This document shows, piece by piece, positions 1 to 64,000 of a stretch of 64,000 bases of DNA. The position numbers and the translations under genes were made by a program. This DNA comes from Planctomycetota bacterium. Lineage in GTDB: Bacteria; Planctomycetota; SZUA-567; H5-PLA8. The notes beneath the pieces are model-generated. The model was given only the letters and a program-made list of their open reading frames with translations, did no database searches and was not told the DNA's origin. Every line of letters starts with the position of its first letter. Position 1 is the stretch's first letter. The stretch is taken from assembly GCA_016200135.1 (NCBI GenBank), contig JACQFI010000067.1, positions 1 to 64,000 of the forward strand, in the 5' to 3' direction.

Positions 1-55
1 TCTGCTGCAACTGCTCACGTTCCAATGGCTCCAGCCGAACCATGTACTTTTTCAT
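1..55 (-). CDS. 5' end of probable IS630-type transposase (partial)
   Basis: Only the first 18 codons lie in the window; the gene runs off the left edge. The peptide begins MKKYMVRLEPLEREQLQQ, which resembles the start of helix-turn-helix transposases of the IS630 group (a short 'MKKY-V-L---ER--L' opening is common there). A strong ribosome binding site (AGGAGGG) precedes the ATG. With so little sequence the family call rests on the N-terminal pattern alone; another small HTH protein is possible. Confidence 0.5.
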   Translation of the reverse strand, partial: MKKYMVRLEPLEREQLQQ

Positions 56-240
56 GGCCGTCCCTCCTCTCAAGCGGTTGCCTGAAATAGGGATCGACTA
101 CTTTTCGCGCACTCTTAAACTCGACCCTGACGATTCACTAGTCTTTCTTAGAATAGATGCCACGAAACCAAAATCGCCCAGGAGCGCTACTGGCGGGTGG
201 CACTGTCCGACGCTCGCATTCGCGCCGTGCGCGAAAAGGA

Positions 241-378
241 CTGGTGCCACTGGCTGAGGCTGTATTCAGCCAGTGCGGGGACGCCCACAAGCGTTCTCAC
301 GCCCATATATCCTCTCGAATTGAAAGAGAAAATCAAGAACCCGCACTGGCTGCAAAAAGCCGCAGCCAGTGGCACCAG
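241..378. repeat. Nested inverted repeat, BIME/MITE-like
   Basis: An outer pair of 16-bp arms (241-256 and 363-378) is perfectly inverted. An inner 13-bp pair (267-279 and 340-352) is also perfect. Both share the core CACTGGCTG or its complement, so four copies of the core can fold either as two local hairpins or as one long cruciform. About 60 bp separates the two halves. This is the architecture of paired REP/BIME elements or of a small MITE. The rest of the 56-587 stretch shows no credible gene. Confidence 0.6.
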
Positions 379-587
379 ATCGAAAGGTCCTAACCATGAT
401 CGGAGTCACTTCCAGTGCCAACAGCCGAAAGACAGGACAAAATATTTTCCAGTACAGAAAATGTCTCTCTGGTCCGCCTCTCGAAGATCTTGAGATTTTA
501 TTTCGCGCGCGGGTTATGTAGCAGCGTGCAGGCAGGGCCGGCTGCGCTTTAACGGGTGGTCGGACCAAGAGTTCCCAGGGAGCATCC

Positions 588-2402
588 ATGACCAAGTTTA
601 CGCCGTTACTGACGGCCTTCCTGCTTGCCGGCACATGGATTTCCTCCTGTCTGGGCGGCGAGGCGCGGCCGAATTCGGATTGGCCGCAGTGGCGCGGACA
701 GAACCGCGACGGCGTCGCGGCCGCCAGTCCCAAACTGCTCGACGCGTGGCCGAAAGAAGGCCCGCCGTTGGTCTGGAAGAGCGGCTGGATTCCCGGAGGC
801 CTGGAAGGCGGATGCGGAAGCCCTGTCGTCGCGGACGGCAAGGTTTTTCTGTACGTGAACTGGAAGCATCCGCGCGAAGGCGGCGCCAAGTACCGCCTGA
901 TCACGCAGGAATTGCTGCTCGATGCAGGCTGGCTGCCGGACTTGCCGGAGCCGCTGGCAAAAAAGATCGAGGCGGCGTGGTCCTCGGCGAACCGGCCGAA
1001 CAGTTCGGGCTGGCGCTGGTGGTTTGCCGAATCGGCCAAGGATCCCAAGGACAAGGAACTCGACGATTTCCTCGCGAAGAAGCCCGAACTGGACAAGTAC
1101 ATCAAGGATTTTGTCGCCACGCTGGATCCGAAGGACGCGCAGAAGTACGGCGCCTATATCAAGCGGCGCCTGTGCATGAGCACGGAGAAAGGCAAATGGG
1201 GCGTCGCGCCGGGCCTGACCTGGGATGAACTGGCCAAGCTGAGCACCTTCCGCGACAAAGGATTTTCCTCGTACCGCGAATGGCTTTGGGAATTGCGGAA
1301 GGAACACGTGGCTATTCCGGGGGCCATGCCGCTGCGCGGAAATCTTTTCGTGCCGTACGCGTGGATCGGCGCTTTTACGATGACCGACACCGTCGTCTGC
1401 CTGGACGCCGCGACCGGCATGGAACTCTGGAAGAAGGAATTTCCCGAGGACGAAGCGATTTACCGAGGGGACTACAGCTACTGGGACTGGCACCTGGGCG
1501 ACTTCGCAAACTTGGGCGCGAGTGGCACCATGGCGGTCGCGAACGGAAAGTGCTACGCGGCTGGCGCGATGGGTCTGTATTGCCTGTCCGCGAAAGACGG
1601 TTCCGTCGTATGGAAGGTGGACGGCAAGCCCGAACATTCTTCGCCGCTGGTCGCGGGCGGCATCGTTTACCATTGCGGCGCAGCCTACAACGCCGAGAAC
1701 GGCACGCAGCTCTGGAAGCATCCGCGCTGGAAGGAAGCGCGCGGCCTGGACGAATTCGGCCGGTACTCGCCAGCGGAGCTGTGGGTTTCGGGCGACAAGA
1801 ACTACATTCTCACCAGCGACACCGGCCGCGGTTTCGGCTTCATCAATTCCACCACCTGCTGCCTGGAACTGGAGACCGGGAAATTGGCGTGGTCGTTGAA
1901 GGGCGGGCCGTATGGCCCCATCAGCGGCGACCTGTTTGTCCAGGCAGGCAAGGTGTACAAGATGACGCCGACCTCAGCGGAGCCGGTGGCATCGCTGGCC
2001 GATCCCAGGAACAGCGGGCCGAGCGTGATCCATCAGGGCCACTTGTACGCGATGATGGATGGCGGAGACGGCGGGCGGATCTCGCTGAGTTGCTCGGACT
2101 TGAAGACCGGCGAGATGAAATGGAAGGACAAGTGTCCCGCGGGCGAAGGCGTGATCTCCATGCCCGCACTGGCGGACGGCAAGATGATTCTCCCGCTGGT
2201 CTTCTGCCACAATTTCCATGGCGGCGCCGTAGGCCAGGACCTGATCCAGATGGTGAAGGCTTCGCCGGACGAGAAGTACGTCCAGTTGGGCATCTTCAAT
2301 CCCAAGAACCTGTGTTCGATGACGTCCCCAGCCGTGGCTGGCGGCCTGCTCTTCCTGCGCCTGGAAGACGGCGTGGCCTGCTACGACCTGCGCGCGAAGT
2401 AA
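588..2402 (+). CDS. Exported PQQ-like beta-propeller protein
   Basis: The 604-residue protein has an N-terminal hydrophobic export signal. A possible lipobox I-S-S-C spans residues 18-21, so it may be a lipoprotein. The mature part opens with SDWPQWRGQNRDG, a start typical of PQQ-binding-like quinoprotein propellers, followed by repeated units such as TVVCLDAATGMELWKKEF and LYCLSAKDGSVVWKVDG, the usual A-x-DG-x-x-W pattern. An insertion between blades 1 and 2 (roughly residues 80-230) is unusually long. AGGGAG lies 8 nt upstream of the ATG. The domain type is clear; whether it binds PQQ, scaffolds other proteins or is an enzyme cannot be told. Confidence 0.85.
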   Translation: MTKFTPLLTAFLLAGTWISSCLGGEARPNSDWPQWRGQNRDGVAAASPKLLDAWPKEGPPLVWKSGWIPGGLEGGCGSPVVADGKVFLYVNWKHPREGGAKYRLITQELLLDAGWLPDLPEPLAKKIEAAWSSANRPNSSGWRWWFAESAKDPKDKELDDFLAKKPELDKYIKDFVATLDPKDAQKYGAYIKRRLCMSTEKGKWGVAPGLTWDELAKLSTFRDKGFSSYREWLWELRKEHVAIPGAMPLRGNLFVPYAWIGAFTMTDTVVCLDAATGMELWKKEFPEDEAIYRGDYSYWDWHLGDFANLGASGTMAVANGKCYAAGAMGLYCLSAKDGSVVWKVDGKPEHSSPLVAGGIVYHCGAAYNAENGTQLWKHPRWKEARGLDEFGRYSPAELWVSGDKNYILTSDTGRGFGFINSTTCCLELETGKLAWSLKGGPYGPISGDLFVQAGKVYKMTPTSAEPVASLADPRNSGPSVIHQGHLYAMMDGGDGGRISLSCSDLKTGEMKWKDKCPAGEGVISMPALADGKMILPLVFCHNFHGGAVGQDLIQMVKASPDEKYVQLGIFNPKNLCSMTSPAVAGGLLFLRLEDGVACYDLRAK

Positions 2403-2511
2403 CGGGCTACAACTAGCCTTTCTCAGAACAAGGGATTGAGAAGTCTTTTTTTGTGCCCGTAGAACTCGCCATTCGTGTCAGACTACTCAATAATTCCCAC
2501 CCCTCCCCGCT

Positions 2512-3792
2512 TTACTTCCACCGCTCCAGACACGCCTGCACGGCGGCGGCGGCGCGGTCGCGTTGCTCGGGGCGGACGGTCTCGGGGAGCTTCTTCACCA
2601 GCTCGGCCTGGTCGAGCGTCGCCAGCTTGCCGATCAGCTCGAAAATCTCCTTGTCGATCATCTGATACTTCGGGACTGTCGCGCAGAGGATCGGCACGGC
2701 GGCGGGATCGCCGAGGCGGCCCAGGTAGACGCCCTGCATGTAGCGGGCGCGCTCGGGGATGTTCACCGTCTTGAGCGTCCCCGCGAGCAGGCCCGGGTTC
2801 CTCTTCATGAGCGCGTCCGCGGCGTGCATCCAGGCGTTGTATTTAAAGCCCAGCACGCAGGCGACGAGGAATTGGTCGCACTCCGGGCCTTCAAAATCCT
2901 CGAGCGACTTCTCCGCGGCGAGGCTCGTGTCGATGTCCTCGGCGGACGAGAGTTCCTTCAGGCGCGGCACGGCGTCTTTAAGCTGCATGCCGCCCGCTGC
3001 GCGAATGTGCCAGTAGTACACCTCGGCCTGATGGCACCGTTTCGAGTAATCGTCGAGGGTTTCGTTCTCAGCCTTAAAGAGAGGCTTGGGCGGCGCCTTC
3101 TTGATTTCCTCTGCGATGCCCTTCGGATCGAACTTGGCTTCGAGCTCGCCCAATAGGTTTTTCCACAGCGGGCCCTTTTCGAGCCGCTTCAGCTCTTGAA
3201 GAACCTTCCACTGTTCGGCGGCGCTGTGCGGCGCCTGCACGCGCACCAGGATCGCCAGCGCTTGCAGCTTCAGCTCGGGCGTGCCCTTTTCGAGCGTCTT
3301 CTCCAGGGCGTCTTCATACGGGGTTGCATGAATCGAGCAGGAGAACTGGACTACGGGTTTGAGCGACGGACAATCCAGAAAGCGCCCCGTGCCCGGTCCA
3401 TCGATGCCCTTGAATTCCACTTTCGTCTTATCGGGCAGGGAGCGGCCTCGGGGCATAGTGGCTTTGAATTCCACCGTCCCGTCCTCGTGGTGGATCGCGT
3501 TCTTCTGCGCTTCCTTCAAAGCCTCATCCCACGCCTTCTGTTCCTCTTCAGTCATGCGCTGCCCGGCCGTGAAGTAGGCCCCGCCCAAGCGCCAGACCTG
3601 GACCGCATCGACGACCGGGTTGGGGGACTTCGGGTCCCAATGCGGCGGCAGTGGAGCGGAAGGCGTGGCTGCCGGAGGAGTGGCAGGCGAAGGGGTAGTT
3701 GTGGGCTCCGTGGCCTGCTCCGCCGCACGCGCTCCATGTAGAAGGAGCAGGCTGGCAAGCATCAGGCCAAGGATTCTAGGGATCGATCGCAT
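2512..3792 (-). CDS. Exported alpha-helical (HEAT-like) protein, unknown function
   Basis: The 426-residue product begins with a clear signal peptide (hydrophobic run ending near ARA-AEQ, about residue 24). A Pro/Thr/Ala-rich linker (about residues 25-55) follows, then a mainly helical body. The C-terminal third has paired helices separated by short turns around GDPAAVPILCATV and DQAELVKKL, as in HEAT/PBS-lyase-type repeats. No catalytic motif is visible. It converges on the upstream propeller gene and is transcribed in the same direction as the phosphoesterase at 3935-5272. Function is not assignable; a periplasmic scaffold is the most natural guess. Confidence 0.75.
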   Translation of the reverse strand: MRSIPRILGLMLASLLLLHGARAAEQATEPTTTPSPATPPAATPSAPLPPHWDPKSPNPVVDAVQVWRLGGAYFTAGQRMTEEEQKAWDEALKEAQKNAIHHEDGTVEFKATMPRGRSLPDKTKVEFKGIDGPGTGRFLDCPSLKPVVQFSCSIHATPYEDALEKTLEKGTPELKLQALAILVRVQAPHSAAEQWKVLQELKRLEKGPLWKNLLGELEAKFDPKGIAEEIKKAPPKPLFKAENETLDDYSKRCHQAEVYYWHIRAAGGMQLKDAVPRLKELSSAEDIDTSLAAEKSLEDFEGPECDQFLVACVLGFKYNAWMHAADALMKRNPGLLAGTLKTVNIPERARYMQGVYLGRLGDPAAVPILCATVPKYQMIDKEIFELIGKLATLDQAELVKKLPETVRPEQRDRAAAAVQACLERWK

Positions 3793-3934
3793 GCATGGAC
3801 AACGAACCAGGCCCCGCGGCCTGTGCTACAAAAAGGAGCGCCGCCCTGAAGTTCACCCACTGCACCAAGGTGCAATGTTTTACGTTAAGGAGTCAGGTAA
3901 ATCGGCGCGCCGTATCCCGCGAGATACCGTGCTG

Positions 3935-5272
3935 TTATCCCTTACTCCGCAATAACTTAAATTGATCGATGCGATCATGCCGGGACTTGCCGGAGCCATC
4001 GTAGACGTAGGTCTCGCTAACCAGGGCCTCCGGGGTGATGGTCATCTCGCCGTAGCCCGTGTAGCTACCCGCGAAGGACGGCTTCCCGTTGCACGCGACC
4101 AGGGGGTTCTCGAGCGGCTGCGTGTACTGGTACCACATGGAAGGACTCTGCATGTAGATCGTGCCCTTAGTGTCCGGAGCGTACTCGGACTTCTCCTTGG
4201 TCGTGGCCTTGCCGTTGCCTTCGTAAAGGAGCGGCAGCGAGCGCTGGTGAATATGGCGGTGGCCGAAGAGGCAGAGCCGCACGCCGCCTTCCGCATCGAA
4301 GACGTCGCAGACGCCCTTCTTGCCCAGGTCGGTGCTCTTTTCGGCCCACTGGTAGACCTGGTAATGCTGGACGTCCACGATCGTGTCGGCGCCGCGTTTC
4401 TCTTTCAGGTCGCGGATGTTGGCCTTCAGCCAGTCGCCGCTGCCGTTTTTGCGCATCTGCCAGCCGATGCCGCCGTAGGCGAACGACCAGGTGTTGTTCT
4501 TGTCGCCCTCGGGACCGTTCTGCGGCATGGGCCAGTAGTCGGCGTAGATCGAGAGGTCCTTATCGGTGCCCCATTCGTGGTTGCCGGGGATGGGCACGGC
4601 GATCGCGTTGGCGCAGACGTCGCGCATGATGCGGAAGAAGGTGTCGTACTCTTCGCGGCGGATGCCCTCGTCCACAATGTCCCCGCCGAGGATCAGCATG
4701 TCCGGCGCGAACTTCTTGATGTCGGCCATCGCGTAGCCGTAGTGCTTGAAGAAGTTCTCCGCGCCCTTCTCGTTCTGTTCCACTTCCTTCGGCGCATGGC
4801 AGTGAAAATCGAAGAAGAGCCCCAACTTCGTCTTCTGCGCCCGCGCGCCCGGCTTGGGCGAGGTGCGGAAGCGGTACACGGGGCTCTTGTAGTCGCCAAG
4901 CTGCAGGACGTACTGGTACTCGGCGTCGGCCGCGAGGTCCTTCAGTTCGAGGACGTGCTTGTCCGTGGCATTGAAGGCGACCTCCTTCTCACCGGCGGTC
5001 TTCAGGCCGTACGAGAGCACGCCGGCGGCGCCGCGCGTCTTCTCTTCCGTGCCGCGAAAGGCCACGCGGATGCTCTCGAAAGGCGTCTCGGTGGGCAGGA
5101 GATACGGCCCGAGCAGCGGCAGGTCGTCCAGCTTGACGCCCGCGACTTCCTTGCCTTCGGCCGCGACCGCGGGCACACGCAGCAGATCGGAATAAAGGAG
5201 CCCCAAACCCGTGGCGGCGAGCGCCGTCGTCTTGAGGAAGGACCGGCGAGTGGGTGCGGTCAAGGAATCCAT
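3935..5272 (-). CDS. Tat-exported metallophosphoesterase
   Basis: The 445-residue protein starts with a twin-arginine signal (TRRSFLKTTALAATGLGLL). A beta-rich N-terminal domain, like the fibronectin-type domain of purple acid phosphatases, precedes the calcineurin-like core. All core motifs are visible in order: FDFHCH, GGDIVDE, GNHEW, VDVQHYQ and FGHRHIH. These residues bind two metals and act in phosphomonoester or diester hydrolysis. Folded export through Tat fits cytoplasmic metal loading. GGAGG lies 5 nt before the ATG. A perfect 14-bp palindrome lies about 30 bp upstream. The substrate is unknown. Confidence 0.9.
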   Translation of the reverse strand: MDSLTAPTRRSFLKTTALAATGLGLLYSDLLRVPAVAAEGKEVAGVKLDDLPLLGPYLLPTETPFESIRVAFRGTEEKTRGAAGVLSYGLKTAGEKEVAFNATDKHVLELKDLAADAEYQYVLQLGDYKSPVYRFRTSPKPGARAQKTKLGLFFDFHCHAPKEVEQNEKGAENFFKHYGYAMADIKKFAPDMLILGGDIVDEGIRREEYDTFFRIMRDVCANAIAVPIPGNHEWGTDKDLSIYADYWPMPQNGPEGDKNNTWSFAYGGIGWQMRKNGSGDWLKANIRDLKEKRGADTIVDVQHYQVYQWAEKSTDLGKKGVCDVFDAEGGVRLCLFGHRHIHQRSLPLLYEGNGKATTKEKSEYAPDTKGTIYMQSPSMWYQYTQPLENPLVACNGKPSFAGSYTGYGEMTITPEALVSETYVYDGSGKSRHDRIDQFKLLRSKG

Positions 5273-5301
5273 GCGACCTCCGTTTCAACGCGCGCAGCTA
5301 T

Positions 5302-5315
5302 GTGTACTAGTACAC
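5302..5315. promoter_or_regulatory. Perfect 14-bp palindrome, candidate operator
   Basis: GTGTACTAGTACAC is identical to its reverse complement and lies in the 384-bp gap between the divergent phosphoesterase and kinase genes, about 30 bp from the phosphoesterase start. Position and symmetry suit a dimeric repressor or activator site. No regulator is encoded next to it, so its protein partner is unknown. The remainder of 5273-5656 shows no gene I can support. Confidence 0.4.
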
Positions 5316-5656
5316 TTCTTCTGTAAGATACACCGTCGCAGGCTAAGCCGACAGCGAAATCCCCGGCTTTTTGGGAGCGGACGCACCTCATGCTCATTTT
5401 GCGTGAGCGACGGAAGGCCCGGAAAAGCCGCTCTAAACTCCGTATTAAGCCATGAGAAACAAAGGCCTTAGCTGTCCCGCGATTCCCCCACAACCCATAA
5501 AGGTTACGCCCGCGCCGGACGATTCCCTCTTTGGGTTTTCTAAGATGAGCGTTGGAGCCTTTCGCGGGGAGCTTTTCGGCTCCGTGCGGTTCGGCTTCCA
5601 GCCGTTTCGCCCGTCGCTCCGCGCTCTTCGCCCCACGACCTTTAAGGGAGTTGCCT

Positions 5657-8248
5657 ATGGCGCGCGTCGTCTGTCCCTGCTGCAAGACCGGGTTTGAGGC
5701 CAAGATCAGCCGCCACGATTACGCGATCAACTGCGTCTCGTGCGGGATCGCCTTCAACGCCGCGGCCTATCTGCCGCCGGAGGAATTCCAGGCCCGCGCG
5801 GAACGCCGCCCACCGGCCGGCGCGACCCATGCCTACGACCGCGGCACGCAGGCGCTTGGCAATGTGATCCGGCCCATCCCGCCGATCGAACCCGCCGCGC
5901 CGGCCTCGCCCGAGACCAAGACCGGCGGCCTGCCGTTCCTCGCCGAGGAGGTCAACGACGCCGTGGAGGCCGTCGAGGCCACGCCCACGGAGATCCGGTT
6001 GGCGGAGGAACGGGTTCGGGCAAGCCATCCCCCCCTTAAGAAGGAGGGGTTAGACGTTCGGGCGGGACAGGCAAGGGAAACGACACCCCCCCTATCCCCC
6101 CCTGTTCAAGAGGGGAATGTCGCAGAGAAGCCGTCTTCGCCGCCGTCGAGCATATTACCGGGCTCGGACCTGGACACGCGCACCGCGCCCGTGGCCCATA
6201 CGCCCAGTTCGTTCCTCGAGGCCTCCACGACCACCGCCCGCTTTCGCGCGGAGACACTCCAGCGGAACGCCGCCGCCGGCTACGTGCAGGAAGAGCCCCC
6301 GACGGCCGTAGCCCAACCCGTAGCACCCATCGTGCCGGCGCGTCCGCCGAAGCCGCAGCGGCCTCAAGTGGACATCGACGCGCGCCGCCAGACCGCGGCG
6401 CGCGCGCCGGTCTTTTCCATGGGCGCGGCGTCAGGGACCACGCCTCCGGCAAACGCCGAAACCCCCGCTCCGAATGCGCCCGCGTCCGCCATTCTTCCGC
6501 CTATAAAGAAGAACGCGCCTTCGGGGCCGCTCGAAGCTGCCCGCGGGCCGGACTCCGATCGCGTGATGCACGCGCCGGCCCGGGCCCAGGTCCCCGCGGC
6601 CAAACCGCCATCATCGGGCGAGCGCCCGGCCGTCACGCCGCCGCCCGCGCCGGCGAAGGCCACCACGAGCTCCGGCTCGCGCCGCCGCCCGTTGCTGGAA
6701 GGGACGTTTGGACCCTACGAGATCGAAGGCGAGATCGCACGCGGAGGCGTCGGCGCGGTCTTCCGGGCGAAGGAGACCTCCTCCGGCCGCCGCGTGGCCC
6801 TTAAAGTATTGTTGGACGGCGACGAGGCCGGCGAGATGGAGACCGAGCGCTTCCGCCGCGAGTGCGAGACCGCCAAGGCGCTCTCGCTGCCGGGCATGGT
6901 CCAGATCTACGCGGTGGGCGAGATCGACGCGAAGCCCTTCATGGCCATGGAGTTGGTGGAAGGCCGCTCGCTCGACAAACTCATCCCCGAGAAGAGCCTC
7001 TCCGTGAACGACTGCCTCGTGATGATGCAGTCCGTCGCCGATACCGTCGGCGCGCTGCATGAAGCAGGCTACGTCCACCGCGACCTGAAGCCCGCCAACA
7101 TCCTGCTCGGGCCGTACGGCGCGCCCAAGGTCGCGGACTTCGGGCTGGTGAAGTCGCTCGACGAGGTCACGCGGCTGACGGCCTCGGGGCTCGTCTGCGG
7201 CACGCCCGCGTACATGGCGCCCGAACAGGCCCGCGGCGACGGCAAGGCCATCGACCCGCGCAGCGACGTCTGGGCCCTCGGCGCGGTGCTCTACGAGATG
7301 CTCACCGCGACGCCGCCCTTCCAGGCCGACAACGCCCTGCGCCTGATGCTCAAGATCACCAAGGACACGCCCAAGCCGCCGCGGCAGATGAACCCCAAGG
7401 TCCCGCGCGACGTGGATGCGATCGTGATGAAGTGCCTCGAGAAGAACGCGGAGCGCCGCTATCCCAACGGGCGCGCCATGGCCGAGGACATCAAGCGCTT
7501 CCTCGAAGGCTTGCCGGTCGAGGCGCGCTCGAACCAGGGCCTCACCCGCTACGTGAAGGCCGTCGAGGCCAACCGCGGCGTCGTGATCGCCGTCGCCGGC
7601 GGTCTGGCTGCCGTCGTGGTGGTGGCGGTGCTCGCGCGCATTGCCTTCGCGCCGCCCGAGGCCGGTCCGCTGGCCGAACGCGGCTGGACGTCGCTCGACC
7701 AGAACCGCATCGCGGACGCCGAGACCGAGTTTCGGCAGGCGCTCAAGCTCGATCCCAAGCAGGCCCGCGCGAGCTTAGGTCTGGGAAAGGTTCTGGGCCT
7801 GCGCAGCATCAACCCGGCGACGCGCAAGGCCGTCTCGCCTGTGCAATTCCAGGAGGCGCTCGATCTGACCTCTAAAGCCGCGGAGTTGGACAAGAACCTG
7901 GAGGCGTCCGCTGCAACCCAGACGGCCGTCCTTTATATGTGGGTAGGTGCGTATCAGGATGAGGCGCGCTGGCGCGAACGCGCGGTGGCGCTCGACAGCC
8001 TCAATCCCGATAGCCGCCAAGCGCTCGCCATGGCCTATTGGAACGCCGGCGCCCAAACGGCCTCGCCCGCAGCCCGGAAGCAGTTCTTCGAACAGGCCGT
8101 GCTCGAATTCGGCGCGGTCTTGCGGCTGCGTCAGGACTACCCCAAGACCCGCGAGTACATCAAGCAACTCCAGGAACGGTTCCTGGCCAGTCCGCCTCCA
8201 GCGGCTGCCGCCGGTAGGGCCTCCGTGGCCTCTGAGCGCTCGCACTGA
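5657..8248 (+). CDS. Transmembrane Ser/Thr protein kinase with zinc ribbon and TPR tail
   Basis: The 863-residue protein, in order: an N-terminal zinc ribbon (C6, C9, C26, C29), a long Pro/Ala-rich low-complexity region to about residue 345, a Hanks-type kinase domain, a membrane segment (about 644-665), and a C-terminal tail with a TPR-like unit (about 675-710). The kinase has a glycine loop ARGGVGAVF, lysine in VALKVL, the HRDLKPAN catalytic loop (about 474), VADFGL (about 494) and GTPAYMAPEQA, so it should be active. I chose the ATG at 5657 because AGGGAG sits just upstream and the ribbon begins at once; the open frame extends upstream to 5552. A palindromic repeat appears to be inserted in the linker. 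Substrate unknown. Confidence 0.9.
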   Translation: MARVVCPCCKTGFEAKISRHDYAINCVSCGIAFNAAAYLPPEEFQARAERRPPAGATHAYDRGTQALGNVIRPIPPIEPAAPASPETKTGGLPFLAEEVNDAVEAVEATPTEIRLAEERVRASHPPLKKEGLDVRAGQARETTPPLSPPVQEGNVAEKPSSPPSSILPGSDLDTRTAPVAHTPSSFLEASTTTARFRAETLQRNAAAGYVQEEPPTAVAQPVAPIVPARPPKPQRPQVDIDARRQTAARAPVFSMGAASGTTPPANAETPAPNAPASAILPPIKKNAPSGPLEAARGPDSDRVMHAPARAQVPAAKPPSSGERPAVTPPPAPAKATTSSGSRRRPLLEGTFGPYEIEGEIARGGVGAVFRAKETSSGRRVALKVLLDGDEAGEMETERFRRECETAKALSLPGMVQIYAVGEIDAKPFMAMELVEGRSLDKLIPEKSLSVNDCLVMMQSVADTVGALHEAGYVHRDLKPANILLGPYGAPKVADFGLVKSLDEVTRLTASGLVCGTPAYMAPEQARGDGKAIDPRSDVWALGAVLYEMLTATPPFQADNALRLMLKITKDTPKPPRQMNPKVPRDVDAIVMKCLEKNAERRYPNGRAMAEDIKRFLEGLPVEARSNQGLTRYVKAVEANRGVVIAVAGGLAAVVVVAVLARIAFAPPEAGPLAERGWTSLDQNRIADAETEFRQALKLDPKQARASLGLGKVLGLRSINPATRKAVSPVQFQEALDLTSKAAELDKNLEASAATQTAVLYMWVGAYQDEARWRERAVALDSLNPDSRQALAMAYWNAGAQTASPAARKQFFEQAVLEFGAVLRLRQDYPKTREYIKQLQERFLASPPPAAAAGRASVASERSH
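6027..6116. repeat. C/G-run palindromic repeat inside kinase linker
   Basis: Two short hairpin modules, each a run of six or seven C followed by a complementary G run (6029-6049 and 6097-6115), are joined by about 47 bp. They are read through in frame, giving the peptide words PPLKKEG and PPLSPPVQEGN. Peptides of this type commonly betray genomic C-run palindromes that have landed in coding sequence. The base composition differs sharply from the flanking linker. Confidence 0.55.
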
Positions 8249-8450
8249 ATCGGTCGCGGCAAGCGACCTTGTCAACTCGTTATGCTACGGCATCTTCGGA
8301 GCCATTGCACGGGTGCGCACCTAAGTTTGAACGCAACGCGAAAACGGCTCAAAAAAATGATCTAGGTTCTTGGCCTTTGGAGACGCAAGTCGTTAATATA
8401 ACTTTAGTTAGGTGCATAATGTTAAGACGAAAAATCAAACCACATCGCAC

Positions 8451-8478
8451 TTGACGGTTCTGTCGCAGTAGCTAGACT
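8451..8478 (+). promoter_or_regulatory. Candidate sigma70-type promoter for the porin gene
   Basis: TTGACG (8451-8456) and TAGACT (8473-8478) are separated by 16 bp, about 115 bp before the porin ATG, inside an AT-richer 344-bp gap (8249-8592). That gap holds no supported gene. The match to consensus is reasonable but not decisive. Confidence 0.4.
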
Positions 8479-8592
8479 CTCAATGGTTTGCTGCACAAGA
8501 ACATGTGTTGTCTTTGGCGGTTTGGAGCCATGAGGCGTCAGTACGCCGCGGCTCTCGTTAACTCATAGCAGTACGAACCCAGGAGGCTGCAA

Positions 8593-10242
8593 ATGCCGTT
8601 GAATCGTGGGTGGGTCTGGGGTCTGGCGCTGGTTTCTCTGCTGGCCGTAAGCTCGTTCGTGCGGGCGGCCGAAGCGGCGAAGCCCCAAGTGACCGACGCG
8701 GAATACAAGGCGTTGAAGACGGAAGTCGAGGAGCTGCGCAAGCGCGTCTCGATGACCACTCCGGTTGGCCAGCGCTCTGCGGTGGACGACACGCTCGACC
8801 GCAAGTACGGTCCCAACGCTGCGGTAGTCACGCGACAGGGGCGGCTGACCATCGGCGGCCTGATCCAGGTCTGGTACTACTCGATCCAGAACGACAACCA
8901 CGGCTGGGTGAACGACGACCGCTTCACGCAGCCCAACCAGTTCGGCTCGAACGAAGTGAGCGATAACGACTCGTTCCGCATCCGCCGCGCGGAAATCAAG
9001 TTCACGATGGACATCCACGAGAACGTCACGGCCGTGGTGATGATCGACCCGGCGCGCGAGGCGACCTCGTTCCCCAGCCTGCAACAGAACACCAGCAATG
9101 TGATCTCGGGCGACGGCGTGGCCTTCTTCAACGGCGGCTTTCAGGGCAACGGAACGGGCCAGATCGTTGACGGAATTCGCGGTGGGTTGCAGATCGGCAA
9201 CACCAACAACGACACCGTCCGCACCGGCGGCGGCCAGGCGAACCGCATGCTTCAGGATGCCTATATCAACGTTCACGGCGTCCTGCCGCACCATGACTCG
9301 ACCATCGGCCAGTTCCGCCGCCGCTTGGGCGAGGAAGGCTCGCGCGACAGCAGCCAGCTCGACTTCGTCGAACGCTCCATGATCACCCAACTCGCCGACA
9401 TGCGCGACCTGGGCTCCGAGCTTCACGGCACCTGGTGGGACGACCGCTTCCAGTACTGGCTGGGCGTGTTCGACGGCGCGGGCACGGCCTTCCAGCAGCG
9501 TCAGAACCGCTCGGACGACAACGACGAGAAGGATTGGGTCGGCAGCTTCCTGGTGCGCCCGCTGTGGAAGAACGAGACCTGGGGCAGCATCGAAGTCGGC
9601 GCCAGCATCATGCACGGCTTAGGCGGCGAAGCCGGCGGGCACTATCCGTTCAACCGGCCGGTCGATGGCCTGAACCGCCCCTCGACCGTTCACCAACTTC
9701 TCTACGCGTGGGCATCCTACATGCCGGGCGGCCCGGTCAAGGGCTGGTGGATTCGCGGCGAGTGGGGCCAGTACCGCGACCGCTTCGCACCCGGTGAAGT
9801 GATCACGGGCAACGGCATCGTAACGGTCGATCCCGCGCCGTTCACGGTGGACGGCTGGCACGTGGATACCGGCTACAAGCTCTCCGACAGCATCTTCAAG
9901 GATAAGGTAGGCAAGTGGGTCCGGCCGATGGAATTCGTCTTCCGCTACGACTGCATGCAGAACCTTTTCTACCACAACCTCGGCGCGGCCGATTCGAGCA
10001 CCGTCGCGGCCGGCCTTTTCCTGGCCAACGACAACCGCAAACTGGACGTCTTCCATACGACGGTGTGGACGGCGGGCATGAACTACTACATCCATGGCAA
10101 CAACGCCAAGCTGCAGTTGAACTACAACATCGTTCAGGAAGAGCACCCCAGCAAGGTGGTGGGCGCGAACCAGAACCAGTGGCGCCCGGTGCGCAGCGTG
10201 GACAACAGCAACTTCGTGATCAACTTCCAGGTTGCCTGGTAA
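8593..10242 (+). CDS. OprP/OprO-type outer-membrane porin
   Basis: The 549-residue protein has a signal peptide (about residues 1-28, ending near VRAAEA) and then a short coiled coil (about 35-52, KTEVEELRKRVS), as in trimeric porins that tether to peptidoglycan. The rest alternates amphipathic strands typical of a beta-barrel. It begins with RLTIGGLIQVWYYS and FRIRRAEIKFTMDI, the hallmark opening of phosphate-selective porin O/P family proteins, and ends in an aromatic-terminated strand (NFVINFQVAW), the signal for outer-membrane assembly. AGGAGG precedes the start. Family members pass phosphate or polyphosphate; the specificity here is unproven. Confidence 0.85.
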   Translation: MPLNRGWVWGLALVSLLAVSSFVRAAEAAKPQVTDAEYKALKTEVEELRKRVSMTTPVGQRSAVDDTLDRKYGPNAAVVTRQGRLTIGGLIQVWYYSIQNDNHGWVNDDRFTQPNQFGSNEVSDNDSFRIRRAEIKFTMDIHENVTAVVMIDPAREATSFPSLQQNTSNVISGDGVAFFNGGFQGNGTGQIVDGIRGGLQIGNTNNDTVRTGGGQANRMLQDAYINVHGVLPHHDSTIGQFRRRLGEEGSRDSSQLDFVERSMITQLADMRDLGSELHGTWWDDRFQYWLGVFDGAGTAFQQRQNRSDDNDEKDWVGSFLVRPLWKNETWGSIEVGASIMHGLGGEAGGHYPFNRPVDGLNRPSTVHQLLYAWASYMPGGPVKGWWIRGEWGQYRDRFAPGEVITGNGIVTVDPAPFTVDGWHVDTGYKLSDSIFKDKVGKWVRPMEFVFRYDCMQNLFYHNLGAADSSTVAAGLFLANDNRKLDVFHTTVWTAGMNYYIHGNNAKLQLNYNIVQEEHPSKVVGANQNQWRPVRSVDNSNFVINFQVAW

Positions 10243-10270
10243 GCTGGCAGCCGGTTCAAAAGCCTGAACA

Positions 10271-10302
10271 ACCGGGCGGCTTCGGCCGCCCGGTTTTGTT
10301 TT
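10271..10302. terminator. Rho-independent terminator after the porin
   Basis: A perfect 10-bp stem (ACCGGGCGGC / GCCGCCCGGT) with a TTCG loop is followed by TTTGTTTT. It lies between the convergent porin and dihydrouridine synthase genes. Confidence 0.85.
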
Positions 10303-10311
10303 GAGGCGGGC

Positions 10312-11313
10312 TTATTTTGCGGCCGCGATCAACGCGTCCAGGCGTTCTTCGAATTCACTAAAACGCTCAAGTTTCTGCATGGCCGCGCCGGCCGCTTTAC
10401 GGGCGTCTTCGCGGGCCAGCCGCCGCGCGTACTCGCGGCTGAGTTTCCGCAGGTGCAGGCAGGTCTCCCGTTCGCCCAAGTGTTCGAGTAGCCACAGTGC
10501 GTGGCGGCGGAAGACTGCGCGCCATTCTTCCGGGTCCGGCGCCGGTGGCTCGCTGCCGGTCTCGAAGAGGACCTGCGCGCGGCGGAAGATCCACGGATCG
10601 CCGATGGCCGCTCGGGCGAAGTACGCGGCGTCGCAGCCGCTTTCGCGCATCAGCCGCACCGCATCGGCGGGCGTCTGCATGTCGCCGCCGCCTACGACGG
10701 GAATACCCACCGCGGCCTTTACCTGCGCCACGACCGCGTGGTCCGCCTGCCCGCCGTAGCCTTGGCGCGCGGTGCTGGGATGGAGCGCGATCAGCACAGC
10801 GCCGCCGGCCTCGGCGGCCCGCGCGACCGCGACGGCAGTGATGCTCTTTTCGTCCAGGCCCGAGCGCATCTTCACGGTCACCGGCGCGGGCGCGGCGGCT
10901 TCGCGCAGCACGCGGACGAGGCGTTCGACTTTGGCGGGGTCGCTCAGCAGCCCAGAGCCGGCGCCGTCGGAGACGATGCGCCGGATGGGGCAGGCGATGT
11001 TGAAATCCACAAAGGGGAAGTCGAGTTCATGCGCGAGGATGCGCGCGGCCTCGGCCAGTTCGTCCGCGTCGCCGCCGCAGAGCTGCCCGCCGCAGAGCCG
11101 TTCGCCGGGGTGCCGGCGCAATTCGCGCATGGTCTCTGCGTGGCGCTGCACCACAAACTTCGCCTTGACCATCTCAGTACAGGTAAACGCCGCTCCGAAC
11201 TCCTGTGCGAGCACGCGCATCGGCCAGGAGGTGAACTCCGCCATGGGCGAGAGCGCGAAGCGTCCGCGGACTTTGTGCGGGCCGATGCGGAGCTCTGGAA
11301 CCGGGCTGCTCAT
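10312..11313 (-). CDS. tRNA-dihydrouridine synthase (first copy)
   Basis: A 333-residue FMN-dependent Dus enzyme that reduces uridines in the tRNA D-loop. The TIM-barrel signature LSPMAEFTSWPMR is near the start. The catalytic cysteine is in FNIACPIRR and the phosphate/FMN motifs GGGDM and ARAAIGDPWIF are present. The open frame continues upstream, but similarity begins only at MSSPVPELRIG, so I place the start at 11313. A second, divergent dus lies at 13248-14300; which subclass each represents cannot be told by eye. It converges with the porin gene. Confidence 0.88.
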   Translation of the reverse strand: MSSPVPELRIGPHKVRGRFALSPMAEFTSWPMRVLAQEFGAAFTCTEMVKAKFVVQRHAETMRELRRHPGERLCGGQLCGGDADELAEAARILAHELDFPFVDFNIACPIRRIVSDGAGSGLLSDPAKVERLVRVLREAAAPAPVTVKMRSGLDEKSITAVAVARAAEAGGAVLIALHPSTARQGYGGQADHAVVAQVKAAVGIPVVGGGDMQTPADAVRLMRESGCDAAYFARAAIGDPWIFRRAQVLFETGSEPPAPDPEEWRAVFRRHALWLLEHLGERETCLHLRKLSREYARRLAREDARKAAGAAMQKLERFSEFEERLDALIAAAK

Positions 11314-11418
11314 GCCGGGATTATACGCGGCTTGCGCGCTTTGGCATGAAGAGAGCAGAATTGCGGGTATGATCCCGGGATTCCGATTACGCGCGGCGGC
11401 GACGATGAAGGGACCTCG

Positions 11419-12189
11419 ATGGCGCGACCCGATCTGACGGCCCAGCTTCGCGAGGCGGCCAAGACCTATCCGGCCGCGATGGCTTCGGAGCAGCTCGCGG
11501 ACGTGCCGCGCATCGCCTATCACCTCGAACTGGCCCTGGGTGGCCGAGATCCGGGTGCGTGCTCGGTCTGCGATATCGGCGGCGGCGTGGGGCTCTTCTC
11601 GGTGGGCTGCGCGGCGGCCGGATGCAAGCGCGTCGTGCTGATCGACGACTTCCGCGACGAGATCAACCGCGCCGCGGGCGACTCGATCCTCGATCTGCAC
11701 CGCAAGCGCGGGATCGAGGTGCTCTCGCGGGATGTGGTCGCGCAGGGCTTGGGCGCCGAAGGGCCTTTCGATGCGGTTACTTCTTTCGACAGCATGGAAC
11801 ACTGGCACCATTCGCCGAAGCGGCTCTTCCGGCAGCTCATGGCGGCCCTGCGGCCCGGCGGCCTTTTCGTGCTGGGCGTGCCCAATTGCGTGAACCTGCG
11901 CAAGCGCCTGTCGGTTCCGCTGGGCCGCGGCAAGTGGAGCCGCATGGAGGACTGGTACGAGCCCGAGGTCTTCCGCGGGCACGTGCGCGAGCCGGACGTG
12001 GACGACCTGCGCTACATCGGCAGGGATCTGGGTCTGGCGAACACGCGCATCCTTGGCAGGAACTGGCTGGGGCTAAGTTCGTCGAACGGGCTGATGCGGC
12101 TGGGGACCGCGATCGCCGACCGGACGCTGCGGCTCTTCCCGGCGCTCTGTTCGGACATCTATCTGGTGGGAGAGAAGCCGGCTCGATAG
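11419..12189 (+). CDS. Class I SAM-dependent methyltransferase
   Basis: The 256-residue protein has motif I (VCDIGGGVGLFSVGCA, about residues 50-65), an acidic residue in VVLIDDF for the ribose hydroxyls, and the post-motif segment SFDSMEHWHHSPKRL followed by ALRPGGLFVLGVPN. This is the Methyltransf_11/23 pattern used on small molecules, lipids or quinone and sugar precursors. The C-terminal 60 residues end in hydrophobic segments. It is divergent from the dus gene at 10312-11313, with a spacing of about 105 bp. The substrate is unknown. Confidence 0.82.
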   Translation: MARPDLTAQLREAAKTYPAAMASEQLADVPRIAYHLELALGGRDPGACSVCDIGGGVGLFSVGCAAAGCKRVVLIDDFRDEINRAAGDSILDLHRKRGIEVLSRDVVAQGLGAEGPFDAVTSFDSMEHWHHSPKRLFRQLMAALRPGGLFVLGVPNCVNLRKRLSVPLGRGKWSRMEDWYEPEVFRGHVREPDVDDLRYIGRDLGLANTRILGRNWLGLSSSNGLMRLGTAIADRTLRLFPALCSDIYLVGEKPAR

Positions 12190-12196
12190 CCGGCTT
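12175..12196. terminator. Hairpin between convergent genes
   Basis: Perfect 9-bp stem AAGCCGGCT / AGCCGGCTT with a CGAT loop, overlapping the methyltransferase stop codon. It lacks a T tract, so it is either a weak bidirectional terminator or an mRNA-end stabiliser. Confidence 0.5.
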
Positions 12197-12209
12197 ACCG
12201 CGAGCGCAC

Positions 12210-13115
12210 CTATTTCTTGTTTGGGTCGATGATTTGCGGCGGCGTGTTGCTGTAGATGGGGCGGGTGACCGGCGGCGCGCCTATGCGGTAGACCGTGAGT
12301 ATCTTCGCCGTCGTGCCGTCGGGCTTGGTGTACTTCACGCCGTTGAGCGGATTGAAGTCCGTGATGGTAGCGCGGTCGCCGGGGCCGAGCACGATGGGCT
12401 TCTCCGGCGCCGGCTTCGAATGTCCCGAGCCAATAATCGCCACGCCGCCGTAACCGTAGTAATCGCGGTCGCGGTACTGTTCCTTGAGCGCCTCCACTTC
12501 CGCCATGGCGGCGTCAGCCTTGGCGTTGGCGGCCTGCAGTTCGGCCTCGGCGCGTGCCATGCGCAGCCGTTCGGTCTCCGCCTTCGCCTGTTCAAACTTG
12601 GTGGCCGCCTCGAGCTTTTCCAGGTCGACCTTGGCTTCGGGCGTCACCCACGCGTCTTTGTGTTTCACCAGCCCGCGGGCCAGGTTGGCATCCTCCACGG
12701 TCATCCACTTGCCTTCGAACAAGGCGTAGCCCAGGGCGGTCCGGGCCTGCAGATTGTCCGGGTCAATCTGGACGGCCTTCTTGTACGCGCTCAGGGCCTG
12801 GGTCTTGAGGCGGTTCTCGGCGCACCACTGGCCCAGCTTGGCGAAGGCCTCGCCCTGGCCGTCGGCCATCTGGGCGATCTCGCCGAGTTTATCCTCGTAG
12901 AGCTCGATCGGCGTCTTGTGCGGCTCGATGAAGTCCACGTCGGCCTCGTCCACGATCACCACGCCGTCGGGCTGTTCGACATGGAGCTTGCCGTCCTTCC
13001 GGGTGACCTTGCCTTCGACGCGGCCGCCATTGCGCAAGAAAACCGTGTCCGCATGGCTGCTCGCCGCGCAAAGGCTCAGGACAAGCACGGCCATTACGGG
13101 CATCGAAATTCGCAT
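12210..13115 (-). CDS. Exported TPR-containing protein, unknown function
   Basis: The 301-residue product has a signal peptide (cleavage near SSHA-DTV, residue 22), then a small beta module (DTVFLRNGGRVEGKVTRKDG) that resembles exported SH3- or PilZ-like modules. A TPR-like helical part around ALSAYKKAVQIDPDNLQARTA follows. A predicted coiled coil rich in Ala/Glu (about 165-215) comes next, and the C-terminus is Pro-rich. No enzyme motif is seen. The 132 bp upstream contains an 8-bp inverted repeat (GGCTGTCC at 13154, GGACAGCC at 13189). Confidence 0.72.
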   Translation of the reverse strand: MRISMPVMAVLVLSLCAASSHADTVFLRNGGRVEGKVTRKDGKLHVEQPDGVVIVDEADVDFIEPHKTPIELYEDKLGEIAQMADGQGEAFAKLGQWCAENRLKTQALSAYKKAVQIDPDNLQARTALGYALFEGKWMTVEDANLARGLVKHKDAWVTPEAKVDLEKLEAATKFEQAKAETERLRMARAEAELQAANAKADAAMAEVEALKEQYRDRDYYGYGGVAIIGSGHSKPAPEKPIVLGPGDRATITDFNPLNGVKYTKPDGTTAKILTVYRIGAPPVTRPIYSNTPPQIIDPNKK

Positions 13116-13247
13116 AGCGGAATCTCCATTCGCGCCTCCTCCCTAAACAAGGAGGCTGTCCAGGTTCGATCTATTAATGTAATCAGCAGGACAGCCCTTT
13201 CCAACTATTACTTTTTTGCGCACGAACTTGAGGTAATCTCTGAATCT

Positions 13248-14300
13248 ATGGAAGGCATTGGACTTGCAACTTCAGCGGAAGCGGTGGCGCAGCCTGCGGC
13301 GGCGGTTCGCCCATTGCGCATCGGGCCGCTCTTGATCGACCCGCCCATCTTGCAGGCGCCGATGGCGGGTTTCACAAATTACGCCTACCGCAAGATCGTG
13401 CGTGAGTTCGGCGGCGCGGGCTTGCAGGCCACGGAGATGATCTCGGCCGAAGGCTTCGTGCGGCAGGTGGGCGGCGTGAAAGGCTCGCCGGATAGGCTCT
13501 GGGGCGTGCTGGACGAACCGCGCCCGCTAGCGGTGCAGATGTGGGACAACGACGAGGAGACGCTCGCCGAGGTCGGCCGGCGGCTGGCGTTCGAGTACCG
13601 CGTCAGCGTCGTGGACCTGAACTTCGGCTGTCCGGTAAAGAAGATCACCGAAGCCCATAGCGGAAGCTGGCTGCTCACCGAGCCCGCCCGCGTCCAGCAG
13701 ATCGTCGCGAAGGTCGTCCGCGCCTGCGCGCCGGTGCCGGTGACGGCCAAGATCCGGCTCGGCTGCAAGCGCGGCTGCATCACGGCGCTGGACGTGGCGC
13801 AGGCCGTCGAAGCGGCCGGCGCCGCGGCGCTGACCGTGCACGGCCGCGTGGCCGAGGACTTCTTCACCGGCAACGCGGACTGGGACCGCATCGCCGAGAT
13901 CAAGGCGCACGCGCAGGCGATGCCGATCATCGGCAACGGGGACCTCGACAGCGCCGCCAAGGTCGTCGAGGCCTTCTCGCGCTACGGCGTTGACGGGGTG
14001 ATGATCGCACGCGCGGGGCTCAACAAGCCGTGGCTCTTCCGCGAGGCCGCCGCGGCGCTGAAGGGCCTGCCGGTCCCGCCGCCGCCCATGCTGCGGGAGC
14101 AGAAGGAGATTCTTCTGCGGCACCAGCGCGAGATCGTCGCCCGCTTCGGCGAAGAGCGCGGGAACATCCTGATGCGCCGTTATGCGTGCACGTATGCGCA
14201 GGGCCGTCCAGGCGCGCGGGACTTCCGCGGCCACGCCGCGCATTGCAAGACCAGCGCGGACTTTATCCGCATCGTCGAGACGTACTTTCCCCGCGATTGA
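13248..14300 (+). CDS. tRNA-dihydrouridine synthase (second copy, DusB-like)
   Basis: A 350-residue flavoenzyme. The barrel opens with LQAPMAGFTNYAYRKI, the catalytic cysteine is in LNFGCPVKKI, and the FMN/phosphate segments TVHGRVAEDFF, IIGNGDL and IARAGLNKPWLF are all present. The C-terminal helical domain ends with a tRNA-contact region rich in Arg/His. The loop after the catalytic motif reads TEAHSGSWLL instead of the common SGAGAALL, a modest divergence. The frame is open far upstream, but similarity starts at about residue 20 from the ATG at 13248, which lies soon after an AT-rich gap. Confidence 0.9.
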   Translation: MEGIGLATSAEAVAQPAAAVRPLRIGPLLIDPPILQAPMAGFTNYAYRKIVREFGGAGLQATEMISAEGFVRQVGGVKGSPDRLWGVLDEPRPLAVQMWDNDEETLAEVGRRLAFEYRVSVVDLNFGCPVKKITEAHSGSWLLTEPARVQQIVAKVVRACAPVPVTAKIRLGCKRGCITALDVAQAVEAAGAAALTVHGRVAEDFFTGNADWDRIAEIKAHAQAMPIIGNGDLDSAAKVVEAFSRYGVDGVMIARAGLNKPWLFREAAAALKGLPVPPPPMLREQKEILLRHQREIVARFGEERGNILMRRYACTYAQGRPGARDFRGHAAHCKTSADFIRIVETYFPRD

Positions 14301-14346
14301 AGCCTGGATTTCCAGGCACGTAAGCAAGCCTTTCGACGTCCATAGA

Positions 14347-15324
14347 ATGAAGACCTTGAATAAAAACGGAGTCTGCAAAATGAGACGAATGGCCTGGTCT
14401 GTTCTATGCGCGGCGGCGGCGGCCTTGCCGATTACGCATGCCGCCGAAGAGAAGCCCGCGGACAGCTTCGAGAAACTCCTGGCGCAGCTCAAGAGCGACG
14501 ACTTCGAATCCCGCGAGGCCGCCACCAAGGCGATCGCTACACATCTGGCCGCGAATTGGGACGCCTGCGTCAAGGCGCTCAAAGAGGGCGACGAGGAGAC
14601 GCGCGAGCGGATGCAGAAGGTCCTCACCGCGCACTCCGAGGACGTCTGGGAGCAGCTTAGAGCTTTGGCCGAAGGCCCCGACGGCGACCTGAAGAAGCGC
14701 GCGCGGAAAGCCATGGCCGGCGCCACGCTGCGCCTGCTGCCGAAGCTGCTTGAAGCGGAGGAGGCGGAACTCAAGAAGCGCACGGAAGAATGGCAGGATG
14801 CGCGGGCCAAGACGATGCAGGAGCTTGAGGGGTTGGAGAAGCAGAAGGAAGGTCCCGAAAAGAAGGCCGATGCCTCCAGTCGCCAGGCCGAATTGAAGAC
14901 GGCTATGGACAAGCGCGAAAGCGAGTGGCGCGTGGAGCAGAACCGAATGCAGTCGCGGGTAGACCAGATCAAGCAAGCCATGCAGGACCGCGAGCCAGAA
15001 TTTCTGTATTCGCCGGAAAAACCGAATGCCTGGCGTCCCGAACTGGTCTCGTTCGAGAAGCGGCTGAAATTGAAGGTGAGCGTAGAGTTCGTGGATACGC
15101 CGGTGGACAAGGCGCTCGCCCAGGTCTCCGCGTGCATCGGTTTGCCGGTGGAACTCGACCCGAAATGCGGCAACGCCTCGGACCTTCCCCCGATCTCGCT
15201 GCGAGTGACCAACATGGAAGCAACGCTGGCGCTCGAATGGGTCGGGAAACTCGCGGAACTGGAAGTACGGGTGGATGAGAAGACCAAGAAGATAGTGCTG
15301 GGGAAGAAGGCCAGTCTGGAGTAG
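14347..15324 (+). CDS. Exported helical/coiled-coil protein with secretin-like (STN) tail
   Basis: The 325-residue product carries a signal peptide ending near THA-AEE; a second ATG at 14380 is an equally good start. A helical N-terminal part (SFEKLLAQLKSDDFESREAA) looks HEAT-like. Residues about 135-220 form a charged coiled coil. The tail (VSVEFVDTPVDKALAQV to EVRVDEKTKKIVLG) has the beta-alpha-beta pattern of STN/secretin N-domains, small modules used for periplasmic protein contacts. No secretin barrel is present, so it may be an accessory or unrelated periplasmic protein. It follows dus by 46 bp. Confidence 0.7.
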   Translation: MKTLNKNGVCKMRRMAWSVLCAAAAALPITHAAEEKPADSFEKLLAQLKSDDFESREAATKAIATHLAANWDACVKALKEGDEETRERMQKVLTAHSEDVWEQLRALAEGPDGDLKKRARKAMAGATLRLLPKLLEAEEAELKKRTEEWQDARAKTMQELEGLEKQKEGPEKKADASSRQAELKTAMDKRESEWRVEQNRMQSRVDQIKQAMQDREPEFLYSPEKPNAWRPELVSFEKRLKLKVSVEFVDTPVDKALAQVSACIGLPVELDPKCGNASDLPPISLRVTNMEATLALEWVGKLAELEVRVDEKTKKIVLGKKASLE

Positions 15325-15557
15325 GCCTTCGCCGCAGGTCCTCCCATTTCTCCGCAGCATGTTTGAAGGCCGATGTGTTCCTAAGTGCCTGCTTGGAGAA
15401 TGCTTCTCTGCGAATCTGAAACCACTATTTGCCGCGCAAATGAGCCGTGCACTCGCTAAAACCCGCCGTTTCAATCCGCCTTGTCAGCCCACCGCGCTTC
15501 CGTATGCTGGTCGAAGCCCTTCGAGGTCCGGTCCTTCGATTCTCCGCGAGGTCACCC

Positions 15558-16106
15558 ATGAAAAACGATTCCACCTACGGACCTTTTCACGCCACGACCG
15601 TGATTGCGGTGCGCAAAGGCAGCGCCGTGGCGATGGGCGGCGACGGGCAGGTCACGCACGGCAATACGGTGCTCAAGGCCAACGCCCACAAGGTCCGCAA
15701 GCTGAAAGGCGGGCAACTCGTCGGCTTCGCGGGCTCCACCGCCGACGCGTTCACGCTCATGGAGCGTTTCGAGGGCAAACTTGAAGCGCATAAGAACAGC
15801 TTGAAGCGTGCCGCCGTGGAACTGGCCAAAGAGTGGCGCAAGGACAAGTACCTGCGGCGGCTCGAAGCGATGCTTATTGCCGCCGACAAAGAGGCCCTGA
15901 TCCTGGTGACGGGGCAGGGGGACGTGGTGGAACCGGAGGACGGCATCGTCGCGATCGGGTCCGGCGGCGCCTTCGCGCTCGCCGCGGCCCGCGCCCTCGC
16001 CAAGCACACCAAGCTCGGCCCGAAGGAGATCGTGGCCTCCGCGCTAAAGGAAGCGGCGGAGATCTGTATTTATACGAACGCGAATCTGGTGATCGAGGAA
16101 CTGTAA
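15558..16106 (+). CDS. hslV: ATP-dependent protease subunit HslV
   Basis: The 182-residue peptidase subunit of the HslUV (ClpQY) proteasome-like protease degrades misfolded cytoplasmic proteins with Hsl[13 protein letters not shown] near the start includes the expected processing site before the catalytic threonine (T13 of this reading). The conserved [12 protein letters not shown] and [12 protein letters not shown] follow. The start was set at 15558 because the family begins just before FHATT; the frame is open upstream to 15447. hslV and hslU are normally adjacent, often overlapping or nearly so; here a GxxExxY cassette separates them. Confidence 0.95.
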
Positions 16107-16110
16107 AAGC

Positions 16111-16537
16111 GTCCACGAATCTTCACGAATGAACACGAATACGAAGGAACTGATCCTGAAGGACGAAGTGTACGCCATCATCGGAGCGGCGATGGAGGTG
16201 TATAACGTTCTGGGTCCGGGTTTTTATGAGGCCGTCTGTCAGGAAGCATTAGAAATTGAGTCGCGGAAACGTGGGATACCGTTCGAACCGCAGAAGGCGC
16301 TGAAGATTCTCTATAAAGGAGTAACCCTTAACAAAGAATACGTCGCGGACCTGCTATGCTTCGGTCAGAGCGTAGTAGAACTGAAAGCTCAAGATAAATT
16401 GGCCAGCCGTGATGCCTCTCAAGTGATCAATTACTTGAAAGCAACTGGTTGCAAGGTGGGCTTGCTGGTCAACTTTGGGTATGCTTCGCAACTTGAGTGG
16501 AAGCGTTTTGTTTCCTGATTCGTGAAGATTCGTGGAC
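16111..16537. mobile_element. 427-bp GxxExxY cassette bounded by perfect 20-bp inverted repeats
   Basis: The left end (16111-16130) and right end (16518-16537) are perfect 20-bp inverted repeats. Each is built from 10-bp words containing CACGAAT; on the left a third word follows at once (CACGAAT at 16114, 16124, 16134). The last two bases of the left repeat are the first two of the ORF's ATG, and the first base of the right repeat is the last base of its stop codon. So the repeats bracket the gene exactly. No target-site duplication is evident. It lies between hslV and hslU. Confidence 0.65.
16129..16518 (+). CDS. GxxExxY family protein (PD-(D/E)xK nuclease fold)
   Basis: A 129-residue member of the widespread, multicopy GxxExxY family, which is assigned to the PD-(D/E)xK superfamily. 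The naming motif appears as GFYEAVC, with Cys in place of the usual Tyr. The putative catalytic set is D74 (YVADLLCFG), E84 and K86 (VVELKAQ), with Q98 in the following helix (QVINYLKAT). Composition is lower in GC than hslV and hslU. The first codons (MNTNTKE) are themselves made from the flanking repeat word. Biological role is unknown; nuclease activity is predicted, not shown. Confidence 0.88.
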   Translation: MNTNTKELILKDEVYAIIGAAMEVYNVLGPGFYEAVCQEALEIESRKRGIPFEPQKALKILYKGVTLNKEYVADLLCFGQSVVELKAQDKLASRDASQVINYLKATGCKVGLLVNFGYASQLEWKRFVS

Positions 16538-16558
16538 CCGTAACGCGCGGAGTTAACC

Positions 16559-17974
16559 ATGGCAGACCCTCAACTACCCGTGCTCGGCACCGACCCTTCC
16601 GAGCTGACGCCGAAGCAGATTGTCGCGGAGCTCGACCGGTACATCGTCGGGCAGAACGCGGCCAAGAAGGCGGTCGCGATCGCGCTGCGCAACCGCTGGC
16701 GGCGGCGCAAGCTCGACCCGGCCATGCGCGAAGACGTTGCGCCCAAGAACATTCTCATGATCGGGCCGACGGGCGTCGGCAAGACCGAGATCGCGCGGCG
16801 GCTGGCGGCGCTGAGCGGCGCGCCGTTCATCAAGATCGAGGCGACGCGCTACACGGAAGTCGGCTACCACGGGCGCGACGTGGAGAGCATGGTGCGCGAC
16901 CTGGTGAAAGCGAGCATCAACATGGTCCAGAGCCGCGCGCGCGAGGGCGTGCGTGCGAAGGCGGTGGAAGCGGCGGAAGAACGCCTGCTGGACGTGCTGC
17001 TGCCCGCGCCGAGTTCCTTCGCGCCTCAGAGTTCCGCGGGGTTCGGCTCCGCGCCGGGCGTCGAGGCGGGCGGTTCGGGTTCGGCGGAGCTTCACGAGAA
17101 AACGCGCGAGAAGTTGCGCCAGAAGCTCAAAGCCGGCGCGCTTGATGCACGCGAAGTGGAACTGGAAGTGGCCGCGTCATCCGAGGCCGTGGGCGGGATT
17201 TTCGCGCCGGCGATGGGCGAAGAGATGGGCATGGAACTGCAGGACGCGCTCTCGCGCATGATGCCCAAGCGCACAAAGCGGCGCAAGATGCCTGTGGCCG
17301 AGGCGCGCCGGCTACTCGAGGCGGAGGAGGCCGAGAAACTGATCGACCAGGAGGCCGTGACGCGCCAAGCGCTCGAGATGGCCGAGAACCTCGGGATTAT
17401 TTTCATCGACGAGATCGATAAGGTGGCGGGCTCGGGCAGAGACCACGGGCCGGATGTCTCGCGCGAAGGCGTGCAGCGCGACCTGCTGCCCATCGTCGAG
17501 GGCGCCTCGGTCTCGACGCGCTGGGGGATCGTCCGGACCGACCACATGCTTTTCATCGCCGCGGGCGCGTTCCACATGAGCAAGCCCAGCGATCTGCTCC
17601 CGGAACTCCAGGGCCGCTTTCCCATCCGCGTGGAGCTGGCCGACCTGACCGAGGAGGACTTCAAGCGTATCCTCACGGCGCCGAAGAACGCGATCGTGAA
17701 ACAGTACCAGGCGCTGCTCGCGACGGAAGGCGTGACGCTGGAGTTCAACGAGGATGCGCTGGGGGAGATCGCGCGCTTCGCCGCGCGAGCCAACCGCGTG
17801 AGCCAGAACATCGGGGCGCGGCGGCTGCATACGGTGATCGAGAAGCTGCTCGAAGAGGTGAGTTTCGGCGCGGCGGAGATGAAGGGCAAGACGGTGTCGG
17901 TCGACGCCAAGGTCGTCCGGGACCGCCTTCTGCCGATCCTGGAAGACGAGGATCTGGCGAAATACATCCTCTAG
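16559..17974 (+). CDS. hslU: ATP-dependent protease ATPase subunit HslU
   Basis: A 471-residue AAA+ unfoldase that feeds substrates to HslV. Walker A is GPTGVGKT (residues 69-76), Walker B IIFIDEID (D284, E285), and the sensor region GRFPIRVEL is present. The pore motif region TRYTEVGYHGRDVE is intact, and the C-terminus ends EDLAKYIL, the tail that docks into HslV. The I domain carries a Ser/Gly/Ala-rich insertion (about residues 145-185), making it slightly long. It starts 21 bp after the right end of the GxxExxY cassette, so co-transcription with hslV depends on read-through of that insert. Confidence 0.95.
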   Translation: MADPQLPVLGTDPSELTPKQIVAELDRYIVGQNAAKKAVAIALRNRWRRRKLDPAMREDVAPKNILMIGPTGVGKTEIARRLAALSGAPFIKIEATRYTEVGYHGRDVESMVRDLVKASINMVQSRAREGVRAKAVEAAEERLLDVLLPAPSSFAPQSSAGFGSAPGVEAGGSGSAELHEKTREKLRQKLKAGALDAREVELEVAASSEAVGGIFAPAMGEEMGMELQDALSRMMPKRTKRRKMPVAEARRLLEAEEAEKLIDQEAVTRQALEMAENLGIIFIDEIDKVAGSGRDHGPDVSREGVQRDLLPIVEGASVSTRWGIVRTDHMLFIAAGAFHMSKPSDLLPELQGRFPIRVELADLTEEDFKRILTAPKNAIVKQYQALLATEGVTLEFNEDALGEIARFAARANRVSQNIGARRLHTVIEKLLEEVSFGAAEMKGKTVSVDAKVVRDRLLPILEDEDLAKYIL

Positions 17975-18037
17975 GAGCCACCGACTTTGAAGGAAGAGGG
18001 TGTTGAGACCGTCGAACCATCAGGCGTGGGAGCTTGA

Positions 18038-18363
18038 AGCATTCTCTATCGGCTGCTGCTGATCCTCTTTGGCATTCTGGCTGCAGCCCTTTTATTGCGC
18101 GGGTACGTCAATAATCAGCCTGTTGGCCGTTTCGAAGAGATCGATTGGCCGACGTTTCAGAAACGCGCGGAAGAAGGAGACATCAATCGGATCGTGATCC
18201 GGGGCGCGGAGATCGTGGCAGTAATCGCGCTGGATGCAACTATACCCAGAACTACGACCGGGCACGCATTGTTCCGGCTCATGAAATCGGCTCAAGTGAA
18301 AAGGAGTGGCTCGAACGCCTTAAGAAGGAGAAGGCTGTAAGCATTGAATTCAAGTCTCCTTAG
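18038..18363 (+). pseudogene. Decayed duplicate of the FtsH N-terminal domain
   Basis: The 531 bp between hslU and ftsH contain a remnant of an ftsH 5' end. One frame gives a membrane helix (LLLILFGILAAALLL) and then VGRFEEIDWPTFQKRAEEG, which aligns with [19 protein letters not shown] of the intact FtsH next door. After a frameshift near 18215-18245 the other frame gives EKEWLERLKKEKAVSIEF, matching the end of the FtsH periplasmic domain, then a stop. No ATPase or protease part follows and no good start codon exists. The rest of 17975-18505 shows nothing else recognisable. Confidence 0.65.
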
Positions 18364-18505
18364 TGGTTTGGCGATACATGCCGAATAGAGACCAGTAGTC
18401 CTGGATTTTCCCGCTATGGGGGCTACCATGGCAATGGTGAGTTAGGGAGCGGTTCACCGGGGTGGTTTCGGCGCAGAAGTCGCGCCAAGTTAGAGGAATT
18501 TTTGG

Positions 18506-20575
18506 ATGTTTGACGACGATGATCGCAAGCCGAATAAGAACGACCGGCGGGAACCGGACGAAGAGCGCCGGGACGACGACAAGGGCGACCCCAAAGGCGT
18601 GGGGTTCAAGTCCAGCAAGGTGCTCTTCCTCGTCATCTTTATCGGTATCCTGGTGGCCATTGTTTTCGGGAGCACCTCGATCTCCCTGAACGGGCGCGTG
18701 GATGAAGTGCCGGACTGGACGAGCTTCGTCAAACGGGTCGAGTCGGGCGACGTGACCAAGATCAAGTTCGTCAACCGCGATGTGTTCGGCGTGTACCGTT
18801 CCGGTTCCGAGTACACCAAGAAGGGCGACAAGCTGCACATCGTCGCCCCCGATCCGCTCGGCGATTACTGGCAGAAGTGGCTGCACGAGCAGGCGCAGAA
18901 GAACCCGCAGATCGAGATCGACTTCCAGAAGCCGCCGGAATGGCCCGCGTACGTGATCGGCCTGCTGCCGTGGCTGCTGCTCTTCTTCCTGGTCTACTTT
19001 TTCGTCTTCCGCCAGTTGCGCGGTCCCGGCGGTCCCGGCGGGGTGCTCTCCTTCGGGCGCAGCAAGGCGACGCTGATCACCAAGGACAAGACCAAGAAGA
19101 CGTTCAAGGACGTGGCGGGCATCGACGAGGCCAAGCAGGAAGTCGAGGAGATTGTCGGGTTCCTGAAGAACCCCAAGAAATTCCAGCGGCTCGGCGGGCG
19201 CATCCCCAAGGGCATCCTGTTGATCGGTTCGCCCGGCACGGGCAAGACGCTGCTGGCCAAGGCCATCGCGGGCGAGGCCGACGTGCCGTTCTACAGCATT
19301 TCGGGCTCGGACTTCGTGGAGATGTTCGTGGGCGTCGGCGCGAGCCGCGTGCGTGACCTCTTCCAGCAGGCGCGCGAGAACAGCCCCTGCATCATCTTCC
19401 TCGACGAGATCGACGCCGTCGGGCGGCGCCGCGGCACGGGTCTGGGCGGCGGGCACGACGAACGCGAGCAGACCCTCAACGAGATCCTGGTGCAGATGGA
19501 CGGCATGGAGTCCGATGACAAGATCATCGTGATGGCCGCGACCAACCGCCCGGACGTGCTCGACCCGGCGCTGTTGCGCCCCGGCCGCTTCGACCGGCAC
19601 GTGTACGTAGACCTGCCGGACATCAAGGGCCGCGACCAGATTCTGCGGGTGCACTCCAAGCGGGTAAAGTTGTCGCCCGGCGTGGACCTAAACCTGCTCG
19701 CCAAGGCGACGCCGATGTTCAGCGGCGCGGACCTCGAGAACATCATCAACGAGGCGGCGCTGATCGCCGTGATGAAGGACAAGGACGGCATCGACAACGA
19801 TGATCTGGAAGAGGCGCGCGACAAGGTCAAGTGGGGGCGCGAGAAGAAGTCGCGCGTGATGGACGAGGCGGACCGCTGGGTGACGGCCTACCACGAGGCC
19901 GGCCACGCGCTGCTGGGCTACTACGGCACGCACGTGGACAAGCCGCACAAAGTCACGATCATGCCGCGCGGCCCGAGCTTGGGAGCGACGCACTTTTTGC
20001 CCAGCAAGGACATCTACAACCGCACGCGCAAGGAATTGCTCGGCCAGATCGTCGTGGCCTTCGGCGGGCGCATCGCGGAGGAGATGTTCGTCGGCGATAT
20101 TTCCACCGGCGCAAAGGGCGACATCGACCAGGTGACTGAGATCGCGCGCAAGATGGTCTGCGAATGGGGCATGTCGGACCGGCTGGGGCCGATCAAGTAT
20201 CAGGAAGACGAAGAGACGATCTTCCTGGGCCGCGAGATCAGCCGCACGCAGGCGATCAGCCCCTCGACGCTTATCGCCATCGACGAGGAAGTCCGGCGCA
20301 TCGTGGACGAATGCTATTCCGAGGCGCGCAAGGTGCTGGAAGGGCATCGCGAGGCCATCGAACTCGTCGCGAAGGCGCTGATGGAGTACGAGGTCATCAG
20401 TGGCGAGGAGCTTGAAAAGGTCCTCAAGGAGAAGAAGCTGCCCGACCGCGCTCCGGTGAAGCAGGTGACCTTCCGGCCCCTGCCCAAGCCCGAGGAGCAG
20501 GCCAAGCGGGCCGAGGAAGGCAATTTCGCGGGCGGCAACCTGCCGGGTTCCATGCCGACCCCCGCGCCGGCGTAA
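18506..20575 (+). CDS. ftsH: ATP-dependent zinc metalloprotease FtsH
   Basis: A 689-residue membrane-anchored AAA+ protease for quality control of membrane and regulatory proteins. In order: an acidic/charged cytoplasmic N-tail, a membrane helix (about 34-52), a periplasmic domain, a second helix (about 150-170), and an AAA domain with Walker A GSPGTGKT (241-248; Ser replaces the usual Pro) and Walker B FLDEID (D300, E301). The zinc site is HEAGH (463-467) with a third ligand near [11 protein letters not shown] Pro-rich tail ends the protein. AGAGGAA precedes the ATG, and a terminator follows. A decayed copy of its N-terminus lies just upstream. Confidence 0.97.
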
Positions 20576-20614
20576 GGCGCAGGTTGGACGAGCGTGTTCA
20601 CATCGAGTATAAGA

Positions 20615-20640
20615 AGGGCGGCTCTCGGGCCGCCTTTTTT
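20615..20640 (+). terminator. Rho-independent terminator after ftsH
   Basis: GGCGGC / GCCGCC stem (20617-20622 and 20629-20634), extended by A-T/G-T pairs, followed by six T. Confidence 0.85.
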
Positions 20641-20654
20641 CATGGGATGACGCT

Positions 20655-21227
20655 ATGAAGACCGCCACCGCCAAAACACTCTACACCGCCGAAGAGTTCT
20701 TCCGGCTGGACCTGCCCGAACACGAAAAGTGGAAATTGGTAGGTGGGGAACTGGAATTGGCGCCCGCACCGAATACCAAACATCAACTGGTGCTCGACGA
20801 GCTATCGCGACAGATGGGCAACTGGCTCCAAGAGAATGCAGTTGCTCTTAAGGTTCCCGATTGGGATGTCGAGTTCCTGCTCGATGAGACTCGCCGGCCG
20901 GACCTTGTGATCACATTGAAGAAGGGCAGCCGCTTGAAGATTGGCGTGCACGGCCACGGCACGCCGGATTTCATCGTCGAGATCCTCTCGCCCGGCCAGG
21001 AAGACCGGGACCTGGGTGACAAGAAAAACCACTACGAACGCTGCGGCGTGAGCGAGTATTGGGTGGTCGATTACGCCAAGCGGCGCATATACCAATTCTT
21101 TCCGGGCAAGGACGGCCGCTACGTGGAGACGCCGGTTGCGCGCGGGGCGATCAAGAGCCATGTGCTGAAAGGGTTCACGTTGAAGGTCAAGGAACTCTTC
21201 AAAGTCATCCATGAGTTGCCGGAATAA
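20655..21227 (+). CDS. Uma2 family (DUF820) putative restriction-type endonuclease
   Basis: The 190-residue protein has the Uma2 layout: EEFFRLDLPEHEKWKLVGGELE near the start, RRPDLVI, then TPDFIVEILSPGQEDRDLGDKKNHYE and GVSEYWVVDYAKRRIYQF. The Asp, Glu and Lys in these segments form the predicted PD-(D/E)xK nuclease site. Such genes are numerous in planctomycete, cyanobacterial and Chloroflexi genomes and their role is unknown. It sits between ftsH and folP, which are neighbours in many bacteria, so it may be a later arrival. Its stop abuts the folP start. Confidence 0.9.
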   Translation: MKTATAKTLYTAEEFFRLDLPEHEKWKLVGGELELAPAPNTKHQLVLDELSRQMGNWLQENAVALKVPDWDVEFLLDETRRPDLVITLKKGSRLKIGVHGHGTPDFIVEILSPGQEDRDLGDKKNHYERCGVSEYWVVDYAKRRIYQFFPGKDGRYVETPVARGAIKSHVLKGFTLKVKELFKVIHELPE

Positions 21228-22076
21228 ATGGCGCGCTCCATCCTAAACAACCTCGCGTCTCAATATCCTCTGCTCCTCGGCGTCCTCAACATTACGCCCG
21301 ATTCCTTCAGCGACGGCGGCACGTTTCTCGCGGTAGATGCTGCGGTGGCGCACGCGCGGCGCATGGTCCGCGAAGGCGCGCACGCGCTCGACTTGGGCGC
21401 GGAAAGCACGCGGCCGGGAGCGCGGGGCGTCTCGGCGAAAGTCCAGAAGCAGCGACTGCTCCCGGTTCTCAAGCGCCTGCGCAAGCTGTGGGAGTTGAAC
21501 AGAATTCCGCTGAGCATCGATACGCAGTCGGCGGAGGTCGCACGCGCCTGCCTGGGCGAGGGCGCGGATATGATCAACGATATCAGCGCCTTGCAGCACG
21601 ATCGCCAGATGGCGAAAGTAATCGCGCGAGCGAAGTGCCCGGTGATCCTCATGCATATGCAGGGCACGCCGCGAACAATGCAGAAGGTGCCGAAATACCA
21701 GGACGTGGTGGACGAGATCGACCTTTTCTTCCGGAAGCGCATCCACGCGGCGCACGAGGCCGGCATCGCGCCGACCAAGATATTGCTCGATCCGGGCATC
21801 GGCTTCGGCAAGTCGCTGGGGCACAACCTCGAGATCCTGGGCAGGCTGGTGGAGTTAAAGGCGCTCGGGCGGCCGTTGGTGGTGGGGGTCTCGCGCAAGA
21901 GGTTTCTGGGCACGCTCACGGGGGAGGACCGGCCCGAGCGGCGCATAATGGCCACGATCGCGGCAGGCGTGCTGGCGCTGGCGCACGGGGCCGCGGTTTT
22001 GCGCGTTCACGATGTTGCCCCGCATGCGCAGGCGTTGAAAGTTGCCGCGGCGATCCTGAAATCTTCCGGCGCTTAG
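21228..22076 (+). CDS. folP: Dihydropteroate synthase
   Basis: A 282-residue enzyme of folate synthesis that joins p-aminobenzoate to the pterin diphosphate. Diagnostic motifs are NITPDSFSDGG, LDLGAESTRPGA, SIDTQSAEVA, INDISAL, DPGIGFGKS and VGVSRKRFLG. Length is normal. The ATG follows the Uma2 stop with no gap, so translation is probably coupled. The order ftsH-folP-cdaA-cdaR is widespread in bacteria and is kept here apart from the Uma2 gene. Confidence 0.95.
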   Translation: MARSILNNLASQYPLLLGVLNITPDSFSDGGTFLAVDAAVAHARRMVREGAHALDLGAESTRPGARGVSAKVQKQRLLPVLKRLRKLWELNRIPLSIDTQSAEVARACLGEGADMINDISALQHDRQMAKVIARAKCPVILMHMQGTPRTMQKVPKYQDVVDEIDLFFRKRIHAAHEAGIAPTKILLDPGIGFGKSLGHNLEILGRLVELKALGRPLVVGVSRKRFLGTLTGEDRPERRIMATIAAGVLALAHGAAVLRVHDVAPHAQALKVAAAILKSSGA

Positions 22077-22182
22077 CCGATAAAAGGCCCAAGCAAGCCC
22101 GCCGTGCCTGCGTATAATGTCCTCCAAGCTGGCGATTTGTGACCTTTCGGCGAGCCGCCCGTGTAGAACTCAGGGGCGTTGG

Positions 22183-22980
22183 ATGGACTTCCTCAATCGC
22201 TTACAGACGATGATTTCGGGCGGCGTGCCCGCCTTTGTCGAAATCTTTCTGCTCTTTCTGATCATCCTGGCGGGAGCCAAGTTCCTGATCGGCAGCCGGG
22301 GCGCGCCGGTGCTGCGCGGCATCCTGCTGCTGATCGGGCTCTCGATCGGCATCGTCTTCTTCGCGGCGAACATCTTCGAGCTCGTCCACATTCAGTGGGT
22401 CTTCGAAAAACTGGCCGCGCTCTTCTTCCTCGCGCTTCTGATCATTTTTCAGCCGGAGCTCCGCCGCGGTCTGCTGCGCTTAGGTATGCACCCGATCTTC
22501 CGAAAAGTAGTGCGCGCGAGTTCTCCGGCAATCGACGAGGTCGTGGACGCCGTGTCCGACATGAGCGGGAACAAGGTCGGCGCGCTCATCGCGATTCAGC
22601 GTACGGTCTCGCTCGAGCCCTACGTCGAGGGCGGAACGCGCATGAACGCGGAGATCACCAAGGAACTGCTGCTCTCGATCTTCTATCCCGGCACGGCGCT
22701 GCACGACGGCGGCGTGGTGATCCAGGGCAACCGGGTCGCGGCGGCGGGGTGCCTTTTCCAGCTCTCCGAGAACCCCGAACTCTCCAAGACGCTGGGCACG
22801 CGGCACCGCGCGGGGCTGGGCCTTTCGGAAGAGAACGACGCGGTTACGGTGGTTGTCAGCGAAGAGACGGGCAAGATCTCCGTGTGCGTGGACGGCAAAC
22901 TTACGACGGGCATGACGCCCGATACGTTGCGTAAGACGCTGACCGAGCTGTGCATCGAATCGGTTGAGGGAGGCGCGTGA
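22183..22980 (+). CDS. cdaA: Membrane diadenylate cyclase CdaA
   Basis: A 265-residue enzyme making cyclic di-AMP from two ATP. Three N-terminal membrane helices (within residues 15-86) precede the DAC domain. The active-site motif usually written DGA reads DGG here (D175-G177, LHDGGVVI), and RHR is present (R207-R209, GTRHRAGLGLSE). The start at 22183 was chosen because it gives the family's N-terminus after AGGGGCG; the frame is open to 22117. Next to the cdaR-like gene, with which it normally forms a complex controlling osmolyte and cell-wall homeostasis. The Gly for Ala change is mild. Confidence 0.93.
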   Translation: MDFLNRLQTMISGGVPAFVEIFLLFLIILAGAKFLIGSRGAPVLRGILLLIGLSIGIVFFAANIFELVHIQWVFEKLAALFFLALLIIFQPELRRGLLRLGMHPIFRKVVRASSPAIDEVVDAVSDMSGNKVGALIAIQRTVSLEPYVEGGTRMNAEITKELLLSIFYPGTALHDGGVVIQGNRVAAAGCLFQLSENPELSKTLGTRHRAGLGLSEENDAVTVVVSEETGKISVCVDGKLTTGMTPDTLRKTLTELCIESVEGGA

Positions 22981-22981
22981 T

Positions 22982-24013
22982 ATGGCCGCATCTTCCTCCA
23001 TCTTGCGTCTGCTCGGCACGGTCTTCTGGGAAGACAAGACGCTGAAACTCGTCTGTTTCGTGCTGGCGATCCTCTCCTACTTCTACATCGACGGAGAGCT
23101 CAGCGACGAACGCGAGTTCGCGGTGGCGGTCCGCGAAGCGAGCATCAAGCTTCCGGACAATCTCGAATTCGCGCCCGACAATAAGTTTCCCGTCGCGCTG
23201 CGCGTGCGGGTGCGCGGTCCGCGGCGGCGCCTGCAGTACGTCAGTTCCGAGAACATTAAGCTCGATCTCAAGGACGCCGTTCCCAAACTGGTACCCGGCG
23301 ATAACCGGATCGTGGTGCGGCCCGAAGATGTAGAAGTTGCGGGCGTGAGCGAGATGCGAATTCAAAAGGTCGAACCCGCGGACGGCTTCCCGGTCCGGCT
23401 GCTGGCGGTCTCGAAACGGATGCTGCCGGTCAAGGTTCGGCGCCAGGGCAATCCGCCGCCGGGATTCCAGCTTACCGGCACAATCGTTCAGCCGCGCGAA
23501 GTGCTGGTGTCGTCCACCGCCGATCTGTCCCAGGCGGACGTCGTCTGGACCGAGCCCGTCGACCTGAGCGGGCGTACGGAGAATTTTCAGCTTCCGGCCG
23601 TGCGAATCGCGCCCGGCATCACGATTGGCGACCGCGACGTCGAGATCCGCTGCAACGAGACCGTGACGGTTACGCTGCAGGTCCACCGGGAGGAGATCAC
23701 GCGCACGATCGAGAACGTGCCGGTGCGCGCGCTGGCTCCGCCGGGCGCGACGATGTTCGCCGATCCCGCGAACGTGACGGTTACGGTGACGGGCTTGCCC
23801 GACGAGATCGCCACGCTGGGCGCGGCCGATATCCAGTTGTACGTGGAATGGCCCGCCGACTGGGACTTGCAGCAGCCGCAAGGCCACGCTTTTCCCTCGC
23901 AAAATGCGCAGGTGAAAGCCGCCGCGCCTTCGCGCATCAAGGTGCTGGGAGAGAACAAGCAGCCGCTGCCGGCCGTGAAGGTGCGCGGGGTTTTGACGGC
24001 CGCGCCCCAATAG
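22982..24013 (+). CDS. cdaR: YbbR-domain protein, CdaA regulator (CdaR-like)
   Basis: A 343-residue protein with one N-terminal membrane helix (about 23-42, [14 protein letters not shown]) and then several beta-rich YbbR repeats outside the membrane. Repeat starts are visible at [31 protein letters not shown] and [19 protein letters not shown] lies 7 nt upstream of the ATG at 22982, favouring it over an in-frame TTG at 22964. In studied bacteria CdaR binds CdaA and tunes c-di-AMP output. glmM, often the next gene, is replaced here by pdxJ. Confidence 0.88.
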
Positions 24014-24045
24014 TGGAAAAGAAAAGCTGCGAGAGGAGCAGGTGC

Positions 24046-24759
24046 ATGGCCAGACTGGGCGTGAACATCGACCACGTGGCGACGATTCGCCAGGCCCGCC
24101 GCACGTACGAACCCGATCCCGTGTGGGCCGCCGCGGCGGCGGAACTGGGCGGCGCCGACCAGATCACCGTACACCTGCGCGAAGACCGCCGGCATATCCA
24201 GGACCGCGATCTGGAATTGCTCGTCAAGACCGTCCATTCGCGCGTGAACCTGGAACTCGCGGTCGCCTCGGACGTGCTCAAGATCGCCTGCCGCGTGAAG
24301 CCCGGCTGCTGCTGCCTGGTGCCCGAGAAACGCCAGGAGGTCACCACCGAAGGCGGGCTGGACGTGGCGGGCGGGTTCGCCAAAGTTCGCGAGGCCGCGA
24401 AGCGCCTGGGCGGCGCGGGGATCGAGGTCAGTATTTTCATCGATCCCGATCCCCGGCAGATCGAGGCCGCGGCGAAGTCGGGCGCGCCGTTCATCGAGAT
24501 GCACACGGGTTCGTATGCGAACGCGCGCTCCGAGAGAGAGACGGAGAAGCGCCTGCACGAACTGATCGAGGGCGCCGCGCTGGCGCGTTCGCTGGGGCTG
24601 CGCGTGAACGCGGGGCACGGCCTGAATTACCGCAACGTGATCCCAGTCGCGCGCATCGAGGGCATGGAAGAGTTGAACATCGGGCATGCGATCGTCGCGC
24701 GCGCGATTTTCACGGGCCTGACCGAGGCGGTGCGCGAGATGAAACGGCTGATATCCTAG
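24046..24759 (+). CDS. pdxJ: Pyridoxine 5'-phosphate synthase
   Basis: A 237-residue TIM-barrel enzyme that condenses 1-deoxyxylulose 5-phosphate with an aminoacetone phosphate to make vitamin B6. Signatures: [15 protein letters not shown] at the start, [34 protein letters not shown] and [12 protein letters not shown]. Length is standard. GAGAGGAGCAG precedes the ATG. It lies 32 bp after cdaR and 29 bp before the MoxR-type gene, within the co-directional block that starts at folP. Confidence 0.96.
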
Positions 24760-24788
24760 GGGCGGCGGCGTAAGCGAGGGGAACCGGA

Positions 24789-25784
24789 ATGGCGACGCAG
24801 GCGGCCGACGTGGAAGCGCAGGCCAAAGAGTTCGCGGAGACTTTCGCGCGCGTGCGTGCGGAAGTGGGCAAGGTCATCGTCGGCCAGGAGGAGATCGTCG
24901 AGGGCGTCCTGGTGGCCCTCTTTGCCGGCGGGCACGTGCTGCTCGAGGGCCTGCCCGGCCTCGGTAAAACCAGTTTGGTCAAAACTCTCGCGGGAGCGCT
25001 GGACCTGCAGTTCAGCCGTATCCAGTTCACGCCGGACCTGATGCCGGCGGACATCATCGGCACCACGGTGTTGCGCGAATCCGAGGACGGCAAACGGACG
25101 TTCGAGTTCCAGCGCGGCCCGATCTTCAGCAACGTGGTGCTCACCGACGAGATCAACCGAGCCACGCCCAAAACGCAGTCGGCGCTGCTCGAAGCGATGC
25201 AGGAAGGCAGCGTGACGGTGAGTGGCACGACGAACAAGTTGCCGCAGCCGTTTCTGGTCTTGGCCACGCAGAACCCGATCGAACTGGAAGGCACCTACCC
25301 GTTGCCGGAGGCGCAGCTCGACCGCTTCCTGCTGAAGCTGCTCGTGCCGCGCTCGAGCATGAACGACTTGGTCGCGATCCTCAACCGCACCACCGGTGAC
25401 AGCGACGCCAAGCCCAGCCGCGTGGCCGACCACGAGGCGCTCATGAAGTTCCGCGAACTGGTCCGGAGAGTTCCTGCGGCCAAGCCGGTGACGGAGTACG
25501 CCGCGAAGATTGCGCTGGCCACGCACGCCGACCACGAGCTGGCCGTTCCGCTGGTCAAGAGTTACGTGCGCTTTGGGGACAGCCCGCGCGGCGCGCAGGC
25601 GCTGCTGCTCTGCGGGAAGGCGCTTGCGCTGGCCTCGGGGCGGTTCCATGTGGCGGTCGACGACCTGCGGCGGATCGCAAAGTCCGCGCTGCGCCACCGC
25701 CTGATCCTCAACTTCGACGGCGAGGCCTCTGGCGTGAGTACCGACAAGGTGCTCGACGAAGTGCTGGCGAAGGTGGCGCCGTAG
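24789..25784 (+). CDS. MoxR-family AAA+ ATPase
   Basis: A 331-residue ATPase with Walker A GLPGLGKTSLV, Walker B VVLTDEINRA, and the MoxR signature ATQNPIELEGTYPLPEAQLD followed by RFLLKLLV. MoxR proteins act as chaperones for maturation or metal insertion of partner complexes, and usually lie beside a DUF58 gene. Here the only DUF58 protein in view is 25 kb away (50768-51787) on the other strand, so the usual pair has been split, or another partner exists elsewhere. The downstream neighbours are hpt and radC. Confidence 0.92.
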   Translation: MATQAADVEAQAKEFAETFARVRAEVGKVIVGQEEIVEGVLVALFAGGHVLLEGLPGLGKTSLVKTLAGALDLQFSRIQFTPDLMPADIIGTTVLRESEDGKRTFEFQRGPIFSNVVLTDEINRATPKTQSALLEAMQEGSVTVSGTTNKLPQPFLVLATQNPIELEGTYPLPEAQLDRFLLKLLVPRSSMNDLVAILNRTTGDSDAKPSRVADHEALMKFRELVRRVPAAKPVTEYAAKIALATHADHELAVPLVKSYVRFGDSPRGAQALLLCGKALALASGRFHVAVDDLRRIAKSALRHRLILNFDGEASGVSTDKVLDEVLAKVAP

Positions 25785-25820
25785 CGGCGGTGAAAGCCGG
25801 TGATCTCGCGGAGAGAACCG

Positions 25821-26378
25821 ATGCGGCCGGTGGTGTCCGAAAAGCGTAAAAGAGGCCGTGCACAAGACCTGCCGGCGCCGCTGCGCCTGCTGCTTCCGCG
25901 CGAGCGCCCCGTGGCCGTGGTGGTGCTCCAGGGCGCGTTCGTTTTTGCCGCCGATCTGGTGCGGCGCCTACCCGCCCGCCTGGGCCTGGAGATCGGCTTT
26001 CTGCGCGCCGAGAGCTACGGCTCGGGAACGCAAAGCAAAGGCCGCGTCGTCCTGCTGCAGGACCTCGACCCGGCGCTGGACTTGCGCGGGCGCACCATTC
26101 TGCTGATCGACGACATCCTCGACACCGGCCTGACGCTGCGCTACTTGGTGAAGCACTTGAAAGCGCGCGGCGCCGGGCGCGTGCGCATCTGCGTGCTGCT
26201 GCGCCGGCGCGGAGCGATCCGGCGGCAGGGCATCCGGGCCGATTTCTGTGGCTTCGACATCGGGCCGGAGTTCGTCGTGGGCTTTGGGCTCGACCACGCC
26301 GGCCGGCACCGCAACCTGCCCGATCTGGCCGCCTTGCCGCCGGTCAAGCGGGGCCGCTCGAAGAGGGCCGCGCGATGA
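25821..26378 (+). CDS. hpt: Hypoxanthine phosphoribosyltransferase
   Basis: A 185-residue purine-salvage enzyme making IMP or GMP from the base and PRPP. The PRPP-binding motif is LLIDDILDTGLTL, preceded by VVVLQGAFVFAADLVRRL and followed by FVVGFGLDHAGRHRNLPDL, all typical of the HPRT family. The first 25 residues are rich in Arg/Lys. GAGAGAACCG before the ATG at 25821 supports that start over the GTG at 25800. Its last codons overlap radC by 4 nt (ATGA), so the two are translationally coupled. Confidence 0.9.
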   Translation: MRPVVSEKRKRGRAQDLPAPLRLLLPRERPVAVVVLQGAFVFAADLVRRLPARLGLEIGFLRAESYGSGTQSKGRVVLLQDLDPALDLRGRTILLIDDILDTGLTLRYLVKHLKARGAGRVRICVLLRRRGAIRRQGIRADFCGFDIGPEFVVGFGLDHAGRHRNLPDLAALPPVKRGRSKRAAR

Positions 26379-27451
26379 GCGTCAAGCCCTTCGAGGCCAT
26401 TCGTTTCTATCAAGCGGTGCAGAAAGGCGTCCGGAGCGCGGCGGGGCGAGCGCTGACGCCTGCGCTCAAGCGCTGGCGCAACACCCGCAGCGGCGATTCC
26501 GCCGATCCGAAACTGCGGGCGCCGGCGACGCGCTTTCTCGTGCGCTACGGCCTGCTCGACGGCGGGTGGCCCAAGGAGGCTCAGGAGCAGGCATACGCCG
26601 AGATCCTGCGCCGCGTAGCGCGGGCCTCCGGCGACGCCGCGGGCGTGATCGCTTCGTGGCTGGACGCGTTCTCCTCCGGTGAGTACGGCCTTATTGAAGA
26701 AGGAACCTGCGACGAGCAGGCCCATTGCGACCGCTGCCCGCTCTGCGAAGGCTGCCAGTTTCTGAGCGCCGGGGCGCGCGTGATCCAGGTCTCCGGCGAG
26801 GCCCTGGCGCAGACGCTTGCGGAGACGCCCGAGCAACGCCATGTTCGGCCGCGGGCCACGGACCTGCTGGCGTTTCTGATCTCCGATGGGCGCGGCGGGG
26901 CGGCGGCGATGGCCCGCGCGGAGGCGCTGCTAAAGACCCACGGCGGCCTGCGCGGCGTGCTCGCGGCCCAGCCGGAAGACCTGCGCAAGGCGGGCTTGGA
27001 TGCGCACGCCGCCGCGCTGGTGCGCGCCGTCGCCGAGTTGTTTCAGCTCTGGACCGAAGAAGAGGACCGGCGAGGCAAGACATTCGCCTGCGGCCGGGAT
27101 TTCTTCGAGCACTACCGGCTGCGCATGCGGAATTTGAAGAAGGAGCGTTTCTTCGTTGCGTGCCTGGACCAGAAGAACCGGATGTTAGGCGAAGAGCTGG
27201 TCAGCGAAGGCACGCTCACGCAGACGCTGGTGCATCCGCGCGAGGTCTTTAATCCCGCGATCCGCATGCAAGCGGCCGCGGTGGCGGTGGTCCACAACCA
27301 TCCAAGCGGCGATCCGGCGCCGAGCCGCGAGGACAAGCAGCTCACCAAGCGCCTGGGCGAAGTCGCGGAACTCGTCGGCATCCGGCTGCTCGATCACGTG
27401 ATCGTCGGCGACGGGACCTACACGAGTTTCGTCGAGAGGGGCCTGCTCTGA
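26375..27451 (+). CDS. radC: RadC-type JAB-domain protein with N-terminal cysteine cluster
   Basis: A 358-residue protein. The C-terminal 125 residues are a JAB/MPN metalloprotease-like RadC domain with the zinc motif HNHPSGDPAPSREDKQ (about 307-322). A helix-hairpin-helix lies before it (about 190-215). The N-terminal 130 residues are not usual for RadC. They end in five closely spaced cysteines (C112, C118, C121, C124, C127), which recalls the iron-sulphur loop of endonuclease III-type glycosylases, though the spacing is tighter. The true function of RadC proteins is unsettled; a role in DNA repair or recombination has been proposed. Confidence 0.85.
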   Translation: MSVKPFEAIRFYQAVQKGVRSAAGRALTPALKRWRNTRSGDSADPKLRAPATRFLVRYGLLDGGWPKEAQEQAYAEILRRVARASGDAAGVIASWLDAFSSGEYGLIEEGTCDEQAHCDRCPLCEGCQFLSAGARVIQVSGEALAQTLAETPEQRHVRPRATDLLAFLISDGRGGAAAMARAEALLKTHGGLRGVLAAQPEDLRKAGLDAHAAALVRAVAELFQLWTEEEDRRGKTFACGRDFFEHYRLRMRNLKKERFFVACLDQKNRMLGEELVSEGTLTQTLVHPREVFNPAIRMQAAAVAVVHNHPSGDPAPSREDKQLTKRLGEVAELVGIRLLDHVIVGDGTYTSFVERGLL

Positions 27452-27459
27452 GGAAAAAG

Positions 27460-27831
27460 ATGCGGACGGTCAAAGGCCGCGTGACCAGCGGCGAGGGCAA
27501 CTTCTCGTTCTGGATCCGGAAGCTCAGCGAGTATTACCACGCCAAGACGGGCATGACGTTCTTTCCCGGCACTCTCAATGTTCATCTGGATGAAGACTAC
27601 GAGTTGCCGCCCGACCCACTGCGCCTGAACAAAGAGGAGTACGGGGGCGAAGTGAGCGTGCAGATCGTTCCGTGCCGTATCTTCGGGCGCACGGCGTTCA
27701 TCTTGCGGCCGGTGCCGCGGCCGGGCGTGGAGCCGAATCCGAAGAGCGTGCTCGAAGTGGCCACCGACATCGGCCTGCGCGTGGCCTACGGCTTAAAAGA
27801 CGGGGACCTCGTCGAGGTCGAAGTCCCGTGA
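27460..27831 (+). CDS. ribK: Archaeal-type CTP-dependent riboflavin kinase (DUF120 family)
   Basis: The 123-residue protein matches the compact beta-barrel RibK family, whose archaeal members use CTP to make FMN. Visible motifs are the N-terminal GxxTSGEGNFSFW, the hallmark FPGTLNVHLD, a central strand VQIVPCRIFG and the C-terminal LKDGDLVEVEVP. Length equals the archaeal enzyme (about 125-135). Bacteria normally use the unrelated ATP-dependent RibF, so this is either a transferred gene or a relative with a different flavin-like substrate. It begins 8 bp after radC and is the last gene of this co-directional run. Confidence 0.8.
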   Translation: MRTVKGRVTSGEGNFSFWIRKLSEYYHAKTGMTFFPGTLNVHLDEDYELPPDPLRLNKEEYGGEVSVQIVPCRIFGRTAFILRPVPRPGVEPNPKSVLEVATDIGLRVAYGLKDGDLVEVEVP

Positions 27832-27835
27832 GTCT

Positions 27836-29989
27836 TCAGGGCGTGTACGTGTAGACGTTCGCTTCCCACGGCGCGAACTCGTCGTCGAAGTCCTTGCCGC
27901 TGCCCAGGGCCTTGCCGGTGCGTTCGTTCTTGAGGTCCTTCACGGCGGCGGCGAAGGAGAGTTTGAGTTTCACTTTTCCATCGGCGAGGTTCCCCGACGC
28001 GCCGAAACTGCTGATCGTCGCCGCGCGGCTGATGTTCTTAAGCACGCAGAGCGTGATCTTGTCGCCGTTCTTCCAGAAGATCGACTCGGTCTCGCTCGCG
28101 GGCTTCCCTTCGGCCGTGATGGTCAAGCGCGGCGCGACGCCGGCATCCTTCATCAGGCCCGAGACGAACGGAAGCCATTCTTTGCTCTGGTCCTTCCCGC
28201 GTTCCATCAGGTATCCGATCGTGGAGAGATTCAGGTAGACGGCCTTGCCCTTCTTGATGGCGACCGGGGTCTCGCCGGCCTTGCCCGCGGCCTTGCCGCC
28301 GTCCTCTCCCAGACCCAGCTCGAACGCGGCCATCTCCATGTACTTCGGTGCGGCGCCGCCGACCCAGTTCTTGTCGTCGAGGCCCTTGTAGCTGCGTTCG
28401 CAATCGACCTCCGTGAGCGTCTTGCCATCGAGGATGCCCTTCGACAGGTCGTGCTTAACGCCGAAGAGCGCATCGAGCGCGCCCTTCTCGCGGGCCTTGC
28501 CGTGCTCGTCCATAATGCCGCACAGATGGTCGGCGATCACGGTACCGCCCGCGGCGGCGAAGGCCTTGATGGCTTCCGCTTCCTTGTCGGAGAGGCAGAG
28601 CGTCCGGTTGAGGATCAGGACCTTGTAGCCGCCCTTCTGCATGTCGCCGGCCAGCAAGTGGTCCTCGTGAATGAACTTGGCCTGGAGGCCCAAATCTTCG
28701 AGCGTCTTCACCCAGCCGTTGCGGGTGAGGATGTTCGTGGACATGCCGTTGTCCATGCTGGAACTGCGGTTCGGCCAGGTGCCGCCGTGGGTGGCGGCGT
28801 CCATGGCCCACGTCACCTGGATGCTGGGGTGCGAGTAGTAGATCGCGACGGGATCGTTCTGGAACTCGCCATCGATGATCAGCTTCGAGATGGGGCCTTG
28901 GACTTCTTTGAAAGTCTCCGCGCAAGCTTTGATGTACGGGGCGACCTCGCCGTTCTTGAACCAGCCCTCGGGCCAGGAGATCACGCCGCGGTTCCCGTGG
29001 CAGAGGTAGTACCAGAGGAACCACGCGTCCTTCTTGGGGTCCTTGCTCGAGAAGTACGTCTGCACGTGCGGGCGCTTCTGCGTCCAGAAGCTGCGCAGGA
29101 TCTCGTTGTTCGAGCCGATGTCGTAGGCTTCCATCCACTGCGCGGCCTTGCAGAGCTTGCGGTAGTCGTAGCCGCCCCACGCGTTGGGGCCTTGTCCGCC
29201 CACGAAGCCGCAGGGCGTGTTGGGGTCGAGCGAGTTGGCGTATTTCACCATCTCCTGCATGACTTCCGAGAACTGTGTGTCCATATAGGAGCGCCAGTCG
29301 CACCACATGCTGAGATTGGTGGAGCCGATCGCGTCGCCCTTCAGGCTTCCGCGGAAGGCCTCGTAGGACTTCGGCGAGATCTCGTCGAAGGCTTTGTAGG
29401 AAGAACCGTACTCCTTGTTGAGACTGTCGATGGAGCCGTACTCCTTTTCGAGATACTTGCGGTAGGCCGCGACGCTGTTGGGGGAGCCGTCCACCTCGTA
29501 CGGCGTGCAGAAGACGCCGAGGCTCACTTCGTCGTCCAGCGCGTAGCCGACCGCTGTGGAGCCCTTGGCCGCGTTGACGTTGCCCTTGATGAGGCCCTTG
29601 ATTTTCTCGATCACCGCGGGGTCCATCAGGCTGTTGGGGCGGGGGATGATATTCTTCGACTTTGGCGGCGCGTTGTTGCCGAGGTGAAAGTAGCCTTTGC
29701 TGGCCGTGTGATCGACGTAAAAGAGCCATTTCGTCTCGTCCGCGAACTTTTTCAGATTGTCATTGCTGCGGTCAATATGGAAGCCGTTCAAATTGACGGA
29801 CTCGTACAGGGCTTTGTCTTTGGTGACATCCGTTTGGAACTGCCAGACGAGAATGGTGAAGTGGTCCCAGTGATTGGGGACTTGCACGTCGGGCACATTA
29901 TCGAGTGCCTTACAAACCGAAACTGAACTTACTAATGCAAGAACTAGAGCGCACAACATATTCAGATAACTTGATTTGCGTGTTTGCAC
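27836..29989 (-). CDS. Exported beta-galactosidase-like glycoside hydrolase (GH42-related)
   Basis: The 717-residue product has a signal peptide (hydrophobic run to about residue 28). A TIM-barrel follows, with acid residues in VGYALDDEVSLG, the position of the acid/base in GH42-like enzymes. Next comes a Rossmann-like domain (HLLAGDMQKGGYKVLILN and AAAGGTVIADH) typical of the trimerisation domain of that clan, and a small beta-domain at the end. Start is a GTG at 29989; an ATG at 29959 would also keep the signal. It is the third gene of a minus-strand series with two propeller proteins. Substrate unknown. Confidence 0.75.
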   Translation of the reverse strand: MQTRKSSYLNMLCALVLALVSSVSVCKALDNVPDVQVPNHWDHFTILVWQFQTDVTKDKALYESVNLNGFHIDRSNDNLKKFADETKWLFYVDHTASKGYFHLGNNAPPKSKNIIPRPNSLMDPAVIEKIKGLIKGNVNAAKGSTAVGYALDDEVSLGVFCTPYEVDGSPNSVAAYRKYLEKEYGSIDSLNKEYGSSYKAFDEISPKSYEAFRGSLKGDAIGSTNLSMWCDWRSYMDTQFSEVMQEMVKYANSLDPNTPCGFVGGQGPNAWGGYDYRKLCKAAQWMEAYDIGSNNEILRSFWTQKRPHVQTYFSSKDPKKDAWFLWYYLCHGNRGVISWPEGWFKNGEVAPYIKACAETFKEVQGPISKLIIDGEFQNDPVAIYYSHPSIQVTWAMDAATHGGTWPNRSSSMDNGMSTNILTRNGWVKTLEDLGLQAKFIHEDHLLAGDMQKGGYKVLILNRTLCLSDKEAEAIKAFAAAGGTVIADHLCGIMDEHGKAREKGALDALFGVKHDLSKGILDGKTLTEVDCERSYKGLDDKNWVGGAAPKYMEMAAFELGLGEDGGKAAGKAGETPVAIKKGKAVYLNLSTIGYLMERGKDQSKEWLPFVSGLMKDAGVAPRLTITAEGKPASETESIFWKNGDKITLCVLKNISRAATISSFGASGNLADGKVKLKLSFAAAVKDLKNERTGKALGSGKDFDDEFAPWEANVYTYTP

Positions 29990-30104
29990 GATGCGTGACC
30001 CCCGAAGTTTTCCTTGATGACCAATGTCTATACGTCTTCTACACCAATCTAACTACCAGACGGGTGAAAATCAGGGTGATTCGATCCAGGCAAGGTAAGG
30101 AAAG

Positions 30105-31307
30105 TTAAGGCTCGATATAGGTCAAGATCCCATCGCCGCGGAGGAGCAAACCCTTCGCGGTAACGGCAATGCACCCTCCGGCGCCCGAACTCATAGTGTT
30201 GCGCTTAACCTCTTTGTATTCCTTGCCGGTCTCGACGACGAACGTGTCTCCCTGGTCGTTGCTGAAATAGAGGTTCTTCCCGGCGAGCACGGGCGAAGGG
30301 TAGATGTTGCAGTTCTTCGGCGTCTTGCCGGCGACAGGGATCTCGGTCTCCTTCGAGTACAAGAGCTTACCGGTCTTGGCGTCAAGCACGCGCAAGGCGG
30401 CTTGGTTGTTCATGGAGTAGAGCAGCCCATCGTGAAAGACGGGCGAGGCGAAGGTCTCGCCTTCGATGCTGTCGGTCCAGAGTTCCTTGGGCTTGAAGTC
30501 GTCCGTCACCTTATCCGGCAACTGCACGGCCACGGTGCCGACTTCGATGAAGTACACCACGCCGTCCTGAACGATGGGGCTGGTGTTTGTAGTGGTGCCG
30601 ATGCCCTTGGCCAGAACCTTGCCATCGGACACGCGGACCACGGCGCCCAAAGGCGTGATCGCCAGGTCCACATCGCCGATCTTGGCCGCCACGGGCGAGC
30701 CGTAATTGCATTCGGCGTCCTTGGCTTCCCAGAGCAAGTGGCCGTCCTTCGGGTCGAGCGCGGTCAGGTACGCGAGCTGGACGATCAATTTCCCGCCCGC
30801 GAGCAGCGGCGCGGCGCTGCGCCCGTGTTCGAGCGTCATCTGCTGATCGATGAACTTGAGCCACTGGCGGTTGCCTTCGGCATCGAAGCAGGCCACAAGC
30901 CCCGAACCCAGCACCGCGTAGACGAACTTGCCGTCGCAGACCGGCGTGGCGCAGAAGTTGCCGGTCGCGCCGACGCGTGCGGAGACCTTCTTCTGGTCGT
31001 CGGCGGGTAAGTCGGCCACCGCGATCTTCTTGTGCCAGAGAACTTTCCCGTCGGCCAGGTTCACGCAGTAGAGTTCATCGGGTTCGCAGGCGACCAAGAC
31101 GCGCTCGCCCATTACCACGGGCATCGCGTACCCCGTCTTCCCGACCTCGGCGGTCCATTTGGGCTTCGTCTTCTCGTTCCATTCGATGGGCGGCGTGGCG
31201 TTGGGATAGCGCCCGGTGCCGTCCCCGCGCCAGCCGGAGACCTCGGCTCGCGCGGCTGCTGCGCAGAGCAACAGGGCAATGATTGAAATGGCAAAGCTGC
31301 GCGGCAT
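30105..31307 (-). CDS. Exported PQQ-like beta-propeller protein
   Basis: A 400-residue protein with a signal peptide ending near AAARA-EVS. The mature start GWRGDGTGRYPNATPPIEW nearly repeats the propeller start of the sigma fusion upstream (GWRGDGTGRFPGATPPVSW), so the two propellers are paralogues. Blades carry the usual ELYCVNLADGKVLWHKKI and LAYLTALDPKDGHLLWEA units. The ATG at 31307 follows GAGGG and starts the signal peptide; the frame is open further up. Ligand and role are unknown. Confidence 0.85.
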   Translation of the reverse strand: MPRSFAISIIALLLCAAAARAEVSGWRGDGTGRYPNATPPIEWNEKTKPKWTAEVGKTGYAMPVVMGERVLVACEPDELYCVNLADGKVLWHKKIAVADLPADDQKKVSARVGATGNFCATPVCDGKFVYAVLGSGLVACFDAEGNRQWLKFIDQQMTLEHGRSAAPLLAGGKLIVQLAYLTALDPKDGHLLWEAKDAECNYGSPVAAKIGDVDLAITPLGAVVRVSDGKVLAKGIGTTTNTSPIVQDGVVYFIEVGTVAVQLPDKVTDDFKPKELWTDSIEGETFASPVFHDGLLYSMNNQAALRVLDAKTGKLLYSKETEIPVAGKTPKNCNIYPSPVLAGKNLYFSNDQGDTFVVETGKEYKEVKRNTMSSGAGGCIAVTAKGLLLRGDGILTYIEP

Positions 31308-31389
31308 ATGAGGAACCCTCAAGATGGGCGATTGCCCCCGCAGGGGAGGGGCTATGTTGTGGACGAACGTAATAGGCGGCGACGGGATT

Positions 31390-31406
31390 CCAAGTGCCGC
31401 ACTTGG
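31390..31406. promoter_or_regulatory. Palindrome upstream of the propeller gene
   Basis: CCAAGTG-CCG-CACTTGG is a 7-bp perfect inverted repeat with a 3-bp centre, 83 bp upstream of the propeller start. A direct repeat GGGATTCCAAG overlaps it (31384 and 31429). Could be an operator; the fused sigma protein upstream is one conceivable regulator, but nothing in the sequence proves it. Confidence 0.3.
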
Positions 31407-31499
31407 GACCCGACCGAACGAGGGATTCCAAGACAAGCAAGACTGCCGAATCCCTATGGCGGGTGAGCGTGTCCTGTTACCTTTCTTGTGGCGGAGAAG

Positions 31500-31595
31500 T
31501 TACGCGGGGCCTTTTTCATCCACTCGCGTACCGATTCGCCGGGCCTCGCCCGTGCAAGCGCAGGACGTTGCCCGGCGACTGCACACTGAAGAAGC
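31500..31595 (-). pseudogene. Decayed copy of the pyrH 3' end
   Basis: About 95 bp here match, in the same orientation, the last 31 codons of pyrH (34173-34267). Reading the minus strand gives FSVQSPGNVLR, then a 2-nt deletion shifts the frame, then RIGTRVDEKGPA and a stop; pyrH itself ends RIGTLVDEKGPA. Several differences are synonymous (for example the stop TAA versus TAG), which suggests the copy was once a working gene rather than a recent duplication. The rest of 31308-31616 holds only the palindrome described above. Confidence 0.7.
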
Positions 31596-31616
31596 GCAAG
31601 TATGTTACGGTCAAGA

Positions 31617-33971
31617 TCACTTCTCTCCAATGCAGTACAGATATTGTGGCGATCGAAAGTACATCCGACCACCCTCGAACCATGGCGAGGCCAAGTTCTG
31701 GACCTGCTCCTTGCTTCCCGCAAACGATTCCTCAATGCGGTTTACCGTCACTTCCTTGTACTGTCGTCCGGGCTCGACGACGACGGTCGTCCCTTGGTTG
31801 TCCATCAGATAGATGTATTTGCCCGCCAAGGCGGGGCTGGCAGAAGCGCCGCCCCAGGCCCAGTATTCGGTGCGCGGCTTCATGGGCAGCACCTTGCGAT
31901 ATACGAGGTCGCCCGTGGTCGTGTCGTGAGCCGTCAAGCCGCCGCCACAATAGAGATTGTAAAGCAGACCGCCATCATAAAGCGGGGAAGCGTTCAAGTC
32001 CCCCTTTTCGTATTTTCCGGCGAGATCGTTCGCGGCCCAATCTGGTTTTTTGAACGTAAGTTTCGCGGAGAGTTGTCCGCTATCGGTGCTGGCGGGAACT
32101 TTGTACGCCTTTAATTCCTTGTTGAAGCCCGCGGACCAGAAATAGACAGTGTCCCCATCGACGATCGGGGAAGTGAATGAATATTCTAGTGCCCGGCCTG
32201 TCCAAATGGGTTTGCCGTCGCGGATGCGCGCGAAACAGGTGGTCTGGACACCGGCCACCAGTTCCCCGCCCGCCTGAAACCGAATAAGAGAGCCGCAGTT
32301 ACTGCCTTTTGAGGGTACGCGCCAGAGCACTTTGCCGGAAACCACGTCGTAGCCTCGCATCTCGGGATCCCCCCAGACAACGAACTGTCCGCCCGCCATA
32401 ATCGGGCTGGCGTAGTGCCCTTTTTCTTCACCGCCGTTGGTTCCTTTGGCGATCCACTGGCGATTGCCGTCGAAGTCGTAACAAGCCGCCACGCCGGTGG
32501 CAAAGAAGGCGCCCAAGTACTTCCCGTCACTTGCAGGTGTCTCGGTGCAGAAGCCATATATGTTTTGCGGCCAATCGCTCGCGAAGAGCTTCTTGTCGAT
32601 TGCCTGTTGCTGTTCGCGAATCTGTTTTTCCAGCGCGCGTTTCTTTGTCAGGACCGGAGGTTCCCGGTATTCGGAGGCGACCGCCGCGCCTTGCAGGGCG
32701 TTAAGCGCTCCCACGGCTTCGTTGTTCAGGGCCGAAAGTTGCAGACCAAGCGGTTCCAGCTTCTCCGCGATCGTCGGATAGGCCTTGCGCTCGTCCTCGC
32801 TGAGCGCTTCGAATTCGAGGTTTGACCGGATCCACAGAATCTTGCCGCTCGCTTTGTCCACGCACACGAGGTCGGCGAATTCGCAGGTAACGAAGATCCG
32901 CAGGCCGACCACGACTGGGCTGGAGATGGCCTTGTTCGGCAGCGGCGTCATCCACAGGATGCCCTTGGCCGCATAGCCGTTTCCGTCACGCTTGCGCTCC
33001 CATGATACGGGTGGCGTCGCGCCCGGAAAACGGCCCGTGCCATCGCCCCGCCACCCCACGGGCCGTTCCCGGGAGGGTGTGAAATCGTACGAGCCGAGCA
33101 GCGCTTTGGGATTGGACTTGGGGTCGCCCTTCGGCGCCGCGGGCGGCACCGTATTGGGCCCGGCGGCGGGCTTTTCCTCGGTTCCTCCCTTCGGCGCAAG
33201 GGTGATGGCCGCCGTCGCGGCAGTTACGCAAACCAGGGCACAGGCGGCGATCTTCATAGGAGTTCCTCCCCAAAACGAAGCGGATGGATGCGGCGCTGCG
33301 GTTTTTGAAGCCGTAGTCTTGACAAGCGCCTGAGCTTGCACCGTACTTAGCGCTCCCAGCGCCACTTTGCCTTGTGCGGCGAGGAGCGCGGCAGGAGTGG
33401 GAAGGCTGGCCTGCGCCGTCAAGAACGCGGCCAGCGCGGGTGTGGGAAGGTCTGAGGTCGTCTTTTCCAGGATGCTGCGGAGTTCCACGATTCCCTTCTC
33501 GATTCTGCGCGAGACGGTGGACTGTTCGACGCCGAGGCGCGCGGCGATTTCTTCCTGGCGGACGCCCTGCAGGAAATGAAGGATCAGCGTTTCGCGCAGA
33601 TCTTTGTGTAGCAATTCGAGGTCTTCATCCACGTGTGGAGCGACCTGCCGCCAGCGCGGGTCGGGTTCCCCTTCGATCCGAGGAGCGGCCGATTCATGGC
33701 GCTTGCGGGTCCGGATGGCGGCGCGCTCGTTTAGTGCCAGGTTGCGTGCGGCCCGGTGGAGCCAGCCGGGGACGGAGGAAGTGACCGACTCGGCTTGAAG
33801 CGCGAGCTTGTAAAAACACTCTTGGGAGACTTCCAGTGCATCGTCGGCATTGCCCAAAATCCGCAGCGCCGTTCCGTAGACCAGCGAGCTGTTGCGTCGG
33901 GCCAGTTCGGCAAACGCCTCCGCGTCGCGTTTGCTTGCATAGCGTTGCAGTAGTGCAAGGTCGTAGTCCAT
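31617..33971 (-). CDS. ECF sigma factor fused through a membrane segment to a PQQ-like propeller
   Basis: A 784-residue fusion. Residues about 6-80 are sigma region 2 (AEAFAELARRNSSLVYGTAL, then DALEVSQECFYKLAL). Residues about 110-165 are region 4 with its helix-turn-helix (RQEEIAARLGVEQSTVSRRI). An Ala-rich linker leads to a membrane helix starting at M239 (MKIAACALVCVTAATAAITL), then a propeller to the end. No frameshift or stop divides the parts. An internal ATG at 33257 (M239) is preceded by GGGGAGGA at ideal spacing and would give a separate exported propeller. I use the ATG at 33971 (GGAG upstream) rather than 33989. ECF factors with long C-terminal extensions are known in planctomycetes. 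Confidence 0.9.
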   Translation of the reverse strand: MDYDLALLQRYASKRDAEAFAELARRNSSLVYGTALRILGNADDALEVSQECFYKLALQAESVTSSVPGWLHRAARNLALNERAAIRTRKRHESAAPRIEGEPDPRWRQVAPHVDEDLELLHKDLRETLILHFLQGVRQEEIAARLGVEQSTVSRRIEKGIVELRSILEKTTSDLPTPALAAFLTAQASLPTPAALLAAQGKVALGALSTVQAQALVKTTASKTAAPHPSASFWGGTPMKIAACALVCVTAATAAITLAPKGGTEEKPAAGPNTVPPAAPKGDPKSNPKALLGSYDFTPSRERPVGWRGDGTGRFPGATPPVSWERKRDGNGYAAKGILWMTPLPNKAISSPVVVGLRIFVTCEFADLVCVDKASGKILWIRSNLEFEALSEDERKAYPTIAEKLEPLGLQLSALNNEAVGALNALQGAAVASEYREPPVLTKKRALEKQIREQQQAIDKKLFASDWPQNIYGFCTETPASDGKYLGAFFATGVAACYDFDGNRQWIAKGTNGGEEKGHYASPIMAGGQFVVWGDPEMRGYDVVSGKVLWRVPSKGSNCGSLIRFQAGGELVAGVQTTCFARIRDGKPIWTGRALEYSFTSPIVDGDTVYFWSAGFNKELKAYKVPASTDSGQLSAKLTFKKPDWAANDLAGKYEKGDLNASPLYDGGLLYNLYCGGGLTAHDTTTGDLVYRKVLPMKPRTEYWAWGGASASPALAGKYIYLMDNQGTTVVVEPGRQYKEVTVNRIEESFAGSKEQVQNLASPWFEGGRMYFRSPQYLYCIGEK

Positions 33972-34172
33972 ATATGCCGGTCTCCACATGAACTGACAGA
34001 TGCGAGCCGTGCTTTATGCGCGCGTGCTCGAAAAAGAACTCATTATTTCAATAATAGTTGTAATAACGACTTGTACATCACGGTTCGGTTTACAGGAAGA
34101 AGGCACGCAATAACTGGAAGTATTGGCGACGGCTGGGCTACCGGGAATAACGCAGCTAAGGCATTGTCAATG

Positions 34173-34859
34173 CTATGCGGGACCCTTTTCGTCCACCAGC
34201 GTGCCGATTCGCCGGGCCTCGCCCGTGCAGGCGCGTAGGACGTTGCCCGGCGACTGCACGCTGAAGACAAGAATCGGCAGCTTGTTGTCCATGCACAGGC
34301 TGATGGCGGTGGTGTCCATCACGTTCAGGCGGTCCTTCAGCACCTGCATATAGCTGAGGTGTTCGTAGCGCTTGGCGGTGGGGTCTTTCATCGGGTCGGC
34401 GGAATATACACCGTCCACCTTGGTGGCCTTCATTAGGATCTCGGCGTTGATCTCCATGGCGCGCAGCGCGGCCGTGGTGTCGGTGCTGAAGTACGGATGC
34501 CCTGTGCCGCCGGCCAGGATCACGATGCGCTTCCGTTCCAAGTGCCGCAGCGCGCGGCGGCGGATGTAGGGTTCGCAGACGGCCTCGGCTTCAATGGCGG
34601 ACATCACGCGCGTCTCGGCGCCCATGCTTTCGAGGGCGTCCTGCAACGCGAGCGCGTTGATGACGGTGCTGAGCATGCCCATGTAATCGGCCGTGGCGCG
34701 GTGGAGCAGGCCCGATTCCTGCGTGGCCTTGGCGCCGCGGATGATGTTGCCGCCGCCGATCACCAGGGCGATCTCGATGCCCTTGCCCGAGACGTCGAGG
34801 ATCTCCTTGCAGAAGCTTTTCAAGCTGGAGACGTCGATGCCCTTGCCGGACTCCCGCAT
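34173..34859 (-). CDS. pyrH: UMP kinase, 5'-truncated and probably impaired
   Basis: The 228-residue reading matches bacterial UMP kinase from GKGIDVSSLKSF through VIGGGNIIRG, ILAGGTGHPYFSTDT, KATKVDGVYSADP and the C-terminus. The family's first 20 or so residues, with the KLSGEA motif that contacts ATP phosphates, are absent. At that point the sequence turns into an array of 7-bp words (34858-34938). The gene is also cut off from rpsB-tsf by a strong terminator, and no clear ribosome binding site precedes ATG 34859. UMP kinase is normally essential, so either another copy exists or this one works in reduced form. Confidence 0.75.
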   Translation of the reverse strand: MRESGKGIDVSSLKSFCKEILDVSGKGIEIALVIGGGNIIRGAKATQESGLLHRATADYMGMLSTVINALALQDALESMGAETRVMSAIEAEAVCEPYIRRRALRHLERKRIVILAGGTGHPYFSTDTTAALRAMEINAEILMKATKVDGVYSADPMKDPTAKRYEHLSYMQVLKDRLNVMDTTAISLCMDNKLPILVFSVQSPGNVLRACTGEARRIGTLVDEKGPA

Positions 34860-34938
34860 TTTCGATTTCCGATTTTGGATTTTCGATTGGCATGGCAACC
34901 CCAACCTAATCCAAAATCCGGAATCGCAAACCGAAAAT
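34858..34938. repeat. Inverted array of 7-bp words, 5+5
   Basis: The left arm holds five abutting heptamers from 34858: ATTTTCG, ATTTCCG, ATTTTGG, ATTTTCG, ATTGGCA. After an 11-bp centre the right arm (34904-34938) holds five on the other strand: ATTAGGT, ATTTTGG, ATTCCGG, GTTTGCG, ATTTTCG. The whole can form a long imperfect hairpin. It sits exactly where pyrH loses its 5' end and next to the tsf terminator. Confidence 0.7.
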
Positions 34939-34940
34939 AA

Positions 34941-34966
34941 AAAAGGCCGCCTTGCGGCGGCCTTTT
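34941..34966 (-). terminator. Strong rho-independent terminator after tsf
   Basis: Perfect 11-bp stem AAAAGGCCGCC / GGCGGCCTTTT with a 4-nt loop, followed on the minus strand by TTTTTT. It lies 10 bp after the tsf stop and would end rpsB-tsf transcription before pyrH. Confidence 0.9.
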
Positions 34967-34976
34967 AAGCGCGGGC

Positions 34977-35816
34977 CTATGCGCCCACTTTCATGTACAC
35001 GTATTTCTTAATCGCGATGCCGCCGCCTTGCTCTTTCAAGTGCTGCGTGACGGATTTGGCGTTCTCGCGGTAGTAGGGCTGGTCCACGAGGACGATCTGG
35101 CCGTAAAACTTGTCGAGCTGGCCCTGCGCGATCTTGGCCAGGATCTCGGGCGGCTTCTTGGAGTTCTTCGGGTCGTTCTTCAGGCGCTCCTGCGCGATCT
35201 CCATCTCCTTGTTCACCACGTCCTGCGGCACTTCCTCGCGCTTCAGGCACGTGGGCTTGGCGAAGACGACGTGCATCGAGAGGTCCTTGCCGATGCCCTG
35301 GGCCTTCTCGCCGGTCACGCCGGTCAGTTCGACCGCCGCGAACTGCTTGTAGTCCGAGTGCAGGTAGTAGCCGAACTCGCCTTCGACGCGCGCGACGCGC
35401 TTGACCGCGATGTTCTCGCCAATTTTACCCGCCAGTTCCTTCACCACCTCGGCGACCGAGCGCCCGCCGAGGTTCTGCTTGAGCAGTTCGTCGGCGCTGG
35501 CTGACTTGCTGGTCAGGGCCAGGTCCGCGAGCTGGTCGAGCAGTTTGCGATACTCGTCGTTCTTGGTGACGAAGTCCGTGTTGGCGGACAGTTCGACCGC
35601 GGCGAGCGCGTTGCCGCCGGTCTTGACGCCGATCATGCCTTCCTCGGCGGTCTTCTCGCCCACCTTGGCGCCGGCGGCGAGGTTCTTCGTGCGCAGCCAG
35701 GCGATCGCTTCTTCGATGTTCGCGCCGGTTTCCTTGAGCGCTTTCTGGCAATCGAGCAGGCGGGCGCCGGTGCGCTCGCGCAGGTTCTTGACCATCTCGG
35801 CAGTGACTTCGGCCAT
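34977..35816 (-). CDS. tsf: Elongation factor Ts
   Basis: A 279-residue nucleotide-exchange factor for EF-Tu. The UBA-like N-terminus carries the family signature RTGARLLDCQKALKETGA, followed by LRTKNLAAGAKV. The core contains ELSANTDFVTKNDEYRKL and the GENIAVKRVARV segment. AAAGGA lies 8 nt before the ATG at 35816, the conventional start. The same frame stays open to 35975 and encodes a zinc ribbon (separate entry), so a longer form is possible. It follows rpsB as in most bacteria. Confidence 0.95.
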   Translation of the reverse strand: MAEVTAEMVKNLRERTGARLLDCQKALKETGANIEEAIAWLRTKNLAAGAKVGEKTAEEGMIGVKTGGNALAAVELSANTDFVTKNDEYRKLLDQLADLALTSKSASADELLKQNLGGRSVAEVVKELAGKIGENIAVKRVARVEGEFGYYLHSDYKQFAAVELTGVTGEKAQGIGKDLSMHVVFAKPTCLKREEVPQDVVNKEMEIAQERLKNDPKNSKKPPEILAKIAQGQLDKFYGQIVLVDQPYYRENAKSVTQHLKEQGGGIAIKKYVYMKVGA

Positions 35817-35975
35817 CGTTCCCATCCTTTCGATTCTCATCGTCGTTTGGCAATGCGGGCACAGCAGCAGGCCCGCGAAGGTGCTTCTGGGCAAATCAAC
35901 CGCCCGGTTGCAGTAAGGGCATTGTACGCGATCCGGCTCGGATGGCGATGGCGACGCAATCGCGGCCGAGGCCAT
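35817..35975 (-). other. In-frame zinc-ribbon extension before tsf
   Basis: These 53 codons run without a stop from an ATG 6 bp after the rpsB stop straight into EF-Ts. They encode two CxxC pairs (C19/C22, C39/C42; CPYCNRAVDL and LLCPHCQTTM) with the same C-x2-C-x16-C-x2-C spacing as the ribbon at the start of the kinase at 5657. So it is a genuine coding module. It could be an N-terminal domain of EF-Ts, or the remains of a small zinc protein with tsf re-initiating at its own ribosome binding site. Confidence 0.6.
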
Positions 35976-35981
35976 AAACGA

Positions 35982-36785
<804 letters not shown>

Positions 36786-36852
36786 GTCCTTTCCGTGGCC
36801 CGCCCGAGAGGGGGCCTACGCTTGCGCACCGCCGGATCGATTCAGACAACAA

Positions 36853-36922
36853 GGTTTGTGGTTCGTGGTTCCGGGTTCGTGGTTTTGAAACTTCAAACTA
36901 CGAACCATGAACTATAAACCGT
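36853..36922. repeat. Inverted array of 7-bp words, 5+5, in the rpsB leader
   Basis: Ten heptamers abut with no gap. Five read forward: GGTTTGT, GGTTCGT, GGTTCCG, GGTTCGT, GGTTTTG. Then five are inverted: AAACTTC, AAACTAC, GAACCAT, GAACTAT, AAACCGT. It has the same 5+5 plan as the array at pyrH, but a different word (core GGTTY). It would form an imperfect hairpin in the rpsB leader RNA. A more degenerate stretch of the same words lies between groES and groEL (about 37695-37800). Confidence 0.7.
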
Positions 36923-37068
36923 GGTTTTAAACCTGCCGTCCGGGGCGTTGTGTGCACGGCCCCACTTCGATCCATCCGGCGAACCGCGCCTGTCCGTGGA
37001 TTCGAGCTCGCCTTAAAAAGGAGTGCTTTTCACCGACGCGAGCCCATCAAATCGGGAGAAGCTCACCG

Positions 37069-37097
37069 CTTATAGAGTAGGCTCAAGGCCGTGTCAA
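37069..37097 (-). promoter_or_regulatory. Sigma70-type promoter for rpsB-tsf
   Basis: On the minus strand TTGACA (37092-37097) and TATAAG (37069-37074) are separated by exactly 17 bp, 11 of 12 consensus bases. The distance to rpsB is about 284 nt. Confidence 0.75.
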
Positions 37098-37390
37098 CTC
37101 GCCTGGCAGCGGGTACCCGGCGAAGCGGCGCATGACTCCGAGGCGCTTGGACTCCAGACTCCCTGGTCTCCGAGACATACTGACGATCTATCACACGATG
37201 TGAGTTAGTCGGAATGACCTATGAAAGGCTTGGAACGAACGGTCAAAACAGTCTCGCCAACCCATAACCACCTATCAATAAACAAGATAAATGCCTGCGC
37301 ACGTGTGGCCTTTGGGTTGCTTACTACACACCACTGGTTTTGGGATCCGATTCACATTCAACCGAGACAAAGGGTGGAGGTAGCGGCTCT
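37098..37390 (+). other. Leader region of groES, no gene
   Basis: This 293-bp stretch between the rpsB promoter and groES is AT-richer than its surroundings and holds no credible gene. A short inverted repeat TCACA-CGA-TGTGA lies at 37191-37203. I found no CIRCE element (TTAGCACTC-N9-GAGTGCTAA), so the usual HrcA control of groESL is not supported. GGTGGAGG stands before the groES ATG. Confidence 0.5.
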
Positions 37391-37684
37391 ATGGCGAACA
37401 TTACGCCTCTGGGGGACAAGATTCTGGTCAAGCGGCTCGAGGCCGAAGAGAAGACGGCGGGCGGCATCGTCCTGCCGGACACGGCCAAGGAGAAGCCCAA
37501 GGAAGGCAAGGTCATCGCGCTGGGCAGCGGCAAGCTGCTCGACGACGGCAAGCGCGGGCACTTCCAGGTGAAGAAGGGCGACCGCATCCTGTTCGCGTCC
37601 TACGCGGGCACGGAAGTGAAGGTCGAGGGCGAGGAGTTCATCCTGATGCCCGAAGAGGATGTCCTGGCGGTCGTGAAGAGCTGA
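37391..37684 (+). CDS. groES: Co-chaperonin GroES
   Basis: A 97-residue cap of the GroEL folding chamber. The family pattern is complete: ITPLGDKILVKRLEAEEKT, then the mobile loop TAGGIVLPDTAKEKP, GKVIALGSGK, KKGDRILFASYAGTEV and EEDVLAVV at the end. The start ATG at 37391 follows a GGTGGAGG ribosome binding site; the frame is open upstream. It pairs with groEL 129 bp downstream. Confidence 0.97.
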   Translation: MANITPLGDKILVKRLEAEEKTAGGIVLPDTAKEKPKEGKVIALGSGKLLDDGKRGHFQVKKGDRILFASYAGTEVKVEGEEFILMPEEDVLAVVKS

Positions 37685-37813
37685 ACTACGGTTTAGCGCT
37701 CGAGGTTCGTGGTTCAGAGTTGAACCGCGGACCGGTGGCGCGGACGCGATCCGTGAACCACAAAGCCTTGAACAAAACTTCGCCGTTAGAACCATAAACC
37801 AAGGAGTTTAGCC

Positions 37814-39436
37814 ATGTCCGTCAAAAAGATTGCATTCGATCAGGAAGCGCGCGAAGGGCTGCGGATCGGCGTGAAGACCCTCGCCCGCGCGCTCCGCGTG
37901 ACGCTCGGGCCCCGCGGCCGCTGCGTGATCATCGAGAAGTCCTTCGGCTCGCCCACCGTCGCCAACGACGGCGTGACCGTGGCCAAGGAGATCGAGCTGG
38001 AAGACAAGTATGCCAACATGGGCGCGCAGCTCGTGAAGGAAGTCTCGAGCCGCACGAACGACCAGGTCGGCGACGGCACCACGACCAGCGCGATGCTGGC
38101 CGAAGCGATCTTCGAGGAAGGCTTGAAGAACGTCACCGCCGGCGCCTCGCCCACCGCGATCAAGCGCGGCATCGACAAGGCCGTCGAGGCCGTGACCAAG
38201 CACCTGACCAAGATGGCCAAGCCCTGCACGGGCAAGAAAGAGATCACGCAGGTCGCCAGCATCGCCGCGAACAACGACGACGAGATCGGCGGCAAGATCG
38301 CCGAGGCGATGGAGAAGGTCGGCAAGGACGGCTGCATCACGGTCGAGGAAGGCAAGGGCCTGAAGACGGAGCTGGACCTCGTCGAAGGCATGTCGTTCGA
38401 CCGCGGCTACCTCTCGCCGCACTTCGTCACCAATCCCGCCGAGATGAAGTGCGTGCTCGATAACGCCTACATCTTCATTTACGAGAAGAAGCTCAGCAGC
38501 GTGAAGGACATCGTCCCGCTGCTCGAGAAGATCGCGCAGAGCGGCAAGCCGCTGGTGATCATCGCCGAGGAAGTGGAAGGCGAGGCGCTCGCGACGCTGG
38601 TCGTCAACAAGCTGCGCGGCACGCTCCAGTGCGCCGCGGTGAAGGCGCCGGGCTACGGCGACCGCCGCAAGGCCATGCTGCAGGACATCGCGGTGCTGAC
38701 CGGCGGCAAGGCGATCACCGAAGACCTCGGCATCGGACTCGACGCGGTGAAGATCGAGGACTTGGGCCGCGCCAAGCGCCTGGAGATCGACAAGGAGAAC
38801 ACGACGCTGATCGAAGGCGCCGGGGACTCCCGCGATATCCAGGGCCGCATCGCCCAGATCAAGAAGGAGATCGAGGGCACCACGAGCGACTACGACAAGG
38901 AAAAGCTCCAGGAACGCCTGGCCAAACTGGCGGGCGGCGTGGCCGTGATCAAGGTCGGCGCGGCCACCGAGACCGAGATGAAGGAACGCAAGATGCGCGT
39001 CGAAGACGCGCTGCATGCCGCGCGCGCGGCCCGCGAGGAAGGCATTCTCGCCGGCGGCGGCGTCGGGCTGATCCGCGCGGCGGAAGCGCTCGAAGGCCTG
39101 AAGCTGAAGGGCGACGAGCAGATCGGCAAGGAGATCGTCCTGCGGGCGCTGGAAGCCCCCGCGCGGCAGATCGCCGAGAACGCCGGCCACGAGGGCGCGA
39201 TCGTCGTCCAGAAGATCCGCGAGTCCAAGGACGCGAACTTCGGGTTCAATGCGCTGAGCGAAGAGTACGGCAACATGGTCGAGATGGGCGTTTTCGATCC
39301 GGTGAAGGTGACCAAGGCGGCGCTGACCAACGCGGCGTCCGTCGCGGGCCTGCTGCTCACCACCGACGCGGCCATCTGCGAGATGCCCAAGAAGGAAAAG
39401 GCGTCCGCCGGGCACGACCACGGCCACGACGACTAA
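37814..39436 (+). CDS. groEL: Chaperonin GroEL
   Basis: A 540-residue chaperonin with the ATP site [12 protein letters not shown] and [12 protein letters not shown], the apical-domain segments [15 protein letters not shown] and [14 protein letters not shown], and the C-terminal AAGG-type region [15 protein letters not shown]. The tail ends in GHDHGHDD rather than the common Gly-Gly-Met repeats, as seen in some other bacterial GroELs. A degenerate patch of GGTTC-type words lies between groES and groEL. A terminator follows. Confidence 0.97.
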
Positions 39437-39473
39437 GCCGTACATCGGCGGATAGACCCGCAGACGTGATAAA

Positions 39474-39515
39474 CGGGCCGCGCGTTCCGAAAGGACGCGC
39501 GGCCCGGTTGTTTTT
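39474..39515 (+). terminator. Rho-independent terminator after groEL
   Basis: A long stem, CGGGCCGCGCGTTCC against GGACGCGCGGCCCG (one bulged T), with a GAAA-type loop, followed by GGTTGTTTTT. Confidence 0.85.
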
Positions 39516-39542
39516 CCGGACGGTTCGCGATAAGCCCACCGT

Positions 39543-40067
39543 ATGCTCTACGTCATCGACGCCTTCAACCTGGTCCATAAGAACGACGCGCTGTACCAGG
39601 CGCTGGATGGCCGCGGCTTTCCAGCCGTCAAGGACGCGCTTGTGCGTATGCTGGCCCGCTTCGCGGAACTGGAAGGCGCGGGCGTGGTCGCGGTCTTCGA
39701 CGGCTCCGAAAAGGGCGCGCACCGGCCGCGGCGCGAACGCGGGAGCGGCTTTATCGGGGCAAGCAAAGTAGAACTGATCTTTGCGGAGCCTGGCCTTGGC
39801 GCGGACCGAACCATCATCGACCTGGTCTCGGCCGCGAAACGGCCGGGCGAGATTACCGTGGTGAGCGATGATAAGTTCGTGGCGAACGAATCGAAACGCG
39901 CGGGCGCGCACTCCCTTGGCTGCCGGGCATTCCTTAAGAAGCTGAACATGGGCGAACGCCGCGCCGCCGATCCGCTGCAGGGCGAAGATCCGCGTAAGTA
40001 CCGGGGGCTGACCGAACGCGAGGTAGGGGAGTGGATGGATTATTTCGGCTTCAAAGACAACGAGTAG
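39543..40067 (+). CDS. YacP-like NYN domain protein (putative RNase)
   Basis: A 174-residue PIN-like protein of the NYN group. MLYVIDAFNLVHKND gives the first acidic residue, VVAVFDGSE the second, and TVVSDDKFVANESKRAGA the acidic cluster at the end of the fold. The C-terminal helix ends in a GLTEREVGEWMDYF motif. Related YacP/Rae1 proteins cleave mRNA in the ribosome context; activity here is inferred from the fold. Separated from groEL by the terminator. Confidence 0.8.
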   Translation: MLYVIDAFNLVHKNDALYQALDGRGFPAVKDALVRMLARFAELEGAGVVAVFDGSEKGAHRPRRERGSGFIGASKVELIFAEPGLGADRTIIDLVSAAKRPGEITVVSDDKFVANESKRAGAHSLGCRAFLKKLNMGERRAADPLQGEDPRKYRGLTEREVGEWMDYFGFKDNE

Positions 40068-40137
40068 TGGTTGCTTTGCCTGTTTCTCCAACACCTAAAG
40101 CCGGTTCCCCGACCCCTTTCGCATATATCATTTCATG

Positions 40138-40151
40138 CAAGATATTTCTTG
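40138..40151. promoter_or_regulatory. Candidate operator of the XRE/cupin regulator
   Basis: CAAGA-TATT-TCTTG, 5-bp arms with a 4-bp centre, 32 bp before the regulator's ATG in an AT-rich stretch. The words GCAAG-TA recur just after it. An autoregulatory site is plausible but unproven. Confidence 0.35.
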
Positions 40152-40182
40152 ATATGCAAGTACCTCACGCTAACCTTTTGGC

Positions 40183-40776
40183 ATGGATGAAGCGATTGTC
40201 GCCAAGCGCATCAAGGCCCTGAGACTGGATCGGGCCATGACCTTGCGTGATGTGGCGACCGCAACGGGCCTGACCGAGGGCCTGATCTCGAAGATCGAGA
40301 ACCACCGCGTCTCGCCGCCCATCGCTACGCTTTCAAAGATCGCCACGGCGCTGGGGGTCAAGCTGGGGTACTTCTTCCGCGAAGACGAGACGTATGTCGG
40401 GTATGCCGTCAAGCGGGCCGATGAGGCGAAAAAGCAGATGCGCCGGAGCCGCCGCACGGGCTACGACTACAGCCTGCTCGCATCCGGAAAACCCAGTCGC
40501 AGGTTGGAACCGTTCCTCGTCCGCCTGCGTCCCGGCGCGCGGCAGAAGCGGCACCTGTTGCACAGCGGGGATGAATTCGTGTACGTGATGAACGGCGCGC
40601 TCTCGTTCCAGTGGGGCCGCGAGGTTTTTCTGCTGAAGGAAGGCGACAGCATCACCTACGACGCCGGCGTGCCGCACCTGAGCAGCAACCCGGACAGGCG
40701 CCGCGAAACGTTGTTCCTTGCCGTCACGGCCGAAGAAAGCGCGGGGCAGCGGCTGGGCATCGACGCGCTGCTCTAA
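40183..40776 (+). CDS. XRE-family regulator with C-terminal cupin domain
   Basis: A 197-residue regulator. Residues about 8-62 are a lambda-repressor-type helix-turn-helix (MTLRDVATATGLTEGLISKI and LSKIATALGVKLGYFF). Residues about 110-190 form a cupin sensor (HLLHSGDEFVYVMNGAL, EGDSITYDAGVPHLSSN). Proteins of this design respond to a small ligand and control an adjacent catabolic gene. The next gene, a corrinoid-type methyltransferase, starts 62 bp downstream behind an inverted repeat, so it is the likely target. Confidence 0.88.
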   Translation: MDEAIVAKRIKALRLDRAMTLRDVATATGLTEGLISKIENHRVSPPIATLSKIATALGVKLGYFFREDETYVGYAVKRADEAKKQMRRSRRTGYDYSLLASGKPSRRLEPFLVRLRPGARQKRHLLHSGDEFVYVMNGALSFQWGREVFLLKEGDSITYDAGVPHLSSNPDRRRETLFLAVTAEESAGQRLGIDALL

Positions 40777-40790
40777 TTTTTTTTGACCCG

Positions 40791-40818
40791 ATACTTGAGT
40801 ATTGAGAAAGGTATTGAG
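40791..40818 (+). promoter_or_regulatory. Repeats before the methyltransferase gene
   Basis: ATACT-TG-AGTAT (40791-40802) is a perfect 5-bp inverted repeat, overlapped by a direct repeat GTATTGAG (40799 and 40811). It sits between the XRE/cupin gene and the methyltransferase start, a natural place for a regulator site. Confidence 0.35.
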
Positions 40819-40838
40819 GATTAAGAAAGGAGCCGTCC

Positions 40839-41894
40839 ATGTTCGCCGAACTCACCGCCGTCGCCGAGGCTGCCACCCCCGTCAAGGAGATGACGCCGCG
40901 CGAGCGGGTGCTGGCCGCGCTGGCCCGCAAGCCGGTGGACCGCCGGCCGACTTGTAATCCCACCAGCATCATTAACGTGGAGATGATGGACCTCTCCGGC
41001 GCCGGGTTCCCGGAAGCGCACCGCGACGCGGAGCTGATGGCGCGCCTGGCCGCGACCGGGCACACGGAACTCGGCTTCGATACCGTCATGCCGGTCTTCT
41101 CGATCATCAACGAGTCGAGCGCGATCGGCTGCGAGATCCAGTGGAACGAGCGCGACAACTGGGCCACGGTACGCGGCAACCTCTGCGAGACCGCCGAGGA
41201 CATCCGCATCCCCGACAACTTCCTCAGCCATCCCGACTGCAAGTCGGTTACCGGCGCCCTCACGCTGTTGCGCAAACGCTACCCCGATGTCGCGGCGATC
41301 GGCAAAACGATGGGTCCGTGGTCGATGGGCTACCACCTCTTCGGCACGGAGAATTTCCTGCTGCGCAGCGTGGATAACGAGGACGAGGTGAAGCGTATTC
41401 TTGAGGCGCTGAAAGAGGTCACGGTGACGTGGGCGCTGGCGCAGGTCGAGGCGGGCGCGGACGCGCTCACCCTGCCCGACCACGCGACCGGCGACCTAGT
41501 GAACGCGGAATACTACGAGCGCTTCCTCTTCGACATTCACTGCGAAATGGCCGAGCGCATCCCGTGCCCGGTGATCCTGCATATCTGCGGCGCGACCGTG
41601 GACCGCATGGACCTGATCGCGAAGACGGGCTTCGCCGCCTTCCACTTCGATTCCAAGAACAACGCGGCGGAAGCGGTGAAGGTCATGAACGGCCGCTGCG
41701 CGCTGGTGGGCAACGTCAACAACCCGGTCACGCTGTACCGCGGAACGACGGAGATGGTGCGCGAGGAAGTCCGCAAAGCGTGCGAGGCCGGCGTGAACCT
41801 GATAGGCGCGGAGTGCGCGGTGCCGCTGCTGGCGAAGACGGCGCTGCTTAAGGAGATCTCAAAGGCGACGCGTGAATTCGGGCAAGTTCGCTAA
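40839..41894 (+). CDS. Uroporphyrinogen decarboxylase/MtaA-CmuA family methyltransferase
   Basis: The 351-residue TIM-barrel protein resembles the methylcobamide:thiol methyltransferases MtaA and CmuA. Diagnostic are MGPWSMGYHLFGTENFLL, and the zinc ligands H248 and C250 (LHICGAT) with C326 (GAECAVPL), the H-x-C-xn-C set that activates a thiol acceptor. True heme decarboxylases lack these ligands. The natural substrate is unknown; no corrinoid protein or MtaB-type partner is in the window. AAGGAG precedes the ATG, and two hairpins follow the stop. Confidence 0.8.
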   Translation: MFAELTAVAEAATPVKEMTPRERVLAALARKPVDRRPTCNPTSIINVEMMDLSGAGFPEAHRDAELMARLAATGHTELGFDTVMPVFSIINESSAIGCEIQWNERDNWATVRGNLCETAEDIRIPDNFLSHPDCKSVTGALTLLRKRYPDVAAIGKTMGPWSMGYHLFGTENFLLRSVDNEDEVKRILEALKEVTVTWALAQVEAGADALTLPDHATGDLVNAEYYERFLFDIHCEMAERIPCPVILHICGATVDRMDLIAKTGFAAFHFDSKNNAAEAVKVMNGRCALVGNVNNPVTLYRGTTEMVREEVRKACEAGVNLIGAECAVPLLAKTALLKEISKATREFGQVR

Positions 41895-41922
41895 AGCCTG
41901 GGTTCATGCCCCGGCAGAGACA

Positions 41923-41961
41923 TGCAAAAAAAATCAGGCGGCGCTGAGCGCCGCCTGATTT
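41923..41961. terminator. Bidirectional terminator
   Basis: A perfect 14-bp stem, AAATCAGGCGGCGC / GCGCCGCCTGATTT (41931-41944 and 41948-41961), with an A run on its left. On the minus strand this gives a classic terminator with a tail of about nine T for the micro-ORF; on the plus strand it also closes the methyltransferase gene. Confidence 0.85.
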
Positions 41962-41965
41962 GGCC

Positions 41966-41986
41966 AAAACGAGCAACGCTCGTTTT
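41966..41986. terminator. Second hairpin, terminator-like
   Basis: AAAACGAGC / GCTCGTTTT, perfect 9-bp stem with an AAC loop and T-rich end. It lies between the micro-ORF stop and the first terminator, so it could be a back-up terminator for either strand. Confidence 0.65.
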
Positions 41987-41998
41987 TGCAATGCGCCG

Positions 41999-42055
41999 CT
42001 AGCGCTTGCTCTTTTTCTTGCCCTTCTTCTTAGCGGCCTTCTTCTTCTTAGCCAT
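41999..42055 (-). CDS. 18-residue lysine-rich micropeptide
   Basis: An ATG with a strong ribosome binding site (AGAAAGGAGAGG, about 7 nt away) starts the peptide MAKKKKAAKKKGKKKSKR, then TAG. It has 12 Lys/Arg in 18 residues and resembles the basic tails of histone-H1-like or ribosomal proteins. Two hairpins, one with a long T tract, follow on the same strand, so this looks like a complete small transcription unit. It was too short for normal gene calling. Nucleic-acid binding is a guess from charge. Confidence 0.6.
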   Translation of the reverse strand: MAKKKKAAKKKGKKKSKR

Positions 42056-42410
42056 GTACCCCTCTCCTTTCTAGGACGCACTCGCGTGAGACCGTGGCGC
42101 CCCGCAATTGAGCCGGGATTCAAGCGCGATGGCACGCTCGAACAAGTCCTTCCCGGCATTGATAAATTTTTGTTGTGAACCTTTTTGTTTAGTGACGATT
42201 CGCCCAGTCTCGGACCAAGGCGGTGTGGATTGGAAACTATTGAGATGCAAAAACGATCCTTTCAATAACCAAGAACGCAATATCTTCGCGACCATCGAAT
42301 TCGACCGCGTTCGAATAATAGCACAACTCTCGCCAAGACCTCATTTAAAAACTTTTCCAATTTTATTACATGGGACGTGGCTTTGAATCAAGCGTGCGAG
42401 CGCTGCTGCG
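42056..42410. other. AT-rich intergenic stretch upstream of the micropeptide
   Basis: This 355-bp gap is clearly AT-richer than its neighbours. It presumably holds the promoter of the minus-strand micro-ORF, but I cannot pick a convincing -35/-10 pair. An open frame of 74 codons on the minus strand (42071-42295) has no visible ribosome binding site or family features; I do not count it as a gene. Confidence 0.5.
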
Positions 42411-44087
42411 CTACGGACGGATATGCGTCTCGCGCTGCGCGCGGAGCGCGGGACTCGCACGCTGCGCTTCGGCGCACGCGGGATCGATCTCCAGCGCGCG
42501 AAAGTAGGCGTCCTCGGCTTCCTTCAAGTGCCCTTGGCGCTGCAAGACGCGCGCGCGGCCGCACGCGGCGTCGCTAAGCCGCGGGTCCAGTTCCAGCGCG
42601 CGCGTGAAATGGAAAAGCGCCTCCTCGTCGCGCAGCACCGAGAGCGCCGAGAGCGCGAGATGGTAATGCGCCAGCGGATCCCGCGCGTTCGCCTTCACGG
42701 CGGACTCGAAGCGCACACGCTCCGTGCGGTAGCGCCGGTAACCTTCGAAAGCGAAGCGCAACGAGTGGTACGCGAGGGCTTCCTGGGGCTCGGCGAGCGT
42801 GGCCCGCTCGAAAGCGTCCACCGCCAGCGCGATCTCGCCCATGCGCAGCGCCAGGCTGCCGCGCTCGATCCAGAGCCGCCCGGCGTTGGGGAACTTGGCG
42901 GTCCATTCGTCGAGCAGCGCGGCCGCTTCGTCCCGCCGGCCTTCGGATTCCAGCAGATGCGCACGCAGCATGGCGGCCTGCATGGCCGCGGCGTGTTCGC
43001 GCGCGCCGCCACTTTCAGCCAGGCGCAGTGCCTCGATCAGGAGTGCTTCCACGTTGATGGAATCGGGAACGGGCCTGCGCGCGAATTTTGCCTGCGCCAC
43101 GGCGGCAAACGCGAGATCAAAGAGCGGCCCGGTCCCGGCGCGTTCGCCTTCCTGGCTGCGCTTGCTGCGCGCCATGCGTTCGAGGCGCGACGTGAGCGCA
43201 TCCACTTCGCGCGCGCACTCGTCCTTGACGCCCGCCATGCCAAGGGCTTCGCGGAGCCTGCCGAGCAGGTCGTAGGTTTCGAGGCAGCGCGGGTCGGCCT
43301 TGAGCGCACGCCGGTATTTCTCTTCGGCCTCGTCGAGCAGGCCGGCATTTTCGAGGAGCTCGCCCTGATGGATATAGAGGCGGGCCTCATGCGGGAAGCG
43401 CACCGCGCATTCCGCAAGCTCCGCCAGTGCGCCCGTCAAGTCGCCCGCCCCGGCCAAATCCAAAGTCTGCGCGAAGGCCAGGTTGCGCGCCGCGATCGGG
43501 TTACGCGGGTCGAGCTTCGCGGCCTTACGAAAGGCCGCGAGCGCCTTCTCACGCTGCGCGCGCAGAAGATATCCGCCGCCGAGGGCGTTCAGGGCTTCCG
43601 AAGAGCCCACATCGAGTTGCACGGCCTTTTCGAGGTATTCGATGCGCTCGTGGATCAGGCGGTACTCGCGGCGCGCGAGCTCCAGGTTCGTCTCGGCTTC
43701 GGCGGAAGGGCCTTTCGCCGGCGCGGCGCTTTTCTCGAGCGCCATCGCGGTCTCGTAGCAGAGAATGCCTTCCTTCATGCGTCCAAGATCGCAGAGTACG
43801 TTGCCCAGGTTGTTGTGAAAGGCCGGGCGTTGCGGCAGAAGTTCCACCGCGCGGCGGTAGTAGCCTTCGGCCTCGGCCAGATCGCCGCGGCGGTAATGAA
43901 GCGCTCCCAAGCGAGCGTGCAGCGTGGCGTCGTCGGGCGAGCGGGCCAGCTCGTTGCGCAACTCGGCGATCGCGCGGTCGAGCGGGTGGATGTCCACGCG
44001 GCGCTGGTTCTGCGGCGCGCGCGCCTTCTTGCGAAGATTGGGTTTACGAACGGACTTTACGGCGGCGGACGTTGTGATGTTCGGCAC
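42411..44087 (-). CDS. Tetratricopeptide-repeat protein
   Basis: A 558-residue protein that is nearly all TPR. Clear units are ATLHARLGALHYRRGDLAEAE with YYRRAVELLPQRPAFHNNLG, ALNALGGGYLLRAQREKALA, RLYIHQGELLENAGLLDEAE and AYFRALEIDPACAEAQR. The first 40 residues are Lys/Arg-rich. I start at a GTG (44087) preceded by GGGGAG. The frame continues to an upstream start at 44357, but that part looks non-coding and AT-rich. No signal peptide is seen, so it is likely a cytoplasmic scaffold. The partner is unknown. 44088-44442 has no other supported gene. Confidence 0.8.
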   Translation of the reverse strand: MPNITTSAAVKSVRKPNLRKKARAPQNQRRVDIHPLDRAIAELRNELARSPDDATLHARLGALHYRRGDLAEAEGYYRRAVELLPQRPAFHNNLGNVLCDLGRMKEGILCYETAMALEKSAAPAKGPSAEAETNLELARREYRLIHERIEYLEKAVQLDVGSSEALNALGGGYLLRAQREKALAAFRKAAKLDPRNPIAARNLAFAQTLDLAGAGDLTGALAELAECAVRFPHEARLYIHQGELLENAGLLDEAEEKYRRALKADPRCLETYDLLGRLREALGMAGVKDECAREVDALTSRLERMARSKRSQEGERAGTGPLFDLAFAAVAQAKFARRPVPDSINVEALLIEALRLAESGGAREHAAAMQAAMLRAHLLESEGRRDEAAALLDEWTAKFPNAGRLWIERGSLALRMGEIALAVDAFERATLAEPQEALAYHSLRFAFEGYRRYRTERVRFESAVKANARDPLAHYHLALSALSVLRDEEALFHFTRALELDPRLSDAACGRARVLQRQGHLKEAEDAYFRALEIDPACAEAQRASPALRAQRETHIRP

Positions 44088-44442
44088 GGACGGTGCTCCC
44101 CCCCTGGGTTTTTTTCCGTCCTTCGCGCGTACGGCGGTATTCGATCCCGACTTCCCCGCACGCGATCCATCTCGGTTGTGCCTTTTCCCTTCGGCACGCG
44201 TGCGCTCGGTACTTGAGGACTTTAATGATCCGCGCGGCGCCACAGTACGCGGCCTCCCGAGGTTGGATGGGGCTTTTGCACTAGGAATAGTGCATTTAGG
44301 GGAGCCCCACCCACTAATAGAAAGTATCGTAAAAGTTGGGAGGCGGGGAACAGTCAAATACCCGAAAATCTTATGAATATCGGCCCCCTCTCCTTATATA
44401 GGAGCCGGGACCACTTCTCGGCATACGAATCGGCGAAGTTGG

Positions 44443-45624
44443 CTACTGCAACGCCGCCACGCCAGGCAGGGTCTGGCCTTCGAGAAACTCGAGGCTCGCG
44501 CCACCGCCCGTCGAGATATGGGTGATCTTGTCCGCGACGCCCGCCTTCTTCACCGCGGCGACGGACTCGCCGCCGCCGACGATGGACGTGGCCTTCGATG
44601 CGGCGACGGCCTTGGCGACGGCGGTCGTGCCCTTGTCGAACGGCTCGATCTCGAAGACGCCTTGCGGTCCGTTCCAGACGATGAGCTTGGCTTTCGCGAT
44701 CTCCGCGGCGTAGGCCACGGCGGTTTTGGGTCCGATGTCGAGCGCCATCTGGCCCGCGGGGATCTTGTCACCTGCGACGGTCTCGCTGGGAACGCCCTTC
44801 TCGAGTTTCTCGGCAACCACGTGATCGACGGGCAGGAGCAATTTCTTGTGCTTGGCCTTCGCGATCAGCAGCAGCTTTGTGGCGGTCTCGATCTGATCTT
44901 CCTCCACCAGCGACTTGCCCGTGGGCAATCCCTGGGCGCGCAGGAACGTGTACGCCATCGCGCCGCCGATCAAGAGCGTGTCGCAGATGGGCAGAAGGCT
45001 CTCGATGACCTGAATCTTGTCGCTCACCTTTGCGCCGCCGAGGATCACGACGAAGGGATGCTCGGGGTTCTTGAGCGCCTTGGAGAGGTACTCGACTTCT
45101 TTCTGCATCAGGAAGCCGGCCGCGCGGTCCTTGAAGAGCTTCGCGGCGGCGCAGACGCTCGCATGCGCCCGGTGCGCCGCGCCAAAGGCGTCGTTGACGT
45201 AGCAATCGGCGAGATCGGCGAGCTGCTGCGCGAACGCCTTATCGTCGGCCTCTTCGCCTTCGTGATAGCGCAGATTTTCGAGCAGCAGGACGTCGCCGTC
45301 CTTGAGCGCCGCGGCGGCCTTCTTCGCGGGTTCGCTGATGCAATCGTCGGCGAAGGCGACGGGCTTGCCGAGATATCTGGCGAGATTCTCCGCGACGGGT
45401 TTGAGCGTCAACGCGGCCTCGCGGCCCTTGGGCCGGCCGAAGTGGCTGCACAGGATCACGCGCGCGCCGCGTGACGCCAGGTCGGTGATGGTGGGCAGCG
45501 CGGCGACAATGCGCGAGTCGTCGGTGATTGCGCCGGTCTTCTTGTCGCGCGTGACATTGAAGTCCACGCGGCAGAGCACGCGCTTCCCATTGACGTTCAG
45601 GTCTTTCAGGCTCTTGATGGCCAT
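44443..45624 (-). CDS. pgk: Phosphoglycerate kinase
   Basis: A 393-residue glycolytic enzyme transferring phosphate between 1,3-bisphosphoglycerate and ADP. Motifs: KRVLCRVDFNVTRD at the start, ILCSHFGRPKG, LLLENLRYHEGEE, FGAAHRAHAS, ILGGAKVSDKI, IVWNGPQGVFE and THISTGGGASLEFLEG. GGAGG lies 7 nt before the ATG at 45624; the open frame upstream of it is unrelated. It is transcribed toward the TPR gene. Confidence 0.97.
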   Translation of the reverse strand: MAIKSLKDLNVNGKRVLCRVDFNVTRDKKTGAITDDSRIVAALPTITDLASRGARVILCSHFGRPKGREAALTLKPVAENLARYLGKPVAFADDCISEPAKKAAAALKDGDVLLLENLRYHEGEEADDKAFAQQLADLADCYVNDAFGAAHRAHASVCAAAKLFKDRAAGFLMQKEVEYLSKALKNPEHPFVVILGGAKVSDKIQVIESLLPICDTLLIGGAMAYTFLRAQGLPTGKSLVEEDQIETATKLLLIAKAKHKKLLLPVDHVVAEKLEKGVPSETVAGDKIPAGQMALDIGPKTAVAYAAEIAKAKLIVWNGPQGVFEIEPFDKGTTAVAKAVAASKATSIVGGGESVAAVKKAGVADKITHISTGGGASLEFLEGQTLPGVAALQ

Positions 45625-45665
45625 GGCCGGCCTCCGTTTGCGCTTCGTGTGCTTGATTGCTTTGT

Positions 45666-45995
45666 ATGAGTAGGTCAGATTATCCGCTCGATACATTCGA
45701 TCAAGGAGACGATGTGTCCGATCCTGAACCGACCGGTAATCCGATCTTCGACTTTCGCGCGGGGTTTCGCCGCAAGGCGAGTGCCGTTCAGAATGGATTA
45801 ATGTTAGGTGGCCTTGGTCTCTTCGCAGCATGGAGCATTCTTTTTTTCTCGCGGCTCCAAGGCGAGTACCGCGACGGAATTCTCGCAGGGATGTGCACCA
45901 GTCTAATCGCGATGCTGTCTGGCATCGTCTGGGGTTTCCTCTGGCGCCGAAAGCTGCGGCAAGACTTCCAGAGAGCATTCGGGCCCAAAAGCTAG
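45666..45995 (+). CDS. Small membrane protein with two helices
   Basis: A 109-residue protein with an acidic N-terminus (about residues 1-40). It has two strongly hydrophobic helices, NGLMLGGLGLFAAWSILFF and ILAGMCTSLIAMLSGIVWG, and a basic tail (WRRKLRQDFQRAF). The positive-inside rule suggests both ends face the cytoplasm. It is divergent from pgk and lies 8 bp before the mutarotase-like gene. The ATG at 45666 is preferred to an in-frame TTG at 45657. No family recognised. Confidence 0.6.
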   Translation: MSRSDYPLDTFDQGDDVSDPEPTGNPIFDFRAGFRRKASAVQNGLMLGGLGLFAAWSILFFSRLQGEYRDGILAGMCTSLIAMLSGIVWGFLWRRKLRQDFQRAFGPKS

Positions 45996-46003
45996 GAGCA
46001 TGC

Positions 46004-47047
46004 ATGCCGATACCGAAGCCGTACTTCCTGCCCAACCGCAATCACGCCTGCCGCATCGAGACCGATCTGACGCAGTGGGGCTACCGGACGGTTGTGTTGC
46101 AGAACGAGCTTCTGCGCATCACGGTGCTCGCGGACAAGGGCGCGGACATTGCTGAATTCCTCTACAAGCCGCTCGATATCGACTTCATGTGGGCCAACCC
46201 GACGGGGCCGCGGCCCAAGAGTACCTCGTATCCACCGGCGGATTCGCGGCAGTGCTTCGGCGACTTCTACTTCGGCGGATGGCAGGAACTCTTCCCGCAC
46301 GCTTCATCACCGGCGGAGGTCTACAGCGCCCGCCAGCCGCAGCACGGCGAAGTGTGGGGTCTGCCTTGGGAGGTGCGCGTCGAGGAGGACCGGCCGGAAC
46401 GCATCAGCGTGACGTTCAGCGTGCGCACGCGCCTCTCGCCGTTCGTGCTCGAACGCACCATGACGCTGACCTCGGGTTCGCCCGTGTTGCAGATCGACGA
46501 GACCGCGCACAACCTCAGCCGCGAGAAAGTGGACGTGATGTGGGGCCATCATCCGGCCTTTGGCGCGCCTTTTCTAGCGGGCGACTGCGTGCTGTATGCG
46601 CCCACGAAATCCGTGCGCGTGGAGTTGAAGCATAAAACGACGTGGCCGGTCGGGATCAACCCAAAAGGCAAGCGCGAGGATTTCTCCAAGGTCCCGGCGC
46701 GCGACAGCCGTTCGGGCCGGATGCTCTATCTCGAAAACATGAGCGACGGGTGGTACGCGCTCGTGAATCCGAAATTGAAGGCCGGCTTCGGCATGCGCTG
46801 GAACCACAAGCGTTTTCCGGTGGTCTGGATCTGGCAGGAGGCCAACAGGGGCCGCGGCGCGCCGATGTTCGGCCGCGCGTACGCGACGGCCATCGAGCCC
46901 TTCTCGAACCTGCCGTTCGCGCGCGACCGCAAAGAAGCGCTGCTGTGGATTCCCGCGAACGGCAAAGTTCAGACGCGGTTTCTCGCGTTCGCCATACCCG
47001 ACGGCAAGCCGGTTCGAAGCGTGGACAAGAACGGGCGCATTCGCTAG
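46004..47047 (+). CDS. Aldose 1-epimerase-like (DUF4432-type) protein
   Basis: A 347-residue beta-sandwich protein of the galactose mutarotase superfamily. Visible are RTVVLQNELLRITVLADKGADI near the start, FGGWQELFPHAS, MWGHHPAFGAPFLA (the conserved His of the sugar site) and a C-terminal acidic segment in YATAIEPFSNLPFA. The Glu in ATAIEPF fits the catalytic base of the fold. Its sugar is unknown. GGAG stands 8 nt before the ATG. It converges with the ceramidase-like gene, 8 bp apart. Confidence 0.82.
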   Translation: MPIPKPYFLPNRNHACRIETDLTQWGYRTVVLQNELLRITVLADKGADIAEFLYKPLDIDFMWANPTGPRPKSTSYPPADSRQCFGDFYFGGWQELFPHASSPAEVYSARQPQHGEVWGLPWEVRVEEDRPERISVTFSVRTRLSPFVLERTMTLTSGSPVLQIDETAHNLSREKVDVMWGHHPAFGAPFLAGDCVLYAPTKSVRVELKHKTTWPVGINPKGKREDFSKVPARDSRSGRMLYLENMSDGWYALVNPKLKAGFGMRWNHKRFPVVWIWQEANRGRGAPMFGRAYATAIEPFSNLPFARDRKEALLWIPANGKVQTRFLAFAIPDGKPVRSVDKNGRIR

Positions 47048-47055
47048 CGCGGCGC

Positions 47056-48318
47056 TTAAAGTTTCTTCAAGGCCGCGACGCCCGCTTCGACCATCACTTC
47101 CCACGCGTTGGGTTTGAACGGCAGGTAGCCGTAAATCTTGGGCGTGACGTGCGAGGCATACGTCTCGATCTCGTAGTCGCGCGCCTCGGCCACGTAGCCG
47201 AAATTCCCATTAGCGAAGCCTACGACCCATGTGTGCTTGAAAGGCGAACGCTTGCGGATCTCCTGGCCGATCATGGTGTAGATCTCGCCGGGCAAACCGA
47301 CCACGGCCGCGTCTCCGATCCGAAGCGCGTGAACTTCGCAGGAGAGTTTCGCCGGCGGATTCGTGGCCAGCAGTCCGAGGACCTCGTGCGCCCACTCGCG
47401 CATGAGCCCGCCCGCGGCGAGCCATTCGTGGTGCTTGCGGATTTTGCCCTGGAAGATGTACTCGGTCGCCTCGCGGCGCGCGTCTTCAGGGTCGAGGGGC
47501 AGTTCGCACGTCACTTGCGCGAATCCGAGCTTCGCTTCCGCGGTGAACGAGACCGCTTCCATCGCCAGCCGCGAGCACTCGGCTAGCATCCGTCCATGGT
47601 CCTGCGCCAGGTCCACACCGCCAAAGGTGCGCTCGGGGTTGATGTCGCCCAGTGCGCCTTGAAAGTAGACCGCCTTCATCTCGGGGACGGCGCGCTCAAG
47701 GTCGCGAACCATGCGCCAGGGAAAATCGGCCGAGACATACCGCGTGTCCGGGTGCATGCAAACCGGATGCAGGGCGAAATTGGAGACGTGGACAAGCGGC
47801 TTCTTGGTGCCTGGGTCGCGGGCGGTCATGACGCGGAGCGTGTGATCGACGGGCCCGTCCTTGTGCACGCGATTCATCGCCACGCCCTTGGCCTCGATCT
47901 CGCCGAAGCCAAGTTCGACGGGCTTCGTGTTCGCGGCGGCTTCCACGATCGCGTCGCCGATGCCGTTCTCGAGCGCGCGAAGATACGGCGGAAACATCGC
48001 GCCCCACATGCGGAAGTAGGACGCGGTCGGCGCCGAGTGCGAATGCGTCGCGGAAATCAGAATGGCTTCCCGGGGTATCTTGAGATCTTTTTCGATGCGT
48101 CCGCGAATACTGCCGACCATGGCGGCACTGAGCGAGATCACGTCGACGCTGCAGAGGACCGCGCGCTGCGTGCCGTTGTCCAGCACCACGGCGCGGGCGA
48201 AGAGATCGTCGAGGACCGCATCCGCGGTGCGGTCCGGCTTAAGCCCGTAGCCCGCAAGGGCCACGCCCTTTGGCGGAGTGACCTGCTTTTGCGCGAAGCC
48301 CGCTTTCCATCCGCTCAT
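47056..48318 (-). CDS. Neutral/alkaline ceramidase-domain protein
   Basis: The 420-residue protein matches the N-terminal domain of neutral/non-lysosomal ceramidases: AGFAQKQVTPPKGVALAGYG, then the metal and Ser region THSHSAPTASYF, FALHPVCMHPDTRYVSADFP, and the latter part LPGEIYTMIGQEI. Real ceramidases are longer and exported. This one lacks a signal peptide and the C-terminal domain, so it may hydrolyse another amide. Last gene of the series AraC, DegT, this gene on the minus strand. Confidence 0.82.
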   Translation of the reverse strand: MSGWKAGFAQKQVTPPKGVALAGYGLKPDRTADAVLDDLFARAVVLDNGTQRAVLCSVDVISLSAAMVGSIRGRIEKDLKIPREAILISATHSHSAPTASYFRMWGAMFPPYLRALENGIGDAIVEAAANTKPVELGFGEIEAKGVAMNRVHKDGPVDHTLRVMTARDPGTKKPLVHVSNFALHPVCMHPDTRYVSADFPWRMVRDLERAVPEMKAVYFQGALGDINPERTFGGVDLAQDHGRMLAECSRLAMEAVSFTAEAKLGFAQVTCELPLDPEDARREATEYIFQGKIRKHHEWLAAGGLMREWAHEVLGLLATNPPAKLSCEVHALRIGDAAVVGLPGEIYTMIGQEIRKRSPFKHTWVVGFANGNFGYVAEARDYEIETYASHVTPKIYGYLPFKPNAWEVMVEAGVAALKKL

Positions 48319-48395
48319 CGATGCTCCCCCCGTTTGGCCTCGTAAGCTTGAATACACCGTGGCGCCGCTGGCAGCCAGAGCGAAGACGGACGAAT

Positions 48396-49661
48396 TCAGG
48401 CGCCGGCGGCGGCCTGTGCCTCGTATCCGACTAACTCCTCCGCGTTCCGCTGGACCTTGGCGATGCCCTCGGCCAGGCGTTCCATCTCCTGTTTGCCGGC
48501 GAGCAGCGCCGTTTGCGGGATCATGACAATCTCCTCCATGGCGCGCTCGCATTCCGGCAGCTTGAACCGCGCCGGATCGATCTTGTTCCAGTGCTCTTCG
48601 CTGATGCGATACCGGCGCTTCGTATGTGGCCGATAGAGCGAGCACCGGTTGAGCGATTCGTACGTTCCGCCGAAGGCAAGATTCAATTCCGCCTGCAGGG
48701 CGCGGCAGATGCGGTCGCGGGTGAGGCCCGCGAACGCCTCGCGGTCCACGCGGAACGAATACGCGTAGTACGCCTGGCGCGTGACCAGTTCGCGGCGCAG
48801 CAGCGGCTTGACGCCGGCAATCTTAGGCAGGAGCCCGTTCAGGATCTGGCCGTTCTCATCGCGGCGAATGGTCTGTTCCGGCAGACGCGCGAGCTGTGCG
48901 TTGAGCAGCGCGGCCTGCAATTCGTTGAAGCGGAAGTTGCCGCTCTGTGGGACCGAGCACTCGCTTCCGCTCGCCGCGGACCACGTGTGCCGGCCGCAGT
49001 TGCGCAGCGACTCGAGGCGCTCGAAGAGCTTGGTGTCGGACGTGGAGATGAAGCCGCCTTCCCCGCTGTTCAGCACTTTGCTCGCCTGGAGGCTGAAGCA
49101 GCCCAGCACGCCCATGCTGCCGACGCGCCGCCCACGCCATTCGCTACCGTGCTGGTGCGAGCAATCTTCAATCACCGGGATATTGTGCTCGCGGCCGATG
49201 GCGAGAATCTCGTCCATGTTCGCGACGCAGCCGTACAGGTGCACGGGGATGATCGCCTTGGTGCGCGGCGTAATCGCGGCACGCACGGCATCCGGATCGA
49301 TGCAGAGCGTCTCGGGTTCGATATCCACGAGAATCGGGACGGCGTTAATGTCCAGCGCGCAGGCGGCGGTGGCCTGCCAGGTCATTCCGGGCACGATCAC
49401 TTCGTCGCCACCGCCGACGTCCAAAGCCTCGAGCGCAAGCTGAAGCGCATGGGTGCCGTTGGTCACGCAGAGGCCGTGCTTCGCGCCCAGGAAATTGCCG
49501 AACGCGAGCCGGAACTCGGACTCTTCCGCGCCGTTCCAGCTCCACCGCCCGCTGCGCACGACACGGACAGCGCGCTCGACCTCGCGTTCGTCGTGAACCG
49601 GCCAGCTTGGCCATGCTCCCGTATAGACCGGGGTGCCGCCGCGAATCGCGAGTGTGCTCAT
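48396..49661 (-). CDS. DegT/DnrJ/EryC1/StrS-family aminotransferase
   Basis: A 421-residue PLP enzyme. Landmarks: LCVTNGTHALQLALEAL, GDEVIVPGMTWQATAACAL, VHLYGCVANMDEI, IEDCSHQHGSEW and the PLP lysine K195 in SLQASKVLNSGEGGF. Members transfer an amino group to keto-sugars, or use myo-inositol ketones in aminocyclitol pathways. Here it sits between an AraC regulator and a ceramidase-like gene, not in a polysaccharide cluster, so a catabolic or cyclitol role is possible. AAAGGAG precedes the ATG at 49661. Confidence 0.92.
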   Translation of the reverse strand: MSTLAIRGGTPVYTGAWPSWPVHDEREVERAVRVVRSGRWSWNGAEESEFRLAFGNFLGAKHGLCVTNGTHALQLALEALDVGGGDEVIVPGMTWQATAACALDINAVPILVDIEPETLCIDPDAVRAAITPRTKAIIPVHLYGCVANMDEILAIGREHNIPVIEDCSHQHGSEWRGRRVGSMGVLGCFSLQASKVLNSGEGGFISTSDTKLFERLESLRNCGRHTWSAASGSECSVPQSGNFRFNELQAALLNAQLARLPEQTIRRDENGQILNGLLPKIAGVKPLLRRELVTRQAYYAYSFRVDREAFAGLTRDRICRALQAELNLAFGGTYESLNRCSLYRPHTKRRYRISEEHWNKIDPARFKLPECERAMEEIVMIPQTALLAGKQEMERLAEGIAKVQRNAEELVGYEAQAAAGA

Positions 49662-49800
49662 GGCTTCTCCTTTATGCGTGCTTCCATTTGCCGGGTTCAA
49701 ATCCACGCCAGGAGAATACTCTTTCAGGGCATGCGGAAGCCATGCACGCGCTTCCGAAAGCATGCACAAATTCAACGGACGCCTTTAGGGGGCTATGGGC

Positions 49801-50754
49801 TTATCGAGATTGCCGGGCGAGGCGACGGCGGAATTGCTGGGGCGAGGCGCCCGTCCGTTTACGGAAGAGGCGGCTGAAATAGAACGGGTTGTCGATGCCC
49901 ACGCGCGCCGCGATTTCCTTTACGGAAAGCGAAGGATCCGCCAGAAGTTTCTCGGCTTCTTCCAGGCGGCAGGCCGCGAGAAAGTCCGTGAACGAGCGGC
50001 CCAGCGAGCGGGTGAACATGGCGCTCAGGTATCCCGAGCTCACGCCGACGTGGTGCGCAACCTCCCCCAGATCCACGGGCCGGTTGAAATGATCGCGCAG
50101 GTATTCGACGGCCTTCTCCACGCGCCAGCGCTGCACGTCTTCGCCCTCTGAGGTTCGCGACGACTTCGAGGCAGGCCGGGCCAGCGCGCGTTCGTAGTAG
50201 CCGAAGAGCTGGAGCAGCAGGCCTTGCACGCGATGGAACGCGCCGGGCTGGTTGGACCAGAGTTCCAAATCGATGGCCTCAAGGAGCGGAAGCCCTTCGG
50301 TCATCTCGTTGGCCCAGGCCCGGAAGGCGTTCGTACTGAATCGGCCGCCTCCATAGTGAATCTGGATGTGCGCGCCCGCGCTGGTGCGCATGATGGGAAG
50401 CCAGAGCAGTTCGTACGGGCCGCAGCGTTCGGCCGCCAGTTCGCGGTGAAAGGTCTCGGGCGAGAGCACGGCCAGGTCGCCGCGCCGCATTTCGCGGCGC
50501 ACTTCGCCCAAGAGGAACGGGCAGCGGCCGGTAAGCGGCACGCAGAGCTCGAAATGCGGATGTCGATGCGCGGGCGGAAAACCTTTAGGCGGCATCGCCC
50601 ATTTTGGCGGAGGATGCGTCAGGCGGCGTGCTCTGCGCGAGCGGTCGAAGAAGATGCGCTCTGGCGTGAGCGCGCGGGCGAGCGCCGGCAACTCGCGGCC
50701 GAAGAGTTGTTCCGCCGTCCGCTGCTTTTGTCGGGCAAGATTCGGCATACGCAT
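49801..50754 (-). CDS. AraC-family transcriptional regulator
   Basis: A 317-residue regulator. The N-terminal half is a cupin-type sensor (HRHPHFELCVPLTGRCPF). The C-terminal 100 residues carry two helix-turn-helices: VDLGEVAHHVGVSSGYLSAM and VKEIAARVGIDNPFYFSRL, then FRKRTGASPQQFRRR. It probably activates the DegT and ceramidase-like genes that follow in the same direction 139 bp later. GGAG favours the second ATG (50748). A second AraC protein at 56200 is placed in the same way. Confidence 0.9.
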   Translation of the reverse strand: MRMPNLARQKQRTAEQLFGRELPALARALTPERIFFDRSRRARRLTHPPPKWAMPPKGFPPAHRHPHFELCVPLTGRCPFLLGEVRREMRRGDLAVLSPETFHRELAAERCGPYELLWLPIMRTSAGAHIQIHYGGGRFSTNAFRAWANEMTEGLPLLEAIDLELWSNQPGAFHRVQGLLLQLFGYYERALARPASKSSRTSEGEDVQRWRVEKAVEYLRDHFNRPVDLGEVAHHVGVSSGYLSAMFTRSLGRSFTDFLAACRLEEAEKLLADPSLSVKEIAARVGIDNPFYFSRLFRKRTGASPQQFRRRLARQSR

Positions 50755-50767
50755 CGCTCCGGAAGCG

Positions 50768-51787
50768 CTAACTCCGGCGCCGGCGCAGCCGGAGGAAACG
50801 GATCAACGCCCGGTCGAAGGCGGTGGTGGTGAGCAGGAACTGGTGGTCGCACGGCACGCTCATGCAGCCGCGGCGGATCTCGCCCAGGTGTTCGTGCGCC
50901 CGGCGCACGTACTCGTCATAGGGCAGCGGCTCGTAGCGCGCCAGGGTCTCCGGGTCGCGAAAGTTGACGCCGGGCTGGATGGGCGGATCGAGTTCCGCGG
51001 GGTCCCAGATGTGAAAGAAGACGAGCTCGTGGCCGCGGTGCTTCAGGCGGCGCAGGCCGTCGAGCAGCGCGGAACGCCCGTAAAGGCCGTCCGAGAAGAT
51101 CACGATCAATCCGCGCCGGCGTTCCCGGCCGGCCAGATCGGCCAGGGCGCCTGGAACATCGCTTTTTCCGCCCGCCCTCAGCGCGCTCAGGACTTCCAGC
51201 ACACGCGTAACATGGTGCTTGCTGGAGCGCGGAGGCAGGTAACGCGAGACTTCGGCCTCGCCTTGAGGTGCGCCTTCGTACCGGCCGCCGACGCAAAAGA
51301 GGCCGACCCGGTCGCGCTGGCTTTGCATCAGATACGCGAGGGCCGCGGCGAGCGTGACGGCGTAGCCGAGCTTGCTGAAGACCGGCGCGTCCTGGTTCAC
51401 GCGCGCGGTGGACCGGTAGCTCATAGAGGCGGAACAGTCCACCATGAGAATCGCGCGCAGGGCGGACTCGGCCTCGAAGCGTTTGACGTACAGGCGGTCT
51501 GTGCGGGCAAAGACGCGCCAGTCGATCCAACGCGCGTCGTCGCCGGGCGTGAAGGTGCGGTAGTCGCTGAACTCCGCGGAGAACCCGCGGCGCGGGTTGC
51601 GATGCAGGCCCTGCAGGAACCCTTGGAGCAGAACTTTCGCCCGCAGATCCAGACGCTTGAGCTTTGCGATGAACTCGGGACGGAGCACTTCCTTGGGCGG
51701 CCGGTCGATGTCTTCTTCCGGCTGGCTGAGGCGCTTGGCCAAGCGCTTCAGGCCGCCCATGGATTCCGGAATATCGAGGCGATGCAT
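50768..51787 (-). CDS. DUF58 domain protein (MoxR partner type)
   Basis: The 339-residue protein shows the DUF58 signature FSDYRTFTPGDDARWIDWRVFAR and a von Willebrand-like MIDAS start LMVDCSASMSYRS. There is no membrane segment. DUF58 proteins usually accompany a MoxR ATPase; the MoxR-type gene here is at 24789-25784. It is transcribed toward the AraC gene, 13 bp away, so the two may share a transcript. Confidence 0.88.
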   Translation of the reverse strand: MHRLDIPESMGGLKRLAKRLSQPEEDIDRPPKEVLRPEFIAKLKRLDLRAKVLLQGFLQGLHRNPRRGFSAEFSDYRTFTPGDDARWIDWRVFARTDRLYVKRFEAESALRAILMVDCSASMSYRSTARVNQDAPVFSKLGYAVTLAAALAYLMQSQRDRVGLFCVGGRYEGAPQGEAEVSRYLPPRSSKHHVTRVLEVLSALRAGGKSDVPGALADLAGRERRRGLIVIFSDGLYGRSALLDGLRRLKHRGHELVFFHIWDPAELDPPIQPGVNFRDPETLARYEPLPYDEYVRRAHEHLGEIRRGCMSVPCDHQFLLTTTAFDRALIRFLRLRRRRS

Positions 51788-52035
51788 AGTGGATTGCGCT
51801 CGCGGCTGGACTCTTTAAGAGCATCGGCCAACGGCTTGACCGCAGCATGTTAACGCCGGTTCCATGCAACGCAAACAATAGGCTCTCGCCGCCCTTTGCC
51901 TTGCCTCTTGTTCTTTGACGGAATGGGATACGATACGTACGGTTCTTTTGTAGATCGAATGGCGGCGGGGAAAGCGCTGGCATTATCCATCGGCATGGTA
52001 AAGGTTGTCATTATTCGATGTCCAGGAGAAGGCGT

Positions 52036-54417
52036 ATGGCGGAAGACGCTTCGAAAACACCGGGCTCTCAAGACAAGCCCTTCAACGAACTGACCAGCAC
52101 GGTTGTTTTTCCTTCCTCGCAATTCTCGGTTGCGATTCAGGACCTGCTTCAAGACGAACTGCTCAAGGACGTTAAGCGCATCACCTTTGAAAAACGCACC
52201 GTTCCGGCGCTGGGCGGCATCCCGCTCCTGGCCAAGCTGGGCCAAGGCGGCATGGGCGCCGTCTATTTCGGCTACAAGCCCATGCTCAAGCAAGAAGTGG
52301 CCATCAAGGTCCTGCCCGCGCATATGGCCAAGCAACACAATGTTCTCGTGGAGCGGTTCCTGCGCGAAGCGCAAGTGGCATCGAAGGTCGAGTCGCCGCA
52401 TCTCGTGCGCGTCACCGACGTGAACGAAGAAGGCGGACTCTATTATCTGGTCATGGAATTTGTGAACGGCAATACGGCGGGCGAGTACCGCCGCAGCTTG
52501 CAGCAGCAGGTTTTGGACGAGGCCACCGCGCTGGATATCTGTATTGCCGCGACGGCGGGCCTGGCGGCCGCGCACGCGCAGGGCATCGTGCACCGCGATA
52601 TCAAACCCGATAACATCATGATCCCGCGCGTGAAGGGCACGGATCAATACCTCTTTAACGCCTCCAAGCTCTCCGACCTGGGCTTGGCCCGCGCGGAGGA
52701 CAGCCAGGGCGGCCCGACGCTCACCGGGCAACAGGCCTCTATGGGCACGCCGGGTTACATGGCGCCGGAGCAGGCCCTAAACGCGCGCAAGGCTGGAAAG
52801 CCCGCGGACGTCTTTTCCATGGGCGCGACCCTTTACGCGCTCCTTGGCGGGAGTTCACCGTTCAAAGGCGAGACCACGAACGAGACGGTCTTTGCGACGC
52901 TGCAGAAGCCGCATCAGCCGATCCGCGAACTCCGCAAGGATATCTCGAAGGTGACAGCGGAATTGATCGATACGTGCCTTCAAAAAGATCCGACGAAGCG
53001 CTATGCGTGCGCCAACGGGCTCTTTCACGCGCTGAAGGTCTGCCGCGAGAACGCCGCCGCCGCCGAACCCGCGCAACTGAAGGCCATCCAGGCGCTCGGC
53101 GATTTGCAGAAGGCTTCCGAAGTGGGCTTGGCGGCCAGAGCGTCCGATAGCGGCGCTACGCCTCCTCCCGCGCTTCCGGGCATTACGCCGCTGCCGGTTA
53201 CGCCCGCTCCGCCCAGTGGGCATATGCGGCCGCGAACGGTGGCCATTCTGATGGTCTTGGCCTTAATCATCGGTGGGGCGGTGTGGGAGATCACACATCT
53301 GGCTGGCCAGCACGACGACAAGGAGCGTGGCGGCGCGCACGCAGAGACGCGCACCAAAATCGGCTTCGTGTACGGCTACGAAAAAGAGGCCTGGATGCGC
53401 TGGGCCGTGGATGAATTCAATCAGCTTCCTGATAATAAATATTACGAGATCGAAGGGACGGCCATGCCGGCGGGCGATGTAGAAGCGCTCTTATCCAAGG
53501 AAGACCAGCGCTTCCAGGTCTGGTCCCCGGCCAATAGCCTGGACGCCGATATTTTTCAGGAAAAGTGGACGAAAAAGTACAACAAAGATCCGTTTGATCT
53601 GGGCGAAAACGACTTGGCCCTGAGTCCGATGGTCTTTGTGATGTTCAAGGATCGCTACGACGCCTTTATCGCAAAGTACAAGACGCTCGACTTCACGAGT
53701 CTTCAACTGGCGATGAAGGAGAAGGCCGACTGGAATACCATCGCAAACAGGCCGGATTGGGGCGTTTTCTCGTTCGGGATCGCCGATCCCATTCATAACG
53801 CCATAGGCAAGTCCTCGGTCCTGCTGATGGCGCATCACTTCTACAAGAGAGAAGCCCCGCTGACGGCCCAGGAACTCAACGCGCCGGAATTCCTCGAGTG
53901 GGCCAAAGTATTTACGCCGGCCTTCGTCGCGAGAGGCAAGGCGTTCGATGGTGCGAAGAATATGGCTTTGAAAGGGCCATCTTCGTTCGACGTGATTCTA
54001 ACGTATGAGGCCAGCGTGATCGACAACATGATCGGCATGACCAATCAGGGCGAAATTCACGTCGAATATCCCAAGATCAATATATGGAACGACAATCCTT
54101 ATTACATCCTCGACGTGCCCTGGGTGACAAAGAACCAGAAGGAAGGGGCCAAGTATTTCCTGGATTTTCTACACGATAATCTGGCGCAAAAGAAGGCGAT
54201 GGAAGGCGGTTACCGCCCGGGAAATACCAAGATTGCGCTAACGGCCGACCACGTTCTGCGCAAAGATAAGACGATCGGGTTCCGGATTCCTGTGCCCATT
54301 ACCGTCGAGGATCCGCCGCCCGAACGGGTCCGCATGCTGATGGACCATATCCGGGCTTGGGAGCAGGAAATCGAGGCCGTCGATAAAACCGCCAAAGGCA
54401 CGGGCGGGCGGCCTTAG
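52036..54417 (+). CDS. Ser/Thr kinase fused to a periplasmic solute-binding domain
   Basis: A 793-residue one-piece receptor kinase. The kinase (about 55-335) has LGQGGMGAVYFGY, the VAIKVL lysine, HRDIKPDN (186-193), SDLGLAR (DLG, D214-G216) and GTPGYMAPEQAL. After a Pro-rich linker comes a membrane helix (about 402-421). Outside lies a solute-binding fold (about 436-755) with MVFVMFKDRY, WGVFSFGIADP, LTYEASVIDNM, DNPYYILDVPWVT and GGYRPGNTKI. This resembles the type II binding domain often joined to von Willebrand domains. I start at 52036, since AGGAG precedes it; 52018 is also possible. Likely senses an unidentified ligand outside and phosphorylates proteins inside. Confidence 0.88.
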   Translation: MAEDASKTPGSQDKPFNELTSTVVFPSSQFSVAIQDLLQDELLKDVKRITFEKRTVPALGGIPLLAKLGQGGMGAVYFGYKPMLKQEVAIKVLPAHMAKQHNVLVERFLREAQVASKVESPHLVRVTDVNEEGGLYYLVMEFVNGNTAGEYRRSLQQQVLDEATALDICIAATAGLAAAHAQGIVHRDIKPDNIMIPRVKGTDQYLFNASKLSDLGLARAEDSQGGPTLTGQQASMGTPGYMAPEQALNARKAGKPADVFSMGATLYALLGGSSPFKGETTNETVFATLQKPHQPIRELRKDISKVTAELIDTCLQKDPTKRYACANGLFHALKVCRENAAAAEPAQLKAIQALGDLQKASEVGLAARASDSGATPPPALPGITPLPVTPAPPSGHMRPRTVAILMVLALIIGGAVWEITHLAGQHDDKERGGAHAETRTKIGFVYGYEKEAWMRWAVDEFNQLPDNKYYEIEGTAMPAGDVEALLSKEDQRFQVWSPANSLDADIFQEKWTKKYNKDPFDLGENDLALSPMVFVMFKDRYDAFIAKYKTLDFTSLQLAMKEKADWNTIANRPDWGVFSFGIADPIHNAIGKSSVLLMAHHFYKREAPLTAQELNAPEFLEWAKVFTPAFVARGKAFDGAKNMALKGPSSFDVILTYEASVIDNMIGMTNQGEIHVEYPKINIWNDNPYYILDVPWVTKNQKEGAKYFLDFLHDNLAQKKAMEGGYRPGNTKIALTADHVLRKDKTIGFRIPVPITVEDPPPERVRMLMDHIRAWEQEIEAVDKTAKGTGGRP

Positions 54418-54448
54418 CCATTTCCGGCGCCTGCGTCCTGCGCCTGTT

Positions 54449-55212
54449 TCAAGAGTTTATTCCGACCGTCCTTTCGATTGTTAAAGGCAGCGACTCGAGC
54501 GGCGCCATGCCGCCCGCGGCGGCGGTTTTGTCGGCTGCGGCGACATAGGCGAACGTCAGGTTGCGCCGGTAGCGGTCCGATCCGTTCGCCTTCGAAAAGT
54601 GCGGCAGGCAACTGTGGAAGAAAAGCCCTTCGCCGGCCTGCGCGCAAAGCGGCACGGCCTGCCGGAGCAACGCGGCCTGCAGCGGATCCTGGACGTTCAT
54701 CCCTTCCCCCACGCTCGTCTGCACCGTGGGAAATAGCCCGTACTTGTGTGCGCCAGGCACAATCTCCAGGCAGCCGTTCTCGACGCTTGCGTCATCGAGG
54801 AAGACCATAAACGAGACCATGCGCGCATGGCCCCAGTTCACGCCGTCCTGGTGCCAGTCGATCTGCCGGCCGACGCGCGGCGCCTTGACAACCATCATGT
54901 TGTGCCGGTTCACGCAGACTTCCGCATCGGGACCCACAAGCGCGCGCACAGCCTCAGCCACCTTTTCGTCCTGCGCCACGGATTGAAACGCGGGGTGCCG
55001 CGCCATCACGCGCGAGAGGCGGAAGACCGCCGCGCGGCCGGCGCCGGGCGTGGTCTCGAGCAGGTCCCACTGGTCGCGCTGCGCGCTTGCGGCTTGGCGA
55101 GTTCCGCGTCGGCGATGGCGCGCAGTTCCGACAGGCGCGCGTCGTCCAGGATCCGGCCGAGATTCAAGTAGCCTTGGTCTTTGAAGAATGCGGCATCGAT
55201 TTCCGTAAGCAT
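54449..55212 (-). pseudogene. Phytanoyl-CoA dioxygenase-like gene with a frameshift
   Basis: The N-terminus MLTEIDAAFFKDQGYLNLG is in one frame (from ATG 55212). The rest, QRDQWDLLETTPGAGRAAVF with the metal motif WHQDGVNWGHAR and later FHSCLPHFSKANG, is in another. The join lies at about 55075-55100 and one base appears to be missing. Apart from this the gene looks whole. It may be a recent pseudogene or a sequencing/assembly error. It follows the intact PhyH gene by 28 bp. Confidence 0.7.
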
Positions 55213-55240
55213 GTGACGTTCCTCGTGGTCTTCGCAACGG

Positions 55241-56065
55241 TTACGCGCAAGCGAGCGCGATCCATTCTTCGGGCGATTTCACGGCAAGGGCCGGGTTGGC
55301 GCGGCTGCGCGCCAGATGCCCGCTGGATGGCCGCAGCGTGGGTTGCGTCGCGTCCTGATAGCGCCAGTCGATGCTCCAGCGGATGGTGTCCGTGGCGTTG
55401 GGCAGGCCCTGATGAAAGAGCATGTTGTCGAAGAGCACCACGTCGCCGGGCTCGGTTTCAATATCGATGGCTTGGGACAAGAGCGGTTCAAGGTGTTCGC
55501 GAGCGATCTCCAGGTAATGCGCCTGTTGCGTGTAGGGTACCAGGCCGAGTTTGTGGGTGCCGGGGATGAACTGCATGCAACCGTTCTTGGGCCGCGCCGG
55601 GACCAGGCTTGCCCAGCAGTTTACCGTCCGCAAGACCTCCACATTTCCGCCGCCCTTGAAATTGTCCGTGTACGCGGCGTCCTGGTGCCAGAGCACGCGG
55701 AAAGCATCGTCCCCGGGCATCTTCGGCCGCAGATAGTAATTGGGATAAAGGCGGACTTCGTGGCCTAGGAATGACTCGGCGATATCCAGCAGGCGCGTGT
55801 TGAAGAAAAAATCGTAGAAGCCCGCGACATGCAGTTCTTTGTTGAACAACCCGGGCGCCTGTTTACCGAGTTGCTTGTAGACCGGGATCAGGCGGCGCTC
55901 AAAGGGTTCGCCCTCGTACGCCGAGGCGAGCTGGCCTTCGGCATGAAACTTCCGGATCAGGCGCTCGGCGATCGTTTCCGCTTCCTGCCGGATCCGCCGG
56001 ACAATCTGGGGGTCGATGAAGTTCTTCAGAATCACGTAGCCTTGCCGGTCGAATTGCGCGCGCAT
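55241..56065 (-). CDS. Phytanoyl-CoA dioxygenase (PhyH) family protein
   Basis: A 274-residue Fe(II)/2-oxoglutarate oxygenase. Metal ligands are H127 and D129 (WHQDAAY) and H218 (LFHQGLPN). The following Arg in TIRWSIDWRYQ should bind 2-oxoglutarate. Many paralogues are found in PVC-type and related genomes, acting on small molecules rather than phytanoyl-CoA; the substrate here is unknown. GGGAGG precedes the ATG. It sits between the AraC regulator and the frameshifted paralogue. Confidence 0.9.
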   Translation of the reverse strand: MRAQFDRQGYVILKNFIDPQIVRRIRQEAETIAERLIRKFHAEGQLASAYEGEPFERRLIPVYKQLGKQAPGLFNKELHVAGFYDFFFNTRLLDIAESFLGHEVRLYPNYYLRPKMPGDDAFRVLWHQDAAYTDNFKGGGNVEVLRTVNCWASLVPARPKNGCMQFIPGTHKLGLVPYTQQAHYLEIAREHLEPLLSQAIDIETEPGDVVLFDNMLFHQGLPNATDTIRWSIDWRYQDATQPTLRPSSGHLARSRANPALAVKSPEEWIALACA

Positions 56066-56199
56066 GGGCCGCCTCCCAAGGTCTTGGTCCCGTATGGGAA
56101 CCGTTGGTCCATTCAGGACGTACTATCTCCTGAATGGCGGCCTGTGTCTTTGGGCAGTTAAGACGAAGGATTTATCAAAAAAGGACATTCTTTGGAGAC

Positions 56200-57069
56200 T
56201 TAGAGCAAGCGGCCGCGCTCGCAGTACTCAGCCGGGCTCACGCCTGCTTCCCGGCGAAACCAGCGGGAGAAGGTGTGTATCTCCGGAAAGCCCAAGGCCT
56301 CCGCGACTTTCGTGACGTTCAGGCTGCCTTGAACGAGCAGTTCGCGGGCGCGCACCAGCCGGCGCGCGGTGGCGTACTCATGCGGCGTGCAGCCTTGAAC
56401 GGCCAGGAAGACGCGCGCGAGATGCCGGGGCGAGAGATGCGCGGCGTGCGCGAGCTCTTCCAGACTGGGCGGGCGCGCGAGCCGTTCGTTGATGAGCGCC
56501 GCCGCGGCTTCCAGGCGCGCATCCAGGCCGCCTTCAGGCGCGCTTGCGCCTTCGCGGTTCCGCCGGGCCGTTCCGTCCGGCCAGAGGCACAAGGCTTCGG
56601 CGACGGAAGAAGCCAAAAGAGGCCGCTGGGGCCCGGGTGCCACCGCGAGGCGGGCGATGCGCGCGAGCGCGCGCATCAGCGGCTCCTCGCCCGCGACGCC
56701 CAGCGTCTCAGAAGGGAAGACACGCTGCCTGATGGCCGGCCAACGGCGCTCGACGCGGAGCTTAAAACTGAAGATCGTGGCTCCTGCATGGAGCGCCTGG
56801 AATGCATAGCCGTGCTCCTGGCCCGGATAAAAGACTGCCGCAGTGGGACCCTTAGGATGGAGCCGCGCGCCTTCGCGATACCAGAATCCGCCGCACCCGG
56901 CCGCAAAATCCATCTGGAGCAGGTCCCGATGCGCGTGCGGTTCGAGCTTGAAGTTCCCTTCGACCCGCAGCCGCGTGGCCTGAACCAGACGCTCGGGTTG
57001 CTGGAAGACGTGCGCGCAGAGATCGCGCACCGCGAGACCGGGATCGCTGGCAGAGGCTCGGCGGGCCAT
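56200..57069 (-). CDS. AraC-family transcriptional regulator
   Basis: A 289-residue regulator with an N-terminal sensor and a C-terminal double helix-turn-helix: PSLEELAHAAHLSPRHLARV and VTKVAEALGFPEIHTFSRWF, then FRREAGVSPAEY. AGGAG precedes the ATG. It is followed by two PhyH genes in the same direction and is preceded by a small hypothetical gene 20 bp upstream. It likely controls the PhyH pair. Confidence 0.9.
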   Translation of the reverse strand: MARRASASDPGLAVRDLCAHVFQQPERLVQATRLRVEGNFKLEPHAHRDLLQMDFAAGCGGFWYREGARLHPKGPTAAVFYPGQEHGYAFQALHAGATIFSFKLRVERRWPAIRQRVFPSETLGVAGEEPLMRALARIARLAVAPGPQRPLLASSVAEALCLWPDGTARRNREGASAPEGGLDARLEAAAALINERLARPPSLEELAHAAHLSPRHLARVFLAVQGCTPHEYATARRLVRARELLVQGSLNVTKVAEALGFPEIHTFSRWFRREAGVSPAEYCERGRLL

Positions 57070-57088
57070 CGAAGCTCCTTTGCTTCCG

Positions 57089-57583
57089 CTAGTCGAGCGG
57101 CGGGGTGGGGAGCGCTTCCGGTGGCGGAAGGCCGTCGCCGGAGGCGATTCCAGCGGAACGGTTTTGGGGCCGCCGAGCCGCGGCGCGCTCCGCGTATTCC
57201 GGCTTCAGATGTTCTGCCAGGCCCAGCGAGGAGACCGAGAAGTAGAACGGATCGGAGATCCCGCGCGTATCCGCCTGGAACGATCCGGCATTGAACGCAT
57301 CGAGATGGCGGTAAGCCTTGCGAAACTCCGCCGGGTCCAGGTTGTCCACGAATTCGCCCTGGCCGGCCGTGTCGCCGCCGGCGGGCAGCTCGCCCAGGCC
57401 GGCGCGGCGGACGTCCACGAACGATAAATCGTAGAGGTCTTGCGCGGCCTTCAGAACTTCGGCAGCCGGCGTTCCATAAAGCGAATGGATACGGTCGAAG
57501 AGAAAGGCGAAGCGCATGCCGCCTTCGCGGACGAGGACCTCGAGAACTTCATACTGCTTCTCGGTAAGCAGCAGGCGCGCCAT
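57089..57583 (-). CDS. Hypothetical protein with possible winged-helix start
   Basis: A 164-residue product. The N-terminal part (LLLTEKQYEVLEVLVREGGM, then LKAAQDLYDLSFVDV) has the helix pattern of a small winged helix. The rest is Pro/Ala-rich and without motifs. The frame stays open to 57688, so a 199-residue version exists, but I see no good ribosome binding site for either. It is 20 bp from the AraC gene. No family recognised. Confidence 0.55.
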   Translation of the reverse strand: MARLLLTEKQYEVLEVLVREGGMRFAFLFDRIHSLYGTPAAEVLKAAQDLYDLSFVDVRRAGLGELPAGGDTAGQGEFVDNLDPAEFRKAYRHLDAFNAGSFQADTRGISDPFYFSVSSLGLAEHLKPEYAERAAARRPQNRSAGIASGDGLPPPEALPTPPLD

Positions 57584-57783
57584 GGTGGAAAGCCTACCGG
57601 TGGACGCGAGGTGCGCCAACTTCGAATGACGCACCCGTGCAATTCCATGCGCCGTAAGCTCCATTTCCCGCAAGCCCGGCGTTGACATCGGAGCCGGAGC
57701 GCCTATGCCATCTAACGGGGGAAGCGGCGGACAAGGCTTTCAATTTCCGCATCCGAACAAACGGCAGCCGAGGGAAAATTCCG

Positions 57784-58953
57784 ATGAATCAGGTTGAACT
57801 GGCCCAGCACCTCTCGAAATGCACCGGCATCGCGGGCTCGATCTGCGGCGCGGTGGTTGGCGAACTGTTCAACCTGATTCGCGCTTCGATCGAGCGCAAC
57901 GAAACGGTGGTCATCAAGGGGTTCGGTACCTTCCGGCCGTCCCCGGTCGCGCAGGGATACGAGATCGGCTTTGAACCCGAGCGGTTCGCTCAAGGAAAAC
58001 CTGTTCCGGCCGACGATGGGGGCGTCATCGAATTGACCGAAAAAAGAAGGCTCAAACTCGATTCCGAGCGCATGACGACGCTCAAAATGATCGAGGACGC
58101 GACGCTCGAAGGCGACGCCGAAGAGGCCGTGGAAGCCACCGAGGCGGACCTGGATACGCCGCCGCCGCCCGACAAGCCGGGGTATAAAATCGCCACGCGC
58201 TCTGGGCTGAACCCTTCGGCTCGTTCAGGCGTCAATCCCTCAGCGGTCTCGAAATACGCCGAGCCCATTGTCATCGATGGACCCACGAAATCCGGCATGC
58301 GCAAGGCTGCAAAAGGAGGCCGGAACAAGGCCGAGAGTTCTCCCGGCATGCCCAAGACGGTGACTTCTGAAGGACTCTCCTCCTTTGCTTCCGAAATCCT
58401 GGGTCTCGACAAGGACGAGATGGAGCGCGGCCTCGGACTGGCCGAAGGCGTAAATCCGGTGTCCAAAGGCCGCCGTCTGACTTTCCCCGTTCAGATCAGC
58501 CGCCAGGCGCTGGACAACATCTCCAAGCGCTACCGTCCGGCCGACGGCGAAGAGCGCCGCCAGTTCAAGGATCTGGCGCTCAAAAACTTCTTCATGAGCC
58601 TGGGTTCGATCGTGCGCGAGCGCGAGTCGCACGAACCGCTCATCGTCTTCGATGTGGACGCCAAGAGAGGCAGCGAGGGCGAACGGTACGTCATTAAGCT
58701 CCTGCGCGTATCGGGGCGCATCAAGACCGGCAAGAAATCCTCGACACGGGCCGTTTCAAATCCGGAAGAGCTGCGTTTTGAGGAGATCGAATTCGATCCC
58801 GAGAAGCATGAAGTCCTGATCGTGATCGACGAGGCCCAGGGCCCGCGCATCCACGGCTTCGACATCGGCGGGTTCAAGGACAACGACCGGCACGATCGCG
58901 CGGAGATCTGCCTGGCACAGGAGTACGAGAGTTTTCACAACGAAAAGGCATGA
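57784..58953 (+). CDS. HU/IHF-like domain fused to an unknown C-terminal domain
   Basis: A 389-residue protein. The first 70 or so residues are an HU/IHF-type DNA-binding fold (MNQVELAQHLSKCTGIAGS, then ETVVIKGFGTFRPSPVAQG). A Ser/Pro-rich linker (to about 215) includes the repeated word GLNPSARSGVNPSAVS. The C-terminal 165 residues are a well-ordered alpha/beta domain with motifs FPVQISRQALDNISKRY and RFEEIEFDPEKHEVLIVIDE that I cannot place. HU proteins are about 90 residues, so the extension is large. GAGGG lies about 8 nt before the ATG at 57784. Confidence 0.8.
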   Translation: MNQVELAQHLSKCTGIAGSICGAVVGELFNLIRASIERNETVVIKGFGTFRPSPVAQGYEIGFEPERFAQGKPVPADDGGVIELTEKRRLKLDSERMTTLKMIEDATLEGDAEEAVEATEADLDTPPPPDKPGYKIATRSGLNPSARSGVNPSAVSKYAEPIVIDGPTKSGMRKAAKGGRNKAESSPGMPKTVTSEGLSSFASEILGLDKDEMERGLGLAEGVNPVSKGRRLTFPVQISRQALDNISKRYRPADGEERRQFKDLALKNFFMSLGSIVRERESHEPLIVFDVDAKRGSEGERYVIKLLRVSGRIKTGKKSSTRAVSNPEELRFEEIEFDPEKHEVLIVIDEAQGPRIHGFDIGGFKDNDRHDRAEICLAQEYESFHNEKA

Positions 58954-59154
58954 TCCTCGGGAAGGCTTTTCTGGCCCATGCCTGAAAATGCCGGCCGGTC
59001 TCCTATACATCAATAAAGCGGCGCACAGCGGCGGGCGGCGCATAGCGGCCGAATGCTTCCGCCAATTCAAATAATCGCTTCGCATAGCCGTCTACGTGGT
59101 GTAATGGAGCTTAGCGCACAGGCGCATTCGAGGAACCACCGAGGAGAGATGAGA

Positions 59155-62043
59155 ATGATTCGGACCCGGGCGGCTTTCGTGTTGCAGGCATGCATGATGA
59201 CGGGCCTGTTTCTGTCGGCCGGTATTTATGCCGCAGAGCGGCGTGAAGTGCGGGTGCTCTACGATTTCGAGGACGGCGCGGAAGTGGAGGAGTTGAAGGC
59301 GGCCAGTGAGGGCGTGTCGCTCGATGTCGTCCAGGACAACGGCGTGACGAGCGGCAAGAACTGCCTGCGCGTGGTCGGAAAGGCCGGAGGAGACTACGCG
59401 GTACTTATGCTCAAGGGCGACAAGCTGAAGGAGTGGGGCAACTTCGACTACTTCGCCATGGATGTTTACACGGAGCGCGACGAGAAGATGCCGCTCGTCT
59501 TCGAACTCTGGGACAGTGCTTCCAAGAATTATCCCACGCGCTGTACGTATGAAGAGTCGCAGACCCATGTCGGCAAGAACACCATGATCTGGCGCATCAA
59601 TCGCTCGGGCCGCAACGGGAAGAAGGACGGCCTCTCGTGGGAAGAATTGAAGCCGCAGGACAAGATCAATCTGAACGACCTGAAGCTCATCAAGATCTTC
59701 TTCCCTCCTTTCAAGGCGGGCGGCAACACGGTCATCTGGGTCGACAAATTGCGCCTGATGCAGGAAGACGCCGTGGTGGCCAAAGTGGACGTCAAGATTC
59801 CGGAAGGCGCCAAGGCGTTCGACTTCGGGCTCAAGGGCTCCGCAGTGGCGGGATTCACCAACATTGAAGCGAACGGTCCCGGCGTCTCGGGCCAGGGCGT
59901 TCACGAAGCCGGAAAAGCCTGGCCAGACCCGCTCACCGGCGACGGCCTGGAGAGCGACGCGGGGCCGTTCCAGTTCGATGTAGACGTGCCTGACGGCGAG
60001 TACTGCGTCTGGATCAGCGCGGGCAAGGTCATTAACGAGAAGACCTGGCAGCTTCCTTACCAACTCATCGTGGGCGACCAGACCTTGTGCGATGAAAAGT
60101 GGACCGACAAGGAATTCTTCGGAGAGAAGGGCCTCTTCCGCCATCTGCGCACGCAGTATTCGCAGCGTCCCAACGCCCTGTGGCTGGATTACGTGCTGCC
60201 GGTTGCGCCGGAACAGACGGTCAAGGCCAAAGCCACGAATGGCAAACTGACGGTCAAAATCAGCAATCATCGCCTGTCGGCGCTCGTGGTAGCGCCGGCA
60301 AAGGACGAAGAAGCATTCAAGAAGGCATGCGACGAGATCCATGCGCAGCGCATCAAAGTCTTCTACAACCCGCTTTACTTCGACCCGCACGATGCGCCCA
60401 AGAAAGCCGAAGGCGATGGTTCGTTCGCGCTCTGGGTGCCTGACAACACAAAGCATATCCTCCCGTGGGTTGCGCCCTCCGAGGCCGAACGAAAAGCCAA
60501 GGCGCTGGATCTAAAAGCAGCCCAGGGCCAGCGGCTGGTGACGCGCGTGTGCGTGACGGCGTTCGACGACCTCGGGACCGGCGACATCGAACTCAGCGAC
60601 CTCTCGGGCCCCGGCACGATCCCTGCGTCCAGCATCCGCCGCTACTATGAGAATTACCGCGTCGCGGGCACCGGCGTGGACGAACTGGCCGTGCTGCCGT
60701 GGACCAAGATCCGTTTCGAGCCGGGCATCACATGGGCGTACTGGTTGTGGATGGAGATCCCCGGCGACGCAAAACCCGGCTCCTACAAGGGCACGCTCAC
60801 GTTCAAAGCGGATAAGGGCGGCTCGAAGGCCCTGCCGATCGAACTCGAGATCTACCCGTTCAAGCTCGACGACAACATCCCCGTCAGCTACGGGATGTAC
60901 TACGGGCCATGGGGATTCCCGGCCAGCTTCGACCGCCGCAAGCTCATCAAAGAACAGCTCGCCTTCATGCGCGAGGTGGGATTCACCGGAGTATGCGTCG
61001 GCTCAGGTGACGTTACAGCCATTAACGGTGGAAAGGCGGACGTAAAGTTCGATCCGTTCATGTTTGAACTCGCTAAGGAAGCGGGCATGGGCCGGCGGCC
61101 CGAACAGATGCAGATGGGCGGTACGCTTGGTTTTGCACGCAAGATCGCGCGAACGTTTCTGGGCATGGGGGCGGAGGTCGACCACAATCCCGGCAGCGAG
61201 TTCGGCAAACCGGAGCTCAAGGGGCTCTACCAGGACGCAATCAAGCAATACAAGGCCTTCATCGATAAAATGGGCCTCCCGGTGGCCGTGGAGACCGTCG
61301 ACGAACCGCGCGAGGTTCCCAATCCCTGGAACCGGAACGCGGAACAGACCAACACCTACTCCGACTGGATTCACGAGGCCGCGGGTCTGAAGACCTTTGT
61401 GACTCCGATGGGCGATTCGCAGGGCGGGAAGGATTACACCACGCTGGTGGACCACCACGACATCGTCTCGGTGCACGCGTTTGCCGGTTCGAAGAAGATG
61501 ATCGAGAAGACCAAGGCGGCGCCGGGAAAACTCCTCTGGTTCTACAACACGGGCAAGGACCGGCTCTCGTGGGGCTTCTACGCCTGGCGCATGGGCGTCG
61601 CCGGGCGCTGGGAATGGCACTGGTCTTCGGACGGCGGCGGCTCGGCCGACGGCTATCCGGCTGAAGATGAACCGTATACAAGCTTCACGGGTTGCGCGGA
61701 GTTGGCCATGCGCGCGCCCTACGGCGAGTATCCCGGCGGGTTCCTCTTCAAGTCCGCGTACTTGAACATCGCACAAGGGATCACGGACTACACGTACCTC
61801 TACAACCTCGAGCAGGCGCTCGAAGGCGCGAAGAACGACGCCGCGAAAGCAAAGACAGTGGCCGATGCGCAGGCCTTCCTGGATGCGCTCAAGAAATCAA
61901 TCCCCGAATACCCTGGCATCAAGGGCATGGCCTCGCCGGACGCCGGCGCGCTGGTGGGCGCGGGACTCGACACGCCCGCCGCCGCACTCTGCGAGGCGTG
62001 GCGCCGGAAGATCGGAGAATTCCTGATCGCGCTGAAGAAATAG
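59155..62043 (+). CDS. Exported GH123-like glycoside hydrolase
   Basis: A 962-residue protein with a signal peptide (about residues 1-23). The N-terminal third is beta-rich and carbohydrate-binding-like (VRVLYDFEDGAEVEEL). The C-terminal part is a TIM barrel with VSYGMYYGPWGF, the acid pair D716-E717 in VETVDEPREV, and GFYAWRMGVAGRWEWHW. GH123 enzymes (N-acetyl-galactosaminidases) use an Asp-Glu pair and a neighbouring-group mechanism, so this fits. GAGGAG is 8 nt before the ATG at 59155; an ATG at 59149 is also in frame. Next to a convergent heparinase-like gene, which suggests glycan use. Confidence 0.82.
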   Translation: MIRTRAAFVLQACMMTGLFLSAGIYAAERREVRVLYDFEDGAEVEELKAASEGVSLDVVQDNGVTSGKNCLRVVGKAGGDYAVLMLKGDKLKEWGNFDYFAMDVYTERDEKMPLVFELWDSASKNYPTRCTYEESQTHVGKNTMIWRINRSGRNGKKDGLSWEELKPQDKINLNDLKLIKIFFPPFKAGGNTVIWVDKLRLMQEDAVVAKVDVKIPEGAKAFDFGLKGSAVAGFTNIEANGPGVSGQGVHEAGKAWPDPLTGDGLESDAGPFQFDVDVPDGEYCVWISAGKVINEKTWQLPYQLIVGDQTLCDEKWTDKEFFGEKGLFRHLRTQYSQRPNALWLDYVLPVAPEQTVKAKATNGKLTVKISNHRLSALVVAPAKDEEAFKKACDEIHAQRIKVFYNPLYFDPHDAPKKAEGDGSFALWVPDNTKHILPWVAPSEAERKAKALDLKAAQGQRLVTRVCVTAFDDLGTGDIELSDLSGPGTIPASSIRRYYENYRVAGTGVDELAVLPWTKIRFEPGITWAYWLWMEIPGDAKPGSYKGTLTFKADKGGSKALPIELEIYPFKLDDNIPVSYGMYYGPWGFPASFDRRKLIKEQLAFMREVGFTGVCVGSGDVTAINGGKADVKFDPFMFELAKEAGMGRRPEQMQMGGTLGFARKIARTFLGMGAEVDHNPGSEFGKPELKGLYQDAIKQYKAFIDKMGLPVAVETVDEPREVPNPWNRNAEQTNTYSDWIHEAAGLKTFVTPMGDSQGGKDYTTLVDHHDIVSVHAFAGSKKMIEKTKAAPGKLLWFYNTGKDRLSWGFYAWRMGVAGRWEWHWSSDGGGSADGYPAEDEPYTSFTGCAELAMRAPYGEYPGGFLFKSAYLNIAQGITDYTYLYNLEQALEGAKNDAAKAKTVADAQAFLDALKKSIPEYPGIKGMASPDAGALVGAGLDTPAAALCEAWRRKIGEFLIALKK

Positions 62044-62070
62044 CTTCTAAAGAGAAATTCTGTGCGGCAA

Positions 62071-62095
62071 GCGCGGGCCTGCGGGCCCGCGTTTC
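62071..62095. terminator. Terminator between the convergent glycan genes
   Basis: Stem CGCGGGCC / GGCCCGCG (62072-62079 and 62084-62091) with a 4-nt loop, then TTTCCGTTT. It serves the GH123-like gene on the plus strand and perhaps the convergent lyase. Confidence 0.65.
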
Positions 62096-62098
62096 CGT

Positions 62099-64000
62099 TT
62101 AAGCCTCCACCGTCATTTCAGCGCCGCGAATCCAGGCGCTGCTCACGCGCCGGCCGCGCGCATCGAGCCGCTCGACCAGGACATCGGCATCGAGCGGCGT
62201 GCCGGTGCGCGGGATGCGCGCCTCCGGAACGAGGCGGATCAGGATGCGGTCGGATCCGCCGCTCGCGTGGTTCAGTTTAATGCCCCAGATCTCCGGCGGA
62301 AGTTTCGGCAGGCGCGCCGCCTGCAGGCCGGCATTTACCCCGCTGGCAAAGGGCACGAGCGCCGCCGCGAACCGGAGCGGGCTCTTGCCGCGCACGCTGT
62401 AAGCGGCCACGGGGGCGGGCAGATCGGCAGAGTTTTCGCTGACCCAACCCTGAACCGTATCGATGTCGCCGCATATCAGATCGAGTTTCAGGCCCTGGCG
62501 AGGTTCGAGCGGCACAATCTCCAAGTTTGCGCCGCGCAGCCTGCGCGTCAGCACGCGCCGCGTCTTGCTCTCGATCTCCACACGCATGGGCGCAAAGTGA
62601 AAGAGCGCGTCGATGCGCTCGGCGCCGTCGCCCGTCACTTCATCGAAGACGATCCAATACGCCCCGCGAATGAACAGCAGCGTGCGCGTGTGAACGATGC
62701 CGGCGGGCTGGTCCATATAGCCATCGCGGTACTCGGCGCGCGCGAAATCGAAGACCGGCCCGAAGCATGCACGTTGCTTGCCGCGGGCGCTCTCGCAGTG
62801 ATGATGCCGCGCGACGGCGACGCGGTTCTGGCCCGCACCGTTGACGAGTACGGTCGAATGGGCGCGCGTGGTCCGGTAGTAGGCGGTCCAGGCGTCGTTC
62901 AGGTAGCTCGAGATGCCCGGATCGACGAGGAACGGCACGCCCATCGCGAAGAGCTCGATGTTCAGCGCGTCTTCATGCTGGTGGCTGGCCCCAAACGGAC
63001 CCGCGTCGAAGAGCATCCAGCGCGCCTCGGGGCCCGTGCCCGACGCGAGCACCTGAAAACCACCATCGGGAAAGCTCCGCGAGCGGCCTGCGAAAGGGCC
63101 TTCAGGCGACGCGAGCAGCTCGGGCCGGGCATAAAGCCGCGCGCCCAGCGCGAGAAAGTCGCGGCCGTTTGAAGAACGCCAATCGGTATGGTCGTTTACG
63201 GCGGGCAAAGATCCGTCCGGCCGCGCCATGCCCGCGATGTAATCGAAGGCCTTCGGCAGGCGGTCTTCAAATGCGGCCGGCAGCGGGCGCCCGTTCAGCT
63301 TCGCGATCTCATACACGTCGAGAAAGCCGCGCGCCGCCATCATGTGATAGCCGGGCGCAAACTCCCAGTCTGCGCCGTCGGGGAAGATCTGACGAGTCAG
63401 TTCGGATTCTAGGCGGCCCAGGCCCTCGGCCACCCACGCGTCCGCGCGCTTGAACTCGGGAAAGAGCATGCCAATCACCGCCATCGCGCGCGATTCGACG
63501 ATCAGCCAGTTGTTGGCGTAGCCTTTGTACGTGTAGAGGTGCTCGGCATGGCCGTGCAGGCTCTTGAGAATCTTCAGACGCGTAGCGTCAGTGAAATTCG
63601 GATCGCTCAGCAGAGAGAAGAAGCACTCCAGCCACGAGCCGTAGATTCGGCAGGCAGTCGAGAGCGTCTCCCAAGCCGGATCGCCGCCGCCGTTGTGCGC
63701 GATGGGCTCGGGATTGGCGGCGATCCAACCGGCGAACTGTTCGTCGAGCTTGCGCGCGTACTTCGCGGCGCCAGTCTTCTGGTAGGCGCGCAGCAGCACC
63801 AGGAAATGAAAGGTGCGGTTGAAGGCGTGCATCCACTCCAGGTAACCGTTCGGGTTTGCGCGCCAGTTTACGGGCGTGCCGACGTCGTAACCCAGCACGC
63901 GATTCGAACAGATGGCGTCCGCGGCTTCGATATTCGGCTCGGCATCCGTACGGATGCCATAGATGTGCTTGGGCGCGGTCCGGCCTTTAATGTGTTCGAG
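62099..64000 (-). CDS. Heparinase II/III-family polysaccharide lyase (5' end outside the window)
   Basis: 633 residues are visible and the frame runs off the right edge, so the N-terminus is missing. The (alpha/alpha) toroid includes LGYDVGTPVNWRANPNG and YAPG-like FAPGYHMMAARGF. The beta-sandwich half has FGASHQHEDALNIELFAMG (metal/His site) and LINGAGQN-like VLVNGAGQNRVA. Such lyases cut uronic-acid polysaccharides. The gene converges with the GH123-like enzyme. The GTG at 63898 is an internal codon, because similarity continues upstream to the edge. Confidence 0.85.
   Translation of the reverse strand, partial: LEHIKGRTAPKHIYGIRTDAEPNIEAADAICSNRVLGYDVGTPVNWRANPNGYLEWMHAFNRTFHFLVLLRAYQKTGAAKYARKLDEQFAGWIAANPEPIAHNGGGDPAWETLSTACRIYGSWLECFFSLLSDPNFTDATRLKILKSLHGHAEHLYTYKGYANNWLIVESRAMAVIGMLFPEFKRADAWVAEGLGRLESELTRQIFPDGADWEFAPGYHMMAARGFLDVYEIAKLNGRPLPAAFEDRLPKAFDYIAGMARPDGSLPAVNDHTDWRSSNGRDFLALGARLYARPELLASPEGPFAGRSRSFPDGGFQVLASGTGPEARWMLFDAGPFGASHQHEDALNIELFAMGVPFLVDPGISSYLNDAWTAYYRTTRAHSTVLVNGAGQNRVAVARHHHCESARGKQRACFGPVFDFARAEYRDGYMDQPAGIVHTRTLLFIRGAYWIVFDEVTGDGAERIDALFHFAPMRVEIESKTRRVLTRRLRGANLEIVPLEPRQGLKLDLICGDIDTVQGWVSENSADLPAPVAAYSVRGKSPLRFAAALVPFASGVNAGLQAARLPKLPPEIWGIKLNHASGGSDRILIRLVPEARIPRTGTPLDADVLVERLDARGRRVSSAWIRGAEMTVEA

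Follow-up and report, generated by a model that had tools for sequence, protein, structure and literature searches.

Between hslV and hslU, the genome of a Planctomycetota bacterium holds a small gene of the GxxExxY family enclosed by inverted repeats. The question raised by this locus is what kind of element the gene and its ends form, and which factor reads those ends. The stretch of DNA analysed, here called the window, is 64,000 nucleotides long. An earlier note, made from its letters, had described the gene as a minimal mobile cassette whose ends are acted on by the nuclease itself or by a factor in trans. The best explanation of the comparative sequence data is a one-gene cassette that reads its own ends, would have been inserted before two species split, and would move rarely with the aid of host repair. 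We put the probability of this reading at roughly 0.6.

The cassette between hslV and hslU

The packaging described earlier is confirmed. The two arms of the inverted repeat, at 16111–16130 and 16518–16537, are 20 nt each, 100% complementary, and separated by 387 nt. Allowing up to 3 mismatches, the window has no further match to them, and 0 were found in 100 dinucleotide shuffles. Gene and arms overlap at both ends, by 2 nt at the ATG on the left and by a single base on the right, where the TGA finishes on the base that opens the right arm. The arms are built of the word CACGAAT in the 10-bp phase that had been noticed, starting at 16114, 16124, and 16134 on the plus strand and at 16518 and 16528 on the minus strand, with the third left word falling within the coding sequence (Table 1). 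The whole cassette is ~430 bp long, and its G+C content of 48.5%, compared with 63% for the window, lies in the lowest 0.3% of equal-sized windows. It has the terminal inverted repeats of an insertion sequence; GxxExxY is its sole gene with a family match, and no transposase is encoded.

Table 1. Features of the cassette and its neighbours, in window coordinates.
Feature	Position	Strand	Support or remark
hslV (HslVU peptidase subunit), upstream neighbour	15558..16106	+	TIGR03692 E 1.3e-76
Left arm: GTC and three CACGAAT words at 10-bp spacing	16111..16140	+	Word cores kept in sister species
Left-arm CACGAAT words	16114-16120, 16124-16130, 16134-16140	+	First 20 nt of arm are the perfect inverted repeat
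GxxExxY PD-(D/E)XK nuclease-like gene, 129 aa	16129..16518	+	TIGR04256 E 1.2e-37; PF13366 PDDEXK_3 E 2.5e-37
Codon of residue 14 (Val), predictor of word letter 5 (here A)	16168..16170	+	Residue-word covariation
Codon of E34, Glu of GxxExxY motif	16228..16230	+	Invariant 175/175
Catalytic D74 ... E84-x-K86 (PD-(D/E)XK core)	16348..16386	+	D74 175/175, E84 174/175, K86 174/175
QxxxY motif Q98-x3-Y102 including residue 101 (Asn), predictor of letter 7 (here T)	16420..16434	+	
Right arm: two CACGAAT words (16528-16534, 16518-16524)	16518..16537	-	Complementary to first 20 nt of left arm
hslU (HslVU ATPase subunit), downstream neighbour	16559..17974	+	TIGR00390 E 1.1e-186

The window protein scores 128.9 bits against TIGR04256 (cut-off 35) and 128.3 against PF13366 (cut-off 22). 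Its namesake motif is incomplete, as G31 and E34 are present and Cys37 (16237–16239) replaces the tyrosine, a cysteine found at this position in 3 of 175 relatives. Since the catalytic E, D, and ExK are present despite Cys37, family membership by profile stands. The D...ExK core and QxxxY motif typical of RecB and Cas4 proteins are complete (D74, E84, K86, Q98, and Y102), and across the family E34, D74, E84, and K86 occur in 174–175 of 175 proteins and QxxxY in at least 170 of 175. By its motifs the window protein is a PD-(D/E)XK protein of the RecB/Cas4 type, with a predicted nuclease activity. Orthologous cassettes, where the ratio is computable, have a dN/dS of 0.05–0.22, which indicates that the protein is maintained. 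A sequence search of the PDB with the window protein returned no relative, PADLOC defence-protein models gave no match to it at E 0.1, and an AF2 model built from 8 sequences reached a pLDDT of 50, too low for comparing folds. GxxExxY proteins are annotated across bacteria, and no account of their role was found in open-access text, where the name turned up in two papers on other matters; a published pipeline labelled a gene in the cas4 position ‘GxxExxY’ (PMC8934634).

Comparison of hslV–hslU junctions places the cassette in time. A sister species (G001) carries the same cassette between the two genes, with an internal TAG in its GxxExxY gene. All of its CACGAAT cores are retained, the 3-nt spacers of its left arm are changed (ACG instead of CTT), and the sequence outside is also different. 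Because the cores are kept while the spacers vary, the 7-bp word and not the 20-mer is the conserved unit. The perfection of the 20-bp repeat in the window is incidental, and the earlier view of a perfect 20-mer as the element's end gives way to a repeated word. In G004 and G006, two further genomes from the family, hslV and hslU are adjacent with no cassette between them. The insertion therefore predates the split within the genus, and some members of the family lack it.

GxxExxY proteins were described in the earlier note as often present in many copies. The window genome holds only two such genes, which carry different words, and the arms of the second (C45) are built of CGCCAAG. The end sequence itself does recur. 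At one mismatch, CACGAATNNNCACGAA has 47 matches in this genome compared with 3 for a reversed-pattern control, and these matches include CACGAATCTTCACGAA at C12:90706 and C69:33399. Gene-less arms were counted by pattern search; most of the 47 matches lack a gene, and some form inverted pairs. At C9:112051–112903, a segment of ~800 bp lies between CACGAAT arms nested in arms of a CGCGGAG-type word; this segment (L003) holds a 191-aa ORF. Many gene-less CACGAA arrays of the genome are borne by a recurrent non-coding mosaic (AAATCCGAAATTCGAAGCACGAAATCCGAAAG ... AAAAAAGATGCAC), seen on contigs C55, C86, C91, C93, C109, C116, C128, C132, C134, and C140 of G000. The mobile-cassette idea was to be abandoned if the end sequence occurred nowhere else in the genome or if relatives carried the gene here with unrelated ends; neither is the case, since the end word recurs and the sister species has the same ends.

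Inverted arms around GxxExxY genes and a second cargo family

The architecture extends far beyond the hslV–hslU locus. The set comprised 175 distinct GxxExxY genes from Planctomycetota and from records of Nitrospirae, Chloroflexi, Bacteroidota, Cyanobacteria, and Desulfobacterales, and inverted arms exceeded the 99th percentile of shuffles in 156 of them. The first set alone gave 61 of 75, and 51 of 70 held-out genes were also bracketed. Among the controls, brackets were scored at none of 140 shifted positions and at 1 of 22 hslV loci, and left arms paired with the right arms of other elements gave 9%. The median arm-to-arm length is 482 bp. A typical arm consists of 2–4 words of the form CRCNRAK, repeated every 8, 9, or 10 bp, and at least two canonical words are present in 122 of the 156 bracketed elements. 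Cassette sites are shared between a Brocadiaceae record and the phylum of the window.

An element borne by phages or plasmids was considered and ruled out, as the phage set had no match to the GxxExxY family, and the family is rare on plasmids, being found on only 8 of them, and on 3 viral contigs, one of these with a damaged gene. On viral contig IMGVR_UViG_3300045125_000171 (L276), the left end of the cassette and ~20 nt of outside sequence are tandemly duplicated, and the gene contains stops.

Similar brackets surround a protein family unrelated to GxxExxY. The four-helix 23S-rRNA IVP genes (PF05635; L307–L336 and L045–L047) are flanked outside rRNA, too, by inverted arms in 29 of 33 cases, with words such as GGGGTTA and AGTTGTT at a period of 7 bp. 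Excess identity within IVP arms is 0.31 at shifts of 7 and 14, whereas GxxExxY arms peak at 9. Tentatively, the two kinds of cassette may be lineages of one undescribed minimal selfish DNA, in which one small protein would recognise a series of identical words on either side of its gene. Specificity would shift jointly in a few protein residues and in all words, allowing many independent cassettes per genome.

Covariation of protein residues and word letters

The word varies among cassettes, yet it is identical across the copies and both arms of a single cassette. Agreement within elements at letters 2, 4, 5, and 7 is 0.88, 0.73, 0.95, and 0.99, compared with pooled expectations of 0.50, 0.45, 0.54, and 0.67. 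Across families, the closer two proteins are in identity, the more alike are their words (rho 0.39; 0 of 500 permutations), and cassette pairs from the same genome are no more alike in word than pairs from other families at equal protein identity. A word dictated by the genome or by a host factor is therefore rejected, as word similarity tracks protein identity and not genome.

Two residues predict two of the variable letters. Thr14 accompanies G at letter 5 in 63 of 64 cases, and Ala14 or Val14 accompanies A in 15 of 15. At residue 101, inside the QxxxY motif, Thr or Ser goes with G at letter 7 (87 of 88), and Asn or His goes with T (27 of 30). For residue 14, pairs sharing no tree branch gave 12.7 in the same direction versus 0.2 in the opposite one, the best of 390 column tests, with the neighbouring residue 15 as runner-up; few of these independent pairs sit on strongly supported branches. 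Residue 101 has changed only ~4 times on the tree, so its link with letter 7 is a clade-level one. A word embedded in the coding sequence was considered as the origin of the link between residue 14 and letter 5, and rejected, since Thr14 is encoded by all four of its codons and the rule persists at arm distances above 20 nt.

The rule was fixed in writing before 70 new genes were fetched for a held-out test. It predicted letter 5 correctly in 29 of 30 cases and letter 7 in 35 of 35; the baselines were 22/35 and 26/35, and a nearest-neighbour guess for letter 5 reached 27/35. Among held-out proteins below 75% identity, the scores were 15/16 and 19/19. Both cassettes of the window genome obey the rule, with Val14–A and Asn101–T in the window and Ala14–A and Ser101–G in C45. 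Left and right spacers agree at 0.56 versus 0.33 expected, which suggests that arm pairing, possibly as a hairpin, may add to the constraint. At loci L274 and L275, which have the same flanking genes and proteins 74% identical, the words differ (CGAATGAAA-like and CGGAATAAA-like), possibly as the result of a recent change in specificity.

Across phyla, each version of the enzyme has its own version of the word, so it is probable that the cassette ends are read by the enzyme encoded between them. Recognition of the arms by the encoded protein, to which both the covariation and the held-out prediction point, is the best supported step of the explanation and is held with considerable confidence. 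Of the cassette proposed earlier, the unity of gene and ends thus stands, with the encoded nuclease as the likely reader; its mobility has fared less well, as no target duplication was found and orthologous copies persist vertically under purifying selection.

Movement, alternative readings, and known systems

Several observations bear on movement. At one site in family f28 (L116), the gene is present in 3 of 13 readable genomes, and the others contain only other phased or palindromic hairpins. Depending on the species, this spacer (L277–L303) holds a GxxExxY cassette, hairpins of 7-bp words, or GCGTAGCGCAGGC palindromes, and is a hot spot for several hairpin classes. A site in family f47 holds two cassettes with different words whose proteins are 31% identical, and one relative has an internal deletion at this site with both arms preserved. 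No relative gave the exact site before insertion to the base, as the hslV–hslU relatives are too diverged and the gene-less relatives at the L116 site mostly carry other hairpins. Flanking direct repeats were not in excess in the 156 elements, so that the fixed-length target-site duplication of insertion sequences is absent from this set. Copies in the same genome are mostly distant in sequence, with a mean identity of 0.43, so nothing points to bursts in the recent past. Many cassettes are orthologues that occupy one site in different species, in some cases even in different families, which means that movement must be rare. Mobility is nonetheless supported by presence and absence at one site, the empty hslV–hslU junctions of G004 and G006, different cassettes at a shared site, the deletion that spared both arms, the nesting of arms, and low G+C, and it is somewhat probable that GxxExxY cassettes are both cut by their protein and mobile.

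The strong purifying selection on the cassettes would also fit a host function, and the alternative that survives best, though unlikely, builds on this. The gene would be self-regulating and non-mobile, its words serving as an operator with a matching 3′ site or as site protection, and any movement would be passive. The start codon in or near the left arm, the selection at fixed sites, and the vertical persistence agree with such a gene, and the residue-to-base code proves recognition only and not cutting. However, an operator has no need of a second, inverted copy past the stop codon, which almost all cassettes have, and the arm-only and internally deleted copies, the different cassettes at one site, and the low G+C resemble mobile DNA.

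A still less probable alternative is an RNA element akin to the intervening sequences of 23S rRNA, in which the transcribed arms would form a duplex and RNase III would excise the cassette from the operon mRNA, sparing the expression of hslU. The arms are able to pair, their spacers agree beyond expectation, and the IVP family of 23S intervening sequences has the same bracket architecture. Pairing, however, requires neither identical tandem words within an arm nor covariation between residues and bases, and the sister species loses pairing in the spacer yet retains all word cores. Very improbable is a pre-existing host or third-party REP-like repeat moved in trans by another enzyme with GxxExxY genes as passengers, for although the many gene-less arrays and nested arms of the window genome and the hot-spot spacer with several hairpin classes would suit it, the two cassettes of that genome differ in word, the word tracks the protein and not the genome, the period depends on the cargo family (7 for IVP, 8–10 for GxxExxY), and residue 14 predicts letter 5 out of sample.

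The preferred reading, a cassette that reads its own ends, can be put as a series of steps. The one-gene cassette would have entered the hslV–hslU spacer before the two species of the genus split. The GxxExxY protein would bind the words at either end of the cassette that encodes it, one protomer per word at about one helical turn apart, and would cut or nick at the bound ends. Through host repair, the cassette may then spread, rarely, to new intergenic sites or replace a cassette at the same site, and gene-less arm pairs would be decayed or non-autonomous derivatives. The residue-to-base code offers the GxxExxY family a concrete candidate function, the reading of its own phased repeats. If this is true, a large group of the nameless phased repeats between genes in environmental genomes would be explained, and the family would provide a natural set of small proteins that read DNA with a specificity predictable from two residues. 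Such self-reading would point to a minimal selfish or mobile element of a kind that is widespread and not yet described; a search of the open-access literature found no earlier description.

Among known systems, nucleases of the Cas4/RecB type share with the window protein the motif I glutamate, D...ExK, and QxxxY in the same order; unlike them, it has 129 aa and stands alone in its cassette with no CRISPR context. Insertion sequences and MITEs resemble the cassettes in nesting, in giving rise to internally deleted derivatives, and in having terminal inverted repeats that the element's own enzyme recognises. GxxExxY cassettes differ from them in lacking a transposase, a fixed target duplication, and near-identical bursts, and in having ends made of tandem words. 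In the REP/RAYT system (PMC3733652), extragenic palindromic repeats likewise flank a dedicated nuclease-type gene and gene-less copies are spread in the genome. RAYT, however, is a tyrosine (Y1 HuH) transposase of single-stranded DNA acting with GTAG-tagged hairpins, whereas GxxExxY is a PD-(D/E)XK protein whose arms are tandem phased words without a GTAG tag. The intervening sequences of 23S rRNA with an S23/IVP ORF (PF05635) have terminal inverted repeats and an unclear function (PMC4990558), and like the cassette they are elements of ~430 nt with one small ORF between their repeats. Classic intervening sequences lie in rRNA and are cut from RNA by RNase III, whereas the window cassette lies between hslV and hslU, and the IVP arm period is 7 as opposed to 8–10 for GxxExxY. 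If GxxExxY proteins do read their own repeats, the long-standing riddle of what the IVP/S23 protein does would be tied to the bracket architecture of the GxxExxY cassettes.
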